The notes under the pieces are model-generated. The model made no database searches. It worked only from the letters and a program-made list of their open reading frames with translations, and had not been told where the DNA came from. A program made the position numbers and the translations under genes. Source: Candidatus Nitrospira allomarina (GTDB lineage: Bacteria > Nitrospirota > Nitrospiria > Nitrospirales > UBA8639). Taken from it: a stretch of 64,000 nucleotides of DNA. The stretch lies in assembly GCF_032050975.1 (NCBI RefSeq), contig NZ_CP116967.1:4213001-4277000 (forward strand), given 5' to 3'. Of this stretch, positions 1 to 64,000 are shown piece by piece (position 1 is the first letter of the stretch; each line of letters starts with the position of its first letter).

Positions 1-553
1 GATTCACTTCACGGACCACATGCTTCCGAATTCCGCGAAGGCTACAACTCATATCATGAAACTGCACGCCAGTTAACAATCGCATGGCAAAATGGAAGAC
101 TCGATTTTGAAGACGATTGATCCAGGGATCTTGCCGAGGGTAACGACGCGTCACAACCAGATCATAGCCCTTATTGAGGTAACTCATAACCGTATGCAGA
201 CCTTCGGGAAGCGTCTGAAAGTACGCCGACAGAGTTATAATGACGTCAGCCCGGGCCTGCTGAAATCCCACCATAAGGACAGTAGCTTCTCCAAAATGTC
301 GCTGAAGTGGAACGATTCGAATGGGCTCTCCCTTGTCTACCAGGCCATGAAGAGGTTGAGCGGCTTTCTCAAACCCCTCGTCTAAAACAAAAATAAATTC
401 AAATGAAGGCACCAGGCTGCGTAGGATGTCCGCATGGACACAGTAAATCTGGTCTAAGGCATCACATCGTTCGGTGACTGGCACCACAACGGAAACAGCC
501 ACAGGCGTTGAATCTGCAGAAACACATTCTGTCTCAAGACTATGAGGAGTCAT
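1..553 (-). CDS. Partial GT2-like glycosyltransferase with degenerate catalytic motifs (3' end outside window)
   Basis: An open frame runs from an ATG at 553 to the window edge, so only about the first 184 residues are visible. The fold follows the dolichol-phosphate-mannose-synthase-like GT2 family: a VSVVVPVTE first strand, LQRHFGEATVLMVGFQQARA in place of the usual RNFGQTAAL..GF.AARG, and a MSCSLRGIRK segment matching the GC.LKAYR motif. The nucleotide-sugar/metal residues are lost: the usual VDDGS is VLDEG, and the DxDLQ motif reads SAYFQ with no aspartate. It lies downstream of an intact GT2 on the same strand (224 bp gap). The fold is clear, but activity as a normal transferase is doubtful; it may be a regulatory or partner subunit. 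Confidence 0.75.
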   Translation of the reverse strand, partial: MTPHSLETECVSADSTPVAVSVVVPVTERCDALDQIYCVHADILRSLVPSFEFIFVLDEGFEKAAQPLHGLVDKGEPIRIVPLQRHFGEATVLMVGFQQARADVIITLSAYFQTLPEGLHTVMSYLNKGYDLVVTRRYPRQDPWINRLQNRVFHFAMRLLTGVQFHDMSCSLRGIRKHVVREVN

Positions 554-777
554 GGGAAAAGGCCCCCGGGAATAGAACGTGATTTGGTTGCGTTCATAAA
601 TTTTGACTCTTACATTGAAAACGTGATGCCGAAACGGCTAACTACCAAACGAAGACAGACAGGTTTTTGGTGACTCCCGCTCAATCTTCCATTCCTGACC
701 AGTGGTCTATACAATTTTGGTGAGTCAATGCGATCGTTTCCTCGACATCATGAAACCCCACGAGAAATACATGCCCG

Positions 778-1695
778 TTAAACATTCCATATCATTTGTT
801 CCGGACGGTAATCTCCGGCATAGAGGATCATTTCGCCTAGCATTCCCATTGTGAGCAAATGGCCCGAAAGCGCGAATAGCAAAAAGGCTGTGGCCGGATA
901 TACAATGCCAATACCCTCTGAAAACAGCATGCCGAGCAAGCTTAGGCTGCCTAACAATGCTCCGGGAATGGCTAATATTCCAAACCATAAGGCTGGCCTG
1001 GCAGCAAACCCTGTCACCATTTTCACCAGAAACAAATCTAAAAACACCCGCCAAGCTCTTGAAATTCCATACTTGCTTTTCCCGAATTTCCGTGGATGAT
1101 GCGTCACAATTAATTCAGCAATTCTCGCTCCGGACAAGGTTGCCATAGCGGGAATAAAGCGATGAAGTTCAGAATATAAAGCCACGCGTTTAATAATTGA
1201 GGCACGGTAAGCTTTCAGGGAACAACCGTTATCGTGAATAGCCACGCCGGTGATCTTGCCGATAAGCCAGTTTGCAATGAGAGAAGGAAATCGGCGAGAT
1301 AAAAACTTATCCTTTCTTTCCTTTCTCCATCCACAGACGACATCAAAACCCTCTTGTATTTTTTCTAGCAATCGGGGAATATCAGTGGGGTCATTTTGCA
1401 GATCTCCATCCATGCTGATAATGACCTGTCCTCGTGCTGCCCTGAATCCGGCGGCCATAGCCGCGGTTTGTCCAAAATTTTTTCGAAAACGAATCACGGT
1501 GACCCCAGGGTTCTGTTGATGGAGTGTTTGAAGTAACTCGAAAGTCCGATCTTGGCTTCCGTCATCCGCGAAAACGATTTCATAAGACTGCCCATTCTGC
1601 TCACATGCGGTTCGAATAGCCTCATAGAGAGGCTGGACGGATTCCTCCTCATTGTAAATGGGAACCACAATAGAAAGGAGAGGTCGCATAATCAT
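778..1695 (-). CDS. GT2 family glycosyltransferase, polyprenyl-phosphate sugar synthase type
   Basis: About 305 residues of the DPM1/ArnC-like GT2 family, which transfers a sugar from a nucleotide donor to polyprenyl phosphate on the inner membrane face. The N-terminus LSIVVPIYNEEESVQPL, the VFADDGSQDRT motif, the SMDGDLQNDP metal-binding segment and the DNGCSLKAYR motif are all intact. Two hydrophobic helices follow near residues 230-295 (FGILAIPGALLG and FLLFALSGHLL). The ATG at 1695 is preferred because AAAGG lies 5 nt upstream; ATG 1689 is an alternative. It is paired with the degenerate paralogue downstream. The family call is firm; the sugar is unknown. Confidence 0.88.
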   Translation of the reverse strand: MIMRPLLSIVVPIYNEEESVQPLYEAIRTACEQNGQSYEIVFADDGSQDRTFELLQTLHQQNPGVTVIRFRKNFGQTAAMAAGFRAARGQVIISMDGDLQNDPTDIPRLLEKIQEGFDVVCGWRKERKDKFLSRRFPSLIANWLIGKITGVAIHDNGCSLKAYRASIIKRVALYSELHRFIPAMATLSGARIAELIVTHHPRKFGKSKYGISRAWRVFLDLFLVKMVTGFAARPALWFGILAIPGALLGSLSLLGMLFSEGIGIVYPATAFLLFALSGHLLTMGMLGEMILYAGDYRPEQMIWNV

Positions 1696-1698
1696 CAA

Positions 1699-2670
1699 AG
1701 CCTTTCATCCAAGATGTACCAAATGAAAGTCCGATTGGTTGAAGAAACTATGGGAATATGGCACTCAGTCGTATCATGGTTTCTTCCCCTTGCATTTTCA
1801 TTTCCCGCATATCGTCGCAACAAAATTTATCTCGCGGTGGATTCAATAAGGCCCGAGTTGAACCATATGCTCTTCAGGAACCAGGAATTCTGAGCCATGT
1901 AGGCTGGAATACAAACAACACAGAAATCATAGTTTCTCTGAGAACCGGCAAAAAAGAATATGTAGGTATGTTTCGGATACGGAACGAGGAAACTAAAGGT
2001 ACTTAGACAGATACCCGCACAGAGGAAAAAACATGAGTCGGCATGAAGAGCCTGTCAACGCCCGATCGGCTCTCTTCTCCAGGATTATGAAAGACGTGGT
2101 GCCATCGACTTCCTATTGCCCCACCACCATTTAGATACGCGCCTTCCTCAAATCACAGTGGGACCCAAACTCCTGGCCACCGTGACAAGGCCATTCCAAT
2201 GACATTTGGAGTGTGAGTCCCTGGCGACATCTACCAATTTATGATGTGAAGTTGTTGTGAAAGATTATAAGGGTATCCAGGCCGGGCACTACCAGATGCG
2301 TGTGTGGCTCACCATGGTAGGGTGCCAGAGGGCATGAACCGTTCTTGGCAAAAGACGTCATCTGCGAGCCCAGCTGAAATCTACAAGTGCGGAAAAGAGA
2401 GGAAGGATGCACTTATTGAAACTGATAACGGCAAAGCCCTAAGTTTGACGGAAGCACGACCGATCGTGGAACTACTTACTCCCATCACCTAGACTGTTAG
2501 AACGCTGGTTCCGTTCACAATACAGCCTGAATGGGGTAGCATTGCTCAAAGATTGGCCCCTTGTAGCGGCTCCTGTATGCCCTCTTCCAATGTTGACCCC
2601 TGAAAAAAAGCCAAGAAATCATTGAAGCCCTCCACCCCACCGAGAGCCAAAGGGGGTACTGAAAGGGAAA
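1699..2670. other. Long tract without a supported gene
   Basis: Nearly 1 kb with no reading frame that looks coding. Short open frames near 1758-2006 and 2304-2492 lack convincing ribosome sites and recognisable domains. A short stretch near 2590-2660 weakly recalls the N-terminus of IS3-type transposases (LTPEKK, then a frameshift), but I do not call it. Probably eroded island DNA. Confidence 0.5.
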
Positions 2671-3750
2671 TTAAGGAAGGGGTGTGACATTCAGATTTTT
2701 GGGAGGCTCGGGCGGTACATTATCTAAGCCTGCGATGGGATGAGTGCGGAGTCTTATCGTAGTTTGATTCCAAGCCGGTTCTTCGCTGTAATACCATTTC
2801 CATTCGTTTCCGTCCCGAAAGATAATATTCCTCTCTACCCCGTTTGATTGTACGACCCGTTCATTTTGAATAGTTCTCATATCGTTAAGGTGAGTGGTAG
2901 CAAAATACAGGTTGTCATTATTGCTACCAGGATGATTACCACCAGCGGGATCGTAAATTAGTGTGATAGTATTGTTATCATCGTGTAAATAGGCGTCGAG
3001 CCCAGACCAGCCCCAATTGAGTGCACTTACTCCACCCAGTTCAGTGAGGCTCCATGCATTGGATCCTCTAGAAGCAGACTTTAGCTGTCCACCCTCAGCA
3101 GTAGTGACGTACAGACCGAATTGGCTACCATCAAACACCCAACCTGCAGCATAGACTTCGCTCCCACTTGAGGAATATGTGCCACCGACTACCCCTTCCA
3201 CCGTCCAACTTTTCCCGTCGACCGACGTGGCTCCATACACCCGAGAATCAACGCTAATATTACACCCACAGGTTCCTCCTCCTCCAAAGTTACAGGTCTG
3301 AGAACCCCCTGGCGATTCGACACCAAAGTATCCGTAAAACTTCCCCTTCGAAGGAAGGTACTTAATATACGCGGTTCGGATTCCTTCTTCCTGGGAGCTT
3401 ACGGGTACAAAATCATGCGGTTTCAACACTGGATTACTTGTGTATTTCGTAAAATTCACTCCGTCCGAACTGGTGGCAAGACCAAGAGATTGGTGGTTAA
3501 CATCACCATCCGTATTCCAACACCCGTTAAACCCTGCGAGATAATGCAAGTAATAGATTCCGCCAACTTTCGAGATACCACTCACTGCGATGCCAGGCTT
3601 ATTTTCCCAGGCAACCGCGGTACTATTCTGTAAAACAACTCCTTTTTCTGTCCAATCAGACAGTTTTTCAGGAATTGTGTCCAGTGCATGGGCCTGCTCC
3701 ATGCTTGTCAAAGTAATTATTCCTAGTAGTAAAATTCGTGCTGCAAACAT
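2671..3750 (-). CDS. Secreted five-bladed beta-propeller protein, glycosidase-like (GH43/GH32 fold)
   Basis: The ATG at 3750 follows AAGGAGG with good spacing and starts a signal peptide (MFAARILLLGIITLTSMEQA, predicted cut after AHA), giving 359 residues. An upstream in-frame extension is rejected because it would bury the signal peptide. Motifs such as LGLATSSDGVNFTKY and NPVLKPHD are typical of furanosidase/invertase-like propellers, where each blade carries an S.DG..W strand; YGATSVDGKSWT is a second example. The C-terminus ends in PPEPPKNLNV, which looks like the first strand of an Fn3 domain, so the protein may be truncated there. The substrate cannot be told; it may act on the local polysaccharide. 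Nothing recognisable lies between 3751 and 4309. Confidence 0.62.
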   Translation of the reverse strand: MFAARILLLGIITLTSMEQAHALDTIPEKLSDWTEKGVVLQNSTAVAWENKPGIAVSGISKVGGIYYLHYLAGFNGCWNTDGDVNHQSLGLATSSDGVNFTKYTSNPVLKPHDFVPVSSQEEGIRTAYIKYLPSKGKFYGYFGVESPGGSQTCNFGGGGTCGCNISVDSRVYGATSVDGKSWTVEGVVGGTYSSSGSEVYAAGWVFDGSQFGLYVTTAEGGQLKSASRGSNAWSLTELGGVSALNWGWSGLDAYLHDDNNTITLIYDPAGGNHPGSNNDNLYFATTHLNDMRTIQNERVVQSNGVERNIIFRDGNEWKWYYSEEPAWNQTTIRLRTHPIAGLDNVPPEPPKNLNVTPLP

Positions 3751-4309
3751 ATTGCATCGCCTCCTTAAATTTTCAATCTTGGTATTCTTCGAGATCTGGC
3801 TCAGTCCATTTTCATGCTCTTGCAACTTCTCCTCATCATTAACCAAACTAACCAAACTGGGTATTAAAATTTTGAGTTCTTTAGCAATCCTTTTGACTGA
3901 CGCAAATTCCAGGCCATTACTGTTTTTTAGTTTCGAAAAGTTTCAAAAATTGAACCTTTAGGTCCTGCAACTCAACTCCTCCCCCTTCGGAGAAAAAAAC
4001 CAAATCTTGATGCCCCTAAATCTTGGTTATCGAAGTAAAAAAGGTTGTAGGTAGGTGCAATAAGTAAGAGGGTGATTCCACATAAGAGGGAATAAGAGAA
4101 TGAGAAGCCCAGACCGAAAAAATATGAGTAGTAAAAAAATGGGAAAAAGCGAATGGAATAGCATTCAGTGCTAATACGTAGGCAGAAAAATGCCCATTTG
4201 AGTTACCCAAGAAATTTAGACGAGAGCTGTCCGAGGGTATTCCTCAGCGTGAACTTCCCCTTAATACTAGAGCACTCATTGTAAGAGAATAATTCCCTGC
4301 GATTACGAC

Positions 4310-4585
4310 CTACCCGCTTGAGTCATAGCCCTGTTCAAGAAAAATCCAAGGGGGGGGATTTTCTAATGCACTATGAGGACAAAGCCAATTATATTCCCGG
4401 ATGCCAAACTGTGATCGTGACCTTAGCGTCACCGCCAAGGCTGATTTAATATACTCCTTCCTAAATCGGCTATTGAAGCCTTCATAATACGCAATGGCAG
4501 TTGCCTTAGCCCGGTTAGGAAAAATCCAACTCAGTTCATTATGGATTCCATGCTCCAAAACCGGAACACCATACTTCAGCGGCAT
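4310..4585 (-). pseudogene. IS3-family transposase remnant (C-terminal integrase core)
   Basis: The frame encodes a segment resembling the end of an IS3 OrfB: AYYEGFNSRFRKEYIKSAL followed by REYNWLCPHSALENPPP, the counterpart of the usual ESFNGRFRDECLNEHWF...DYN..RPHSAL motif. Only about 80 residues survive, the start is missing and no terminal inverted repeats are seen. It is an IS scar in the accessory region. The flanking stretch 4586-4966 shows no gene. Confidence 0.7.
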
Positions 4586-4966
4586 GTGGCTACTCCCATA
4601 GCAGAACAGGCCGTGAGATCACTCCACCTTTCTGAGCTTTCAGCACACAGCACGCGAGGTCTTAATGAGCCAAATCTTCCCTCATAAATAGGTTGCGAGT
4701 GAGCCGGCTTTTTCCCATTACGGTTGGTGCAAGGTTTTGGGGGAGGAAACCGAGTACGATAAATCCGACAATAGATTTGTAGGAGTGTTATTCGTGAACA
4801 AAATTGATGCCGGGAAAGATGCGTTCATCCATCGCGAAAGCGGTGGAATCCTATAAGTTAGACTTTAATTTCATGCAGTATATTTTTCCTTGGCAACACA
4901 ATTTCTCCCGCCTGAACCCATAAAAATGAAAGTAGTTCCTTTGACTTAAATCAAAAACTCTTTAAC

Positions 4967-6100
4967 ATGTTTTTAATGGAGCAGGGCGAAACAAAACGAA
5001 GGCTACTTTTCTCATTATTAACTTTATTGATTATCTTTTTGTTTCTTGAGTCCACGGTGCGGGGTATTCATTTATACTATCCGCTTTTTGAAGATAAAAT
5101 TTCGTTATCGATAGACCATCCTCAATTTCATCACTGGCATGTTCCAAATGCCAGTGGAACAAGTGTCGCTGCCACTGGGGAATTCCATGTTCCCATAAGA
5201 ACGAATTCTCATGGAATGCCAGGTAAAGAACGCTCACTGTTAAAGCCGGATGGCATATATCGTATTGCACTCCTTGGTGATTCTTTTGTTGAGGGATTCG
5301 CCACTAAAGAGGAGGACTCCATCTCGGTATTACTTGAAAATTTGCTCAATAAATCCTCGACTAAAAAACACGAAGTCTTGAATTTTGGTTCTAGCACATT
5401 TTCCCCATCTCTCGAATACTACCTGCTTCTCAACCTCGCGCAAAAGTTTCAACCGGACATGGTTATTTTATTGTTTCACGTTACAGATGTTAGGGATGAT
5501 TGGAAATACGAAAAAAGTAAGGTTTTAGACCGCGATGGAAATGCAATGGGGATTGATGGCACAAGTAGAAAAAGCATACCTTACCAAATTTTAGAAAAGT
5601 CGGCTTTCATGAGAACGGTTGTCCAGAAAACCAAAAAATTATTAAGGCAAAGACAATTGGACGTCGGCCAGGTGCCTGATTTAACAGAATCTTATTTTGC
5701 TATGTTTAAAGATTCGTACACTCGTTCAGACCAGATGGCTTGGGATTTAACAAAATCCTACTTAAATCGCATCAAAAATTGGTCTGATGCCGCCGGTGTT
5801 CCATTCCTTCTAACAGTCATACCCGTTGGACCACAAGTCGAACCTGTACTGAAAAATACAAAAGGAAAACTGCTTTTCCCTAAAGATTGGCAAGATTTAA
5901 AATCAACAAAAATGCAGGATATTTTAAGAGATTGGTCTATTGAAGTTAGTGGTAATTTCCTTGATTTATTACCTCATGCAAAAGCATTCAAAAGAACAAA
6001 CCCTGAAGAAACTCTCTTTTACCCTCTGGACCAACACTTTACGGCAACAGGTAACAAGGTTGCAGCAACAGCTATATATAAAATGATAAGTCAAAAATAA
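4967..6100 (+). CDS. Membrane-anchored SGNH/GDSL hydrolase-like protein
   Basis: 377 residues (ATG 4976 is an alternative start). An N-terminal hydrophobic segment (LLFSLLTLLIIFLFLESTV) acts as an anchor or uncleaved signal. SGNH block I is LLGDSFVEGF with the nucleophile serine near residue 107; LNFGSSTFSP gives the block II glycine region and FYPLDQHFTATGN supplies the C-terminal Asp/His pair. Members of this group are esterases or O-acetyl transferase/esterase partners of polysaccharides. A homologue of the same layout lies at 39037-40215. It stands alone and convergent with the methyltransferase at 6150. Fold confident, substrate unknown; polysaccharide deacylation is inferred from context. 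Confidence 0.72.
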   Translation: MFLMEQGETKRRLLFSLLTLLIIFLFLESTVRGIHLYYPLFEDKISLSIDHPQFHHWHVPNASGTSVAATGEFHVPIRTNSHGMPGKERSLLKPDGIYRIALLGDSFVEGFATKEEDSISVLLENLLNKSSTKKHEVLNFGSSTFSPSLEYYLLLNLAQKFQPDMVILLFHVTDVRDDWKYEKSKVLDRDGNAMGIDGTSRKSIPYQILEKSAFMRTVVQKTKKLLRQRQLDVGQVPDLTESYFAMFKDSYTRSDQMAWDLTKSYLNRIKNWSDAAGVPFLLTVIPVGPQVEPVLKNTKGKLLFPKDWQDLKSTKMQDILRDWSIEVSGNFLDLLPHAKAFKRTNPEETLFYPLDQHFTATGNKVAATAIYKMISQK

Positions 6101-6149
6101 TCTGAAGATACCGAATACCTTGTTCGACTGGGAGCTTGTTTATCTTAGG

Positions 6150-7157
6150 CTACTCAACGGTGAACTTCCAAGTATATGATCTCCTGATATCTCCGACATC
6201 TACTGAATACCGAATAACATCCCCTACGGCATACTCCACCCGTGGCATTCTGAAAAGCCGATTTGGCCAATGGGTACGCCCAGGACGAGTATCGAGCTGA
6301 ATACCCTCTCCAAAGTCAGCCAGAAAATACAGACAAAATCCATCAAGCCCTCCGGCCCGAATAACGCGTTGGTTCGCCTGCCAATGCATTGGTACCATAC
6401 TGGCATCATCCAGGTCATTCAGATCAAATGTCATAACTGGCTGAGGGGCGCACAGGAAAAAATCCACAGCCGCTTCCTCCACCATGTGTCGGATATAACC
6501 AGGTGGTTGGAATGCCCTGGCTTCCGGAAGATCCCGCAAAAAGCTGAAGTCAATGCTTTGAGGAAGGTCACGTACGGTTACAGGCTTCTCCCACAGAAAC
6601 GGCATTCTGTATTCTTTTTTTAGCGTGACCGGCTCCAGAAAGAGCTCGAATCGCCCAGGTAGAATTTTTCCTGTGCTCTTTAATGCCCGTCGTTTCAAGT
6701 CCAGAAGGTTATGTATCATATTCTCGTTAAACAGATCATCGCCCATCTGTTCATGGATGATGAAATCGACTTTCTCCGGGGGATTAAAGCGCTGGCTGTT
6801 GGAACGCACGAATGTGATGGTGTCAATACCATTCTTTGCAGCAGTTTTCCGCGCAATGTCAATAAAACTGGAGTGATCAATGGCGTAAACCTTGGCTCCT
6901 TGCCGTGCCGCAAACAATGCCAGAATGCCCGTACCTGTTCCCAGATCAATAACCGTATCTCCCGGCTTAATATGCGCGCGGATAGCGTCATGATAAGTGT
7001 CGACGCGGATATGGTCTGCCAACATTTTCTCATGCTGGTAAAGACTGCTAAACTCCCCCATATTGGAAAAATCATAAAACAGTCTATCGAGGGTTTTATT
7101 GGACATGATGACCTTTTTTGCGAGGCCGGTTATTCGGCTGACCATCCCATCAATCAT
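6150..7157 (-). CDS. PRMT-like class I SAM-dependent methyltransferase
   Basis: 335 residues; the ATG at 7157 follows AAGGAGG at good spacing. The SAM-binding glycine loop is VIDLGTGTGILALFAARQG (residues 69-87) with the acidic ribose ligand in VYAIDHS. Two features point to the protein arginine methyltransferase family: the pre-core HIRVDTYHDAI segment (PRMTs have D..R...Y..AI) and a double-E loop, HEQMGDDLFNENM, with glutamates at 136 and 145, the PRMT spacing. The C-terminal half is beta-rich, as in the PRMT barrel. The usual THW loop is not evident, so the substrate may not be protein arginine. It could be a small-molecule O/N-methyltransferase of the PRMT fold. Confidence 0.72.
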   Translation of the reverse strand: MIDGMVSRITGLAKKVIMSNKTLDRLFYDFSNMGEFSSLYQHEKMLADHIRVDTYHDAIRAHIKPGDTVIDLGTGTGILALFAARQGAKVYAIDHSSFIDIARKTAAKNGIDTITFVRSNSQRFNPPEKVDFIIHEQMGDDLFNENMIHNLLDLKRRALKSTGKILPGRFELFLEPVTLKKEYRMPFLWEKPVTVRDLPQSIDFSFLRDLPEARAFQPPGYIRHMVEEAAVDFFLCAPQPVMTFDLNDLDDASMVPMHWQANQRVIRAGGLDGFCLYFLADFGEGIQLDTRPGRTHWPNRLFRMPRVEYAVGDVIRYSVDVGDIRRSYTWKFTVE

Positions 7158-8228
7158 CTTTGCCTCCTTTTACTCCCAACATTTTGAGCACGCTCTCAAT
7201 CCACTACAAAAGATCGGAGAATTCCATACCCGCACCCCACCTTGACCATCACGACAATTTGCAACTCTTCAAAGCATTGGGTAACCACTTTTGGGTCGCT
7301 CATTGTTTCGGAACGCTACTCGAAATGCTTTAGTTGCCCAGCTTTGGAACATATCCTGTGCATTCTCAGACGAGGTCTCACAAAAATATAGACCATATAT
7401 CCCACCACATTTCCAACCTCCCCATGGATGCTTTAACGGCCAAGAACTGGAGATGCTAGTAAGCCTTGTAACAGTGTATAAATCCAGCATTTAGCATAAA
7501 ACGAAATATTGGCTAAGTCGATAGGCTGGATAACCGCTACCAAAGACATAGCTGCAAGCTTTAACATTACGTGCGCTCAGCTTCCGGAGAGTAGAACTGT
7601 GAACTTCAAGCCATAGAGAGAAAATCTGAGATGCTTAAGAAAATTTAAGCAGTAAATTTTCTTTGAAAAGAAGGATCGAAAGCGATCTTCTAGACCATGC
7701 CATCGTTCGACCAGGTGTTCATTCAGTTCGTGAAATGACCACGTGACACGGAAATCCATTCACAATCCCCAAGGATTTTCGACTAAAAGAACCGCAACGC
7801 CCCTCTTCTGAATTCAGCGCCTCGCTTTTAGCATGTATTACATCCAGACTGATTGACGAATGCCAATGACCTTCATTTTTTCGGGGATCCGCTCATCCCC
7901 CCGCCGGTGAATTCCGAACATCCAAACTCATATCCCTGTGCCTCGCCCTGAAATATGCCGGATCCGCAATGCATAAGGCATGACATACTGTTCATATTCG
8001 ATTCGCTGACATCAGGCACCCCTCCTGGCTGCTGGCCGCAGGGATCGATATTAAACTGCGACACTACCCGACAAGCCTGCTTAAATGCCCCCTCCCTGAG
8101 CAGCCAGCACTGTTCTCGACACTGGATAGACATTATTGGGCTACATTGACATAACCATGCTCCAGGGATAGGTTGTTTTCATCGGCAGTTTACGCGGTCG
8201 AACCGGGTTCAGTTAAAAGGTTCACGGG
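7158..8228. other. Long tract without a supported gene
   Basis: About 1.07 kb in which no open frame shows a ribosome site plus recognisable sequence. Short frames on both strands (for example 7269-7490 minus and 7873-8133 minus) are low complexity or cysteine-rich and look like chance. Probably degraded coding DNA or a mobile-element scar. Confidence 0.5.
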
Positions 8229-9101
8229 GTGTCATTGAAGGTCGTCATAATTAGTTATTGCGGCGCGAGCGAAGCCTATGTGGCCGGGAAAATCATTGAG
8301 CGATATCCGTCAACCGTCGTCATTCAACCCGTCCGCTCGCAGCAAGCGCCCGGGGTACATATCAGCTCCCTCACGGGTACAGCGCGATTACTGCGGAACT
8401 GGCTCGGAAGGATGGGTGAAAGGCGCCACAGGGACCGTTTGATACATAGGCTCTACCCCGGCGGAACACAGCCATCGATTCCGAACATCGTTCCGTTTCC
8501 TGAAACAGATATGAATTCTCCCAAAGGAGTTGAACTGATCGGCAGCCTTCAGCCGGATGTCCTGATGTCCTGCGGTGCACCAATGCTCAGCGCCGAGCTG
8601 ATCGGGATCCCTAAGCTAGCGGCTATCAATATACATTACGGAATCCCTCCTCATTACCGCGGCAACAATACGCTGTTCTGGCCGATGCTAAAGCGAGATT
8701 TCAATAACTTAGGCGCCTGTATACACCATCTGACGAAGGGGGTCGATACTGGGAACCTGCTCGCCGTGATTCGCCCCGCTCTCCAGCCGAAAGACGGGCT
8801 ACTCTCTGTTGAATTCAAGATAACGCATCTTCTGCCTGGAGTCCTTCTGGAGTTCTTGTCACTCATCGAGCAGTCTCACGCTATTCCGGGGATACCGCAA
8901 ACGGGTGCTGGGAGAAATTACAAAAAGAAAGAGCGCACCATCCGGAAGCGGATCGAGTATCACCTGAAAAGGACTTTTGGTCTATTGCACATTCCCAGTC
9001 GCCCTGCAGAGGTAATTACATACTTTGGAAACATGCGGCCGTCGCAGGGGAAAATCGGCCACGAGGGCCCTGGATTCGAGCAGAAGAAAACTGTTATTTA
9101 A
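8229..9101 (+). CDS. Formyltransferase-fold protein, sugar N-formyltransferase-like
   Basis: 290 residues starting at GTG 8229, with AAAGG 8 nt upstream. It belongs to the formyl_trans_N fold (methionyl-tRNA, GAR and sugar formyltransferases using N10-formyl-tetrahydrofolate). The catalytic triad is present: Asn134 and His136 in AINIHYGIPPHYRG, and Asp173 in HHLTKGVDTGNLL. It is shorter than Fmt and lacks the Fmt C-terminal domain, so formylation of an aminosugar or an amino-acyl group is more likely than initiator tRNA. Its position beside EPS genes supports sugar decoration. Family call good; substrate inferred. Confidence 0.78.
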   Translation: MSLKVVIISYCGASEAYVAGKIIERYPSTVVIQPVRSQQAPGVHISSLTGTARLLRNWLGRMGERRHRDRLIHRLYPGGTQPSIPNIVPFPETDMNSPKGVELIGSLQPDVLMSCGAPMLSAELIGIPKLAAINIHYGIPPHYRGNNTLFWPMLKRDFNNLGACIHHLTKGVDTGNLLAVIRPALQPKDGLLSVEFKITHLLPGVLLEFLSLIEQSHAIPGIPQTGAGRNYKKKERTIRKRIEYHLKRTFGLLHIPSRPAEVITYFGNMRPSQGKIGHEGPGFEQKKTVI

Positions 9102-9279
9102 TCGATCTCACCCACCATTCCTGGCCAAGCTGATGACAGCAGCCCGTTCCTGCTCCCTGAAATCTCGAAACAACAGAAGGACTCCAGAGTAAATAAGAAT
9201 CGATACCGGTTTCGTGATAAACATCGATTGGGTTGGCAAGAGGCTAATGAGAAATGAGAGGTGCCGAGTTCCGTGATGC

Positions 9280-9411
9280 TTATTGCGAGGCGAGAGCCAA
9301 CGTGCGGCATGCTATGAGACCCCAAGTGAGGGCAAACAGGGACTGAAACAGCATTTTGACTTCTACGAGACCAGTCGCCCCTATTAGGTCCACAGGGGCA
9401 GACACACCCCA
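9280..9411 (+). pseudogene. Possible IS3-type transposase C-terminal scrap
   Basis: One frame reads GLKQHFDFYETSRPY and then a stop, resembling the G+..YFDFYN..RPHQAL tail of IS3-family transposases. Only about 40 residues are recognisable, with no start or inverted repeats. The rest of the 9102-9590 gap shows no gene. Weak evidence. Confidence 0.4.
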
Positions 9412-9590
9412 AGGCAAGTTTCACTCTCTTGCAATAGCCGAAATGGCATCATTCATTGAAACACTTTCCCCCTAAGAATCAACTTGGGCTGTCCAGATAA
9501 GGTGGATCACGCTGACTTCCCCTGACAGTATGCGGTACCACAGAAGCCCCTGAGAAACTGGAGAATGTGGTAAAGACGGAGGGATATTGT

Positions 9591-10316
9591 ATGTCAGCAG
9601 CAAGAGTCCTGCACAGATCCTGGGAACGTGTCCGAGAATTAGTGACTGGAGCGAGATCGATCGGTACTTCCTACACGATTGCCAGTGTTTGCGATCGTCT
9701 TATCCCTAATTCATTTTTCCGTATAGGGCATGAACTGCTTATGGAAATTGACCTTCATGGGACCATAGGTGCTGATAGAGAGCATGGGGAACTGATCTGG
9801 GCAGGATTGGATAATCTCGACTGGATCGTTCGATTTAAACCTTCGGCCCTCCTCACTCGAATAAAGCGTTCGGTGCTGCAAGATGAGCGACGAGTAATGG
9901 GCGATCGTGTCCTGCTGTTCAAACACGATGGGACATTGAGCGCGTATGTTTGGTTTCGCACAGGCCACTTTAAGGATGAGGTTGATGGCATTATCTATAC
10001 TCTGCCTTCGGGAACTGTTTGGCTATTTGACGGAAGAGTTGATACAGCACACCGCAGAAAGGGCCTGTATAAGAGATTGCTCAAGGCTGCGGCGCGTGAC
10101 CTTTCTGAAGCCGGATATTCGCGTATCGTGCTCGCAGTAGATTATTTAAACCGAAATTCCGTGCGGGGCCATTTATCGGTAGGCGCATCAGTGATCGGGC
10201 GTGTGTTCGTGATCAGGGTGCTCGGTCGTGGAGCCTGCATGGCAAAAACCAATACATCGTCTAAATTTAATTTAGACTTTAGCGGGCCAAACAACCATGT
10301 TGAGTTATTAATCTGA
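9591..10316 (+). CDS. GNAT family N-acetyltransferase
   Basis: 241 residues from ATG 9591, chosen over GTG 9567 because GGAGGG sits 7 nt upstream. The acetyl-CoA binding motif A is VDTAHRRKGLYKRLLKAAAR (the R..G.G/A pyrophosphate loop appears as RRKGLY), preceded by the beta4 strand WLFDGRVD. The N-terminal half is unassigned. GNAT enzymes move an acyl group from CoA to an amine. It sits between the formyltransferase and the EPS locus, so aminosugar or lipid acylation is plausible, but the substrate is unknown. Confidence 0.72.
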   Translation: MSAARVLHRSWERVRELVTGARSIGTSYTIASVCDRLIPNSFFRIGHELLMEIDLHGTIGADREHGELIWAGLDNLDWIVRFKPSALLTRIKRSVLQDERRVMGDRVLLFKHDGTLSAYVWFRTGHFKDEVDGIIYTLPSGTVWLFDGRVDTAHRRKGLYKRLLKAAARDLSEAGYSRIVLAVDYLNRNSVRGHLSVGASVIGRVFVIRVLGRGACMAKTNTSSKFNLDFSGPNNHVELLI

Positions 10317-10679
10317 GTGAGTCAAACCCAAAGTTGGTTAAAATCCCATCTGGCTCTCATGTAAATGCTAGGCAAACTGCGTGGGGGCTGTCCGCATGGT
10401 CTTCAAATTTCGTTTGGGGTGCCTCCGGCAGCTCGGGCACCTGTCCTAGCCCTGCTTCGCTTGATGGTTTTCGCAACCATATTCAAGAAGTGGCCCAATT
10501 CTACATTGGAGTGAAAATGACACCTTCCGTGAACGCCATCCCACCACAGTAGGGAGCTGCTGCAAATCTCAATAAACTTCAACCCATTCAAGCTATCGGG
10601 CGGCAAGCATAAACGGTACAGCGAGAAAGACGTATTTATCAAAAGACCAGTCCTACGGCCGTTATGTGAGGATCGGTGG
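10317..10679. other. Intergenic, nothing recognised
   Basis: About 360 bp between divergently oriented neighbours' 3' ends. Short frames exist but none has a ribosome site or a recognisable domain. Confidence 0.5.
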
Positions 10680-11798
10680 CTAGTGGAGTTGAATTCCGGT
10701 TAACTCCAGTACTTCTCGGGAAAGCCGGCCCAGGGTTTTCCTTTGAAACGCGTATCTTGTTACTGCCGCAAAAACGTTTGCGTAGAGAGGATTATTGCCT
10801 CGACAACAGAAATAATTCATGGAGGCTGTCGGCGACCAATCGCATTTGTATGTCCCGTACCCATCACCTAAGTCATACACTTCAAACCCGAGATCGTCAA
10901 AACCTCTACGAATCGTCTCTGTTAGGAGAAGGCGCATTGGTGAAAAACGGGAAAAATCCGGTTCAAAACCGCCTTGAAAGTACACATAACTCTTTCGATC
11001 CTTTACCATTAAGACAGCGGCCACTGTGGTGTCATTGGCTCGAAGCTGGACAATCTCAAAAAGATTCCGGTTTGTGCTATCTTGCATGGCTCGTTGAAGA
11101 AATGGAAGAGTTTGCCCCTGCAACAAACTGGACTGGCCCTTCGCGTCAAATCGTCGTAAATGAAGCTCAATGAGTTCACTCATGGCAGGGCTGAAGTCCT
11201 GCCACTTCACTACCCGGTACTCGATCGAATACTCTTTTACTAGTCGATTATGCGCTGAACGAAAAGCTTTTCGTCTTGCCTGTCCTAGGCGCTTGCTTTG
11301 ATCGGTGATAGAGGGATCATTTCTCAGCAATAGTCGTGGGCACTGAATCTGCGCCCAATTCTTCAGGAGAAGTGCCTTTGTGAAGGTTGACTCCTCTCCC
11401 AGGTGACGGAGATGGACTATGGTAGCTGGACCGAGGGAATCCATGAGAGATTCAGCAACTGCCAGGGCAAGTTCCTGATTTTCAGGCTCACAGAGTAGTA
11501 AATCATTGTAGATCGACATGCGGTGGGCAAGGAATTGCAGTGTAGAAATTCCCGGGATCGTCCGTTTGTCGATATACGTTGGTAGAATAGCTACTATCTT
11601 GCCATTTGATTCTTCTGCAACCCGGACATCTAAAGCGGCATGTTTTTGGAATCGGAGAACCTCATCACACCAGGTACGATTCCAGGTCCACGATTGAAAT
11701 ACCGATGGTCCATTTTTAGCGTTCTGGAATTCTTCCCAAATTGGCTTTATGCTGTCCAATTCTTCGTAGGTCCGGATTCTCTTGATCTTCAATTCCAT
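10680..11798 (-). CDS. FemAB/CelD-like GNAT acyltransferase (Acetyltransf_6 type)
   Basis: 372 residues. The opening RTYEELDSIKPIWEEFQ and SVFQSWTWNRTWCDEV match the PF13480-type N-terminal lobe. The C-terminal lobe carries a basic RQ/RR..AF+ helix region (GQARRKAFRSAHNRL), VYFQGGFEPDFSRFSPMRLL and YDLGDGYGTYKCDW, equivalent to the family's Y..G.d..y..+sPg..l and fDfg.G.e.YK..w signatures. These proteins transfer acyl or aminoacyl groups in cell-wall and EPS loci. It is the last gene of the EPS operon and a tandem homologue of the next upstream gene. Confidence 0.8.
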   Translation of the reverse strand: MELKIKRIRTYEELDSIKPIWEEFQNAKNGPSVFQSWTWNRTWCDEVLRFQKHAALDVRVAEESNGKIVAILPTYIDKRTIPGISTLQFLAHRMSIYNDLLLCEPENQELALAVAESLMDSLGPATIVHLRHLGEESTFTKALLLKNWAQIQCPRLLLRNDPSITDQSKRLGQARRKAFRSAHNRLVKEYSIEYRVVKWQDFSPAMSELIELHLRRFDAKGQSSLLQGQTLPFLQRAMQDSTNRNLFEIVQLRANDTTVAAVLMVKDRKSYVYFQGGFEPDFSRFSPMRLLLTETIRRGFDDLGFEVYDLGDGYGTYKCDWSPTASMNYFCCRGNNPLYANVFAAVTRYAFQRKTLGRLSREVLELTGIQLH

Positions 11799-11855
11799 GT
11801 CACAGTCTCCTGTAAAGCCATAAGGCCGGCAAGGACCATTGCAAGCGACTAGGAT

Positions 11856-13004
11856 CTATAGTTGTTTGTCGGAACTGCTCCCCAGGCGTCCAAGTTTACG
11901 CTGTAGCTTTTTAAGCACTTTATAATGTCTGATTTTTGAAATAATCTTCGCTCTTATGAAGTAATGAATTGTGGACTTCTTCTTTTGTGCATACATCCAG
12001 AGGTTGGAATACGGACAAACCAGTTTTGTCCATTGCAGCTTATATTCATCTGCCGCTCCCATAAAATCAATTTCACTGAATTTTTGGGAAATGAAATACT
12101 CGACGTTGTACCTCATTAATATTTTTCCTGGGGAAAACTGGCGATAGGTCAGGTCGTACCCAGACTTTAGTTCGTACACAGTACCACCCAAACAAATATT
12201 GTATTCAAAGGCTATGGGATGGTCATCGAGAAATAGAATCTTAAGATTCAGCCACCCACGGTGAGCAGCCGCTTTCGCAAAGGTTGCATAAAATCGCCCA
12301 TCCTTGCCTGAAGAAATATCAGTGCCCTCTTGAGCTTGCCAGCTCCGCTCGGATATTTTATAGATGATTTCGATTCCTGCATCTACGCTATCAGGGGTTG
12401 AATAATCTAATGTCTTGAGAATTCCACACCTCTGAATCTCTTTGATACCCCTGCGAACAGAATTTCGAAGATTTTTTGAAAGGTTTCTGTAATAGTTCTC
12501 CCAGTCTGTTTGAATAGGCAAATAAGGTGATTGGATACTGTTATCCCATATCCACCTACGTCCACTTTTCTGCAGGAAGACCTCTAATACCTGACTTGTC
12601 GTAGACTGCTTTCTCAAGCCCCGCAATTTCAATACATCCCATTCGTGTTCCGCCTCATAAAGATGCGAGAAGAGTGCCGCAACACACCGGGGTTGATCAG
12701 ATTGACCAATAATCATTTCATTGGGATTAGTGTCAGATATAAAGCCTAGCTGGACAAATGACATTCCATAGGCCCTGACGACAGTCCGTACAAGCGGCGC
12801 CAAACCGATAGGCTTGCCATTTTCCAGAAATAGGATGATATAAGGACTAATCGCTTCGGAAGACGCGTAGTACCACGAGCTAAACCATTCATATGTGGTC
12901 CACGGGGGACTAGTAGTGTTGGTTTTCCCCAATTCGTTCCAGACCGGGCGCAAGCAATCCAAATCCTGACTCGATCTCACTACCTGTATGTTCACTGGCA
13001 TCAT
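11856..13004 (-). CDS. FemAB/CelD-like GNAT acyltransferase, tandem paralogue
   Basis: 382 residues from ATG 13004 (ATG 13001 directly follows). A much longer open frame reaching 13472 is rejected because it would overlap the flippase gene. The N-terminus VRSSQDLDCLRPVWNEL and TYEWFSSWYYAS match the PF13480 lobe. The C-terminal lobe has NLRNSVRRGIKEI, then VYELKSGYDLTYRQFSPGKI and IDFMGAADEYKLQW, the family's signature strand with the invariant lysine. About 57 bp separate it from its downstream paralogue. A role in acylating the EPS repeat unit or its lipid-linked precursor is inferred from context. Confidence 0.8.
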   Translation of the reverse strand: MMPVNIQVVRSSQDLDCLRPVWNELGKTNTTSPPWTTYEWFSSWYYASSEAISPYIILFLENGKPIGLAPLVRTVVRAYGMSFVQLGFISDTNPNEMIIGQSDQPRCVAALFSHLYEAEHEWDVLKLRGLRKQSTTSQVLEVFLQKSGRRWIWDNSIQSPYLPIQTDWENYYRNLSKNLRNSVRRGIKEIQRCGILKTLDYSTPDSVDAGIEIIYKISERSWQAQEGTDISSGKDGRFYATFAKAAAHRGWLNLKILFLDDHPIAFEYNICLGGTVYELKSGYDLTYRQFSPGKILMRYNVEYFISQKFSEIDFMGAADEYKLQWTKLVCPYSNLWMYAQKKKSTIHYFIRAKIISKIRHYKVLKKLQRKLGRLGSSSDKQL

Positions 13005-13044
13005 CCTTTTATATGGGACCACGAGTGTTAAACCACAAATTCCT

Positions 13045-14550
13045 TTAGATCTGCCCCGTTTTTGTGGCTTGGTTGTTGGAAGGGCCACTCTGCATTTGAC
13101 GATGGTGCGATAGGTAGTTGAGAAGCAGTCGAAACTCCTCCTGTCGGATATCGCTGAAAAGAAACAGCACTCCACTATAAATGAGGACGGCACAAAGTAT
13201 CGTGACCGACAGTGGCAAACTGTTCCAAGCCACCAAGGGCAGCAGGAAAGTTGCGACCGCAGTGCTACTAATAACAATTCGTATTCCGACGTTCTGCCAC
13301 ACAAATAACGCCTTAAGCTGATAGCCAAGAAGCCCAATGAGCAGGAGTTCAGCCAGGAGCGTGGCTGCCGCTGCCCCTTGTAAACCAAATTCACCAATAA
13401 GCCAGTAGTGAAGAATGCCCCCAACGCACGCAACAAGAAATTGGCTTCTGGTGACTGCCTCCTGGCGATCACTGGCTATGAGAAAAACCCGCATGATACA
13501 TCTGAGAAATACCACCGGGACAAGCCAGGCGAGCCAACGGAGTATGACAATTGACTCAACAAACTCTAATCCATAAAGAAACTCGATCAATCTTGGTGCG
13601 ATCAGCCAAATACCCCCCGCCATTGGGAGACTAAGAACAATGGCCACGTTTAGCGTGGTTCTATAAAGCTCCTGCAACTGCTCCAGAGAACTGAGGTATA
13701 GACGGGATGCAATCGGTAAGATTGCGAGGCCGGCGAATATCGGCATGAACAACAGGACCACAACAAACCGATAGGCGACATTAAAGACCCCCGTGGCAAC
13801 GGCACTAAGCATGAACCCGATAAATATTAAGGCAACCCTGGATGAGAATAGATCCAACAGGGAATACAGGGCATAAGGGAATGCTTCGCCCAAGACTTGC
13901 CAGACACCGGCAGCCCTGACGGAAATACGAAGCGCACCACAACGCCTAAGGATTAAGTGGTACCCAAGTGCCACATGAAGAATGGTCATGACTGGCAGGG
14001 ATGATACTGCCAGTAGCAAGCTCCCACCCCAATAAACTATCACCATCCCTGCCAAAGCTGTTGTGATCCGAAGGGAGACCTCAAAAAGACTCGTGATGTG
14101 CATATCCTCCCAGGCGACAAAGACTGCTCCAAATCCCTCAACCAGAGTGAGAAAGACTTGATAGCCTCCGATCACAATAATGAGAAGCTTCATCTCATCG
14201 GAGAAGGGAAGCAGGGCGGCCATCACCAGCAACACAGATAAAACGATAACCGATAGCAAGAGACGAACTGCCAACAGGCGGCCATAGTAGGTCGTTACCT
14301 GATCCCTGTAGCGGCTCAGATTCTTTATGGACAAGGTTTGGATCCCGAAATCGGCCAAAACGGAAAGGACACCCGTCAAGGCCATTGCAAACGAATACTG
14401 CCCGATGCCCTCCTGGCCATAGGTACGAGCGAGAACAAGGAAGAACAGAAATGTGCCCCCATCAGCGAGGAGCTTACCGATGGTTAAATAGCCAAAATTC
14501 CGGAATATCCGTAATCCTGCCCCAGCATCGTTCTTGGCATTTTCATTCAT
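13045..14550 (-). CDS. Oligosaccharide flippase (Wzx/MOP superfamily)
   Basis: 501 residues, strongly hydrophobic with about 12-14 predicted membrane helices. The start FRNFGYLTIGKLLADGGTF and the TYGQEGIGQYSFAMALTGVL segment follow the polysaccharide_synt/Wzx pattern (..G...g.yf.a......l..fG). It would flip the undecaprenyl-linked repeat unit across the inner membrane. It lies between a polysaccharide deacetylase and the two GNATs in the EPS operon. No polymerase (Wzy-like) gene is recognised nearby. Confidence 0.87.
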   Translation of the reverse strand: MNENAKNDAGAGLRIFRNFGYLTIGKLLADGGTFLFFLVLARTYGQEGIGQYSFAMALTGVLSVLADFGIQTLSIKNLSRYRDQVTTYYGRLLAVRLLLSVIVLSVLLVMAALLPFSDEMKLLIIVIGGYQVFLTLVEGFGAVFVAWEDMHITSLFEVSLRITTALAGMVIVYWGGSLLLAVSSLPVMTILHVALGYHLILRRCGALRISVRAAGVWQVLGEAFPYALYSLLDLFSSRVALIFIGFMLSAVATGVFNVAYRFVVVLLFMPIFAGLAILPIASRLYLSSLEQLQELYRTTLNVAIVLSLPMAGGIWLIAPRLIEFLYGLEFVESIVILRWLAWLVPVVFLRCIMRVFLIASDRQEAVTRSQFLVACVGGILHYWLIGEFGLQGAAAATLLAELLLIGLLGYQLKALFVWQNVGIRIVISSTAVATFLLPLVAWNSLPLSVTILCAVLIYSGVLFLFSDIRQEEFRLLLNYLSHHRQMQSGPSNNQATKTGQI

Positions 14551-14652
14551 AGGACAGCAATTCTCTCACCCGCCCACATGGTTTTTCCTTACGATTCGGC
14601 AAAGCAACATCTTTACCCTTCCTCGTTATCTCATCAATGCCACAACTAGCCA

Positions 14653-15777
14653 CTACACTGCTCCACCGCATAGCCTCCATAATGGCCTGCGTCCAAGACC
14701 TGGAAGCCTAAAGATATACTTCGGTTGAAGCCGAGGAATTGGGAGCGGTTGGCTCGTGTCCTTATTCACGAATTGCGGCAGGAGGCTGCCCCAAGCGTTA
14801 GTGAGGTACCCGGCTGTGTGGGAAAGCTCGACAGCCAATGCAGATCCCCTGTACCAGGGAAAACAGAAATGCTGCGCACGGCTGCCTGGAAGCCTTGCTT
14901 CGATTGCGGCCTTCGATTCACATAGGTCGGTGAGAATCGCGTGTCGCTGCTCCCCGGCTGTTTCGAATCGTGCAGGAAGAAATTTCTCTTGGGCGTCCCG
15001 CACCACGGTCTTGAGTTGACGTCGCCAACCCCGACTGCGAAAGAAAGCCTCTCCACCATGGTCGGCAACGTGCCTGATGCACGCTTCTGAAATCTGCGTG
15101 TGTTCAATATACGCTGGATGGGCACCCATACGAGCGCTCCATTGGTAGATTGGCAAGCCCCAGGTCTTAATAAGGTCCGGGCAAAACCTATTCTTGTTTC
15201 CTGGATGAATCGGCGCAAGATCAGATTCCAGAAAAGAAGTCGAAATGCCGGGCCTCGTAAAATCCACAATTGTCGAGGAGATGGCGATACTATGGTGGTA
15301 TAGAGAGTGGGACTGGACGTCGATCACACCACTTTCATACATTTCGCGTATTTGTCGCCAGGTACAAAGAGCCAAGTCGGTATTGTGGTGTGGCAGGATC
15401 CCTCGTTCATCTGGAACACGCCCAGGAACGATGTAGGCGACGGCTCTTTGATTGAATTTACGGAGCAGGGGAAAGGCGATTGAGTAGAGGCTAGCTTGAC
15501 CATCATCGAACGTCAGTAGCACCTCACGGTCCTGTCTTGGAAATTCACCGATTACCCGTTGGTAATATTCATCTCCCGTTAAGGTTACATAGTGATTTCT
15601 GGCAATGAACTCCAAGGCCGGTTCGAGCGTGTCCCTTGAGACATCATGGAATTGAAATACCGGTATTTGTTCCGGTTGTACATCCGTGCGTACAAATGCC
15701 GGGTACTGTCCGAATCCCAATCCAAACAGTTCGTTACGGTTCTTCTCAAAGCTTCTCTTGAATTTCAGAATGATCAA
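14653..15777 (-). CDS. Polysaccharide deacetylase family protein
   Basis: The catalytic domain has VPVFQFHDVS, the LLTFDDGQASLYSIAFPLL NodB motif with the metal-binding Asp, and VQSHSLYHHS with the H...H metal ligands. NodB-type enzymes remove N- or O-acetyl groups from polysaccharide. The start is uncertain: there is no ATG near the start of homology, and TTG 15777, just after the stop of the upstream GT4 gene (8 bp), is the most reasonable choice, giving 374 residues. Earlier starts would overlap the GT4 gene. The C-terminal half (about 180 residues) resembles longer deacetylases in EPS loci and is otherwise unassigned. Confidence 0.78.
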   Translation of the reverse strand: MIILKFKRSFEKNRNELFGLGFGQYPAFVRTDVQPEQIPVFQFHDVSRDTLEPALEFIARNHYVTLTGDEYYQRVIGEFPRQDREVLLTFDDGQASLYSIAFPLLRKFNQRAVAYIVPGRVPDERGILPHHNTDLALCTWRQIREMYESGVIDVQSHSLYHHSIAISSTIVDFTRPGISTSFLESDLAPIHPGNKNRFCPDLIKTWGLPIYQWSARMGAHPAYIEHTQISEACIRHVADHGGEAFFRSRGWRRQLKTVVRDAQEKFLPARFETAGEQRHAILTDLCESKAAIEARLPGSRAQHFCFPWYRGSALAVELSHTAGYLTNAWGSLLPQFVNKDTSQPLPIPRLQPKYIFRLPGLGRRPLWRLCGGAV

Positions 15778-15784
15778 ATTATCA

Positions 15785-16894
15785 TTACGCAGGAGCGACG
15801 GCCCACTCCAACGCGTCCAATGTGGCTCTTGCCGTTTTTTCCCAGGAGAAACGCGCAGCATTTTCATACCCCTTGGCAATAAGGGATTGTCGGAGGTCCT
15901 CATCGGTCAACACTCGGACAATGGCATTCGCAATATCAGCCACGTCCAGTGGATCGACATACATGGCGGCATCGCCTGCTGCTTCGGGCATTCCTCCTGT
16001 ACGACTGGTAATTAAAGGGCAACCGCAAGCATTTGACTCGATATTTGGGAGTCCAAAACTTTCATAGTGTGAAGGAAACACTGTTGCGGCAGCGAGATTG
16101 TAAAACGCCACTAACTCATTCTGTGGGACATAGCCGGCAAAATGCACACTTTTCTTTAATCCCAGAGTCTCAATCGCATTCAGGTCATTCTGGTATTTCC
16201 AGCGCATCCCTCCTGCTACGACGAGGTGAATGTCCATATCCTTTCTCACTGTGGAAAACGCTTCCAATAACCGGCCAAAATTCTTACCCGGGTAAATATG
16301 CCCGGCGAACAGAATAAAACGCCGCGGAAGATTATATTTTGCGCTGACAAGCTCCAACTGTTCTGGATCACCGATAAATCGGAAAATGGGATCAGTGGCG
16401 AGATAGGCCACCTTTACTTTGCCCGGATCAATACCCATGTAAGAAATGATATCCTCTTTTGCTCGCCTCGATACCGCAATGATAAGTGAGGCCCGCTTGA
16501 GGTACTGCGGGTAAACTGTTTTAAAGAACCAGAGATCCGCAGACTGATGAAATTCCGGATGAACAAACCGCTCGGTCCCATGAAGCACCATGGCCGTTTT
16601 ACATCTTGCCAGGAACGGGATGGCGAATTTCGTGTGAAAGATCACGTCCAATTTTTCCCGGTGGGCATATCTCGGCACCGCCCATTGATCCCACATCCAC
16701 TTGCCTTTGGCAGGCAGGTACACTTCACGAACGCGATCCGTGCCCTTTAGCGATCCAAGATGAGCCTTGTTTGAATAAAGAATGTGATACTCGTTTCGTG
16801 CATCTAGATCCAACATCGAAGGAATGACGCTTCGGGTATACACACCGATTCCGCCGTTTTCCCCCCAGGTTCTGGCACATATACCTATTCTCAC
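15785..16894 (-). CDS. GT4 family glycosyltransferase
   Basis: 369 residues, GT-B fold. The N-terminal lobe is MRIGICARTWGENGGIGVYT with the glycine-rich loop. The C-terminal lobe has ILFAGHIYPGKNFGRLLEAF and the donor-binding E.......E motif in HYESFGLPNIESNACGCPLI. It adds a sugar to a lipid-linked or growing acceptor in the cytoplasm. Its ATG overlaps the ACP stop codon (ATGA-type overlap at 16891-16894), implying translational coupling. Confidence 0.9.
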   Translation of the reverse strand: MRIGICARTWGENGGIGVYTRSVIPSMLDLDARNEYHILYSNKAHLGSLKGTDRVREVYLPAKGKWMWDQWAVPRYAHREKLDVIFHTKFAIPFLARCKTAMVLHGTERFVHPEFHQSADLWFFKTVYPQYLKRASLIIAVSRRAKEDIISYMGIDPGKVKVAYLATDPIFRFIGDPEQLELVSAKYNLPRRFILFAGHIYPGKNFGRLLEAFSTVRKDMDIHLVVAGGMRWKYQNDLNAIETLGLKKSVHFAGYVPQNELVAFYNLAAATVFPSHYESFGLPNIESNACGCPLITSRTGGMPEAAGDAAMYVDPLDVADIANAIVRVLTDEDLRQSLIAKGYENAARFSWEKTARATLDALEWAVAPA

Positions 16895-17151
16895 GCGGAC
16901 GCCTCGTCAGGTAACGTCACTCCGTGCCTGATGAACAGCGCCTCAATTTGCCTGGATGAGGACAGGTCTGCGGCTTGTTCATCTTCAAGTGTCACACCTA
17001 ATATTTCTTCAAGCTCCATGATCAGGCGCAGATGATTAATGGAATCCCATTCGGAGAATTCCCGGCGTTGCAGATCGTCAATATCCGTGGGGATATCCAC
17101 CTGTAAGACGATTGACAGAAACTCGATCACCCTCGCATGTGTGTTTGACAT
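16891..17151 (-). CDS. Acyl carrier protein
   Basis: 86 residues, acidic and helical. The phosphopantetheine site is EWDSINHLRLIMELEE with Ser37. The ATG at 17151 has AAAGGA upstream. It lies between an acyl-activating ligase (18 bp away) and a GT4 (4 bp overlap). This ligase-ACP pairing occurs in exosortase-associated EPS clusters and suggests an acyl group is loaded on the ACP and transferred to a sugar. Confidence 0.92.
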   Translation of the reverse strand: MSNTHARVIEFLSIVLQVDIPTDIDDLQRREFSEWDSINHLRLIMELEEILGVTLEDEQAADLSSSRQIEALFIRHGVTLPDEASA

Positions 17152-17169
17152 GATGTCAGTCCTTTTTAT

Positions 17170-18720
17170 TTATTTTTTATGAAATGCAGCATGTGATTCC
17201 GCCTTGAGCTCGCGGTGCAGCATCTTGCCGAGACTGTTTTTCGGCAACGCGTCGACGGACTCGACATAAAATGGGACCTTGTGGCTCGGAAGATTTCGGG
17301 TACAATGCCGGGTCACGGCCCTAAGATCTGCAGCCGCCCGATCCCGAAAGACCACAAAGGCCTTGGCGACCTGGCCGAGGACACGATGCGGCACACCAAG
17401 GACAGCGACCTCGGCAACTTCTGTGAGTTCCCGTATGCAGTTTTCCACTTCCACCGGGGCATACTTTCTCCCGCCACAGTTTATGACGTCGGCTTTACGA
17501 CCGTGAAAGTAAAAAAGGCCTTCGGAATCTTTGTGGCCCATGTCTCCGGTTCTCATCCAGCCTCCTGGAGCAAATAACGCTTTTGTTTCATTAGGGAGGT
17601 TATGGTAGCCATGACACACGTGCGGACCCCGCACAAAAAACTCGCCCTCAATCCCGTCATCGACCACGCATCCGGCATCGTCCACAACGGACATTTCAAC
17701 ACCGGGTATCGGAACGCCAATGGAATCTGGATGCTTTCGAGCCATGGCGTCAGTAAGGATCGTGCAGGTGGAGGCCTCCGTCAGGCCATAGGAATTGACC
17801 AAATCCACCTCCGGGAAACGCGCTTTGATTTCCCAATGAGTTTTGGGGTCGATCGCCGCGCTGGAATTCATCAACAACCGCAAAGATGGCAGGTGATCGG
17901 CATTAAACTCTGGATAGACCATCAGCATTTTAAACGTGGCAGGAACCGCACGAAAGCAGGTCACAGCCTGCCCACGAATTCTCCCCACGAGGTCCGCAGC
18001 ATCGAATCGCTCCACCAGCACAATCTTGCCGCCCACCTCAACCATGGGTAGCATCTGGCTGACTAGGGCGCTTGAATGACTGAGTGGCATAACAATCGCA
18101 ATAACATCCTCGTGCCGATAGCCGAACGCTCGTCGTGCATTTCCGGACGCAGCTCTGGCATTGGCATGCGAGCGCATAGCACCTTTCGGATTGCCTATCG
18201 TTCCTGAGGTATACATGAGTTCCGCGATATCATCAGAGGCGGGAGACAATTCTACTGCCCCCGTAATGTCAGGAACGGCCGGCCCTTGCACCCACGTATG
18301 AAAACTTTCGACATGAGCCCCAACATCACCAACAGCTATGACACGTTCTAACGCGGGGAGAATATTCCATACATTCGCAAATTTTTCCCAAAGCGCCTGG
18401 TGGACGATAGCAAACCGTGCACCGGAATCCTCAAGGAGAAAGCGGATTTCCTCAGGTTTAAACCGTTCATCGATAGGATGAACGATTCCGCCAATCGCTG
18501 TCACCGCAAAATAGGTAAGCACGAACTCAACGCCATTTGGCGCCAATATTCCCACGACCTCCCCCGGTCGGACTTCCCATTGCCGGATCAACTGGCAAGA
18601 TAGGCGACGTATACGCCTGGCGAGTTCAGCATACGTCAATTGCTCTCTCTCCGTGACGAGCGCGATTTTTTCAGGCCACAGACGCTCCGCCTCAGACCAA
18701 ACCATGGGAAGTGTGTTCAT
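17170..18720 (-). CDS. Acyl-CoA/acyl-ACP ligase (class I adenylate-forming enzyme)
   Basis: 516 residues. The P-loop-like motif is LMYTSGTIGNPKGAMRSH, the adenine motif is VNSYGLTEASTCT, the hinge region includes GWMRTGDMGHKDSEGLFYFHGRKADVI, split as GWMRTGDMG and FYFHGRKADVI, and the catalytic lysine lies in LPKNSLGKMLHREL near residue 500. It activates a carboxylate with ATP and transfers it to CoA or, given the adjacent ACP gene, to the ACP thiol. Its ATG overlaps the stop of the upstream acyltransferase (ATGA, 18717-18720). Confidence 0.9.
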   Translation of the reverse strand: MNTLPMVWSEAERLWPEKIALVTEREQLTYAELARRIRRLSCQLIRQWEVRPGEVVGILAPNGVEFVLTYFAVTAIGGIVHPIDERFKPEEIRFLLEDSGARFAIVHQALWEKFANVWNILPALERVIAVGDVGAHVESFHTWVQGPAVPDITGAVELSPASDDIAELMYTSGTIGNPKGAMRSHANARAASGNARRAFGYRHEDVIAIVMPLSHSSALVSQMLPMVEVGGKIVLVERFDAADLVGRIRGQAVTCFRAVPATFKMLMVYPEFNADHLPSLRLLMNSSAAIDPKTHWEIKARFPEVDLVNSYGLTEASTCTILTDAMARKHPDSIGVPIPGVEMSVVDDAGCVVDDGIEGEFFVRGPHVCHGYHNLPNETKALFAPGGWMRTGDMGHKDSEGLFYFHGRKADVINCGGRKYAPVEVENCIRELTEVAEVAVLGVPHRVLGQVAKAFVVFRDRAAADLRAVTRHCTRNLPSHKVPFYVESVDALPKNSLGKMLHRELKAESHAAFHKK

Positions 18721-19457
18721 CCTTCTTTAACCTGCTTGCGTTTTTCGACGACACGAGCGGGGTTACCCAATACCACGGTCCAAGGCAGCACATCCTTGGA
18801 TACGACGGCACCGGCACCGACAATGCTGTTTTGGCCAATGGTCACCCCATCAAGGATTTTCGCACCGATTCCAATCCAGGCCCCGTCCTCAATCACAATC
18901 CCCTTCGACACCCGAGCCTGATGAATCACAGGCGTGTCGGGATCGTCATAGGCATGGCCGCCACCGAGCATATACGTGCCTGCTCCGATCGCAACATTGG
19001 AACCTATTGTCAGATGACTGCGGGAGACCAAAAAACAGAAAGGCCCAATGGAGACAAAATTGCCGATCGATATCGCAGAGTCATTACAACTGAGAATGCT
19101 ATTTCGCCCCAATAGGATTTGATCACCAAGAACGATGGATGAGCTCGGTCCTTTCGCATCGAGTACGACAGAGTCATCAATCATCACTCCCCGCCCCAAC
19201 CGGATTCGCTTAGGACAACGCAGCACGCCCCCCGCTCCGAAGACCGTCCCTCGACCGACGGCTTCCAGAAGGCCGGGATAGCATTTCCCCCGCATAAAAT
19301 AACCGATAGCACCCGGCAATCGACCAAGCAAACCCGTGTAGAGCTCGTATTTGGCCAAGGCCACAAGGGATTCCTTGCCAACAAAGATATTAAGGTATCG
19401 CCGATAGGGGGAAAGAGTGGCGTCCCCAAGCGATTCAACTAGCGGTCGCTCATTCAT
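18717..19457 (-). CDS. Left-handed beta-helix acyltransferase (hexapeptide repeat)
   Basis: 246 residues from ATG 19457, which has AAGGAG 7 nt upstream; a longer in-frame start at 19478 is less likely. The body is made of hexapeptide turns (SIGNFVSIG, TIGSNVAIGAG, VIEDGAWIGIGAKILDG, TIGQNSIVGAG) ending with the VLGNPARVV cap of the Maa/NodL-like family. The catalytic His is probably in GGGHAYDD. It would transfer an acyl group to a sugar hydroxyl or amine, possibly from the ACP made downstream. It heads the acyl-transfer group of genes. Confidence 0.88.
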   Translation of the reverse strand: MNERPLVESLGDATLSPYRRYLNIFVGKESLVALAKYELYTGLLGRLPGAIGYFMRGKCYPGLLEAVGRGTVFGAGGVLRCPKRIRLGRGVMIDDSVVLDAKGPSSSIVLGDQILLGRNSILSCNDSAISIGNFVSIGPFCFLVSRSHLTIGSNVAIGAGTYMLGGGHAYDDPDTPVIHQARVSKGIVIEDGAWIGIGAKILDGVTIGQNSIVGAGAVVSKDVLPWTVVLGNPARVVEKRKQVKEG

Positions 19458-19692
19458 GCCGGTGCTCCTTGCAAACAAACAACATAGGCATTTAATCCCT
19501 GGATTTCAGGACTTGCCCGGGTGCAGCAAGACTCGCGTCATCGTTGGCATAACCTCGCCCCCCATCCCGTTGCCTGAAGAAATGGTTATCATGGCGCTAC
19601 CTGATACCTCAAAAAGGAGATGAAGCTTGGCATTCTCCCATTTTTTACAATTCAACCCTTACTCGTACAAACCCCCAGAAGGTTTTCCTTGA

Positions 19693-20679
19693 CTAGAGAT
19701 ACCCATGTTCTTCATACCAGCGAATAGTTCGTTTCAGCCCCTCATCTAAGGGAACCCGTGGAGCGTAACCAAGAACACGTTTCACCTTTTCAATTGAGAA
19801 GGCCCGATTATTTTTAAAAAAACTCACGCGTCGTTTGTGCAAAGGAGGTTCAATGCCCAAAGGTGTACACAGGGACTCACACAGGGTGGCTAGCCATTCC
19901 ACCGGTCGCAACGGAATATGCAAACGTGGAGGTGGAACCTGAAATTGCGCGGAAATCCGATCTACGAGGTCATGTAACGGAAGGTATCCGTCCCCTCCGA
20001 TGATGAAGGCTTCTCCCACAGCCTTGTCATGGGTCGCGCAGAGAAGGAACCCTTCGATGACATCGTCAATGTAGGCCGGATGAAACAAGACATTGCCCTT
20101 GCCTATATAGATAAACTGTCGCTTTTTGATGGTACGAAACAATTTCAGCATGCGCAGATCTTCAGGGCCGTACAGCGAAATTGGCCGGACAACACTAATG
20201 GGCAACCCTGTTTCCTGATGAAATTGCCAGACATATTGTTCCGCCTTGAGCTTCGTTTCCTGATATAAATCGGTGGGGTTGAATGGCGTTCCCTCATGAG
20301 CCGGGATCGCCTGAACATCGCCATGGACGCCAATCGTACTGCAATGAACCACGCGGGCAACCCCATACTTCCTGGCGGCCTTGAGGACATTTTTTGTTCC
20401 TTCCACATTCACGGCATACGCGTCGGCTTTATCCGATCCCCCTTTCCGAAAGTTGGAGACCAAATGAAAGACTTTCTCCACCCCATGAACGGCCTGCTCC
20501 ACATCCGAGAGATTGCGGATGTCTCCCCATATGACTTCACTCCCGTTATCACGTAAGGCTTCACCCTGCTTGCTTCCCCGGTGCCCAAATACGCGAACCT
20601 CTTCGCCTTCAGCAAGTAAGCGCCTCACCAGGTGGCTTCCCAGAAACCCTTTTCCACCGGTAACCAACACTCGCCCCAT
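19693..20679 (-). CDS. NAD(P)-dependent SDR epimerase/dehydratase
   Basis: 328 residues of the extended SDR family. The Rossmann loop is VLVTGGKGFLGSHLVRRLL, and the catalytic pair is in YQETKLKAEQY with the serine in VVHCSTIGVHG. The C-terminus ends with LDEGLKRTIRWYEEHG, typical of sugar epimerases/reductases of the 3-beta-HSD-like branch. It shares one base with the upstream methyltransferase stop (TAATG), so the two are coupled. It probably modifies a nucleotide or lipid-linked sugar; the exact reaction cannot be read from sequence. Confidence 0.85.
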   Translation of the reverse strand: MGRVLVTGGKGFLGSHLVRRLLAEGEEVRVFGHRGSKQGEALRDNGSEVIWGDIRNLSDVEQAVHGVEKVFHLVSNFRKGGSDKADAYAVNVEGTKNVLKAARKYGVARVVHCSTIGVHGDVQAIPAHEGTPFNPTDLYQETKLKAEQYVWQFHQETGLPISVVRPISLYGPEDLRMLKLFRTIKKRQFIYIGKGNVLFHPAYIDDVIEGFLLCATHDKAVGEAFIIGGDGYLPLHDLVDRISAQFQVPPPRLHIPLRPVEWLATLCESLCTPLGIEPPLHKRRVSFFKNNRAFSIEKVKRVLGYAPRVPLDEGLKRTIRWYEEHGYL

Positions 20680-21479
20680 TATGCGTTTGTATCCTTCTTG
20701 TTTTGAGCAACCACTAACAGCATGTATCCACTCGTAAAAAACAACAGATGATCCAGCTTCGAGACGACCCAGATAAACGGATAGAGCAGCGAATACATGG
20801 TGAACATTTTTTGATAGCGTTGGAGATCATTCCCGGTTATCACAAGGCCTTTGGCCGAATTACGCTTCCCACTTTTGAGCACATCAAAGGCGAAGGTGAT
20901 CAGCGTATCAATACATTCTGAAAAGAATTTGGAATAGGTCTTTTCCGATAGCACGGCAAATTGGGTTCCCAACATTCGGGCAATGTCACCACGTGTATAA
21001 CCGGGGCGGAGATGCCCATGCTTCTCATCCGTCTGGCCGATTGCCAATCGAATTTTCCTGAGCAAGCTCGTTTTGAGATGTGGCACATTCAAAATCACTT
21101 GCCCCCCCGGTTTGACGATTCGATGCAGCTCACGGATAAACGCCTCATCATCGGGAATATGCTCAAGGAAATCGATCACAGCCACACGGTCGAATTCATC
21201 GTCGGCAAACGGTGTGCCTCGATCATCAATCTGAAACACCCGTTCATGAATCAAGCTCTGAATCGCGTCCACAGTCGTTTGGTCAAGATCCGCACTTTTC
21301 CAATGTCCACCCCGTTGACGGAGCAAGTAGCTGAGCACGCCATTATCTGCCCCGATATCCAGGCACCGTAACTGCGCCGTTTCACCCAGGGCCTCAGTGA
21401 TTTCTTTATATTTCCGTTGTTTTAAGACGGATTTATTGAATAGTCGAATGGGCCATAGGGGCTTTTCTAATTCCGCCAT
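20679..21479 (-). CDS. Class I SAM-dependent methyltransferase
   Basis: 266 residues. Motif I is LRCLDIGADNGVLSYLL, the acidic strand-2 end is SADLD, and FDRVAVIDFLEHIPDDEAF with VKPGGQVILNVPH gives the Methyltransf_11-like core. A hydrophobic C-terminal stretch (FTMYSLLYPFIWVVSKL) may anchor it to the membrane. It overlaps the upstream oxidoreductase gene by 13 bp and the downstream SDR gene by 1 bp. Likely target is an EPS sugar or lipid intermediate. Confidence 0.83.
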   Translation of the reverse strand: MAELEKPLWPIRLFNKSVLKQRKYKEITEALGETAQLRCLDIGADNGVLSYLLRQRGGHWKSADLDQTTVDAIQSLIHERVFQIDDRGTPFADDEFDRVAVIDFLEHIPDDEAFIRELHRIVKPGGQVILNVPHLKTSLLRKIRLAIGQTDEKHGHLRPGYTRGDIARMLGTQFAVLSEKTYSKFFSECIDTLITFAFDVLKSGKRNSAKGLVITGNDLQRYQKMFTMYSLLYPFIWVVSKLDHLLFFTSGYMLLVVAQNKKDTNA

Positions 21480-23152
21480 GTTGCCCTCGGGTACATACCT
21501 CGAACCATAGCCAATTCTTGTTGGGTTTGGGTCTTACTCCATCCCAACCCTTTGGAGAGGATATCGGCGCAAACCTCCAGGGGCTTATCGCCGGGATATC
21601 CAGCCGTCCCTAACTCTGTTCGGCGAAAAACCACGTCACTTAATCGTTGAGGCATTTCTTCCCGCAAGGCATACTGCACTTCCGCTTGTAAAAGCCTGAT
21701 GGATTCTGACTCGGAATGGGGCTCCCAGCCACCCGCATCAGGACAATATTGCAGAACGTCGCCATAGGAAGAGCCATAATTGTAAACTAACCGTTGCACC
21801 GCCTTAGCACTCAATCCCTGGCGCGGCCTTTCCATTTCCCGGCTCAAATATTCCTGAAATTTAGAGATCTTTCCCCCGCAAAGAGGGGTATGAGACGTTT
21901 GCGATCGTGGTGGAGTCTTCCCCAAAACCTGAAACACTTGATCAACCACTCGTTCTCCCACCCGTCGAGCCGTTGTAAATTTGACGCCCACAAGCGATAT
22001 AACATTTTCGGCTCCAACGTCTCCCCTGGTCCGTATGGAAGCTTCACTCTCAAGCTGAATATCTCCACCACGGGACTCAACACCCGCCCCTGGGAGCAGG
22101 CCGCCATTGACAAATTTCACATCGTTCATTTGAAGAGCAGCTTGAGGATAGACCTGATTGATTTCCTGTAAAAATTCATGAATCTCTTCTTCGGAAATGC
22201 TGAATTCATCCGGCTTTCCTTCATATGAGCGATATGCGGTCCCAATGAGGGAACATCCACGCCAGGGCACCATAAATAACAGACGCTTCCCTTTGTTCAG
22301 CAAAGCCCGGTCATCGGAATATTTCCCCCTCGCCGCCAACCCAACGGCATAGGATGAGAACAACGGACGAGTGAGAATATTAAACGCCTTGACCCACGGG
22401 ATCCGATGGTTCCTGGGACGATCAGACAACATATCTTCTGTCTGATCCAACCATGGGCCGCAGGCATTAACCACCACTTTGGCTTCAACCTGAAATCGCT
22501 CACCCGATAGCATATCCTCAGCTTCAACCCCCCGAACGTTGTCCTTCCCTTTGAGATACCCAACCGCCTTGACGTAGTTAGCCAGTTCCGCCCCCATCGC
22601 CACAGCCGAGTGAAGAAATGACAGCAGTAACCGTTCCGAGTTGTAGACCATGGCATCATAAAACACCCCGCCACCCGTCAGATTGTGTGCCTGAATATTC
22701 GGCAACAATTCCAGAACCTGACTTCGTGGGAGAATTCGCCCTCTTGGGATATGCTTTTGGGAATCCTCCAATCGATTTCGATCAAACCCGACAAGATCAT
22801 TAATCGCTAAGGCACACGCGAAGACCTCCTTTCCTCGCAGACCATGGCCATACGTGGGGATAAGGACTGGGAGGGGATGGACCAAATGCGGGGCAATCCG
22901 CATCAGCGCCTTTTGTTCATGTAACGATTCCCGCATTCGCGAAAAATCCCCATGTTGTAGGTATCGAAATCCTCCATGAATGATTTTCAAGCTGTTCGCC
23001 GAGGTCCCTGAACCGATATCACCTTTTTCAAGCAGAACAACCGACAATCCACGGAGGCTCGCATCCCAGGCCACGCACGCGCCATAAATTCCACCTCCCA
23101 CGACAATCACATCGTACCGGCCCTTTGCCAATCGGAGTAAATCTCTGGTCAT
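21467..23152 (-). CDS. FAD-dependent glycerol-3-phosphate dehydrogenase-like oxidoreductase
   Basis: 561 residues from ATG 23152; a longer in-frame start at 23230 is rejected because it would overlap the upstream GT4 gene. The FAD dinucleotide fold is YDVIVVGGGIYGACVAWDA, and GSGTSANSLKIIHGGFRYL is the GlpD/GlpO flavin and substrate region. A C-terminal GlpD-like domain follows (PRSQTSHTPLCGG onward). GlpD oxidises glycerol-3-phosphate to DHAP, passing electrons to quinone. Its place inside an EPS operon, overlapping a methyltransferase gene, suggests a glycerol-phosphate or related substituent, although a housekeeping GlpD is possible. Confidence 0.85.
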   Translation of the reverse strand: MTRDLLRLAKGRYDVIVVGGGIYGACVAWDASLRGLSVVLLEKGDIGSGTSANSLKIIHGGFRYLQHGDFSRMRESLHEQKALMRIAPHLVHPLPVLIPTYGHGLRGKEVFACALAINDLVGFDRNRLEDSQKHIPRGRILPRSQVLELLPNIQAHNLTGGGVFYDAMVYNSERLLLSFLHSAVAMGAELANYVKAVGYLKGKDNVRGVEAEDMLSGERFQVEAKVVVNACGPWLDQTEDMLSDRPRNHRIPWVKAFNILTRPLFSSYAVGLAARGKYSDDRALLNKGKRLLFMVPWRGCSLIGTAYRSYEGKPDEFSISEEEIHEFLQEINQVYPQAALQMNDVKFVNGGLLPGAGVESRGGDIQLESEASIRTRGDVGAENVISLVGVKFTTARRVGERVVDQVFQVLGKTPPRSQTSHTPLCGGKISKFQEYLSREMERPRQGLSAKAVQRLVYNYGSSYGDVLQYCPDAGGWEPHSESESIRLLQAEVQYALREEMPQRLSDVVFRRTELGTAGYPGDKPLEVCADILSKGLGWSKTQTQQELAMVRGMYPRATWRN

Positions 23153-23180
23153 TATCGCGCCTGAAGATAAGAAAACCCGG

Positions 23181-24359
23181 CTATCTATTACTTTCTGAAT
23201 TCTGCTGTATGGTTTCACCGAGATAGTCATACACCGCGTTCAATTTCATTCGAAAGGCCCGAAAGCTGAATTTTTCTTCGACCAGTTTCTTGGCTGCCAG
23301 ACCCAAGGATCGTCGGAGATCGTCGTTCTTCATAAGTTGAAGCATCCCTTCAGCAAATGGTTCCGGGTTCGGGTCGGCTAACATGGCCACTCGGTTATTG
23401 ATGACTTGGGTATGGGTCACCAAATTTGTGGCTAAAACCGCCTTCCCGCTGGCAAGATAGGAATACAATTTCATGGGAGTATTATTTCCCTTAATTCTTG
23501 GAGACACCAGAATATCCGCTTGCGACAGATACGCAGACAGTTGATCAAGGGGTCGTGGACCCAGAAAGTACACGTTCCGGTCGATACCTAAATGTTTGGC
23601 TTTCTGGTGATAGAAATCCCTACTGTTTTTTTCACCGCCCACAATGAATAGCGTGCTCTGTGGCACTTCCTTCAAAGCCAGCGCAAAGCTATCTAATAAC
23701 AAATCGATTCCTTGATAGGTTTCCAGATTTCCAACATATAAAACTCGGATGCCCGGTGCGTTGAGATCCTCTGTCGCCATTGAGGAAGAGTCTGTCGGTT
23801 CTCCCAGAAGAGGAACGTCTTCAAGCAGCATAATTTTTGACGGGTGATACGGTTCAATGCGCGTCACTAAGGCTTCACACACAGGCATCACGAGAGCAGC
23901 AGCCTGCACCGCCCGGCGTTCACAAACCATGAACGCCTTGGACAGACAAGTCAGGCGAGGATACTTTTCAATCATTTGCTGCGCCAACGAGGAGTCCATG
24001 TCATAGAGGTAGGGAATGCGTGCTATCCAATTCACGACAAGCGCGAGAAAGGCCGATTCTTCTACCGCATGGATCAGGTGGTACCGATTTTTACAAAGCA
24101 GAACGATCATCTTGACACACAGAAGGCCATCGCACACTAACTTCTTCCATGAAAACCCCGGCCGAATGTTGCCAATAAATGGCCAGGCCGGTATTCGGTA
24201 AATATTGACCTTCGGATAGTCCACATCCCTTCCTTCGTGGAACGTGAGGACATCAATGGTATCCCCACGTTCTGATAACACCTTGAGGACAAGATTGACG
24301 GCGATAGGAGTTCCTCTATCTTGATAAAAGGGATGGGGAGCTAGAAGCAAAATGTTCAT
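23181..24359 (-). CDS. GT4 family glycosyltransferase
   Basis: 392 residues, GT-B fold. The N-terminus MNILLLAPHPFYQDRGTPIA has the glycine-turn loop, followed by VEESAFLALVVNWIARIPYL. The C-terminal lobe carries VLYVGNLETYQGIDLLLDSF and SPRIKGNNTPMKLYSYLASG, the donor-site segment of this branch. It starts the group GT4, GlpD-like, methyltransferase and SDR, with 28 bp to the next gene. Confidence 0.88.
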   Translation of the reverse strand: MNILLLAPHPFYQDRGTPIAVNLVLKVLSERGDTIDVLTFHEGRDVDYPKVNIYRIPAWPFIGNIRPGFSWKKLVCDGLLCVKMIVLLCKNRYHLIHAVEESAFLALVVNWIARIPYLYDMDSSLAQQMIEKYPRLTCLSKAFMVCERRAVQAAALVMPVCEALVTRIEPYHPSKIMLLEDVPLLGEPTDSSSMATEDLNAPGIRVLYVGNLETYQGIDLLLDSFALALKEVPQSTLFIVGGEKNSRDFYHQKAKHLGIDRNVYFLGPRPLDQLSAYLSQADILVSPRIKGNNTPMKLYSYLASGKAVLATNLVTHTQVINNRVAMLADPNPEPFAEGMLQLMKNDDLRRSLGLAAKKLVEEKFSFRAFRMKLNAVYDYLGETIQQNSESNR

Positions 24360-24700
24360 ATCAAAATTTCATTCAATTCTGAATAAGGAATCCGAAACGA
24401 GAATTCCCGACTTTCCACACATGCGTTCCTGACCAATGGTTCATGCCACAGGTTCCAGGGCTGAATGAGAGTATCCTGATGATAGCGAGAGAACGCTTAA
24501 AAAAATCTATCGGCTAATTCGAAAGACGAATTGAAGATGAATAACGAAGAAGATGACCAAATCCATAGATGGGTCCGGTTAGAGGCATGGCCAATGAATT
24601 CATATCCAGGTGTCCGATTGAGCATATTGGTGGAATACGGAATGGTGTGAGCAGGATCAATCTACATGGCATTGGCAACAGAAATTTTTCTTGCCCATCC
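24360..24700. other. Intergenic, nothing recognised
   Basis: About 340 bp between the outer-membrane protein gene and the GT4 operon. It probably holds the promoter of the GT4 group, but no box is convincing. Confidence 0.4.
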
Positions 24701-26050
24701 TTATCGCATTAGAATCCAGGGATCAGCATAGGCCGTTAACCCGAAAAAGACCTGATTGACTTTAATATCGCCGACCGCCAAGCCCTTGGATTTCTGATTA
24801 ATATGGGAGTAGCTCAAATTTCCGGAGAGCCAATTCAGAAAAGCATAAGAGATCCCCCCCTGAACCCGATAAGTATTGGTATTAAAGGCGTTGCCGTCTT
24901 GAGTCGATTTGTTCCTGGCGTAACCGAAAGAGGCAAAGCCATTCAACTTTGTGCTCAGATTGTGTTGAATCCTTGCCGTAATGGTTTGTGTTCGGGTCTC
25001 TTGGGAGGCCAACCCCCCACCACCCCCAATCGTTTGATCCACATTCATGGAAACGTTTCCATTTCGGTAGGTTTTTGTAATCGTTGCTCCCCCAATTAAT
25101 GTACTCTGCCACTTATCGGAAAGTTCTTGGGTAGTGGCTCCATTATCCAGAGTCTCTTTAGCACCAATTTGTTTGCTAAATGCAGCCCCCCCTTGAAGAG
25201 ACCCCGTCAACAACGGAGTAAAATTATGGGAAATGGTTAATCGAGGCTGGTGGGAAATGAGTTTATCCGAAACGGTGACCTGAGTCGGTGTGCCAAGATA
25301 ATCTGTTTGCAAATAGGTATAGGATGGGATGATCGTGGTTTGTTCAGACTGGCCATAGACCAATGAAATTCTTCCAATATGAGTCATTTGATCCTGGAAC
25401 CCACTGGAAAAAAAGTGGAGGTACTGGTTTTTGTAACTAAAAGTCGGAGTCAATGAAGGCGTCATGGCATAACCAAAAGTTATTCCGGACAAATTTGAAA
25501 ATGCGCTGGCCCGTGAAGTAAACACTCCCTGGGTGCCACCGGTTCCCTGTGAAATTCCAGACCCACCCAAGGCGCCCCCAGTTCCTCCCGCACCTCCAGA
25601 ATCAGTTCCTCTCCCCGAAAATGTGGTAGAAGCATCCTGCGCTCCAGACAGAGAGAATGCATCCAATTGCGGGGTAAAGTTCATAGTTTCATCAATAGTC
25701 ACGGTCAACTTCTTATATCGTTTGGTAAGGAAAGGAAGGTCCAAAAGAATATTGGCGTTTTGAATATAGCGATTTTGATCAGGATTATTGACGAATGCTG
25801 CAAATCTGCCGAAATACGTCGCACCTAAGACAATATCGGGATTGTCGTATCTCAGCTCAAGATTCGGGCCCGCTAAGGTTCCAAAATCATCCTCTTTGTC
25901 TTCATCATCGTAAAAGAGATTGTCCGTATATGTTTCAGTGAGGTTAAAAGAAGATTCCAGCGTCAGCGCAGCTGAAACAAGACTCGAAGGGTAAGCGATA
26001 GCCAAGCAAAGAAAACCCAGAGCCGGACGAAAAATATTCTGATTTCGCAT
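24701..26050 (-). CDS. Outer-membrane beta-barrel protein of an EPS/exosortase-type locus
   Basis: 449 residues with a signal peptide (FLCLAIAYPSSLVSAAL) and alternating beta strands throughout, such as LTLESSFNLTETYTDNLFY and GGISYAFLNWLSGNLSYS. The opening TETYTDN..YDD pattern is typical of the EPS-associated porin-like family found with exosortase/PEP-CTERM clusters (TIGR03016-like). A Gly/Ser/Thr-rich loop near residues 140-175 is presumably exposed. The C-terminus (ADPWILMR) does not end in the usual aromatic residue. It may serve as the outer-membrane route or scaffold for the polysaccharide. Confidence 0.75.
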   Translation of the reverse strand: MRNQNIFRPALGFLCLAIAYPSSLVSAALTLESSFNLTETYTDNLFYDDEDKEDDFGTLAGPNLELRYDNPDIVLGATYFGRFAAFVNNPDQNRYIQNANILLDLPFLTKRYKKLTVTIDETMNFTPQLDAFSLSGAQDASTTFSGRGTDSGGAGGTGGALGGSGISQGTGGTQGVFTSRASAFSNLSGITFGYAMTPSLTPTFSYKNQYLHFFSSGFQDQMTHIGRISLVYGQSEQTTIIPSYTYLQTDYLGTPTQVTVSDKLISHQPRLTISHNFTPLLTGSLQGGAAFSKQIGAKETLDNGATTQELSDKWQSTLIGGATITKTYRNGNVSMNVDQTIGGGGGLASQETRTQTITARIQHNLSTKLNGFASFGYARNKSTQDGNAFNTNTYRVQGGISYAFLNWLSGNLSYSHINQKSKGLAVGDIKVNQVFFGLTAYADPWILMR

Positions 26051-26517
26051 GTTCTAAATCACATCCTCCTCAACTAATCAAGCACACCCCACCGCAGGCT
26101 CTGAAAAGTACTGCCATGTTCATCTCCCAAGCCGAAAACAAGGGAATCAACCGATAAAACCATGCATAATGTTATTTATCGGTCAAAAAAATAAAAAAAT
26201 AAGCCATAAGTCCGAAAATAATCAGGCTCAAGGATTACGCCCAGGAAAGCTGTTGCCGACTTGTCTGGAGAACATGACAAAATAGACCGAATCCCACCGA
26301 GAGCTGATGAGGCCGCTTCTTTTGCTGCTCTCTTTAGAAGATTTGGGGAGATTTGAAATAAAGACGTGAGCCGATTAAAGAGGGAATATTGGCGTGTCCG
26401 TCAATTGAGAAATAGAGGTAAAGTTCTCCTATCACTTTCACCAACACCCATTTAACCATGGCAATACCTCCTTGGATAAAGGATGAGGATCGTTTGCTGA
26501 CAGACACCGACTACCAA
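26051..26517. other. Intergenic region upstream of the outer-membrane protein gene
   Basis: About 470 bp, AT-rich around 26160-26220 (a run of aaaaaaataaaaaaat), likely promoter DNA for the minus-strand gene at 26050. GAGGAGG lies upstream of that start. No further gene is supported; a minus-strand frame at 26438-26794 is a shadow. Confidence 0.45.
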
Positions 26518-27342
26518 TTAGGAGGTAATAAGATTGCGATACGGCCCGAAGGGAAAATCCCGAATCAGTTGAATGAGACGACCATGAACCTTTTCGAGAT
26601 TCAGGTAATGACGAAACTCTGAAAGCGTGGATCCCCTCATACGGGGTTGAGAAGGATCCAGCTCCCACGGATGGAGATACATGATTAGAGGATGGCCCTG
26701 TGCTTCGATTCGCTGCAGGAGTGGCTTGAGCAACCGATAAGGAAAAAGACGAAAATAACCCCCTCCCGCAACAGGAAAGGTGATTCCGGCCCATTTACAG
26801 GTCGAAGGTGGAACCTCCCAAATGGGCCCTGAATCGGTGGAGATCGTGTGAATGGTTGGGATGGCCCCAGGAATTCCATAGTAATCGTGGACGACCGCCA
26901 TAATACTGGAATCATAGCGATACCCTTCCTCTACAAGAATCGGCAAGGCCCATTCCGACTCCTTCGTAATTGAGAAGGTCGGAGCACGGTAACCAATGAT
27001 GGGCACCCCTCCAATATCTTCCAAAATATGTTTGGCCTGACGAATATCTTCCCGAAACGCCTCAGGAGTCTGCCCCGTAATAAGCTCATGCGCGTAGCCA
27101 TGAGAGGCCAACTCATGTCCCGATTCCACAATACGCCTGATTAACCCTTTATGTCGCTCTGCCACCCATCCCAGCACAAACATCGTGGCGTGAATCCCCT
27201 GTTGCTCCAGAAGATCCAGGATAAGATGCGTATTACGCTCTACCCGACTTTCGTGTCTCTCCCAATGGCGGCGGCGAGCCACACAATCAAAGGCAGCAAC
27301 CTGAAAATGTTCCTCAATATCGAAGCTCAACCCGTGGATCAT
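26518..27342 (-). CDS. Polysaccharide deacetylase of the XrtA/exosortase-associated type
   Basis: 274 residues from ATG 27342; the 74-codon upstream extension lacks homology. The sequence starts GLSFDIEEHFQVAAFD, the distinctive N-terminus of the exosortase-associated deacetylase group. The NodB metal site is split between SFDIEEHF and HELASHGYAHELI (H...H), and YRAPTFSI is the catalytic R-A-P motif. The C-terminal MYLHPWELDP is also typical. It likely deacetylates the secreted polysaccharide. It sits between the outer-membrane protein and the sugar transferase genes. Confidence 0.88.
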   Translation of the reverse strand: MIHGLSFDIEEHFQVAAFDCVARRRHWERHESRVERNTHLILDLLEQQGIHATMFVLGWVAERHKGLIRRIVESGHELASHGYAHELITGQTPEAFREDIRQAKHILEDIGGVPIIGYRAPTFSITKESEWALPILVEEGYRYDSSIMAVVHDYYGIPGAIPTIHTISTDSGPIWEVPPSTCKWAGITFPVAGGGYFRLFPYRLLKPLLQRIEAQGHPLIMYLHPWELDPSQPRMRGSTLSEFRHYLNLEKVHGRLIQLIRDFPFGPYRNLITS

Positions 27343-27660
27343 GATACATGCACATCCTTCTACTTGTTTGTTAGATCCTTTCGGTTTATCAGGGGGTACA
27401 CTGAAGTCCGTTAAAGTAAACAAGTGGAGGGCGTGTGATCTCCCACAATTCACAAGTGAGAACTTGAAGACATGAGAGGGTAAGATAGGGGTAGTGAGTG
27501 TGAGATAAGAAGCAACTTTTGGGGTGAAGCTTGACAGAAAAACTACGGTCGAAAACTCCAACACATTGGCTTCCCCTTAGTATACCTCCTGAATTTTTGC
27601 TAGAGATTGCCTACCGGGAGTCATTCCAATGAAGTCCAACGAACGATATGTCAATTGCAC
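27343..27660. other. Intergenic, probable promoter region
   Basis: About 318 bp between two minus-strand EPS genes; no gene or clear terminator is seen. Confidence 0.4.
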
Positions 27661-28686
27661 TTATCGCGCACCCTCTCCCGTAAACATGACTCCAATAGTC
27701 CTCACAAGGATTCGTAGGTCCAAACATAACGAGAGATTTTTGACATAGTAGAGATCATATTGCAATTTGACATGTGAGTCCTCCACCGACCCCGCATACT
27801 GGAAACAGATTTGCGCCCAACCTGAGATTCCTGGGCGAACGGTGTGTCGAAGATCATAGTAGGGGATAGATTTACGCAGTTCCTGCACAAAATGTGGACG
27901 TTCAGGCCGAGGCCCAACCAGGCTCATGTCCCCTTTCAAGACGTTAATCAATTGGGGTAACTCATCCAATCGAAGCTTTCGAAGCCAGGCTCCTGTTTTC
28001 GTGACGCGCACATCCCGCAGGCTCGCCCACTGAATCCCTTCGGCCTCAGCGTCATTTCGCATCGAACGAAATTTTAACAGGACATAGGGATAGCCATGAT
28101 GCCCCACGCGAGTTTGCCGATAAAAGACGGGGCCAGGAGAATCCAGTTTTACCAACAGGGCTATCAAGACAAACAAGGGAGCCAACGCTATGAGCCCAAG
28201 AAACGCACCTAATACATCCCCGATACGTTTGAGGAACATAATAATGGGTTTTCTCCGGAATCCAGAGGAAAAAATGAGAAAACTTGGCTTTAGCTCATCA
28301 ATTGACAGACGCCCGCACTCGGTCTCATAGAGGCGGTGTCCATCCACAATCTCAAGCCCCATGGATTTCACATCCAACAGAGAATCAAGAGGCAACGTGC
28401 CACGACGGTCTTCCACGCAGACCGCGATGGTCTCAATTTCATTTTTTTCAGAAATTTCAAACAGCTGATTGGTCGTCCCAAGAACATTGGAATTGACCAA
28501 CGTCGTTCCTACTATGGCGGGATTATGCGACAAAAACCCTTTGACATCATATCGGAAAGACTGATCGAATACTAAGACACGTGCCAGGGCTTGAGCCAGA
28601 GGCCCATCCCCCAAAATGAGGACCCGCCGTTTAGTCCACCGTTTTGGGGCAAATGTAAAAAAAAACCTCCTCCACCGACTTCGCAT
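27661..28686 (-). CDS. Undecaprenyl-phosphate sugar phosphotransferase, short form
   Basis: 341 residues from ATG 28686 (AGGG 7 nt upstream; TTG 28701 is possible). An N-terminal nucleotide-binding-like domain begins RRVLILGDGPLAQALARVL. The transferase domain begins KRIGDVLGAFLGLIALAPLF, with one membrane helix and GPVFYRQTRVGHHGYPYVLLK, split as GPVFYRQTRVG and the LLKFRSM motif; it ends with LPQLINVLKGDMSLVGPRPE and PGISGWAQI. It would transfer the first sugar-phosphate to undecaprenyl phosphate. EpsB_2/WbaP-like relatives have about 100 further residues with four N-terminal helices; these are absent here, and the frame upstream is closed by a stop at about 28714-28716. Confidence 0.9.
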   Translation of the reverse strand: MRSRWRRFFFTFAPKRWTKRRVLILGDGPLAQALARVLVFDQSFRYDVKGFLSHNPAIVGTTLVNSNVLGTTNQLFEISEKNEIETIAVCVEDRRGTLPLDSLLDVKSMGLEIVDGHRLYETECGRLSIDELKPSFLIFSSGFRRKPIIMFLKRIGDVLGAFLGLIALAPLFVLIALLVKLDSPGPVFYRQTRVGHHGYPYVLLKFRSMRNDAEAEGIQWASLRDVRVTKTGAWLRKLRLDELPQLINVLKGDMSLVGPRPERPHFVQELRKSIPYYDLRHTVRPGISGWAQICFQYAGSVEDSHVKLQYDLYYVKNLSLCLDLRILVRTIGVMFTGEGAR

Positions 28687-28980
28687 AAGAGACCCTAACA
28701 ATCCGAGGCAAGGTCACCCCATCAGCATGTTCAACATATCCGGCCAGGGCTCTGGCCGCATATTAAATCGAACGTTCCCGCTCTGTTCAACATCTTTCCG
28801 TCTGTATGCGTCCGAGCCTCATGATCTAGCATATGCCTCGGCGCTTCCATCAACATTCTGGAAAACGAATAAGCAGAAGTTTGAATTGAGATCAAAATAA
28901 ACACTACCCGTCCACACACCTCATCTCTCGCATTCCGGATACGACCCGTCGTAGAACGTTCATTCTCCAAAAAGCTCCCT

Positions 28981-31338
28981 CTAGCTTTTGCTGGCCGACG
29001 AGTAAGGAATAATGTACCTTTGCCGCACATAGTAAGGCACGCCTTGCGTCCAGGCATCGGTCAACACCAGTCTTGTAGGCCCTGTATGTTGGATCATTTC
29101 AACCGCTTTCTGCACCGCGTCCTTGGGTGTGACCCCGGACCGAACCACCACCAGCACGACATGGGCCAGTCCGCTTAGGACGTTGACATCCGCCAATGGC
29201 AAGACAGGTGGGCCGTCAAGAATAATAAACCGGTACCGAGACGTCATCATCTCCAACATAGAAGAGAGATTTTGCAACTTAGCAAGCGGAACCGGATACC
29301 GACCGACATCTCCCACCGACATGCACCACAACGGCAAATCGGGAATTTTTTGTAGACAGGGCTCCAACAACCCTTGAGCCCCAGAAAAATATTCCGCAAC
29401 ACCCGGCGCCTGATTGAGACCTAGTACCCTATGCAAATTCGGACATTTAAAGTCACAATCAATAATCAGTGTCGGCTCATCCAAATCCCTTGCCAGGGTA
29501 TAGGCGATATTCGCAGATGTGCTGGTTTTCCCTTCTCCCTTCATGGCACTCGTAATTAACACCACCTGGTTGGAGGCAACGGGATCCAGAAGATCCAGCC
29601 GAGTCGCAGCGACCCGGTACTGCTCAGCCACAATGGAATGAGGACGCCATTTGGCCACTAAATTTAGCTGAGGGAGAAATGCTTCATGAGAGGTTTTTGG
29701 TCGGTCTTCAGAGACCCCACCATCGTGGCCTTCCGTATCGGTGTCAGAACCTTTGCTTGTCAAGAGGGAATCGACGCACTGAGATAAGGCAAGGTGCTTC
29801 CCATTGGCACCACTCTGAGCTTCCAACTCATTTGCGACCATCTTCATGGATTTCCCATAGGCCATTTTAAAACTGGGAATGGTAGCCAGAGTGGCAAGCC
29901 CTAACGACATTTCCACCTCTTCCGAACGCCTGAACGTCGGCCATAACAAATCCAAAAGAAAGGCGAGTCCAAACCCCAATCCGGTTCCGAGGATAAACCC
30001 GGCCGCCGCAATCAATTCACGGGGTTTTCCCTCAGGCTTGGTCGGCAAATTGGCCGGATCTAAAATGCGAAATCTCTCTCCCTTTTGTCGTTTATCAAGA
30101 TTTTCAGAAATTCTGGCATTGATACGGTTTTCATGCAGGCGTTGATAGTGCCTCTGGATATTGTCGTAGTCCCGTTCCAGGGCTAGCAATGCCTGTTCAT
30201 GATGAGGCGTGTCTTCAAGCCGCTTCTCCAAGTTTTTCATGTTTTTGGAAACTTCGGCTAACTGGGATTTCAACGCAGGGAGTTGCGAATTTAATTCCTT
30301 CTTGGTGTTCAGCAGCTCGGCCAGATAGGGATCGGATGGAACCTGCCCCCCCCCACGCACCATGGGTCGATTGGCCAGTTCCTGTTCGGCATCCTTAATT
30401 TGCTTTTTCAAAGAAATGATATCCGGATAGGATTCCTTGTATTCACTTGACAACTTCGCCAATTCGCGGTTCAGCTCATATAGTCGCTGGCTCAGAGGAT
30501 CCGTTTTCCCCGAAAGGAGAGATCCCTTTGTTTTAGCAACCATACCGGGGTTTGCCTCATAATCCAGAATGGTCTTTTCTAACAAATCCAAGCGGGTGTT
30601 GATCGAATTCATCGATTCCTGGATGCGTGTTTTTTCCAGCTGTAGGCGATCGAGCGTCCTGAAATTCGCCTCCAACTGAGCAGGCAACTCTCCAACGTAC
30701 TTCATCCTATATTCGGACAAGGCTTTTTCTTTTTGATCTAGGGCTTCTTTCGCCGAGATAAGTTCTTGGTCTAAAAACTCCATCGCCCCTTCAATAAACT
30801 GTTCGCGAATTCTGATATTTTCATCGATGTACTGAGAGGCTAACCTGGCCGTCACTTTCATGGCCGTCTTCGGATCACGATGCGCAAACGATATGTTAAA
30901 GGCCTCGATTTGGCCACCACTGCCCTTTGTTTCAATCTTAATGTTTGTTCGTAACGCCTCAATCACCCCCTCATACCCCCGGGCTTTAATTTCGTCAGAG
31001 TATAAATGAAACTCTTCAATAATCTTCAGTAAACTGGTTCGGCTTAACACCTGTTGTGTCATGGTGGACACTCGGTCCGCGGTACTGCCTCCGACCACCG
31101 ACGAGACATATTTTTCGGGTATTTTTTGTTGTTCGATGAGAATGACCGTCTCCGATCGATACATATCCACTTTCAGCCAAGCGAGAGTCCCGCCAATGAC
31201 TATCCCTAATATGACGAAACTCAGAATCAACCACTTTCGTCGAACAGCCAAATCCCAAAAATCTTTAAGATATTTTTGGACGACAAGAGCTGGATCTGTG
31301 GTGTGAGAGGCTGCAGTAGGACCAGACATGGAACCCAT
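28981..31338 (-). CDS. Wzz chain-length determinant fused to BY-type tyrosine autokinase
   Basis: 785 residues; ATG 31338 follows AAGGA. The Wzz domain has helix WLILSFVILGIVIGGTLAW near residue 35, long coiled coils (residues about 170-400), and a second membrane helix around LIAAAGFILGTGLGFGLAFL. The kinase domain starts near residue 580: Walker A SAMKGEGKTS, Walker A' LIIDCDFKCPN, Walker B FIILDGPP. The tail VPYYVRQRYIIPYS is the tyrosine cluster that is autophosphorylated. Such proteins set chain length and drive assembly with Wza-type proteins, which are encoded immediately upstream. Confidence 0.93.
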   Translation of the reverse strand: MGSMSGPTAASHTTDPALVVQKYLKDFWDLAVRRKWLILSFVILGIVIGGTLAWLKVDMYRSETVILIEQQKIPEKYVSSVVGGSTADRVSTMTQQVLSRTSLLKIIEEFHLYSDEIKARGYEGVIEALRTNIKIETKGSGGQIEAFNISFAHRDPKTAMKVTARLASQYIDENIRIREQFIEGAMEFLDQELISAKEALDQKEKALSEYRMKYVGELPAQLEANFRTLDRLQLEKTRIQESMNSINTRLDLLEKTILDYEANPGMVAKTKGSLLSGKTDPLSQRLYELNRELAKLSSEYKESYPDIISLKKQIKDAEQELANRPMVRGGGQVPSDPYLAELLNTKKELNSQLPALKSQLAEVSKNMKNLEKRLEDTPHHEQALLALERDYDNIQRHYQRLHENRINARISENLDKRQKGERFRILDPANLPTKPEGKPRELIAAAGFILGTGLGFGLAFLLDLLWPTFRRSEEVEMSLGLATLATIPSFKMAYGKSMKMVANELEAQSGANGKHLALSQCVDSLLTSKGSDTDTEGHDGGVSEDRPKTSHEAFLPQLNLVAKWRPHSIVAEQYRVAATRLDLLDPVASNQVVLITSAMKGEGKTSTSANIAYTLARDLDEPTLIIDCDFKCPNLHRVLGLNQAPGVAEYFSGAQGLLEPCLQKIPDLPLWCMSVGDVGRYPVPLAKLQNLSSMLEMMTSRYRFIILDGPPVLPLADVNVLSGLAHVVLVVVRSGVTPKDAVQKAVEMIQHTGPTRLVLTDAWTQGVPYYVRQRYIIPYSSASKS

Positions 31339-31406
31339 GATATTCCTTCTATTGCGAGAGCCCAGGGTCTACCTGGCCAATCCGGTTTATGAACGGCTTT
31401 TTGGAT

Positions 31407-32024
31407 TTACGGGACGATGACCGTATCCCCGGACCTGAGGGTGATGTTATACGCTCCCCCATCTTCCGAAATAAGATCTGAATATCGAAGCGGGATACGT
31501 GTTTCTGTGACATGGCCCCTCTCATCTTTTTCCGTCCGAACGACTATGATGTTATTTCGGGAAGCGAATTGGGTAAATCCACCGGCTAAGGACAGGGCCT
31601 GGAGAATCGTCGTATAGGATTTCAATGGCAATTTCCCTGGCTTTGTCACTTCTCCTACCACAAACACATAGTAACTATTGACCTCGATCACATTGACCGA
31701 TACGGATGGATTTTCTTTTACCGCCTTAAATTTTTCTGCAATTTTTTTGGCAACTTGATCAGCAGTCAAGCCACTGGCTACCACATCACCGATTAAGGCT
31801 AACGAAATTTTTCCGTCCGGCCGGATCACGACCTGCCTCGATAAGTCGGGGTTTTTCCATACGATCACTTCGATGACATCTTCGGGGCCCAAGACAAAGC
31901 CCTCTTCAGGGTGCCCCGGGGAAACAATCACGTCCGGTTTCAGACATCCGGAACAGAGTAAAAACCCCATCAGGGTTAGGATGAGAGAAAGCTTGCGTTT
32001 TATAGATGGAAAGGTGTTCCTCAT
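31407..32024 (-). CDS. Wza-type polysaccharide export lipoprotein
   Basis: 205 residues with signal sequence LSLILTLMGFLLCSGC (candidate lipid-modified Cys). Poly_export motif: LGPEDVIEVIVWKNPDLSR and VIRPDGKISLALIGDV; then a SLBB-like domain, VFVVGEVTKPGKLPL with AGGFTQFASRNNIIVVR. It is shorter than classical Wza (about 380 residues) and lacks the C-terminal outer-membrane helix, so another protein may form the pore. It is a tandem paralogue of the upstream gene, 30 bp away. Confidence 0.9.
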   Translation of the reverse strand: MRNTFPSIKRKLSLILTLMGFLLCSGCLKPDVIVSPGHPEEGFVLGPEDVIEVIVWKNPDLSRQVVIRPDGKISLALIGDVVASGLTADQVAKKIAEKFKAVKENPSVSVNVIEVNSYYVFVVGEVTKPGKLPLKSYTTILQALSLAGGFTQFASRNNIIVVRTEKDERGHVTETRIPLRYSDLISEDGGAYNITLRSGDTVIVP

Positions 32025-32054
32025 ATGACCTCAATCAAACGAAAAAATGAGTGA

Positions 32055-32717
32055 TTACGGAATCAGGACCATGGTCTCGGAAGGAACGACAATGGTATCA
32101 CCGGGCTTTAACTCAACATTGTCAGCTCCCCGCAAAATAATATCGTCGTAACTGACCACCAATTTTTGCGGCGCCTCGCTATCCATTCCCAACCGAAAAA
32201 TTGTAATCCGGCTCCGTACGGCATCTGGTGCCATCCCTCCCGCTAACGTAATGGCCTGGATGAGTGTTGTTCGGCTTAACAACGGTAATTTCCCGATTTT
32301 GCCGACTGCGCCTTGTACGTAAAAGTAATAACTATTGACTTCCTTAACCACGATGGCCACTGTCGGATTTTCCTTATAGGACTTGAGTTTCTGAGTAATA
32401 TCATCTCGAAGTTCAGAAGTCGTACGCCCCACCGCCTTCACATCTCCAATAAGGGGCAAGGACACTTTTCCATCGGGACGAACCCTCACCTCTCTCGACA
32501 GATCCGGATTGCGCCAGACACTGATTTCCAAAATGTCTTCCGGCCCAATAATGTAGTCATCGATGACAATTAAGGCCCGTTTTTCGGCTCGTTGGGCCTC
32601 TTGGGACATGGCGCCCACATTAGAATCACCAAATGCCGAACCGAAAAAACTCAGGCTGAGCAAACCGGATACCAGACACACGACATGAATACTCCTACGA
32701 TACGCACTCTGCCTCAT
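32055..32717 (-). CDS. Wza-type polysaccharide export protein, tandem paralogue
   Basis: 220 residues; GAGGTGAG lies just upstream of ATG 32717. A signal peptide (LVSGLLSLSFFGSAFG) precedes the mature protein, with no lipobox cysteine. Poly_export motif IIGPEDILEISVWRNPDLSR and VRVRPDGKVSLPLIGDV, then SLBB-like YVQGAVGKIGKLPLLSR. The two copies share the same order of motifs but differ in membrane attachment, so they may form a mixed periplasmic assembly. First gene of the export group. Confidence 0.9.
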   Translation of the reverse strand: MRQSAYRRSIHVVCLVSGLLSLSFFGSAFGDSNVGAMSQEAQRAEKRALIVIDDYIIGPEDILEISVWRNPDLSREVRVRPDGKVSLPLIGDVKAVGRTTSELRDDITQKLKSYKENPTVAIVVKEVNSYYFYVQGAVGKIGKLPLLSRTTLIQAITLAGGMAPDAVRSRITIFRLGMDSEAPQKLVVSYDDIILRGADNVELKPGDTIVVPSETMVLIP

Positions 32718-33238
32718 AACTCACCTCATTCCCCGTGAAAGATACCCAAGCACATTTGTTAGATAAGCTTTGCCTGCTTCATCAACGCGATGGCCTTTAC
32801 AACATCATGGGCCAAATTCATAGACGAAACTTGCCACCGATCATTCAAAGCCAACGCCTTCCTACCAGCTTCTCAGCCTGGATTGGAACGGATACAGAAA
32901 CAGTTGAATAAAGTATCAATCGGTGGATAGAGGATGAAAATTAAATAATAATCGAAAATCTTTCATATGCGTGATTCAGACATATGATGTATTGAGGCTG
33001 ACCTCAAAAAATACAAAAAACGCCATCGGGGTCATGAGGACCTCCAAGCATAAAACGTAGGCTGGACTTCTCCCAACGGAGAAGTGGATTCAGATCGTAT
33101 TCGATGGAGGCGAACTGTTTCTGCGTGATTAAATCAGGCTCTCAGGTCAGAATACCGGGAAGGAAAACTGAGAAAGGGTGAGGCAGACACGTGGCCAGGA
33201 AAATGCTGAAGAAGGAACGGGCCTAGTGTAAAAATATT
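32718..33238. other. Leader/promoter region of the EPS export operon
   Basis: About 520 bp between the tRNA and the first EPS gene. No gene is supported. An AT-rich stretch at 32935-32965 could hold a promoter for the minus-strand operon, but I cannot assign boxes with confidence. Confidence 0.4.
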
Positions 33239-33315
33239 TGGTGCCCCCGACACGAATTGAACGTGCGGCCCGCGGTTTAGGAAACCGCTGCTCTATCCGA
33301 CTGAGCTACGGGGGC
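33239..33315 (-). tRNA. tRNA-Arg (anticodon CCT)
   Basis: Read on the minus strand it begins GCCCCCGTAGCTCAGTCGG and folds as a full cloverleaf: a 7-bp acceptor stem (GCCCCCG with CGGGGGC), D arm, anticodon stem GCGGT/ACCGC around loop TTCCTAA (anticodon CCT), and T arm with TTCAATT. CCA is encoded at the 3' end (33241-33239). It decodes AGG. It borders the integrase pseudogene. Confidence 0.95.
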
Positions 33316-33363
33316 ATCCTCTACATGTTACAGATTCCAGCAAGAAAGGTAAACTGGCAGGGG

Positions 33364-34134
33364 TTATAGCGTGTTAAGTTTCGCAGATGTCTTCAGCAAA
33401 TTCTTTTCGTTTACGTTGTTGTACCGCTTATACATCTTCTCCGATTTGTGACCCACAACCTTCATAGCTGGGATCGTACCTCCCTGCTTTCCTGAGAGTC
33501 ATAGCACTCGAAAAGTCTGAATCCCGGCATCCCCCAAAGCAGATTTCAATGCCTTTTAATTGAACCTAGGCTCTGCCCATTATACAAAAAGACCTTAGTT
33601 GTTTATAGACTCTTCCCCTTAAATAAATCTGTCAGAGCATGTCGGACATTGACCGTCAACGGCATCAGGCAAGACTCTCCGTTTTTGATATCCCTCTACA
33701 ATAAGGTGAGAGATCTACTTTGGAGATCAACCTGCTCCCAAGTCAGATGGAGAATCTCCCTCAACTGCATTCCCAAATGATAGGCAAGAAAACGAAGGGG
33801 TTTCAGGCGAGGACCAGCCCGCTCATAGAGTTTGGCCCACTCCTTTTAACACAAAACCCGATCACGCTCATTTTTAGGGATAGGGCCTACCGACTGTTTT
33901 CGCGACACGCACGTTAATCAGTCACCTCCGTTCAGCAAGGCTCAACCCATGCTTTAATACCATATGATCGTTGTTAATGGTTTGGAAACTTGGCAACTCT
34001 CCATTTCGAAGCTTCCTGTCTTGCACCGTTTCATTCTTTACTAATGCTCCATCAGGAGAAAAGGATAAAACCTTATCTTCGTTTACTAACCGAAACTCCA
34101 CGTACCACGCGTCCTTTCGTTTAGTGAGTCACAT
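33364..34134 (-). pseudogene. Tyrosine site-specific integrase, decayed
   Basis: Pieces of a phage-type integrase follow one another in shifting frames. After AGGAGG and ATG 34134 comes an immediate TGA, then LTKRKDAWYVEFRLVNEDKV (SAM-like N-terminal arm). Next are EWAKLYERAGPRLKPLRFLA and GMQLREILHLTWEQVDLQ, holding the first catalytic Arg, then KNGESCLMPLTVNVRHALTD, VFLYNGQSLGSIK and LKSALGDAGIQTFRV. The end AMKVVGHKSEKMYKRYNNVN contains the His and nucleophile Tyr. The HxLR box is lost. At least four frameshifts or stops are present, so it is inactive. Its C-terminus points at the 5' end of the tRNA-Arg, 48 bp away. Confidence 0.85.
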
Positions 34135-34384
34135 AAACCTTTCCTCCTTTAGTTTGAGATTGTTTACGGATTGCCTCCGATACAAACACCCCTAGGGCTT
34201 TCGCCCTTCGTTGGACCGTTGGGAGGGGAAGATCAAGGGCTCCAGTCTCCATCCTGGCCAAAGATACATATTGCACCCCCGCTTTGGTCAGCCAGGGTTC
34301 GTCACGATAGCCTCTATTGAGTCCGTAGGGAGCGAAGTTATTTCATGGGTAATTGGTAGTCATTTAACTAACCATAAATAGTCA

Positions 34385-34463
34385 AGATCGTATCTCAGGC
34401 ATCGGCATGACAGTTTGTTGTTTGATGCAATCATCCAGTTTGGCAGGATCAAATAGGCACGCT
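34385..34463 (-). repeat. Excisionase-like gene fragment, copy 1 (direct repeat with copy 2)
   Basis: On the minus strand this reads ACLFDPAKLDDCIKQQTVMP MP, matching the end of the HTH protein fragment at 34890-35030 (KIDPLKLDEWIRQQTKMP MP). About 56 nt align without gaps between 34400-34455 and 34908-34963 by eye, about three quarters identical. The two copies directly bracket the STAS gene. Confidence 0.65.
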
Positions 34464-34536
34464 CCTTCCATCCATGATTTGTCTTTTTCCAAAAAGAAAT
34501 CTTCACTCTCTCCTCTTTGTTGCCGATAAACCTCTC

Positions 34537-34896
34537 ATGCAGGACTTCGATAGTTCCAACAACCCTACCACTAGAGTATTGACTCTTTCCGGACACCTGG
34601 ATTCCCTTCAAACCCTGAGACTTGAAGAATTTATTGAGGAGGCTCAACAAGGAACCTGCCGCCACGTCATCCTTAATCTTTCCAAAGTGCCGACCATGGA
34701 CCTGGGCGGAGTAGGGAACCTTTTTACGTGGTACCACGCGTTGCATATTAATAAGGTGCGTCTCAGTATCGTGGCCCCGTCCCCCATGGTTCGCAATACA
34801 ATGGAATCTCTCCATCTGACCGAACTCATTTCGATCTATTCGTCCATTCCCGAAGCGATTAGTCATCATCCTGCCCCCGATTCCGTTTCTTCCTAA
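34537..34896 (+). CDS. STAS-domain protein (anti-sigma factor antagonist-like)
   Basis: 119 residues from ATG 34537; an in-frame start at 34474 would add 21 residues that match nothing. The STAS fold is recognisable: VLTLSGHLDSLQTLRLEEFI, HVILNLSKVPTMDLGGVGNL with the loop that is DSSG in SpoIIAA replaced by MDLGG, and VRLSIVAPSPMVRNTMESLH. The phosphorylatable serine appears to be replaced by Leu or Gly, so it may act as a constitutive binding module. No partner anti-sigma kinase is next to it. It is the only intact gene inside the decayed integrative element. The opposite-strand frame 34360-34980 is not one gene. Confidence 0.75.
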   Translation: MQDFDSSNNPTTRVLTLSGHLDSLQTLRLEEFIEEAQQGTCRHVILNLSKVPTMDLGGVGNLFTWYHALHINKVRLSIVAPSPMVRNTMESLHLTELISIYSSIPEAISHHPAPDSVSS

Positions 34897-35030
34897 CTTC
34901 TTCCTGGGCATCGGCATTTTTGTTTGCTGTCTAATCCATTCGTCCAGTTTCAGGGGATCAATCTTCAGAAATCTTCCCATTTTGATATGAGGAAATTCCG
35001 CTCATGCTTCACCTGAAAGGGTCGTTGGGT
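34890..35030 (-). pseudogene. Excisionase/HTH_17-like DNA-binding protein remnant (copy 2)
   Basis: On the minus strand AEFPHIKMGRFLKIDPLKLD continues with EWIRQQTKMPMPRKK. This is the wing and last helix of excisionase-family winged HTH proteins (IPHIK.G+..+....+l..Wi...). The first HTH helix is gone and an in-frame stop precedes it. It begins directly after the STAS stop codon. With the integrase pseudogene it marks an old integrative element. Confidence 0.65.
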
Positions 35031-35233
35031 GGGAATGGGCCTGAGTTTTATGAAAAAGTACCCCTCTCACGATTCTTAACACCACGAACCAAGTGTGAGG
35101 TGTTAAAAAGAGAGCCAAATGGGAGTGAAGTTGGATGAACGTGGGTGAAGTGGAATAAGGGGAGTAATCCGGGTTTATGGAGGTGTGAAAAGGGTCTTGC
35201 CTTTTTTTTTAATCACTTCGACAATCCCCTTTG

Positions 35234-35277
35234 AGTGTTTCGGAAAACGCTGTTTTACCCGACTGACCTACGCGGGC
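35234..35277 (-). pseudogene. Decayed tRNA-Arg-like 5' half
   Basis: The minus strand begins GCCCGCGTAGGTCAGTCGG and continues to an anticodon loop TTCCGAA. About 37 of the first 44 positions equal the intact tRNA-Arg(CCT) at 33239-33315. The anticodon would be CCG (also Arg). The T arm and 3' acceptor are lost. It marks the far border of the decayed element, or an independent tRNA pseudogene. Confidence 0.6.
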
Positions 35278-35430
35278 AACAAATCTTATTTTAAAGAGCA
35301 ATGACTTTCATCTACAATCCTAATAGGATGTTGATATTTTATTAGAATGTTCAAATGGTACACAGCAGACGTGAAAGGGTACCCTCTTTACCTCTAGAAC
35401 AAGAGCACCCAGCGTATTCTTTAGATTGAC

Positions 35431-36450
35431 ATGAAACCGATCTCCAATCCACAAAATCCCTTTTCTCCAGAAGTCCGCGAGCGCCTGGAGCCGCCTGCAC
35501 CGGTGACCCCGGACATCTTCGAAGAAACGGTGAAGACTATCCTCAGCCACAATACCAGCCCCGACCTCCCCTTTCGATGGAGCGTGAATCCCTACCGAGG
35601 GTGCTTTCATGCCTGCGCCTATTGCTATGCCCGCCCCACCCACGAATACTGGGGGTTTGGATCCGGAACGGACTTCGAATCCAAGCTGGTCGTCAAAGTC
35701 AATGCTCCTGCTAAACTTCAGGAATCATTGCTCAAACGATCCTGGCAAGGGGAATTGATTGTGTTTTCCGGCAATACCGATCCATATCAACCCCTGGAAG
35801 CCACCTACAAACTGACCAGATCCTGTTTACAAGTCTGTGCAGAATTTCATAATCCGGTTGGACTTATCTCCAAATCCGCCCTCATCGTGCGAGACATTGA
35901 TGTATTGCAAGAGTTGCGTAACAAAGCATGGGTGCGCGTCTTTTTGAGTATTCCGTTTGCCTCAGATGACATTGCCCGGAAAGTTGAACCGCAAGCCCCC
36001 TCAATTACAAAACGATTTGAGACCTTAGAACAGTTGTCCAAAGCCGGCATTTCAACCGCGGTCTCGATTGCCCCCGTCATTCCGGGATTAAATGAACACG
36101 ACATTCCACAGATTTTATCGCGCGCGAGCGATGCCGGTGCCCAACATGCTGCCTACATCCTGCTGCGTCTCAACGATAACGTGGAACAGGTATTTATTGA
36201 ACGGATGACGCATCATTTTCCCGATCGAATCCAGAAAATCCTCGCCCACCTCAAAGAAGTTCGAGGAGGACAAGTTGGGGATCGAACGTTTTTCAAACGC
36301 CATGTTGGCGAGGGGAAAACATGGAATGTCATTGAGCAACTATTCGACATGGCCTCGAAGAAACATGGATTTCATGACATTCCCGATACACCTATTTCTG
36401 CTACTTTTCGACGGCCAGGACCCACGCAACTCTCTCTGTGGGAGTCCTGA
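35431..36450 (+). CDS. Radical SAM protein (PA0069 / spore-photoproduct-lyase-like family)
   Basis: 339 residues. The iron-sulphur motif is GCFHACAYCYARPTHEYWG: Cys58, Cys62 and Cys65 in a CX3CX2C spacing, preceded by SVNPYRG. ELIVFSGNTDPYQPLEATYK and VSIAPVIPGLNEHDIP are typical of this conserved family, which is widespread and mostly uncharacterised. It ends with a LSLW motif (PTQLSLWES). It is monocistronic. The true substrate is not known from sequence. Confidence 0.9.
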   Translation: MKPISNPQNPFSPEVRERLEPPAPVTPDIFEETVKTILSHNTSPDLPFRWSVNPYRGCFHACAYCYARPTHEYWGFGSGTDFESKLVVKVNAPAKLQESLLKRSWQGELIVFSGNTDPYQPLEATYKLTRSCLQVCAEFHNPVGLISKSALIVRDIDVLQELRNKAWVRVFLSIPFASDDIARKVEPQAPSITKRFETLEQLSKAGISTAVSIAPVIPGLNEHDIPQILSRASDAGAQHAAYILLRLNDNVEQVFIERMTHHFPDRIQKILAHLKEVRGGQVGDRTFFKRHVGEGKTWNVIEQLFDMASKKHGFHDIPDTPISATFRRPGPTQLSLWES

Positions 36451-36768
36451 AAAAATGCCTCCATCGGCGTTCTTGCCCCTTGGCCTGGCTCATTCACTCC
36501 TCCGTGCGTTCCGCCAAACCAAGGAGCTGCGGCCTTGCTGGATGGACCCTTTCTGAAAACTCTCAATTTTTTTCAAACGGCTTTAGATCCCCCGCATCTG
36601 GGACTACATAGGAATGCTATTTCAATTTTCACACAGCCCCCCCCTTAGAGGATCCTTCCTTATAACTCAACCGAAACACGCAGTTTGGCAAGACCCTGAG
36701 TCCTTCAGTACAATCCACCTCTGACAATTCTTCTTGCTCATTCAGAACCAAAGGACACACCCTATCTC
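36451..36768. other. Intergenic, nothing recognised
   Basis: About 318 bp. It contains a GC-rich stretch (36480-36550) that could fold, but I see no clear terminator or gene. It must hold the promoter of the TPR lipoprotein. Confidence 0.4.
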
Positions 36769-37998
36769 ATGACTCTTTCTTTTCGACCCTCACATATTTT
36801 TCGGTACCTGTCCCTTACCCTGCTCATCATGACCCTCATCGGGTGCAGCGAAGACAAAACGCCCTGGCAACTCCACACCGACCAAGGCACGACCATGATG
36901 GAACAGGGAAAGTTCCCGGAAGCTGAACAGGAACTGAAGGCTGCGCTTGAGCTGGCCGAACAATTCGAAGGACAGGACCCTCGCCTCATCCAGTCCATCA
37001 CCAATTTAGCGATTCTGCACAATGCGAAAGGGGAACCCGAACAGGCTGAAGCCCTCCTTCTGAAAGCTGTGGCTATTCATGAAAAAGGGCCAAATTCTCA
37101 GACAGCCGAGTTAGCAGCAAGCCTCAGTAATCTTGGTGCGTTATATGTCACTCAACAGAAGTTCGACCAGGCTCAAGCCTCATTCGAACGAGCCTTAACC
37201 GTTCGGGAACAAGCATTGGGTTCTGATAACCCCGAGGTTATCCGTGACCTGGAAAATCTCGCAGCACTGTTTGTGCGGCAAGCCCACTATGCCCAGGCGG
37301 AACCCTATCTGAAGCGGGTTCTCGACAGCCGGGAAAGGACCACAGGACCGGAAGCACCTGAACTCATTGAACCACTCAATAATCTCGCACTCCTCCATCG
37401 AGCTCAGGAACAGTATGCCCAGGCAGAGGCGTTATTACTCCGGGCTTTAGCCATCAAAGAGAAGCAAATTGGCCCCACCAATCCCCATCTGCTCGGCAGC
37501 TTGAACAATCTGGCGCTTCTCTATAGTACGGCCAAGCAATTTTCACAAGCGACCCCTGTGTTGGAACGAATGCTGGCTATTAGCGAAGAGGGATTTGGCA
37601 AGGACCATCCCCGGGTTGCCATCATCCTCAATCAATTGGGAGAAATCCACAGGCTACAGGACCAACCTGGGCACGCCATACCTTTAATCCAACGCGCCAT
37701 TGCCATTATTGAACAGGCAGAAGGGCCCGAACATTCAAGCTTGAGCGGCCCTCTCAATAATTTAGCGGTACTGTATGTCACCACAGGACAATATGATAAA
37801 GCCGATCCCTTGTTTCAACGGACCATCACTCTCACTGAACAGACCATGGGAAAAGATCATTTTCGGGTGGAACGAGCGCTTAGAAATTACGCCACCCTCT
37901 TGCGAAAAATAGGTCGAACCGAGGACGCCGTCACGCAGGAAACGAGGGCCAATGCCATTCACGAAAAAAACAATCCTACACTGACATCTTCTCCGTAG
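36769..37998 (+). CDS. Tetratricopeptide-repeat lipoprotein
   Basis: 409 residues. A signal peptide ends in lipobox LIGC (Cys near residue 27). The rest is about eight TPR units of the 42-residue kinesin-light-chain type, each with a LNNLA.LY...G.Y..A......RAL.I.E pattern, for example PLNNLALLHRAQEQYAQAEA. It probably scaffolds periplasmic protein complexes. No operon partner is evident, and the function is not known. Confidence 0.88.
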   Translation: MTLSFRPSHIFRYLSLTLLIMTLIGCSEDKTPWQLHTDQGTTMMEQGKFPEAEQELKAALELAEQFEGQDPRLIQSITNLAILHNAKGEPEQAEALLLKAVAIHEKGPNSQTAELAASLSNLGALYVTQQKFDQAQASFERALTVREQALGSDNPEVIRDLENLAALFVRQAHYAQAEPYLKRVLDSRERTTGPEAPELIEPLNNLALLHRAQEQYAQAEALLLRALAIKEKQIGPTNPHLLGSLNNLALLYSTAKQFSQATPVLERMLAISEEGFGKDHPRVAIILNQLGEIHRLQDQPGHAIPLIQRAIAIIEQAEGPEHSSLSGPLNNLAVLYVTTGQYDKADPLFQRTITLTEQTMGKDHFRVERALRNYATLLRKIGRTEDAVTQETRANAIHEKNNPTLTSSP

Positions 37999-39036
37999 GA
38001 GCTAATTTCAATACATCCGTGGAAGACATGTTTTCACCTCAGGGGCTCCTACCCTGGCGTAGGCTACCTTCATAATGTTGTGGCCCAGATCGCATCGGGA
38101 GCTCGGGCCACACGTCCTCATTCTCCTGACTCAAAGCCCAACTCTGCTAGAACAGGAGCATTCCCTCTACCCATCATCCCGTCGCAATCCTCTGTCTGGC
38201 CTATAGGCCAGATACTCGCTTGAGCCTATTAGCATCCCATACTGGGAAATTCGCTTTCTCCCGCAGGCTGCCGCCAAGCCATCCCGGCATCAAGATCCCT
38301 TGAATAACCAGTTGCCCCCCTTCACGTTTAAATTCATGGCTCACGTTCCATCGGTCCTCTCTCCTTCATGAGACACCACCTGCCCCTTTGAAACCAATTC
38401 GAGTCCGTACGCTTAATCAGGAGAGCCTCACTGTCCACACTCGCTATATAAGGGATAGGCCCGTCTTCCGTTTTCAATGCCCACATCCTAAGTCCTGGAC
38501 TACTCAATTTGCTGCGGAAATATGATCACCAGCATACGACAATATTTTTAAACTCAATATCACTTCAGAGGAACCTCTTCATTCGCTCAATTACAAGATT
38601 TCTCAGAAATTCACTTCCCATTGCTTGTGAAAGACAGGGATCACTCAATATTCATTCATTTAAGCCGCACGTGTAAAAAACCGATCTAAACCTGGAGAGG
38701 ATAAATTTGCCGTAGACGAAGACGCCGATGGCACTTGAAAGAATTTGATTCTGCGCACCAATGCAATATGAATAGGTCAATCAGTTCCCTGGCGGATAAT
38801 GGAGTGGAAGTCGTCGCTTTGGTCAAAATCGATCCTCCGCCATGTCATGAAAAATGTTTTTTCTCCCATTCGTCAAAAACGAAAACCGTTGTAACGCTTT
38901 TCGGGGAGTTAGAAGCACTTTGGAATATGCCCGTGGTCAATACCCGGAGGACTTACCATTAAGTACAGCGCATGGTTTCCCGCTGCAAGGAAAAAATGAG
39001 GAAGGCCGATGACGTGATAGAGGAGGATGGCTTACC
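37999..39036. other. Long tract without a supported gene
   Basis: About 1.04 kb. One open frame (38735-38962, 75 codons) has GGAGAGG about 30 nt upstream but no recognisable domain; I do not call it. The last 30 bp include AGGAGG for the gene at 39037. Confidence 0.45.
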
Positions 39037-40215
39037 GTGAGCAATAAAAATTTCAATTACTTCGCAAAAATTGGCCTGCTAATTCTGATAGGCGTCTTTG
39101 GAGGTTTCCTGATTGCGGAAGCCGGCCTTCGTCTATTGGACATATCCTATCCGGTATTTCACGGGTTTGACCCTGAAAGAGGACGAGTTCTTGAACCGGG
39201 AATGGAAGGGTGGTTTCATGGTGAGGGAAACGCCTACATCAAAATTAACTCAGCAGGATTTCGGGATGTCGAGCATCAACTTCAAAAGCCAAAAAACACA
39301 TACCGGATTTTGCTCCTGGGAGACTCCTATACGGAGGCAAGGCAAGTCATGCTGGAAGACACCTTCGGGAGAAAAGTCGAACAACAGCTCCGGTCATGTG
39401 AACGATTACTCCCGAACAATGTGGAGATCATCAATTTTGGGGTTCCAGGGTATGGAAATGCTGAAGAATTAATCACGCTACGCTCACGGGGTTGGGACTA
39501 TGACCCCGACCTGGTGCTTACCATGTTTTTCAGCGGAAATGATCTCATCGACAATTTTCCCCGCGCGGAGCTGCGAGAACCAGAGTATATCCCTCGTCCG
39601 TACTTTCATCTTGATCAGGGAGAATTGAAGCTGGTGTACAATTTTCAGGAATGGTCTCCGCCGCTTCTCAAATATCAACTTCTTCTTTGGGGAGTACATC
39701 ACTTTCGTACCTTGGAATTACTCAACCAGGCCAAGCGGGTGCTGGCGGCACGACAAATCGGGGAGAGTCAGGAACAGGGCTCTAGCCATGGAGGACTGGC
39801 AGACTTTGTCTATGCCCCACCCCAGACACCGATCCATCGTGAGGCATGGGACATTACCGAAGCCATACTGAAATTAATGCATCAGGAAGTGCTTGAGCAT
39901 GGAGCCAAATTTTTTCTGGTCACGGCTACCAGCCCTGATCAAATCGACCAGGAAGGGAGACTGTTGTTGCAGGAGCGCCTTGCTACCCAAAAACTCGATT
40001 ATCCGGAGCAACGGCTTCGAGCACTGGGGGAATCCGAAGGCTTTCCCGTGCTCAATCTGCTGTATGATTTTCAGCAGCATGCGAACCAACATCACGTGCA
40101 TCTTCACGGGTTCCCGAATACGAAACTTGGGGCTGGGCATTGGAATGAACAAGGTCACGAATTAGCTGCCCAATTGATATCTGAACGGATATGTCAGGAT
40201 CCTTCCATACTATAA
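39037..40215 (+). CDS. Membrane-anchored SGNH/GDSL hydrolase-like protein
   Basis: 392 residues from GTG 39037, with AGGAGG about 10 nt upstream. An N-terminal helix (IGLLILIGVFGGFLIAEAGL) anchors it. Block I is ILLLGDSYTEARQV, block II region INFGVPGYGNAEEL, the Asn block FFSGNDLIDNF, and the C-terminal histidine lies in GHWNEQGHELAA. All SGNH catalytic elements are thus present except a clean DxxH. It resembles the gene at 4967-6100 in layout (anchor plus SGNH), suggesting two paralogous acyl-ester enzymes. Substrate unknown. Confidence 0.75.
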   Translation: MSNKNFNYFAKIGLLILIGVFGGFLIAEAGLRLLDISYPVFHGFDPERGRVLEPGMEGWFHGEGNAYIKINSAGFRDVEHQLQKPKNTYRILLLGDSYTEARQVMLEDTFGRKVEQQLRSCERLLPNNVEIINFGVPGYGNAEELITLRSRGWDYDPDLVLTMFFSGNDLIDNFPRAELREPEYIPRPYFHLDQGELKLVYNFQEWSPPLLKYQLLLWGVHHFRTLELLNQAKRVLAARQIGESQEQGSSHGGLADFVYAPPQTPIHREAWDITEAILKLMHQEVLEHGAKFFLVTATSPDQIDQEGRLLLQERLATQKLDYPEQRLRALGESEGFPVLNLLYDFQQHANQHHVHLHGFPNTKLGAGHWNEQGHELAAQLISERICQDPSIL

Positions 40216-40555
40216 AAACATCAGTAGGTTTCAGGATACCTTGTCACTGAAACCCAGTGAATAAGTTACTACCAAACCGATTCCCACTATCACTCCCAGA
40301 GACCTCCTGCCCCCTGCCCCCTATCGGCGGGTCGGTTGCGACTGTGCTTATGACGGGATTGTCCCAAAAAATTCGGATCGAAACATAATCAAGATCATCT
40401 TCTAAAGCCTCCAGCCCTCCAACATATGTTCGCCCTGAGGAGAAAGGTGAATCTCTCTTGACACTTTTTTCCCAATCACCTATGGTGGCCATCAACGCAT
40501 ACATCTTCCGATTACCTATGGAGTTTCTTCTCCGGATCAAACCACTACAGGAAGG
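40216..40555. other. Intergenic, nothing recognised
   Basis: About 340 bp. A ribosome site (AGGAAGG) lies at its 3' end. No other signal is clear. Confidence 0.4.
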
Positions 40556-41413
40556 ATGATGACAGGCTACACTTCGCTCTCCCGCTTGCGTTCCATTACA
40601 ATTGTTTTCAATGTGATGGTCCTGCTCGCCTTCACGCAAGGTTGCACGACAAACCTCAAAGACATTCAAGATTTTGCCAGTCTGTCCGCAGAATCGGCTC
40701 GGTACACAACCCTGGTTGATGACTACCTGGATTTTCCCCAGCGGCAAAAACGCTATCAACCCCCAAGTCGCCATGCCAATCTTGATGCCATGGCGCAAGA
40801 TCGTGCCAGGCAAAAAACGTCTTTGCTCCTCCGCCAATCAATTATTGAGACATACATGATATCCCTGGGGCGTCTCGCGGCCGATGAAGTGGTTGATAAC
40901 ACCGAGGAACTGGCGCAACTCTCCACTGCCTTAGAATCTCATGCACCCGCGAGTCCACAAGAGGCAGAAGCGTTTAAAAAAATAGCCGGTATCGTGACCA
41001 CCGTGGCGGTAAAACGATGGCGACAAGATCAACTTCAGAACCTCATCGAACAAGCCAACACACCTATTCAACAGGTACTCGAATCCTTACACCGCATCGT
41101 GTCAGACGGATTTGGGGGAGATCTCCAAACTGAAGAAGCCGCCATCCAAAATTATTACATGACTCTGACCATGGAATCCCAGGATCCCGCAGGGAAAGCC
41201 GCGTTAGCCGAATGGAAAGACCTCAGAATGTCCCAGGTACACGAACGATCTGAAGCCGTCCAAATATACGGGAAAGTCTTGGACGAAATTTCTGATGGAC
41301 ACCAACGACTTTTTGATCAACGTCAGAATTTGACAAAGAAAGAGGTCCTACAACAGGTTGGGAAATCCGTCAAAGACCTTCGGTCATTACTGGAAACCAT
41401 TAAAAAACTGTAA
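40556..41413 (+). CDS. Putative lipoprotein of unknown function
   Basis: 285 residues (ATG 40556 or 40559). A hydrophobic N-terminus (TIVFNVMVLLAFTQGC) ends in a possible lipobox, but the residues before the Cys are not ideal. The rest is helix-rich and polar, with coiled-coil-like segments (near residues 225-285, SQVHERSEAVQIYGKVLDE). I do not recognise a family. It is 9 bp upstream of the next gene, so the two form a unit. Confidence 0.6.
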   Translation: MMTGYTSLSRLRSITIVFNVMVLLAFTQGCTTNLKDIQDFASLSAESARYTTLVDDYLDFPQRQKRYQPPSRHANLDAMAQDRARQKTSLLLRQSIIETYMISLGRLAADEVVDNTEELAQLSTALESHAPASPQEAEAFKKIAGIVTTVAVKRWRQDQLQNLIEQANTPIQQVLESLHRIVSDGFGGDLQTEEAAIQNYYMTLTMESQDPAGKAALAEWKDLRMSQVHERSEAVQIYGKVLDEISDGHQRLFDQRQNLTKKEVLQQVGKSVKDLRSLLETIKKL

Positions 41414-41422
41414 GCGAGGACT

Positions 41423-41815
41423 GTGATGCCTTTGAGCGCTGAAGACGCTTTTGAATTATCCAAACAATTCCGTGATCTCGGCATTAACCTCGGAAATTAC
41501 CGGTTTGCCAATTGGAATAATCTGACCCCGACACAACGGCGTGATTTGGAAGACGAGGAATGGTCGCTTTTGAACTCCTCTTCGGACATGACCACAAAAG
41601 CCGTGGGGTTGGCTTTGGAAGAATCAGAGATCAATGCCCAAAGCATTAAAAGTTCGGTAGGCAAAGCCAAGCGGGCGATCAAAAAATTAGAAAAGGTCGG
41701 TGAAGTGATCAAAGTCGCTACCGCCACGGTGGGCCTTGCTGCAGCTATCGTGGCTAAAGACCCGGGCGCCATTGCCAAAAACGCCAAACTTGTCCTGGAA
41801 GCTGCCGACGTGTAG
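41423..41815 (+). CDS. Conserved-looking small protein of unknown function
   Basis: 130 residues (GTG 41423, or 129 from ATG 41426). The N-terminal half is polar and helical; the C-terminal part is alanine-rich and hydrophobic (VIKVATATVGLAAAIVAKD) and may contact a membrane or form a bundle. No signal peptide. It follows the lipoprotein by 9 bp, implying a joint role. I do not recognise the family. Confidence 0.55.
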   Translation: MMPLSAEDAFELSKQFRDLGINLGNYRFANWNNLTPTQRRDLEDEEWSLLNSSSDMTTKAVGLALEESEINAQSIKSSVGKAKRAIKKLEKVGEVIKVATATVGLAAAIVAKDPGAIAKNAKLVLEAADV

Positions 41816-41849
41816 GTCACCCGGTCTTTCCCGTCTTCTTATGCAGCCG

Positions 41850-42446
41850 TCATCGGGTCACAGTTGATTGCATGAGACTATTGGCTTGCGGCGGAGAAAA
41901 TCCTTGAAACCCCCGATGACGCTCGGTCAATTCTAAAACTGAAAACGCGTGCCCGTTCACTTGCTCAGGCACAGTAAAAACCTGCCGAAGATCTCCTCCC
42001 CGTTCCCCCACAATCTGCCCGGCAAACTTCACCCCTTTGGCGGTCAACCGTTCCATACCGGTTTCAATCTCCGCCACGCGCACGGCAATATGATGCAGGG
42101 TGCGATCCCCGAATTGCTTGACCCATCCGGGAATTATACTCGTCTTTCCCCGTTCATCCGCATATGCCTGATCAACAAATAAGGCGGGACATCCGGGTGC
42201 CCGGTAGACCTTGGCCCACCAGTCGTCATACTCCAACGTTTCAGAATAGGCATACCCCAATAACAGAAATTCCTCGGCCCGGGGATCAATCGACGACGTG
42301 CGCACGGTGATATGATCCACAACCGGAAACAGCCCGATGCCAATCTCCTCCAGCGCATCTTTGACAATCGCCGCCGCATGGTTTTTGGCAGCATATTCGT
42401 GAATGTATCGCGTAATCACCTGTTCGAGTTCGGAACGCTGATTCAT
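41850..42446 (-). CDS. VOC-superfamily protein in a lysine/2-aminoadipate operon
   Basis: 198 residues from ATG 42446, with GGAGG a few bases upstream (GTG 42449 also possible). The core VVDHITVRTSSIDPRAEEFL, and DRTLHHIAVRVAEIETGMER in the second half, show the paired beta-alpha-beta modules of the VOC fold, with His at the metal sites and Glu in SVLELTE. The metal-ligand pattern and the context resemble small relatives of the DUF1338/HglS group, which convert 2-oxoadipate to 2-hydroxyglutarate in lysine catabolism. It could equally be another glyoxalase-like dioxygenase. It follows the aldehyde dehydrogenase gene, overlapping or nearly touching it. Confidence 0.65.
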   Translation of the reverse strand: MNQRSELEQVITRYIHEYAAKNHAAAIVKDALEEIGIGLFPVVDHITVRTSSIDPRAEEFLLLGYAYSETLEYDDWWAKVYRAPGCPALFVDQAYADERGKTSIIPGWVKQFGDRTLHHIAVRVAEIETGMERLTAKGVKFAGQIVGERGGDLRQVFTVPEQVNGHAFSVLELTERHRGFQGFSPPQANSLMQSTVTR

Positions 42447-42461
42447 CACTCTCCTCCCTGG

Positions 42462-43983
42462 TTAGTCCACCGAAAATGTGATTCCTTGCGCCAGCGGGAG
42501 TTCCGTCCCCCAATTAATCGTATTAGTTTGCCGACGCATATACGCTTTCCAGGCATCAGAACCGGCCTCTCGCCCCCCACCCGTTTCTTTCTCTCCACCA
42601 AAAGGCGCCTCCAATCTCCGCCCCCGAGGTGCCGATATTCACATTCGCAATCCCACAGTCGCTCCCCTGCCCCGATAGGAATTGTTCGGCATGCCGCACA
42701 TGTAGGGTAAACAATGAAGACGACAACCCTTGTGGCACTTGATTTTGGAGTGTAATCGCGTCGTCCAATGTGGCATACGGCATGACATACAAAATCGGCG
42801 CAAACGTCTCCCGCTGCACCACCTTCCACTGATTCTCAGCACGTACGATCGTCGGCTCGACATAAAACCCGGGCCCCTCGATCACACCCCCGCCATAAAG
42901 AATCTGTCCACCATCCTGCACCACTTCCTCAAGAGCAATACGAAATTCTTCCAGAGCCCGCTCATCGATCAGCGGCCCCATCAACACCCCTTCATTCAAC
43001 GGATTACCCACCCGGACCTGCTGATAGGCCAGAAGCAGACGTTCCACGACCTCCTTATACCGTGTCTCCTGCACAAACAACCGGCGGGTGGTCGTGCATC
43101 GTTGCCCGGCAGTGCCCACCGCCCCAAAGACAATGGCAGGTATGGCCAGATCCAAGTCAGCCGTCTCATCGACAATCACGGCATTGTTCCCGCTAAGCTC
43201 CAACAGGCTACGCCCCAATCGTTGGCCCACGACTTTCGCAATTTTTTTACCCACGGGCACAGAACCCGTAAACGAAATCAATGGCAAGCGTTCATCAGCC
43301 ACCATCCTCTGCGCCAATTCAAGCTGGTCGGTAATGAACACGGAAAAAATCCCCGGAGCACCCTGTTCCTCCATCACCTGGTTACAGATATGCTGAACGG
43401 CTAAAGCACAGAGGGCGGCCTTGGGGGAAGGTTTCCACACCACTGTATCGCCGGCGATGGCGGCCAGGAAGGCATTCCACGCCCATACGGCAACGGGAAA
43501 ATTAAAGGCCGTGATCACTCCCACCACGCCGAGTGGATGCCACTGTTCATACATCCGGTGTTGTGGCCGTTCGGAGTGCATCGACAAACCATACAGCATG
43601 CGGGATTGCCCTACCGCAAAATCTGCCATATCGATCATCTCCTGCACTTCCCCGTCACCCTCAGCCTTAATCTTTCCTACTTCCATCGACACCAGGGAAC
43701 CCAACGCATCTTTTTTTGCGCGCAGGGCGTCACCGATCAACCGCACCACCTCTCCGCGCTTCGGAGCGGGAACTTGCCGCCACTCCCGATATGCCCGTTG
43801 AGATTCCTGAATGAGGGCGTCGTAATCCGCCCCGGAGCACCGGTTCACTTGGGCCAGAACCTGTCCCGTCGCGGGGTTCACCGAATCCAGCAGACCCTCG
43901 GTGGTCGTCGACATCCAACGCCCCTGGCCGGCACACGCGCCGGCATTCACCGCTTTTAACCCCAATTCATGGAAGACATCCAT
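42462..43983 (-). pseudogene. ALDH7-type aminoadipate-semialdehyde dehydrogenase with a one-base frameshift
   Basis: The frame encodes an aldehyde dehydrogenase: ITAFNFPVAVWAWNAFLAAI, LISFTGSVPVGKKIAK, LLELSGNNAVIVDETADLDL with the Glu, and GAVGTAGQRCTTTRRLFVQE with the catalytic Cys. It matches the ALDH7A1/AASADH group that oxidises 2-aminoadipate semialdehyde. ATG 43983 has GGAG 6 nt upstream; starts at 43995 and 44007 (GTG) are alternatives. After GAEIGGAF the frame breaks and stops at 42556. Removing one T (an A4 run at 42600-42603 on the plus strand) restores [17 protein letters not shown] and the family's C-terminus [10 protein letters not shown], ending at 42462. Either a real mutation or a homopolymer sequencing error. 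Confidence 0.82.
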
Positions 43984-44019
43984 CACGCGCTCCATTTCCT
44001 TTGACACACCATAGGCGCA

Positions 44020-45126
44020 TCACGAACACGAATCATCCGGTTGAAAATACCGTCCGAACCGGTTAGCCAGGATTGAGGGCAGATCAAACGTCTCTTGCGT
44101 CACAAACCCCCGATACTGACCGGGACGCTCAAAGACAAGGTCCACCACACTGCACATCCCGGCTGCCGTCGTCACCTGAATCGCAGACCACAATCTTTCG
44201 GCAATCGTCTGTGGATAAATTTTCTGCACAAAATTTTCTTCATACAGCTCGCCTTTTCGAAGACCCGTCACCGACGTATAAATTAAGACCACATCCTGCA
44301 AGGTCTTCGGCACGGCCTTTTCCAAAATACGCTTTAAGGTCTCCCGGTCATCATTCAGTTTGAGGTCATTCATCAACAGATAAATTTTTTCACAATGGCC
44401 GGGATAGCGCAGGGTCTTATAATTCATTGTCCGGACCTTGCCCGCATACGTATCCGCCAATGTCCCCAGGCCACCCGAAGTATTAAAGGCCTCGTATAGC
44501 AGGCCATCAATGGCAATGGTTTCGTATCCTTCGAGAGGCAGCAACGGCACTTCCCGGCTATTCTCAATCCCATAGCACGTGTTGCCGTATTCATTAATCA
44601 AGCCATCCGTCGACCACGTCAGCGAATATTTCAACACATTGCTGGGATTCACCGGTAACGCTCCAACCCGCATTTTCACGATATCCACAGAATCAAACCG
44701 TGTCATGAGTTCATGCGCCACAATGCTGATAAATCCCGGCGCCAACCCGCATTGCGGCACAAATGCCGAAGACGCGCCCTCACTTACCTCACGAATCTTC
44801 CTTGTAACTTCCACATCTTCGGTTAAATCAAAATAATGCGCCCCACACGCGCGAGCTTGCTCTCCGACCGCCTGGTTGCAAAAATACGGGAGACAGGAAA
44901 TAATTCCTTCCGGCCCGACAGAATCGATAAAACGACCCAGGGCCGTGGTATCCTGGACATCGACAGATGATACCTGAAAATGGTCATGGGCAATTTCCCC
45001 CTTCAGCCTGGCAACCACTTCCGGATCGACATCCCCCAGCACCACTTCGTAGTCTTCACACTCCACCAGCAATGTCGCAATCAGCGATCCGATTTTGCCC
45101 CCACCAAGAATACATATTTTACCCAT
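44020..45126 (-). CDS. Saccharopine dehydrogenase / lysine 6-dehydrogenase family protein
   Basis: 368 residues from ATG 45126, which follows AAAGGG at a proper spacing (ATG 45132 is too close). The Rossmann start KICILGGGKIGSLIATLLVE is followed by EGIISCLPYFCNQAVGEQAR and YFDLTEDVEVT, the saccharopine dehydrogenase NADP fold, and the APGFISIVAHELM segment. Its length also fits bacterial L-lysine 6-dehydrogenase. With the ALDH7 and VOC genes downstream it makes a lysine to 2-aminoadipate route: the semialdehyde (cyclising to piperideine-6-carboxylate), its acid, then further steps. The choice between the two reactions is open. Confidence 0.82.
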   Translation of the reverse strand: MGKICILGGGKIGSLIATLLVECEDYEVVLGDVDPEVVARLKGEIAHDHFQVSSVDVQDTTALGRFIDSVGPEGIISCLPYFCNQAVGEQARACGAHYFDLTEDVEVTRKIREVSEGASSAFVPQCGLAPGFISIVAHELMTRFDSVDIVKMRVGALPVNPSNVLKYSLTWSTDGLINEYGNTCYGIENSREVPLLPLEGYETIAIDGLLYEAFNTSGGLGTLADTYAGKVRTMNYKTLRYPGHCEKIYLLMNDLKLNDDRETLKRILEKAVPKTLQDVVLIYTSVTGLRKGELYEENFVQKIYPQTIAERLWSAIQVTTAAGMCSVVDLVFERPGQYRGFVTQETFDLPSILANRFGRYFQPDDSCS

Positions 45127-45269
45127 AGACATCCCTTTCTTAAATCTTCCCTTTTTTATCTATTTTACTCCTTTTTGGCAGTCATGGTAGGGGCCTGAGG
45201 CTGATTAAAATTTTTTTGTTTCCATAGTCTGTGATTCATGGAAAAACTGGAACAGGTGGTTTTCCCAAT

Positions 45270-45904
45270 ATGACATTGACACCTAACACAAACCAAGATA
45301 GTGCCATCACATTTCAAACAGAAAAAACACAGCCGGATGCTTTCTACTTTCATCGTATGGTGCGACTATTTCTACCCGTATTGTTTTTTCACGAACCCCT
45401 CATTTCCCATGCAGCCGACAACAAGGCGTTGATTATGGAATGAATGCTTTTGAAATAGGTCTTACCCTCAACCCATTTTTCTACCGAAGGGAATACCTTG
45501 AACGAGTGTGGAGGAATTCGGCCTATCCCATGGCCGAACGGTTGAATATTCCCATCGGACCTCGAAACATTTCCCCCCCACCCTTCCCAGTTTATTTTTT
45601 TGAACGGACTATTATAAAAATTGGAAGAAGCGAAGGACATGAAAATGAAAACAAAAGAATGCTGGGAGGGTGGCTCCTGGGTTATAGCGTGGGGAACCTT
45701 CTTTTGCTTTGCAGGTTCCAAAACGATTCAGAGTTTTCGACTGAGGACGTCTGGAATGTAAACATTCCTACTTCGATTCAGACAAAAGGGTACCTGGAGG
45801 ACAATCCACGATTTTCCGACGATGCCTCACAAATCGAAAAGCTCCCTCTTCAACCGGCTGTCCCCGTTTCTCATCAATTTGTGTCATGTGCCACGGCTAT
45901 TTAA
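45270..45904 (+). pseudogene. Possible decayed exported protein
   Basis: A frame from ATG 45270 (MTLTPNTNQDS) includes a signal-like stretch (MVRLFLPVLFFHEPLISHAA). It ends at 45441, and a second frame continues with GLTLNPFFYRREYLERVWRN until 45904. A single frameshift would join them. I recognise no domain, so this is a tentative broken gene. The rest of 45127-45270 and 45905-46230 shows no gene. Confidence 0.35.
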
Positions 45905-46235
45905 GTGAGGTGGGAAGACCACAATGGTGTCCAATAGATCCTCGGACGACTGCCAGAAGGTTATCCTGAGAAGGTCGTTCCACAGTCTTTTCTCTACTCA
46001 AACTTTGGGATGATCAGCATGAAATTTATTATTTATTGGAGCATAACTACATGTTTTACCCTATATCCTCTGTATGACATCTTGCTCTAAAATTTACCAC
46101 TTTATTGATCTACTAGCTTTTGAACGGAAAATTGCCCAACAAATCTCGCTTAACTTTTTCAAAAGATAACGCAGCCGATTTAGATGGATGATTAAAGGAA
46201 AATACAGGACACCATTCACTGGGAAAATCTATTAT

Positions 46236-46335
46236 TTCATAAAAATTTTTCCGACCTGCATACCTACAGTCGCATTGGATCACAAAGCTAATAGTTAGGT
46301 ATGCAAATTTGATCTCGTCCAGCTACCCTAAGGAG
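46236..46335 (+). promoter_or_regulatory. Degenerate c-di-GMP-I (GEMM-I) riboswitch-like leader
   Basis: The region aligns with the two intact riboswitches downstream: TTCATAAAA...TTCCGA, ACCTAC, GATCACAAAGCTA in place of GTCGCAAAGCCC, and CGTCCAGCTACC in place of CGTCCGGCTACC. The GNRA hairpin has decayed (AGTCGCAT) and a 10-bp inverted repeat TGCATACCTA/TAGGTATGCA now encloses the core. It sits directly upstream of the first paralogue. Probably derived from the same duplication; function uncertain. Confidence 0.5.
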
Positions 46336-46347
46336 GGGGTAATACCT

Positions 46348-46476
46348 ATGAAAAGGATTTGGATTTCAATCCGAATACCACAAGGAACAGGGTATGACCC
46401 CACAAATAACCTCCCTGAGTTTTGCAGCCAGAATTACAGCTACCCTCGTTTTTTTTCTACATGGAATAATCACTAG
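46348..46476 (+). CDS. Leader upstream ORF overlapping the main gene (copy 1)
   Basis: 42 codons from ATG 46348 preceded by AAGGAGGGGG, a strong ribosome site. It encodes MKRIWISIRIPQGTGYDPTN and passes the main start at 46394 in the +1 frame before stopping. The IRIPQG.(Y)DP core recurs in the two other leaders. It may couple or limit translation of the main gene. Whether the peptide is made is unknown. Confidence 0.4.
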   Translation: MKRIWISIRIPQGTGYDPTNNLPEFCSQNYSYPRFFSTWNNH

Positions 46477-47635
46477 CCCCGCCTTCTCTGCTTCTTCCAT
46501 CCAACTTGCCTGGACCGGGAGTCCGGAATCTGACCTGATGGGATATTATGTATATATGGGAACATCGCAAAGGTCTTACCACATTACGAAAAATGCAGGA
46601 CTCAACCCATCATATGTTTTCCAAAACCTCCCGGATGGACTCACCTACTATTTTACGGTCACAGCCTATGATCAATCGGGAAACATCAGTGTACCGGCAG
46701 AGGAAGTGGCTATTGCCCTTCCCACACAAAACACAAACCCGAATCCTCATAAGAATCAGGACATGAATGGGGATGGAAAGGCCGACCTGGTCTTTCGAAA
46801 CACGAAAACCGGAGAGGTAGTCCTGTGGCTGCTCAGTGGCTCCAGCGGCACAGCCTCCGGCATTCTGGGCCAATTACCCACCGAATGGGCTTTGAGGGGA
46901 ACGGGCGATGTGAATGGGGACGGGAAGGCCGATCTCATTTGGCGCAATGACACGAGCGGCGCCGTGGCCATCTGGTTGATAAATGGCTTGACCATCATGT
47001 CCACAAGCTTTCTCGGCAGCGCGCCGACGGCTTGGGATATTCAGGCCGTTGGGGATCTCAACGGCGACGGCAAAGCCGATCTCGTCTGGCGCAACATCCT
47101 TGATGGCAATACCGCCATTTGGCTCATGAATGAAAGCACAATTGGTTCCGCTGGTTTTCCGGGTGGTGTCTCGTTAGGGTGGCAGATTGCTGCAATGGGC
47201 GATGTGAATGGGGACGGGAAGGCCGATATTATTTGGCGCAATGACACGAACGGTGCGGTGGCTGTGTGGTTGATGAATGGCGACACCATCACCTCCACGA
47301 GTTTCCCTGGTAGTGCACCGACGGCTTGGGATATTCAAGCCAGCGGGGATCTCAACGGCGATGGCAAAGCCGACCTCGTCTGGCGGAATACTCTTGATGG
47401 CAATACCGCCATTTGGCTCATGAATGGATCGGCAATTGCCTCCTCAGGATTCCCAGCCACTGTGCAGACGACATGGCAGATAGCAGGAGCAGAAGATGTG
47501 AATGGGGATGGCAAAACAGACGTCATTTGGCGCAACAACAGTGATGGAGCCGTAGCGGTATGGCTGATGAACGGCGCCACCATAGCCTTCACGAACTTTC
47601 CCGGTGCTGCTTCTCCGGACTGGGAAATCCAGTAA
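46394..47635 (+). CDS. Secreted Fn3 plus FG-GAP (VCBS-like) repeat protein, paralogue 1
   Basis: 413 residues. Signal peptide ends near SPAFSASS; then one Fn3-like domain (IQLAWTGSPESDLMGYYVYM to VPAEEVAIAL, residues 36-110). Residues 122-413 hold six near-equal repeats of about 49 residues, each with D.NGDGKAD(L/I).WRN, a GAVA(I/V)WLMNG strand and a closing W.IQ. The DxNGDGxxD loop is a calcium-binding type. Six blades suggest a closed beta-propeller. No C-terminal anchor. AAGGA precedes the ATG at 46394. A secreted matrix or adhesion role is inferred. Confidence 0.85.
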   Translation: MTPQITSLSFAARITATLVFFLHGIITSPAFSASSIQLAWTGSPESDLMGYYVYMGTSQRSYHITKNAGLNPSYVFQNLPDGLTYYFTVTAYDQSGNISVPAEEVAIALPTQNTNPNPHKNQDMNGDGKADLVFRNTKTGEVVLWLLSGSSGTASGILGQLPTEWALRGTGDVNGDGKADLIWRNDTSGAVAIWLINGLTIMSTSFLGSAPTAWDIQAVGDLNGDGKADLVWRNILDGNTAIWLMNESTIGSAGFPGGVSLGWQIAAMGDVNGDGKADIIWRNDTNGAVAVWLMNGDTITSTSFPGSAPTAWDIQASGDLNGDGKADLVWRNTLDGNTAIWLMNGSAIASSGFPATVQTTWQIAGAEDVNGDGKTDVIWRNNSDGAVAVWLMNGATIAFTNFPGAASPDWEIQ

Positions 47636-48203
47636 GCGGAACAAAAAAAATCCCTAGACCACTCCCCTGAATGGCCTCATGGGCCAACATCAACAATCCC
47701 ATTCAAACAAATTTTCTCCCCGGCTTACCTAGGCCAAATAAATCTCACCCCAATCTGGAAGAATTCTCTCGCCTCCCTCATCTTTTCCGCATACACAACA
47801 TCCATCAATCTCTCCCTTCCTTGGCACCCAATGATTTCAAGCTCCATGAGAGATTCCCATCGCTCCTCCATCCTGCATAATCATGATTATCGTGATTCGG
47901 CCGTTCAGCCAGTTGTACCTTCCCGCTGTTGGCTCGGACATTGGTCTCCAGGAAATTCACGGATTAGCGGGCCCTTGCTCTCTTCCTTTGCTAGGCACGT
48001 GTAATTTTCTTTTCTTCTTCCATAATCCTTCTGATCGTTTTTTTTATTTTCTCCGAAGTTCCTCTGCATAGTTTTTCCAACCTTTAATATTTTTGTCTCT
48101 AAAGTTTTCCCTTACTTCTCCGAAATGTTCGGCAGACCGTTTGGGGGTATAAAGGACATAATAAGGAGACAGAGGATTAAAAAAATTTGACCAATTCATA
48201 AAA
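47636..48203. other. Intergenic, including the duplicated upstream leader
   Basis: No gene. From about 48100 to 48203 the sequence resembles 51675-51780 (shared TAAAGTTTT, TTCGGCAGACCGTTTGG), the promoter-proximal part of the duplicated leader. Confidence 0.5.
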
Positions 48204-48298
48204 TCTTCTTCCCGAAACGGCACACCTACTGTGAAGTAGGGTCGCAAAGCCCGGAGTCAGGTCACCACGCCTGACCGTCCGGCTACCGAAGGAAGACA
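48204..48298 (+). promoter_or_regulatory. Cyclic-di-GMP-I (GEMM-I) riboswitch, copy 2
   Basis: The aptamer hallmarks are all present. P1 is TCTTCC/GGAAGA. P2 is CCTACT-GTGA-AGTAGG with a GNRA tetraloop. The conserved core GTCGCAAAGCC follows. P3 is GGAGTCAGG with CCTGACCGTCC, and the tetraloop-receptor side reads CGGCTACCGA. The gene starts 59 nt later. The ligand is c-di-GMP by family; binding was not tested. Confidence 0.9.
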
Positions 48299-48320
48299 TC
48301 ATTTGCAGGGGGAGGAGAAG

Positions 48321-48440
48321 ATGAGGACTTCGGTCCACATACGACAAGGAGTAGAGTATGATCCGACCAACCACCCCCTTGGGTTTCAAAATCACACATA
48401 CGGCAGTCCTGCCCCTGCTCCTCTTCGTTTTGCTTGTTAG
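48321..48440 (+). CDS. Leader upstream ORF overlapping the main gene (copy 2)
   Basis: 39 codons from ATG 48321, preceded by GGGGGAGGAGAAG. It encodes MRTSVHIRQGVEYDP and runs out of frame through the main ATG at 48358. It contains the main gene's ribosome site AAGGAG. The peptide core is shared with the two sister leaders. Confidence 0.4.
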   Translation: MRTSVHIRQGVEYDPTNHPLGFQNHTYGSPAPAPLRFAC

Positions 48441-50958
48441 CCCCGCCTATTCGGCTTCCTCCATCCAGGTAACCTGGGACGCAAATACCGAATCGGATTT
48501 AGCAGGATATAAAATTTACAAACGGACCTTACCTTCTCAAGATTTTGGACAACCTATATTTTCAGGAATGCCTGGTAATCCATCCTCCCCCTCAACAACC
48601 GTCGCCGGACTCAATGGAGGGACAACCTATGGATTTATAGCGACAGCCTTTGATACAGCCGGAAATGAAAGTGCCCCTACGACAGAAGTACCAATTACTT
48701 TCCCCCCAAGCTCGCCGCCGCCACCATCCCCGCCGCCAGCTGACACCACCGCCCCGACGGTCACCCTGACCGCCCCCAGCGCGGGCACCGTCTCCGGCAT
48801 GGTCATGGTCAGCGCCACCGCCAGTGATAACGTCGGCATCGTGGGGGTGCAATTCCGCCTCCAGGGCGCCAACCTCGGCTCCGAAGATACGAGTAGTCCC
48901 TACAGCACGAGCTGGAATACCGCCACCGTGGCCAATGGCACGTACACCCTCACGGCCATCGCCCGCGATGCCGCGGGCAATACGAAAACCTCAGGATCAA
49001 TTGTGGTCACAGTGAGCAGTAACAGTACGCCGCCCCCACCCTCAGCATTCAGCATTTCAAACCTGGCCGTCGCCAGTGGGCAAACCTATGTCGTGCCCAC
49101 CTCCGGACTCCAACCCGGGGGCAGGGTGTATATCGACCGCGCCTTTACCTTTACGACCATTCCCGCCGGCCTGCAGGGAGCGGCATATGTCCGAACTGCG
49201 AATGATGACAAAGCTGCGACCACGAGCGCTTTCCTCAGCTTTACCGTCAATCAACCCGTCTCCGTGTCGGTCGCCCATGACGTACGCATCACCCCGAAAC
49301 CCTCGTGGCTGAGCACTTTTACAGACACCGGCACGAGTCTAGGGACGTCGGATACGACCCTCCGCCTATTTGTGCGGTCCTTCCCGGCCGGCACTATTAC
49401 CCTCGGGGGCAATGCCGGTGATGGATTGAGCATGTATTCTGTCATCGTGAAATCAGAGAGCGGTACTCCTGATGACACCACTGCCCCCACGATCACGCTG
49501 ACCGCCCCCAGCGCGGGCACCGTCTCCGGCACGGTGACCGTCACGGCCAGTGCCAGCGATAATGTCGGCGTCGTGGGCGTCCAATTCCGCCTCCAGGGCG
49601 CCAACCTCGGCCCCGAGGATATAAGCAGTCCCTACAGCATCAGCTGGGATACCACCACCGTGACCAATGGCGCGTATACCCTCTCGGCCAGTGCCCGCGA
49701 TGCCGCGGGCAATACGAAAACCTCAGGATCAATTGTGGTCACGGTGAGCAATTCAACCACCCCGCCTCCGGATACCACGCCCCCGACGGTCACCCTGTCC
49801 GCCCCCAGCACAAGCAGCGTCTCCGGCACGGTGACCGTCACGGCCAGCGCCAATGATAATGTCGGCATCACGGGCGTCCAATTCCGCATCCAGGGTGCCA
49901 ACCTCGGCCCCGAGGATATAAGCAGTCCCTACAGCATCAGCTGGGATACCACCACCATGCCGAATGGCCCGTATACCCTCTCGGCCATCGCCCGCGATGC
50001 TGCGGGCAATACGACCACCGCTGCCCCCCGCACAGTCACCGTGAGTAATTCCAGCACGCCCCCAACCTCACCCCAAAATCACGATCTGAATGGGGACGGC
50101 AAAGCCGACCTGATTTGGCGAAACACAAAAACCGGCGAGGTGGCCGGATGGCTGCTCAATGGAACAAGCATCGCGACCTCGGGCCTCCTGGGCCAGTTAC
50201 CCATGGACTGGACGATGAGTGGAGTGGGCGATCTAAATGGGGACACCAAGGCAGACCTTGTCTGGCGCAATAGCATCAGCGGCGCAGTAGTTATCTGGCT
50301 GATGGACGGCTTGACCATCACTTCCACAGGCTTTCTCGGCGCTGTCGCCACGAGTTGGGATATCCAAGCCATCGAGGATATGGACGGTGACGGCAAAGCC
50401 GACCTCCTCTGGCGCAACACCACTGATGGCCACACCGCCATATGGCTCATGAATGGAACGGCGATTGTTTCCACAGGTTTTCCGGCGGGTGTATCGTTAG
50501 GGTGGCAGATCGCGGGCGTGGGCGATGTGAATGGGGATGGGAAAGCCGATGTCATTTGGCGTCATGACACCAGCAGCACAGTGGCCATCTGGCTAATGAA
50601 CGGCTTGACCATCACGTCCACCGGCTTTCCAGGGAGCGCCCCGACAGTTTGGGAAATTCAAGCCCTTGGAGATGCCAATGGCGATGGCAAAGCTGACCTC
50701 GTCTGGCGCAACGCTACAGACGGCAATACCGCCATATGGCTCATGAATGGAACGGCGATAGCCGCTTCCGGCTTTCCTGGGACAGTGTCGCGGACATGGC
50801 AGATGTCGGGAGCAAACGATGTGAATGGTGACGGAAAAGCCGATATTATCTGGCGCAATCGCAGCAATGGAGGAGTGGCGGTTTGGCTGATGAACGGTTT
50901 GACCATCACATCCACGGGCTTTCCCGGAGCCACTTCCACAGACTGGGAAATTCAGTAG
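48358..50958 (+). CDS. Secreted Fn3, Ig-like and FG-GAP repeat protein, paralogue 2
   Basis: 866 residues. Signal peptide ends near SPAYSASS. Order: Fn3-like (36-115), Pro-rich linker PPSSPPPPSPPPA, Ig-like domain (129-220, TAPTVTLTAPSAGTVSG and VAN GTYTLTAIARDAAGN), a distinct beta domain (about 228-370, FSISNLAVASGQTYVVPTSG), two more Ig-like copies (375-468 and 475-565), then six FG-GAP repeats (575-866) with the DxNGDGxADL.WRN calcium loop. The three Ig-like copies are nearly identical at DNA level, a sign of recent duplication. Same C-terminal stop after WEIQ as paralogue 1. Probably a large calcium-stabilised matrix adhesin. Confidence 0.87.
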   Translation: MIRPTTPLGFKITHTAVLPLLLFVLLVSPAYSASSIQVTWDANTESDLAGYKIYKRTLPSQDFGQPIFSGMPGNPSSPSTTVAGLNGGTTYGFIATAFDTAGNESAPTTEVPITFPPSSPPPPSPPPADTTAPTVTLTAPSAGTVSGMVMVSATASDNVGIVGVQFRLQGANLGSEDTSSPYSTSWNTATVANGTYTLTAIARDAAGNTKTSGSIVVTVSSNSTPPPPSAFSISNLAVASGQTYVVPTSGLQPGGRVYIDRAFTFTTIPAGLQGAAYVRTANDDKAATTSAFLSFTVNQPVSVSVAHDVRITPKPSWLSTFTDTGTSLGTSDTTLRLFVRSFPAGTITLGGNAGDGLSMYSVIVKSESGTPDDTTAPTITLTAPSAGTVSGTVTVTASASDNVGVVGVQFRLQGANLGPEDISSPYSISWDTTTVTNGAYTLSASARDAAGNTKTSGSIVVTVSNSTTPPPDTTPPTVTLSAPSTSSVSGTVTVTASANDNVGITGVQFRIQGANLGPEDISSPYSISWDTTTMPNGPYTLSAIARDAAGNTTTAAPRTVTVSNSSTPPTSPQNHDLNGDGKADLIWRNTKTGEVAGWLLNGTSIATSGLLGQLPMDWTMSGVGDLNGDTKADLVWRNSISGAVVIWLMDGLTITSTGFLGAVATSWDIQAIEDMDGDGKADLLWRNTTDGHTAIWLMNGTAIVSTGFPAGVSLGWQIAGVGDVNGDGKADVIWRHDTSSTVAIWLMNGLTITSTGFPGSAPTVWEIQALGDANGDGKADLVWRNATDGNTAIWLMNGTAIAASGFPGTVSRTWQMSGANDVNGDGKADIIWRNRSNGGVAVWLMNGLTITSTGFPGATSTDWEIQ

Positions 50959-51781
50959 CACTAATATTACAAACACAAGAATGGTAACGACATAAGGCCC
51001 CGGACCTAACCTGAAGAAGGGACGTCTGAAAAATTACCACACGGGAGGACGAGGCGAGACCTTAACCTCAGACGACGGGTCAATCATAACCGGAAGGCAA
51101 CTGCCGTACGGACAAACCAGCAGGTTAGACCCTCTCACAAACACCAAGCAGGCTTACCCCCACCTTATCTGAAAAAACCTCCCGCCCATTCTTCACAAAT
51201 TCTCTCCCTTGCCCCGACTACCTCGAATTTTGCTGATTTCTTATCCTACCTTGAAGGTCAAACGCGGCCAATTCGAGGATATCGGAAGTTTTTTCTACTC
51301 TTTGAAACACGACATGGAAAATTGGGAATCCATCCTCCCTCAACCGTAGCACTCATTCCGGTATTTAGCAGAGAGCGATCACCTAGGCCTGCCTTTTCCT
51401 TTGATAGGATGCCCGGATGCAAACATTGGTGCGAGTGTATTTCCTCCTTTGCCAATAGAGATACCTGATTGCCACCAGAAGGTATGAAGGAGAAATTCTC
51501 TCCCTGGGGGATCCAACATTTCTCTAGCAGCCGAAAGAAAAAAAAAGGCAATTTTCTTCTGGAGATCGCACCTTCATTCACAGAGCTTCATATTTTTGCA
51601 TCAAACACAATTTCCTCCAGTTGGTTTAAAGATTTTTCTCTCAAAAGTTTTTTGTACTTCCCTATCGCTGCTACCCCTAAAGTTTTTCTTTACAGGTCCG
51701 ATATAGTTCGGCAGACCGTTTGGAGGTCTAGGGTACAAACCAGAGCAACAGACGGCAAAAGAAAGTCCGCCAATTCATGAA
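50959..51781. other. Intergenic tract upstream of the third leader
   Basis: About 820 bp without a supported gene. The last 100 bp match the segment before the copy 2 riboswitch. Frames at 51258-51581 and 51469-51780 are not coding by any sign. Confidence 0.5.
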
Positions 51782-51878
51782 ATCCTCTTCCCGAAACGGC
51801 ACACCTATTGTGAAGTAGGGTCGCAAAACCAGGAGTCAGGTCCCCAAGCCTGATCGTCCGGCCACCGAGGGAAGGCGT
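51782..51878 (+). promoter_or_regulatory. Cyclic-di-GMP-I (GEMM-I) riboswitch, copy 3
   Basis: Same architecture as copy 2: P1 CTTCCC/GGGAAG, P2 CCTATT-GTGA-AGTAGG, core GTCGCAAAACC, P3 GGAGTCAGG with CCTGATCGTCC and CGGCCACCGA. Two core positions differ from copy 2 (AAAGCC to AAAACC, CTACC to CCACC). The gene starts 58 nt downstream. It is a GEMM-I member, though the core changes could alter affinity. Confidence 0.85.
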
Positions 51879-51899
51879 CATTCGCAGGGGGAGGAGAGG

Positions 51900-52124
51900 A
51901 TGAGGACTTCGGTCCGAATACCACAAGGAGTCGACTATGGTCCGCCCTATGATCCCCTGGAATTTCGCCACCAGAACTGTTGCAGGCCTTGCATTCCTGT
52001 TCATCGGATTATTCAGCAGCCCGGCCTTCTCAGCATCTTCGGTCCAACTAACCTGGGACGCAAGTCCGGAACCGGATTTAAAGGGATACAATGTGTACAT
52101 GGGAACATCCCAGGGGTCCTATAA
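51900..52124 (+). CDS. Leader upstream ORF overlapping the main gene (copy 3)
   Basis: 74 codons from ATG 51900, after GGGGGAGGAGAGG. It encodes MRTSVRIPQGVDYGPPYDP and crosses the main start at 51937 in the +1 frame. The length beyond the overlap differs from the sister copies, so any constraint would lie on the first dozen codons. Confidence 0.4.
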   Translation: MRTSVRIPQGVDYGPPYDPLEFRHQNCCRPCIPVHRIIQQPGLLSIFGPTNLGRKSGTGFKGIQCVHGNIPGVL

Positions 52125-53127
52125 CACCACAAAAAATATCGGACTCAACCCTTCCTTTGTTTTTCAGAACTTGTCGCAGGGAATGACCTATTATTTTACA
52201 GTCACGGCATATGATCAGACAAACAACGAAAGTCTACCCTCGGAAGAAGTGAGTGTGAAAATTCCCGATATCATTACACCGACAACCCCTGGAAATCTCA
52301 CGTTGACTTCAACATCAGGCACCCAAGTGGCCTTTTCATGGACAGCTTCAACCGACAATGTCGGCGTAACCGGATATGATGTGGCCCGGAACAATGTGAC
52401 CATCGGGCAATCTACCACCAATGCCTTTGTGGATAAAACGATTAGTCCGGGCATGACTTACCTCTATACCGTCAAAGCCCGGGATGCCGGCGGGAATGTA
52501 TCCGCATCGTCAAGTCCACTTTCCGTATCGGTCCCACTCGTCCCACCACAAGATATGATCTCGCCGTCGGTACCCCAAAACCTCACGTTGACTTCAACAT
52601 CAGGCACCCAAGTGGCCTTTTCATGGACAGCTTCAACTGATAATGTCGGCGTGACGGGATATGATGTGGCTCGGAATAATGTAGTCATCGGGCAACCCAC
52701 CACCACTGGCTTTGTGGATAAAACCATCAGTCCGGGTATTTCCTATTTCTATACCGTGAGGGCTCGGGATGCCAACGGCAATGTATCCGCATGGTCGGCC
52801 CCCCTGCAGTTCACTACTCCCCAGGTAATGGCCCAACTGGAAGTGTTCGTCAGCGGTAGTGGATCCGTCCTTTCGACTCCTGACGGAATTAATTGCCCAC
52901 GACGAAGTTGCTCAACCAACTACCCAAATCAAACTGTCGTGACCTTGACCCCTAACCCAAGAAATGGTTGGACATTTTCAGGATGGTCCGGCAGCTGTAC
53001 CGGGACTGCAACATGTTCATTAACACTCACGGGAAACAGAACCGTTCAGGCCCATTTCACGAAGGGTTCTCAGGCAGGTCCTGGCAAAGACTCTCGAAAT
53101 GTTAAAAGACAAAGACGAACGAGATGA
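51937..53127 (+). CDS. Secreted protein with three Fn3-like domains and an InlB-like B-repeat, paralogue 3
   Basis: 396 residues. Signal peptide ends near SPAFSASS. Domain 1 (residues 36-110) matches the Fn3 of paralogues 1 and 2. Two further Fn3-like copies (about 112-205 and 208-300, TPGNLTLTSTSGTQVAFSWT) are nearly identical to each other in DNA. Then a divergent InlB-type repeat (303-376, LEVFVSGSGSVLSTPDG with cysteines and WSGSCTGTATCSLTL) and a basic tail DSRNVKRQRRTR. FG-GAP repeats are absent, unlike in its paralogues. AAGGAG lies before ATG 51937. Confidence 0.85.
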   Translation: MVRPMIPWNFATRTVAGLAFLFIGLFSSPAFSASSVQLTWDASPEPDLKGYNVYMGTSQGSYNTTKNIGLNPSFVFQNLSQGMTYYFTVTAYDQTNNESLPSEEVSVKIPDIITPTTPGNLTLTSTSGTQVAFSWTASTDNVGVTGYDVARNNVTIGQSTTNAFVDKTISPGMTYLYTVKARDAGGNVSASSSPLSVSVPLVPPQDMISPSVPQNLTLTSTSGTQVAFSWTASTDNVGVTGYDVARNNVVIGQPTTTGFVDKTISPGISYFYTVRARDANGNVSAWSAPLQFTTPQVMAQLEVFVSGSGSVLSTPDGINCPRRSCSTNYPNQTVVTLTPNPRNGWTFSGWSGSCTGTATCSLTLTGNRTVQAHFTKGSQAGPGKDSRNVKRQRRTR

Positions 53128-53888
53128 CTCTCACACCCTTCACCATTCCCTGGATGGCGGGCATGAGTAAAAATTATCCGAGAAATTAGGGGTGTCAAGA
53201 AACAAAACTGTAGGCCGTCGCGGATGGGCATTTCGGGAAATTCAAAAATGAGGTGTCCGGTCCGGAATATCAGAAAGGACTTCAATCGGGGTCAAGAACC
53301 GAATGTCCCTGCACAGATGGCGGGTAATAACAGTTAGGACATCCAAACGGCCACCGCACACGAATATAGCACGGAAAATTACTTCCCCCCTTAAGAAAAA
53401 ATCCGGCAACCACCCATTAGTATTTTCATTCGTGCCGCGCCCCCACGCGGCACACCTACTCCAACAAATTCCTTCCATCCAAAGACAGATTTCAATTGTC
53501 TACAATAGTCGATTCCAAGTGCGACCCCGCCCTTTTCCTTGCTGCCAGGACTGTTTGGTTTTGACCTGTAAAATGACTTCAAAAGTTTTTCTTGTGATGA
53601 AATATTGGGTAGTTAGTGATTTTGCGAATTCATCTTTTGATATAGAAATCCAACGACTTCACATTGTTTTCTCCATCCGGGGCGGCCTATCATTGTATTG
53701 GTTCGTCCAGGGTACAGAAGTTTCGTTGGACATATGGCAAATTTATGGGAAGTACGATATCAACCACTCAAGCGTGCAACAAAAATGAGGCCAATGACAG
53801 GCCATTAAACCTGGGAAAAATTTTAGACGGAGGAAGGTCCCCGGTCCATGCGCCCTTCAATTCACGAACAGGAGGTCAATCAAACAGT
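53128..53888. other. Intergenic tract, nothing recognised
   Basis: About 760 bp. No frame here is convincing. A ribosome-like GGAGG lies 13 nt before the cupin gene's ATG. Confidence 0.45.
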
Positions 53889-54254
53889 ATGGCTAAACTG
53901 ATCGAGCAACCCACAAGAATTAAACCTGCAGGGAATAAACCCAAACTCATCGATGAATTTATCGGACGGGTCAATAGCGGCACAGACCAGATCAGCATAG
54001 CGCGAATGCAAAGTCCTTCCGGATGGGAAGAGCCCGGCCAGACACCGGAATTCGATGAATATACGCTCGTCCTGTCCGGTCAATTACGGGTGGAAACCAA
54101 AGAAGGGGTGATTGAGGTGAATGCCGGTCAGGCGGTCATCGCCTATCGCAATGAATGGGTCCGATACAGCACCCCTGGCCCTGAGGGAGCTGAGTATATC
54201 GCGGTGTGTACCCAGGCCTTTTCCCCGGAGACCGTGCATCGCGATCCCTCGTGA
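53889..54254 (+). CDS. Cupin-domain protein
   Basis: 121 residues from ATG 53889. A long upstream extension in the same frame has no homology. The double-psi cupin pattern is EYTLVLSGQLRVETKEGVIE followed by VNAGQAVIAYRNEWVRYS; the usual first-motif histidines appear replaced (FDEYTLVLSG). This recalls the ethanolamine-type cupins and metal loss is possible. No operon partner; function unknown. Confidence 0.75.
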   Translation: MAKLIEQPTRIKPAGNKPKLIDEFIGRVNSGTDQISIARMQSPSGWEEPGQTPEFDEYTLVLSGQLRVETKEGVIEVNAGQAVIAYRNEWVRYSTPGPEGAEYIAVCTQAFSPETVHRDPS

Positions 54255-54498
54255 ATCTTTGCCGATTCACACCGGCTCGGTTTCATTGAGTCGACGCATC
54301 AGAAGAAGAGGGACTGGATAATCCCAAATCCAATGTTGCAAGAGCAAAATGGGACGCGTTACTCCATAATGTGGATTGGGAAGTGCCACCACTCGCCATG
54401 TGCAGAAGGGACAGTTTGGTGAATAAGAGATTGATCGAAAACCCACCCCCTCTGAAATAACACAAGCCCTAGACACAAAACGGAAAAGTCGAGACCGA

Positions 54499-55011
54499 TT
54501 AATGTTTATGCCTATGGCCTCTGCCATATCGGAAATTAAATGACAGGCCTGGCTGTCCCCAATATCCCGAACCAAATCCATAATATTGTGAAGCGGTCCA
54601 GGGAGGCTGAAGATAGATTCCGAATGGCCGCAATGGCGCGTAGGCATAGGGGGGAACATAAGGAGACCGTGAGTATCGCGGGGCTGGTTTATAAACCCGA
54701 GCGTCACGAGAGGCGAACGATTCCTGACGGTCCACCTTCTTTTTGAGGTCTTGCACAGTCCTCTCCTGGGCATTGAGTTGTGCTTCTAACTTAGTAATGT
54801 GATTTTGTTGAAGCTCCAGCAACACATGCATACATCGGGTTTGAGCCTCACCAGTGTATTCGGAGCATTCCCAGGGAACATTGGGTGCTTGAGCGATGAC
54901 GTCCGAACCATTCATCAATACCCACAACCCGATTCCCCACATGCAGACGGATAAGCCCAACTTTCTTGATCGAATAGACCTGGTCAGTCGTTGTAAAATC
55001 CATGAATGCAT
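54499..55011 (-). CDS. Exported coiled-coil protein of unknown function
   Basis: 170 residues. A signal peptide (LGLSVCMWGIGLWVLMNG, cut near VIAQA) precedes CSEYTGEAQTRCMHV with two Cys. A coiled coil spans about residues 65-98 (LLELQQNHITKLEAQLNAQE). A Pro/Tyr/Gly-rich tail (YSRSPYVPPYAYAPLRPFGI) and a basic end RYGRGHRHKH follow. It may bind the envelope or polysaccharide, but I do not recognise the family. The frame at 54267-54773 on the same strand is a shadow. Confidence 0.65.
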   Translation of the reverse strand: MHSWILQRLTRSIRSRKLGLSVCMWGIGLWVLMNGSDVIAQAPNVPWECSEYTGEAQTRCMHVLLELQQNHITKLEAQLNAQERTVQDLKKKVDRQESFASRDARVYKPAPRYSRSPYVPPYAYAPLRPFGIYLQPPWTASQYYGFGSGYWGQPGLSFNFRYGRGHRHKH

Positions 55012-55236
55012 GATTTCCCTCCTCTGTGAAGGTACAAAGATACTGTATCATGGCATTCCAAAATCCGACAAACGGACAACCGCTCAGTCATAATCCATGT
55101 GATCCCTCATATCGTTGACAGGATGGGCAGAAATTCGTAGCCTTGCCCATACACCACATGCTCACATTTCTTTCATCTTCTAGCTAATAGAGAAGATTCA
55201 GACGCACCTGTCTTCCGAAAAGGCAAGAATTTTTCC

Positions 55237-56232
55237 ATGGGACGCACCCCACGCTTGCAGGCTCAAGAACCTATCCGTTGTGGATGGGTGGGAACAAAGC
55301 CCTACTTCATTTCCTATCATGATGAAGAATGGGGGATCCCTGTCCACACAGACCACCGTCATTTTGAAATGCTGACATTGGAAGGTGCGCAGGCGGGGTT
55401 GTCCTGGTCGACGATCCTGTTACGCCGGGAAGGCTACCGCCGGGCGTTTGCCGGATTCGATCCCTCGAAAGTGGCCAGATTTGATAACAGAAAAAGGGCG
55501 GCACTGCTTCAAGATACCGGGATCATCCGAAATCGCCTTAAGATTGAATCCGCCATTACCAATGCCCAAGCCTTTCTGAAGGTGCAGAAGGAGTTCGGCA
55601 CCTTCGATCACTATATATGGGATTTTGTCGGGGGGGCACCCAAGCTGAATAATTGGAACACCATGTCTCAAGTCCCGGCCACGACGCCCGAAAGCGATGC
55701 TCTTTCAAAAGATCTCAAGAAACGTGGATTTAGATTTGTGGGGAGTACCGTGATCTACGCACACATGCAGGCGGCCGGATTGGTCAATGATCATACCACG
55801 GATTGCTTTCGACATCCCTCAAACCATCCCGCGCAGGCCCCTTTTCAAGGAACGGGCCGTTCCCGAACAGCAGCCCTCTCAACCATCAGGATCAAACGAG
55901 TATACGACGCCCCTGCCCCAGATGACGGATGTCGGATTCTCATTGATCGGCTGTGGCCACGTGGACTTTCAAAAGAGGCGGCTCACGTTAATCTGTGGCA
56001 AAAAGATCTTGCCCCGTCAACAAGACTGCGTAGCTGGTTCCGGCATGACCCGGTCCGCTGGCACGAATTTCAGACACGATATTTCACCGAGCTTGATCAG
56101 AACATCAAGGCCGTTGAGGATCTCTGGCAACGAGCCCGATATAGTCCGGTGACGATTCTTTTTGGGGCCAAGAACGAGAAATACAATAATGCTGTCGCCC
56201 TGAAAGCCTATCTCTCCCGTCATTGTAAATGA
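55237..56232 (+). CDS. DNA-3-methyladenine glycosylase I (TagI) fused to DUF488
   Basis: 331 residues. Residues 13-200 match TagI, which excises N3-methyladenine from DNA: RCGWVGTKPYFISYHDEEWG, LEGAQAGLSWSTILLRREGY with the catalytic Glu49, and HMQAAGLVNDHTTDC. The zinc ligands Cys15, His28, His186 and Cys190 are all kept. Residues 214-330 match DUF488 (RIKRVYDAPAPDDGCRILID, RLWPRGLSKEAA, then LRSWFRHDP). The two are usually separate genes. No frameshift is needed, so it is a genuine in-frame fusion. DUF488's role is unknown; a DNA-damage link is inferred from the fusion. Confidence 0.9.
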   Translation: MGRTPRLQAQEPIRCGWVGTKPYFISYHDEEWGIPVHTDHRHFEMLTLEGAQAGLSWSTILLRREGYRRAFAGFDPSKVARFDNRKRAALLQDTGIIRNRLKIESAITNAQAFLKVQKEFGTFDHYIWDFVGGAPKLNNWNTMSQVPATTPESDALSKDLKKRGFRFVGSTVIYAHMQAAGLVNDHTTDCFRHPSNHPAQAPFQGTGRSRTAALSTIRIKRVYDAPAPDDGCRILIDRLWPRGLSKEAAHVNLWQKDLAPSTRLRSWFRHDPVRWHEFQTRYFTELDQNIKAVEDLWQRARYSPVTILFGAKNEKYNNAVALKAYLSRHCK

Positions 56233-56270
56233 GAGGCCTGTATCCTTCCATGGCTTTTGGACCAAACCAC

Positions 56271-56650
56271 ATGAAAGCGGTTCTTCAGGAGGATCTCACA
56301 GGTTGCGGAATCGCCTGTGTGGCCGGTTTAGCCAACATCTCGAACCAACAAGTCAAATCCGTGGCAATGACATGGGGCACCACGTCGGAGATACGCGTCT
56401 CCGGTCCAATACGGCCTTCGTTTACATATTAGTAAACCATTATGGGTTCAATCCCTGCCCCACCGCCACTCGCCCTTCTCGTCACGAAATGGCGCCGCAA
56501 AAACAATCAGACCTTTTGGTATTAGATGATTATTGGAAGAGGCCAGACGGACCAGTGGAGTTGGACTTCCAAATGCACCCTTCGGAATTACGTCCCTACC
56601 GATTTCGGAAGGAGATCGAATGTACGGGATTCCAAGAAAACTTTTAGCAA
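56271..56650 (+). pseudogene. Decayed C39-like cysteine peptidase
   Basis: ATG 56271 opens MKAVLQEDLTGCGIACVAGL, the start of a widespread C39-like family with the active-site Cys in GCGIA. After VKSVAMTWGTTSE the frame breaks. In the next frame NTAFVYILVNHYGFN and LLVLDDYWKRPDGPVE continue the family pattern, with the WHW catalytic-histidine region lost. It is broken by at least two frameshifts and is inactive. Confidence 0.6.
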
Positions 56651-57189
56651 GTGTACCTCCTTAGATTGAATGCATGTTCCTTGCGAATAATAAAAAAAAT
56701 CGTTACTATTTCGCATTATTTAAAATATTCTTCATTCCCATTCATCCTGCCTTATTTTTATCATGTCGAGAGATGTCATAAGTTCGATCCTATTGCTTAT
56801 GGAAGGGAGCATCATGATCGAAGGTTTGCCAATGTACCGGCAAATTCAACATTCTTCTCAAAAATCGGCTTGATAGAACAATCATTTTTCTCAGGTGCGC
56901 ATTCGTCAGTTCCTTAAGTCATCATTAACCAAAGGTCGAAGGATGTTGGTATTCATCTTTTGACCAAAACGAGTCCTGCGTGAGGACTCCACATTATGGC
57001 CATGTGGTGCGCCGAGCATGAACCGTTTCGTCCAATTTCTGCGCCATAGACTACCTCCAGTGATGATGTTCGGAGGGTTCAGGCTGCCATCAGATCCAGC
57101 TCCGGCAGTCCGGATAGCGCCATCCCCTGAAATCAAATTCCCCCGTGCATCGAATCCTCCCGGTCTTCCTGTTATGACTCATTCATTGT
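56651..57189. other. Intergenic, one short hairpin
   Basis: About 540 bp with no supported gene. A small inverted repeat GAGTCCT...AGGACTC lies at about 56969-56987; without a following T run it is not a clear terminator. Confidence 0.4.
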
Positions 57190-58800
57190 ATGGACCAATG
57201 GAAAAAGCGAGTCAATAACATGTCATTCAAATCTCTAACCATGGGGATTCCCACCGTCACAGCCGGAATGCCACAGCCACATCTTCAGAAGGCTCTCATT
57301 GTGGGACTGGCATTGGGGATCTTCGTGGCGGATTGCTTGACCCCGCTAGGGGTCGGAATGGGTAGTCTGTACATTCTGGTTGTCGTGGCCACCTTCCCCC
57401 TCAACCATCTCTGGACTACAAGAATCGCGATAATCGGCGCAATGTTTTTAATTATTCTCGGGTATTGGGGCTCTATTTCAAGGCTTGGATATGAAACAGC
57501 CGTTATTAATCGCTCCCTATCGACTCTTTGTGTTTTGGTAACTGGATATATGACCTTGAAAAATATCTCTTCCCGACAGGCACTCCAGACGGTCAAAGAA
57601 GATCTCGAGGTCAAATATGGCTTGCAGACGAAGGAACTCAAAGAGCAAAACCAAACAATGTCTGTTCTCCTCGAGGATTTGAAACTGACCAAAAATGATT
57701 TGGAAGACAAGGAACGTCGGCTTCGTGTGCTGGTTGATGCCTTCCCGAGCGGGATGTTGATTGTGGATCATCTCGGCAAGGTCATCTTTGCCAATAAATT
57801 AATCGAAACCCTCTTTGGGTACGCACAACATGAATTAGTGGATCACTCTATCGATATGCTCGTCCCGCAACGATATCAGAAGGAACATTTCCAACATCGG
57901 GCTGACTTTTTCCATCATCCAAGTAGCCGGGCCATGGGCGCCGGACGGGACCTATTTGCCCGCCGCAAAGACGGGACTGAGTTCCCCGTAGAAATCGGAC
58001 TCAACCCCATCAACACACCGGACGGGTTCATGGTCCTCAGTTCAATCGTGGACATTTCAGCCAGAAAACAACACGAAGCCGAGCTCAAACGCCTCAATCA
58101 ACAACTAGCCAACCAGAATCAGGAACTGGAGGCCTATAACTATGCCGTTTCACACGATTTACGAACACCCCTGAGAGCAATTCATAATTATGCGGATTTT
58201 CTGCTGGAAGACTTGTCCACAACGGTTTCCTCCGAACAAACCGAATATTTGAACGGCATTACCACCGCCGTATGCGAAGCGGAAGAGCTCGTCTCCGATC
58301 TCCTTGAACTCTCCCGGTTAAATATCAAGGATTCTATTCCGCAGGTCTGTCATGTCGGAAACATCATTGCCAAAACGCTTTTCCTGCTGAATTTCGACAA
58401 AAACGTGGAAATTCATCAACCAGCTGAATGGCCAAGAGTCCTTGGCCATGAACATCTACTGAAACAGATTTTCCAGAACCTCCTGGCCAATGGAGTTAAA
58501 TTCAACCACTCCTCCCCAAAAGTTCTGAACATGAATTGGAAACAGGAACCTCATGGCATGATCACCTTCACCGTCAAGGACAATGGCATTGGAATCTCTG
58601 AACACTATCAGGATAAAATTTTCCAGGTTTTTGAACGATTGCATACGAACAGGGAATATGAGGGAACCGGCATCGGCTTGGCTATTGTCAAAAATGCGGT
58701 GAGCAGGCTTGGCGGAGAAATCCGCGTGAAGTCCGAATTGGGCAAAGGCAGCATTTTTTCATTTACGGTACCGATTGGAGAAAATTATGATGATGCATGA
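57190..58800 (+). CDS. Membrane PAS sensor histidine kinase
   Basis: 536 residues from ATG 57190 (ATG 57220 also possible). Three or four membrane helices (residues 34-105, for example ALIVGLALGIFVADCL), a coiled coil (125-175), a PAS domain (about 175-290, ending VLSSIVDISARKQHEAELK), a HisKA domain with SHDLRTPLRAI (His322), and an HATPase with NLLANGVKFNH, DNGIGI and GTGIGLAIVKNA. The HisKA resembles phytochrome-type kinases. It is the kinase of the response regulator that overlaps its end. Confidence 0.92.
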   Translation: MDQWKKRVNNMSFKSLTMGIPTVTAGMPQPHLQKALIVGLALGIFVADCLTPLGVGMGSLYILVVVATFPLNHLWTTRIAIIGAMFLIILGYWGSISRLGYETAVINRSLSTLCVLVTGYMTLKNISSRQALQTVKEDLEVKYGLQTKELKEQNQTMSVLLEDLKLTKNDLEDKERRLRVLVDAFPSGMLIVDHLGKVIFANKLIETLFGYAQHELVDHSIDMLVPQRYQKEHFQHRADFFHHPSSRAMGAGRDLFARRKDGTEFPVEIGLNPINTPDGFMVLSSIVDISARKQHEAELKRLNQQLANQNQELEAYNYAVSHDLRTPLRAIHNYADFLLEDLSTTVSSEQTEYLNGITTAVCEAEELVSDLLELSRLNIKDSIPQVCHVGNIIAKTLFLLNFDKNVEIHQPAEWPRVLGHEHLLKQIFQNLLANGVKFNHSSPKVLNMNWKQEPHGMITFTVKDNGIGISEHYQDKIFQVFERLHTNREYEGTGIGLAIVKNAVSRLGGEIRVKSELGKGSIFSFTVPIGENYDDA

Positions 58801-59248
58801 AAGCAGGAATTTAACCATTTTAATGGCGGAAGATAATCCCCACGATGTCCTGGCCACCAAACGTGCGTGGGAACAATTCGGCTTTGGGAATCATCTGCAT
58901 ATCGTGTCGGATGGGGAAGAATGTCTGGAATACCTGTTTCATCAAGGGAAGTACCTGGAATCGAACATCTTTCCTGATCCTGACCTCATACTCCTGGACC
59001 TCAAACTCCCAAAGCTGGATGGCCATCAGGTTCTCAAAACGATACGGGCGAACGATCAGTTCCGATTTTTACCTGTCATCATTCTCACGAATTCAACCCT
59101 CGAGACCGACCGGAACAAAGGATATGAATACGGGTGCACGGCGTTCCTCAAAAAACCGGTCGGGTACGCCAACTTCGCCAATCTCTTGAAATCCCTACGG
59201 ACCTTCTGGAGTTGCGTGGAACCCTATGCCAAGCCATTAACAGCCTAA
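58787..59248 (+). CDS. Single-domain response regulator (Rcp1-like)
   Basis: 153 residues from ATG 58787, preceded by GGAG, overlapping the kinase stop by 14 bp. The receiver fold is LMAEDNPHDVLATKRA (acidic pocket), LILLDLKLPKLDGHQVLKTI with the phospho-Asp, VIILTNST and the Lys in FLKKPV. No output domain follows, so it probably relays phosphate. Coupled translation implies it is the partner of the upstream kinase. Confidence 0.92.
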   Translation: MMMHESRNLTILMAEDNPHDVLATKRAWEQFGFGNHLHIVSDGEECLEYLFHQGKYLESNIFPDPDLILLDLKLPKLDGHQVLKTIRANDQFRFLPVIILTNSTLETDRNKGYEYGCTAFLKKPVGYANFANLLKSLRTFWSCVEPYAKPLTA

Positions 59249-59263
59249 ACGAACGGGTAGCCC

Positions 59264-62200
59264 ATGTCCCCAGTGCAGGATTCCGGATTATCAGCTCTTC
59301 TCATCGAAGACAATTCCCATGAGCGAATCGCGATCCGCCGCTCCCTGAAGCAGGACGTTCACACCCTTCTTGAATGTGAAAGTGCGGAGGAAGCCATTCG
59401 CCATCTGGAACATTCTCCTTCCAAATTTGACGTCATCATCGCCGACTTCAAACTCCCAGGCATGGACGGCCTCACACTGTTTCGCACCCTGCGGCAGATG
59501 AAATGCCTATCTCCATTTATTCTCTTAACAGGGAATGGATCCGAACAAATTGCCATTGAGGCCTTCAAAGCCGGAGTGAATGACTATTTGGTTAAGGCGT
59601 CCGAAAGCGACTACTTGAATTTATTGCCGGCGCTCGTGACGGAAGTCATCCAACATCATCGCTTGAAAATTAAAAATGAGTTGCTGGAATTGTCACTCAA
59701 AGAAGCCCAGGAACGGTTTCACCAATTCATGGAGCACTATCAGGGGATTTTTTGGCTGACCGACTTTCAAGAACCAAGAAGGTTATTGTATGTCAGCCCG
59801 ACCTATGAAAGGATTTGGGGGCGCCCGGCTCTTCAACTCGCTCAAAACCCGTTGGACTGGCTTGAAGCCCTTCATCCCGACGATCAGGACCGAATCAGGA
59901 ACGCCTATTTGAAGCTGAATATCAGCGGAGAATATAACGAAATTTATCGAATCGTGAAATCAGACGGGTCGACACGCTGGATCCATGAACGCGGCCTCAT
60001 CAATCACAATCAAGGGGGACATCCGTATCGGATCACCAGGCTGGCTGAAGATATTACCGACCGCACCACGATGTCAGAAGCTCTTCAGGCCAGCGAGGAA
60101 CGCTTTGCACAGTTCATGGCCCATCTTCCGGGTTTGGCCTATATGAAAGACGAACAGTATCGTTTGACATATCTGAATCCGGAATTTGAACAGGTGTTCA
60201 ATATTAATCTCAAAAACTGGATAGGCAAAACCGTTCACGACGTCTTACCTCCCGACACGGCGGCAAAGCTCCAATACGATGATGACTGGGTGCTCTCTCA
60301 TGGTCAATCCCTGGAAATCATCGAGGACATTCCACTCCCTGACGGCCTCCATCAGTATTTAACCTGCAAATTTCCTATTCTCCAACATGACCGTCCACCA
60401 ATACTGGGAGGTGTATCGATCGATGTCACCGGCCAGTTCAAGGCGGAAATCCAACGGGATCATATTTTTTCCCTATCCCTGGATCTCATGTGCAGCATCG
60501 GCATTGACGGGTATCTGAAAAAAACCAATCCTGCCTTCGAAAAACTTCTTGGATACACCCAGGAAGAACTGCTATCCCAACCATTAATCTTTTTCACTCA
60601 TCCGGATGACCGGCTATCCACCCAGGCAGCATTCCATCAACTCGCTGAAGAGAAAGATGTGGTGGATTTCCAGAACCGCATCCGTGATATCCGTGGCAAT
60701 TACCTCTGGCTGGAATGGCGTGCCACTCCCCAGCTTCAGGAAAAATCCATCTATGCCGTTGCGCGGGATATCACCCAGCGGTATCACGCAACCAAAGCGC
60801 TCCGTCGGTATGAACAAATTGTGTCAACCAGTTCCGACTTTCTCTGCTTTTTAGATGAGAAGAATTGCCTGCAGGCCGTGAATCATGGATTTTGTGAATA
60901 TTTCAATCTTCCTGCGCGGGAAATCACCGGTCGTCACATTCGGGATTTTGTGGGAACGGAACTATTTGAATCTCAACTCCAAAGCCATTTAGATGACTGT
61001 CGGAAAGGGCGGGTCGTCTGCTTTCATCAGGATCTGACCTTTCCTGAAGAAAACGTGCGTTTCATGGAGGTAAGGCTGAATCCCTATGTCGAGTCGGACG
61101 GAACGATTTCAGGCGTGACCGCCATATGGAGAGATCTCACCGAGCAAAAACGTCTGGAACAGCATGTGAGACAGACACAAAAAATGGAATCCATCGGAAC
61201 TCTGGCAGGAGGAATCGCGCACGATTTCAATAATATCCTGATGGCGATTCTCGGATGGGCAGAAATGGGAACATGGAAACATCCCCAAGGCGATCCCGCA
61301 TACAAATATTTTGAGCAAATCGGAATCGCGGGGAAACGTGGACGGGATCTCATCCAGCAAATCCTCACCTTCAGCCGGCAAACCGAACACCATCCTCGCC
61401 CAGTGGATCTGGGCCCGGTTATCGAAGAATCTCTTGCTCTTCTCCGGGCCACCTTTCCCTCAAACATTGAGTTGCATTTTGGTATTCATCACAACATGAA
61501 TATGGTGTTTGCCGATCCCGTTCAAATTCATCGAATCATCATGAACCTCTGTTCGAATGCGGAACATGCCCTTCGCCCCCATGGCGGAACCCTGACCATC
61601 GACCTTCATGCCATCATCATTGAAAAAGGCGACTTCCAATTCCCACCGACGCTGATTCCCGGAAGGTATGTGCAGATCGTTGTCAGTGATTCCGGTCCTG
61701 GGATTCCCGACCAAATCCTCTCCAAAATTTTCGACCCGTTTTTCACCACCAAACCCGTGGGAGAAGGAACCGGAATGGGATTGTCCGTGGTACATGGCAT
61801 CGTAGAAAATCTCCGAGGACACATTTCGGTAAAATCTTCAGCAAAGGATGGAACCACTTTTTTCATCGCCATCCCCGAGTACCAGGTACCCACCGACTCC
61901 TCCCTTCATTCAAAGCCTTCCAACATCAGTAACGGAAGTGGACACGTGCTAATTGTGGATGATGAAATATCCATTACCGAAGTCATGAAAGAATTTCTAG
62001 AGCATCTGGGCTATACCGTCACAGTCCGGACGAATCCCTTGGAGGCCCTTGAAGAGTTTCGCATGAAACCCCACGGATTCGACTGCCTCATCACGGATCA
62101 AACAATGCCTAGACTTGGAGGAGACCAATTGTCTCGAGAAATCCTCAAAGTACGCCCCAATATGCCAATCATCCTTTGTACGGGGTTCAGTCATACGATT

Positions 62201-62320
62201 GACCAGGAAAATTCTTTGGAACAGGGGATTACGGCATTCCTCTATAAGCCCATCTTATTGGATCAATTGAGCCAAACGCTGACCCACATCCTGTCACATT
62301 CCAAGCCCGAAATTCCTTAG
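59264..62320 (+). CDS. Hybrid sensor kinase (REC, multiple PAS, HisKA, HATPase, REC)
   Basis: 1018 residues, 15 bp after the response regulator. REC1 (residues 10-125) has LLIEDN, VIIADFKLPGMDG, LLTGNGS and YLVKA. Four or so PAS domains follow (150-280, 285-405, 410-525, 530-640). The kinase core is MESIGTLAGGIAHDFNNILM with the phospho-His, DSGPGIP and GTGMGLSVVHGIVENL. REC2 (about 900-1015) has VLIVDDE, CLITDQTMPRLGG, LCTGF and LYKP. No membrane helix, so it is cytoplasmic. It probably acts with the two upstream proteins in a phosphorelay. Confidence 0.92.
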   Translation: MSPVQDSGLSALLIEDNSHERIAIRRSLKQDVHTLLECESAEEAIRHLEHSPSKFDVIIADFKLPGMDGLTLFRTLRQMKCLSPFILLTGNGSEQIAIEAFKAGVNDYLVKASESDYLNLLPALVTEVIQHHRLKIKNELLELSLKEAQERFHQFMEHYQGIFWLTDFQEPRRLLYVSPTYERIWGRPALQLAQNPLDWLEALHPDDQDRIRNAYLKLNISGEYNEIYRIVKSDGSTRWIHERGLINHNQGGHPYRITRLAEDITDRTTMSEALQASEERFAQFMAHLPGLAYMKDEQYRLTYLNPEFEQVFNINLKNWIGKTVHDVLPPDTAAKLQYDDDWVLSHGQSLEIIEDIPLPDGLHQYLTCKFPILQHDRPPILGGVSIDVTGQFKAEIQRDHIFSLSLDLMCSIGIDGYLKKTNPAFEKLLGYTQEELLSQPLIFFTHPDDRLSTQAAFHQLAEEKDVVDFQNRIRDIRGNYLWLEWRATPQLQEKSIYAVARDITQRYHATKALRRYEQIVSTSSDFLCFLDEKNCLQAVNHGFCEYFNLPAREITGRHIRDFVGTELFESQLQSHLDDCRKGRVVCFHQDLTFPEENVRFMEVRLNPYVESDGTISGVTAIWRDLTEQKRLEQHVRQTQKMESIGTLAGGIAHDFNNILMAILGWAEMGTWKHPQGDPAYKYFEQIGIAGKRGRDLIQQILTFSRQTEHHPRPVDLGPVIEESLALLRATFPSNIELHFGIHHNMNMVFADPVQIHRIIMNLCSNAEHALRPHGGTLTIDLHAIIIEKGDFQFPPTLIPGRYVQIVVSDSGPGIPDQILSKIFDPFFTTKPVGEGTGMGLSVVHGIVENLRGHISVKSSAKDGTTFFIAIPEYQVPTDSSLHSKPSNISNGSGHVLIVDDEISITEVMKEFLEHLGYTVTVRTNPLEALEEFRMKPHGFDCLITDQTMPRLGGDQLSREILKVRPNMPIILCTGFSHTIDQENSLEQGITAFLYKPILLDQLSQTLTHILSHSKPEIP

Positions 62321-62348
62321 GTATAACTTATAACCTCAGGCTTCACTT

Positions 62349-62792
62349 CTAAAACACTTTTGTCTGTCGTGTCGCGTTCAGATACCCGAGAAGGATATCC
62401 CGTCTTGCGACGACGCCGAGGAGTTTTCCCTCCTCATCGACCACCGGCATGCGGATCAGATGTTTCCCTTCCAGTCGATCAATAATCTCGATAGCCGGCG
62501 TCTCCCGTCTTACTGTCACCGGGGCAGGAGTCATTAAGTCCCTCGCCGGGACACCTGCCAAAGACCGCTCCTCCTTAATCGCATGGAGAAGATCGAACTC
62601 GCTGACAATCCCAAGCAAGTGCTGGTCACGGTCGACAATCGGCACACTGCCAAAACCCTCCTCGGTCATGGTCTGCGCCAGTGATTCTGCTGAATCCTCA
62701 GGATGATAGGCATACACGGCATCTTGCATGAATTGCTCGGCAATCAGTCCCTTAAAGTCACGGGAACCCACAATGTAATCAACGCGTCGCAT
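62349..62792 (-). CDS. CBS-domain pair protein
   Basis: 147 residues from ATG 62792, which has AGGAGGGG 8 nt upstream; a longer start at 62858 is rejected. Two CBS units are visible: MQDAVYAYHPEDSAESLAQT with VPIVDRDQHLLGIVSEFDL, and LMTPAPVTVRRETPAIEIID with MPVVDEEGKLLGVVARRDIL. CBS pairs bind adenosyl ligands and often sense energy state. The partner enzyme is unknown. It lies downstream of a 46-codon ORF with a very strong ribosome site. Confidence 0.92.
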   Translation of the reverse strand: MRRVDYIVGSRDFKGLIAEQFMQDAVYAYHPEDSAESLAQTMTEEGFGSVPIVDRDQHLLGIVSEFDLLHAIKEERSLAGVPARDLMTPAPVTVRRETPAIEIIDRLEGKHLIRMPVVDEEGKLLGVVARRDILLGYLNATRQTKVF

Positions 62793-62865
62793 AATCCACC
62801 CCTCCTTCGACAGGGAACTCGTGTGAGCGTCTGTGTTGAACGGACAACCCGGCACCACAGATTTT

Positions 62866-63006
62866 TCAATCCAACACCACTCTCCACATTCCCAAGGCTA
62901 TGAGGCTAAAAATAAGACCTTCAACCATTCCTTCCCCCCAAGCTGCCAAACGGGGGCTGAATAACCACAGCTTCACCATCATCCAGCCTGGAAACTCTTT
63001 TCGCAT
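62866..63006 (-). CDS. 46-residue small protein with a near-perfect ribosome binding site
   Basis: ATG 63006 is preceded by AAGGAGGTGA, close to the full complement of the 16S rRNA end. The product MRKEFPGWMMVKLWLFSPRL continues with an amphipathic to hydrophobic stretch (GLIFSLIALGMWRVVL), like a small membrane protein. It ends 73 bp before the CBS gene on the same strand, so the two may share a transcript. No family is recognised; the strength of the ribosome site is the reason to call it. Confidence 0.55.
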   Translation of the reverse strand: MRKEFPGWMMVKLWLFSPRLAAWGEGMVEGLIFSLIALGMWRVVLD

Positions 63007-63099
63007 GGTCTCACCTCCTTCCGATCCTCGACGACCCTTTATTCAGAGAATTTCATGTTCATCCTTAAGAATGTTCATGTTTTCCGTATCATGAAAACA

Positions 63100-63139
63100 C
63101 GAAGGCCTTCCGGACATATGCATCCCCGGAAGGCCTTCG
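63100..63139 (-). terminator. Perfect 14-bp inverted repeat, likely terminator
   Basis: CGAAGGCCTTCCGG and CCGGAAGGCCTTCG pair perfectly around a 12-nt loop. On the minus strand the stem is followed by TGTTTTC, a modest U-rich tail; on the plus strand there is no good T run. It lies between the minus-strand small-protein/CBS unit and the plus-strand gene at 63450. Nothing else is supported between 63140 and 63449. Confidence 0.55.
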
Positions 63140-63449
63140 TATTGATCACTTTCGATAGGGTGCAAAAAGAACGATTTACCCCATGACGACCTCAATTTTT
63201 TTTTAGGTATCTTTCTACCATGCGCTTTTTTTGAATAAAAGTAAAGCGCCTCATTTTTGGGAAACAGGCGCACAGGGAAGAGGAAATGTTCCCGAAAAAA
63301 AAGGCAACGACCAGGACCATGAGAAAAACCTCTGGCATGTTTTTCAGGATTCCGCTGATTTTTTTTAATTCCGCATGACACGGTCCGCAAGAATATCCCT
63401 CTCCGACGAAAATGAGGTAAGATTTCGTACGGGTCCTTTCACTCAACTC

Positions 63450-63869
63450 ATGATGAAACTTCGTCGACCACAAGAGACGTTAGCGGGTTGCTGTTGGCTC
63501 GCCCGTATGGCGGATAAAGTGCGGGCCTCTCGAGAGGGGAGCTTTCCGTTCCTCTACCGCTTGTCTTTGGGCAGTCCGATTGGAATTGACGGCTATTTCC
63601 TTCGACACTTCAGGCTGTCTTTTCGTCAATTTCGCAACGCCGTCATAGAAACTCATACGGACCAAAACCTGGAACAGTGGTTTCTGGGGCAGCCCGGAGT
63701 GAATTCCTCCGCTATATCGAGTTGGAATGACTTTGCCCCCAAGCTAGGCACTCCAGGCTACCCTGTCTCCTTTGTGCGCCATCTCATCAAATGGTTTGTC
63801 TATCCAAAATCCATCAGGAACCCCGTGAACAGTCTCTTTGAGATGATCGAACAGGATGAAGCCCCGTAA
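63450..63869 (+). CDS. DUF5069 domain protein
   Basis: 139 residues from ATG 63450 (ATG 63453 and 63375 are alternatives; none has a clear ribosome site). The family pattern is plain: LRRPQETLAGCCWLARMADK (P.e.l.G...L.R..DK.RA), then GIDGYFLRHFRLSFRQFRNA and NLEQWFLGQPG. DUF5069 proteins are of unknown function. The remaining 63870-64000 contains no gene I can support. Confidence 0.8.
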   Translation: MMKLRRPQETLAGCCWLARMADKVRASREGSFPFLYRLSLGSPIGIDGYFLRHFRLSFRQFRNAVIETHTDQNLEQWFLGQPGVNSSAISSWNDFAPKLGTPGYPVSFVRHLIKWFVYPKSIRNPVNSLFEMIEQDEAP

Positions 63870-64000
63870 TTCCGCTGCGTGCCTGGTGTCATAACACCAC
63901 ACCCAACACTCATAGATCACCTGCATGAACGATCACACCATTTTGGATGAAGTTCATCAAAATCCTGATACCGCTGCCGTGGCGAGCCGTCGCACCTAGA

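Follow-up and report, generated by a model that had tools for sequence, protein, structure and literature searches.

The region examined here reads as an array of three genes in tandem, paralogues that encode secreted Fn3-type proteins, in Candidatus Nitrospira allomarina (GCF_032050975.1, NZ_CP116967.1, positions 4,213,001-4,277,000 of the forward strand; this whole stretch of 64,000 nt is called the window). Its host belongs to the lineage IV Nitrospira, which are marine nitrite oxidisers. The best explanation of the array, to which we assign a probability of about 0.72, is that one leader module was duplicated with its genes, that genes 2 and 3 are controlled by the sigma factor FliA and by a riboswitch, that fliA itself is governed by a c-di-GMP OFF switch, and that gene 1 has departed from this control. 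The module would comprise a sigma-28 promoter, a c-di-GMP-I riboswitch, two ribosome-binding sites (SD1 and SD2) and a signal peptide, and genes 2 and 3 would have retained every part of it. The aptamers, the homology of a remnant, the promoter-like sequences and the fliA aptamer with its terminator are supported by sequence statistics. The features of the window are:

46256..46327, +: gene-1 c-di-GMP-I aptamer remnant, no sigma-28 promoter upstream (nhmmer, 20.0 bits, E 3.3e-5)
46330..46339, +: gene-1 SD1 (AAGGAGGGGG; alignment of 9 species)
46348..46476, +: gene-1 overlapping upstream ORF, 42 aa
46394..47635, +: gene 1, 413 aa, signal peptide, Fn3 and FG-GAP, predicted secreted (Pfam)
48100..48126, +: gene-2 putative sigma-28 (FliA-type) promoter, TAAAGTTT-N11-TCCGAAAT (exact pattern match; same place in 7/7 gene-2 leaders)
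48204..48213, +: gene-2 anti-SD strand UCUUCUUCCC, the 5' strand of P1 (RNAfold, free and bound models)
48209..48290, +: gene-2 c-di-GMP-I riboswitch aptamer (RF01051, 58.1 bits, E 9e-9; core 19/19)
48308..48317, +: gene-2 SD1 (GGGGGAGGAG), covered by the anti-SD strand when folded without ligand (sequence, RNAfold)
48321..48440, +: gene-2 overlapping upstream ORF, 39 aa; gene 2 begins in its +1 frame
48346..48351, +: gene-2 SD2 (AAGGAG), for the main start codon (sequence)
48358..50958, +: gene 2, 866 aa, Fn3, 3 Big_7 and FG-GAP, predicted secreted (Pfam)
51678..51704, +: gene-3 putative sigma-28 promoter, TAAAGTTT-N11-TCCGATAT (exact pattern match; kept in 3/3 gene-3 leaders)
51783..51792, +: gene-3 anti-SD strand UCCUCUUCCC (RNAfold models)
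51788..51869, +: gene-3 c-di-GMP-I riboswitch aptamer with weakened P3 base (RF01051, 48.0 bits, E 3e-6)
51887..51896, +: gene-3 SD1 (sequence, RNAfold)
51900..52124, +: gene-3 overlapping upstream ORF, 74 aa
51937..53127, +: gene 3, 396 aa, 3 x Fn3 and InlB-B-repeat, predicted secreted (Pfam)

Behind signal peptides that were called by eye, all three proteins carry Fn3, Big, FG-GAP or InlB repeats, and a role in an extracellular matrix or as adhesins would fit these domains. Their leaders can be aligned over the aptamer and the ribosome-binding sites and on into the signal peptide, and the gene-1 leaders form a single clade with a support of 100/100, which bears out the original prediction that one leader module was duplicated together with its genes. 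Comparisons within the genus (GTDB UBA8639, lineage IV Nitrospira) have covered 19 leaders, nine of gene 1 from nine species and ten of gene 2 (seven) or gene 3 (three), and the species share ancestry, so that these counts are not independent. The proteins as such do not form clean orthologous sets; this reading has been rejected because the gene-2 proteins of G000, G004 and G011 have an N-terminal domain of a different subtype, while their leaders fall with those of gene 2.

Both GEMM-I aptamers that had been proposed at 48204-48298 and 51782-51878 exceed the RF01051 gathering score of 35 bits, and the three core variants quoted with them (GCAAAGCC, GCAAAACC and ACAAAGCT) have proved correct. 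The ligand-contact bases G20, A47 and C92 are present in both aptamers, and the P2 helix is paired at 6/6 positions in each. The base of P3 is paired 4/4 in gene 2 vs 2/4 in gene 3, which has lost two pairs adjoining the ligand site (A49.C91 and A50.C90). Core matches amount to 16-19 of 19 across the ten gene-2/3 leaders, the aptamer columns are more conserved than their flank (0.93 vs 0.89), and gene-2 leaders are still recognisable as aptamers across the genus (nine species examined). On account of G20, c-di-GMP is the predicted ligand, and graded sensing across the copies is plausible from their sequences.

A further aptamer of this class has been found at fliA (identified by TIGR02479, 196.1 bits, cut-off 189.6), which it precedes in almost all genomes of the genus; in 22 genomes the fliA leader combines the aptamer with a hairpin and T-run. 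When four of these leaders were folded with RNAfold, the aptamer core GGGCGCA paired with the terminator strand UGCGCCC, and in the leader of G024 both pairing sides are changed (GGACGC/GCGTCC). This conserved terminator/antiterminator predicts that at high c-di-GMP the aptamer on the fliA mRNA would lead to transcription termination, i.e., that fliA is OFF, and the sister Fn3 family probably looks like a set of OFF switches as well. Because genes 2 and 3 have their own riboswitches and fliA would itself be controlled by c-di-GMP, the array would lie downstream of c-di-GMP twice. Genes 2 and 3 are thus probably under double control, by FliA transcription and by a riboswitch on the same mRNA that gates a Shine-Dalgarno site.

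In the RNAfold models of gene 2, the anti-SD strand has two alternative partners, GGAAGA in the closed P1 or SD1; ligand binding would close P1, take up this pyrimidine strand and unmask SD1. Anti-SD strand and SD1 co-vary between gene 2 and gene 3 (AUCUUC/GAAGAU vs AUCCUC/GAGGAU). With the bound state imposed as a folding constraint, without ligand energy, and a shorter leader stretch folded, the bound model leaves SD1 more open than the free model does in 10/10 gene-2/3 leaders; in longer RNA the effect is smaller or gone in some leaders, and the full 240-base leader, folded from the inferred start in four cases, gives a mixed picture. According to these models, the maskable SD1 would serve the overlapping upstream ORF and not directly the main start codon. 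Start codon and frame of this ORF are retained in 19/19 leaders, and in every one it runs across the main start in another frame. The conservation of its stop has been rejected as proof of translation and is taken as weak evidence, because the main reading frame partly fixes those bases. Direct control by c-di-GMP, as originally proposed for the set, is predicted for genes 2 and 3, which carry aptamers, but the control is probably two-layered via FliA, and the site that the aptamer can mask belongs to the upstream ORF.

The use of FliA, the ligand identity, the fold switch and its sign for the main protein are what we infer, and the sign has been considered in two ways. In the first, which we hold to be possible without favouring it, high c-di-GMP stops fliA and turns ON the translation of pre-made gene-2/3 mRNA, so that surface protein would be produced in a burst as the swimmer settles. 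The predictions of an OFF switch at fliA and of SD1 opening would combine to this outcome, but the upstream ORF would have to aid main translation by a postulated mechanism, and SD2 accessibility has shown no consistent trend between the free and bound models. The second, rather unlikely in our estimate, is that the opened SD1 loads the upstream ORF with ribosomes that overrun SD2 and the main start, so that the secreted protein is off along with fliA and belongs to the motile state. It would draw on the SD1 opening in the bound model, on the out-of-frame overlap seen in all leaders and on the resemblance of fliA, and probably also of the sister Fn3 family, to OFF switches. Against it, the conserved stop of the upstream ORF is weak evidence of translation, and gene 1, with aptamer and promoter gone, retains SD1 and the upstream ORF; as SD1 is kept there while SD2 weakens, SD1 is suggested to help expression.

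Transcription by FliA, the other layer of the preferred reading, would mean that gene-2/3 mRNA is made only with FliA present. Both intact aptamers are preceded by a sigma-28 pattern, TAAAGTTT-N11-TCCGA(A/T)AT, i.e., a TAAAGTTT-N11-GCCGATAA-like promoter, which scores 20-21 of 22 in 10/10 gene-2/3 leaders; gene-1 leaders score 14-17, which equals the background level. Compared with TAAAGTTTN12CCGATAW, gene 2 has one mismatch and gene 3 none. With two mismatches allowed, matches to the pattern are no more frequent in the genome than matches to the reversed pattern used as control; such counts have therefore been dropped as evidence, and weight is given only to near-exact sites and their positions. 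Over the 4.55 Mb of the genome, TAAAGTTTN12CCGAWAW is matched exactly at two sites, before genes 2 and 3, and nowhere else. Across genus and order, scores of at least 18 occur upstream of 41/106 aptamers vs 0/106 on the reverse strand, and in the own genome 6/9 aptamer loci, two pairs of duplicates among them, reach the 99th percentile of background. FliA thus probably transcribes genes 2 and 3. That the promoter-like sequences arose by chance or serve another sigma factor, leaving control to the riboswitch, could be argued from the fact that a consensus match does not prove use and from the best flagellin gene, itself only a moderate match (17.5), but is improbable given the confinement of exact matches to two places, the strand asymmetry and the parallel loss of promoter and aptamer from gene 1.

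For gene 1, a diverged third copy had been proposed at 46236-46335. An Rfam scan of 46100-46500 returned no c-di-GMP family even at E<=10, only unrelated families at chance level, so that the GEMM-I check succeeds for genes 2 and 3 but not here. A profile of the ten gene-2/gene-3 leaders, with gene-1 sequences excluded, finds exactly three matches above noise in the window, the two real aptamers (90.3 and 87.6 bits) and 46256-46327. The latter is taken as a true remnant of a c-di-GMP-I aptamer because of this match (E 3e-5) and because 0/1000 Markov shuffles score as high (best 4.5 bits). In the window copy, G20 is replaced by U, the C22-G45 pair is lost and 3/6 P2 pairs are kept; by its sequence the aptamer is dead in this genome, in line with the graded or lost sensing that had been suggested across the three genes. 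The proposed comparison of orthologous leaders agrees: the gene-1 leader is decayed in each of the nine species to a varying extent, with core matches of 18, 17, 16, 15, 15, 15, 12, 12 and 11 of 19, and the best ortholog (G002_1) reaches 27.1 bits with RF01051, below the gathering score. This ortholog still contains a crippled promoter, TTAAGTTT-ttccttacttc-TCAGAATT, with the spacer of gene 2 in other species. Gene 1 would thus have left the regulon by erosion of promoter and aptamer in every species seen, with SD1 and the coding sequence persisting. That the gene-1 leader has instead been turned into an RNA element for some other ligand or partner is very improbable, since the conserved SD1 and 3' end of the leader in nine species and the new hairpin of the window copy (TGCATACCTA/TAGGTATGCA) are set against aptamer columns not above their flank (0.80 vs 0.84, compared with the excess in genes 2/3), core positions broken differently from species to species, and hairpin strands not found in other aligned leaders.

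Beyond the original prediction, the putative FliA promoters before both intact aptamers and the c-di-GMP-I aptamer at fliA itself have been added, and together they give a concrete predicted circuit in which a flagellar sigma factor is linked with pili and with secreted proteins. In the literature searched on these bacteria, no mention of c-di-GMP control in lineage IV Nitrospira has been found, and the text of PMC12342949 covered by a term search mentions guanidine riboswitches and no other riboswitch. The gene-1 series offers a natural experiment, a riboswitch and promoter at nine stages of loss beside intact copies, on which the order of loss among positions can be tested, as can the joint disappearance of promoter and aptamer. 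As a tentative extension, given somewhat less than even odds, the circuit may be genus-wide: c-di-GMP would shut the flagellar sigma factor by riboswitch, whose mRNAs carry a switch of the same class that gates an upstream ORF, forming a pulse generator or a tight double lock that acts on surface proteins as swimming gives way to settling, and paralogues would exit by losing promoter and aptamer together.

Regarding known systems, the c-di-GMP-I-GGC class (RF03167) gives scores close to those of RF01051, but has been rejected, as its 54.0 and 48.3 bits lie below the gathering score of 59 and the core is GCAAA here vs GCGAA. The fold is shared with the Geobacter GEMM-Ib cGAMP riboswitches, in which A20G shifts the selectivity from cGAMP to c-di-GMP (PMC6456294); unlike these, the window aptamers have G20 and not A, and the five GGDEF domains with a readable motif are all canonical GHxxGD, none resembling a Hypr cGAMP synthase, and cGAMP sensing by these two copies has been rejected on these grounds. 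RF01051 is matched in the scores of genes 2 and 3, the bases G20, A47 and C92 and a GNRA-type P2 loop (GUGA), whereas gene 3 lacks two ligand-adjacent pairs, gene 1 appears dead, and an overlapping upstream ORF lies between aptamer and gene. The circuit is compared with that of C. difficile, where the class I riboswitch Cd1 turns the flgB operon OFF through termination in response to c-di-GMP and in this way controls production of SigD and its regulon (PMC6366702). As there, a class I OFF switch, predicted here to act by termination, would govern a flagellar sigma factor; unlike Cd1, it sits directly on fliA, and the FliA-type promoters precede mRNAs with a class I switch of their own.

The original prediction of three paralogous secreted Fn3-type proteins (genes 1 to 3) sharing a duplicated c-di-GMP-I (GEMM-I) leader, one copy being degenerate, has been borne out. 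In the cmscan search with Rfam, the aptamer has been found at genes 2 and 3, and no c-di-GMP-I match has been obtained in the gene-1 leader even at E<=10. The three-copy claim holds because a DNA profile built from ten gene-2 and gene-3 leaders of the genus, gene-1 sequences excluded, matches all three leaders and yields only three above-noise matches in the window (1000 Markov shuffles reach at most 4.5 bits). The gene-1 copy is thus a remnant.

Leader features in the window
46256-46327, forward: gene-1 aptamer remnant (gene-2/3 DNA profile, 20 bits, E 3.3e-5)
48209-48290, forward: gene-2 c-di-GMP-I aptamer (cmscan with Rfam, 58.1 bits)
51788-51869, forward: gene-3 c-di-GMP-I aptamer (cmscan with Rfam, 48.0 bits)
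46348-46476, forward: overlapping upstream ORF, gene 1
48321-48440, forward: overlapping upstream ORF, gene 2
51900-52124, forward: overlapping upstream ORF, gene 3

The window covers 4213001-4277000 of a single-contig 4.55 Mb genome, whose genus, taken as GTDB UBA8639, is represented by 21 genomes in the collection; PMC12342949 equates family UBA8639 with lineage IV Nitrospira. No description of c-di-GMP riboswitches in Nitrospira has been found in open PMC papers.

Gene-1 orthologues of eight other species have leaders alignable with those of genes 2 and 3 along the whole aptamer and on to the beginning of the coding sequence. Gene-1 leaders retain 11 to 18 of 19 core positions, versus 16 to 19 in gene-2/3 leaders; one (G002_1) is almost whole, at 27.1 bits with RF01051, under the threshold of 35. 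In the window copy, position 20 is U, the C22-G45 pair is gone and 3/6 P2 pairs remain. Gene 3 shows an early stage of such decay, with A49.C91 and A50.C90 mismatched in the window and A20 and U21 in another genome (G003). Gene-1 leaders form a single clade with full support in the leader tree, so there was one split from genes 2/3, predating the sampled species; decay came later. The dead gene-1 leader of this genome also carries a new 10-base perfect inverted repeat, TGCATACCTA/TAGGTATGCA (46257-46305), seen in no leader of the other species. Separately, the N-terminal Fn3 of gene 2 (48358-48700) belongs in this genome, G004 and G011 to another subtype than in other species, yet the leaders still fall among those of gene 2, which would fit a swap of the coding part behind an unchanged leader.

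Both intact aptamers are preceded by TAAAGTTT-N11-TCCGA(A/T)AT, which closely resembles the enteric sigma-28 consensus (TAAAGTTT-N11-GCCGATAA). TAAAGTTTN12CCGAWAW matches the genome exactly at these two sites only, and no genome-wide excess has been seen at two mismatches. The sigma-28 score is 20-21 of 22 at constant distance in 10/10 gene-2/3 leaders and 14-17 in gene-1 leaders, G002_1 keeping a damaged copy with unchanged spacer. Across genus and order, 41/106 aptamer upstreams score >=18 (0/106 on the reverse strand) and 53/106 reach p<=0.01 against shuffles, counts that are not independent since the loci belong to perhaps six families; in the own genome, 6/9 loci reach the 99th percentile of background, two pairs being duplicates. 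From sequence, we infer transcription starts and FliA use at these sites, and c-di-GMP as the ligand.

No terminator-like T-run has been seen by eye 3' of the gene-2/3 aptamers. The P1 5' strand (gene 2, UCUUCUUCCC; gene 3, UCCUCUUCCC) has two possible partners, the P1 3' strand and SD1, the Shine-Dalgarno site of the upstream ORF. This strand and its SD1 target have changed together between the two genes, C-G in one being U-A in the other (AUCUUC/GAAGAU vs AUCCUC/GAGGAU). In the bound model, SD1 is more open in 10/10 gene-2/3 leaders, taken over the region between P1 and the start codon of the upstream ORF. The upstream ORF, beginning 37, 43 or 46 bases 5' of the main start in constant frame, overlaps that start in 19/19 leaders, its start codon and frame being conserved. 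The main start has its own site, SD2, whose openness in the bound model follows no consistent trend across leaders. The upstream ORF could help the main start, turning the secreted protein ON, which is slightly favoured by gene 1 keeping SD1 and the ORF after aptamer loss while SD2 weakens; it could also block that start, turning the protein OFF. With both roles possible and SD2 showing no trend, the sign of control may therefore go either way.

The genome's nine aptamers lie 5' of three secreted Fn3 families (five loci), a Flp-type pilin, fliA, a response regulator and one further protein, assigned, except for fliA and the window genes, by reading translations; order-level relatives add flagellar rod-type proteins, assigned likewise. 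This range is an ordinary spread for GEMM. In a second Fn3 family (L001/L003 and orthologues), a separate SD-masking hairpin 3' of the aptamer coexists with the folded aptamer, pointing to an OFF switch. At another locus, tandem Fn3 modules about 94% identical (L010:6946-7655 and L010:10022-11838; genome 1139945 and 1143021) each carry a c-di-GMP-I aptamer, and the two aptamers have A and G respectively at position 20, where the base discriminates cGAMP from c-di-GMP in a Geobacter switch; the gene of the A20 copy is frameshifted (179 vs 562 aa). A20 occurs in about 10/108 aptamers genus-wide, although those own-genome GGDEF domains that are readable resemble plain c-di-GMP synthases.

L014:9115-10165, minus strand: fliA with its own c-di-GMP-I aptamer (aptamer at genome 3556075)

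The gene 3' of this aptamer matches the sigma-factor family FliA/WhiG (TIGR02479) at 196.1 bits, above the cut-off of 189.6, and the pair is present in 22 genomes examined, with a conserved terminator/antiterminator. A hairpin and then a T-run lie between them, imperfect in one genome (G018). RNAfold on four genomes, with the RNA ended ahead of the T-run, pairs UGCGCCC of the terminator 5' strand with GGGCGCA of the aptamer core, and in one genome (G024) these two strands show a matched double change (GGACGC and GCGTCC). From this pairing, ligand binding is predicted to free the terminator, switching fliA OFF at high c-di-GMP. The closest experimental parallel is the Cd1 switch of C. difficile, through which SigD is controlled by termination (PMC6366702).
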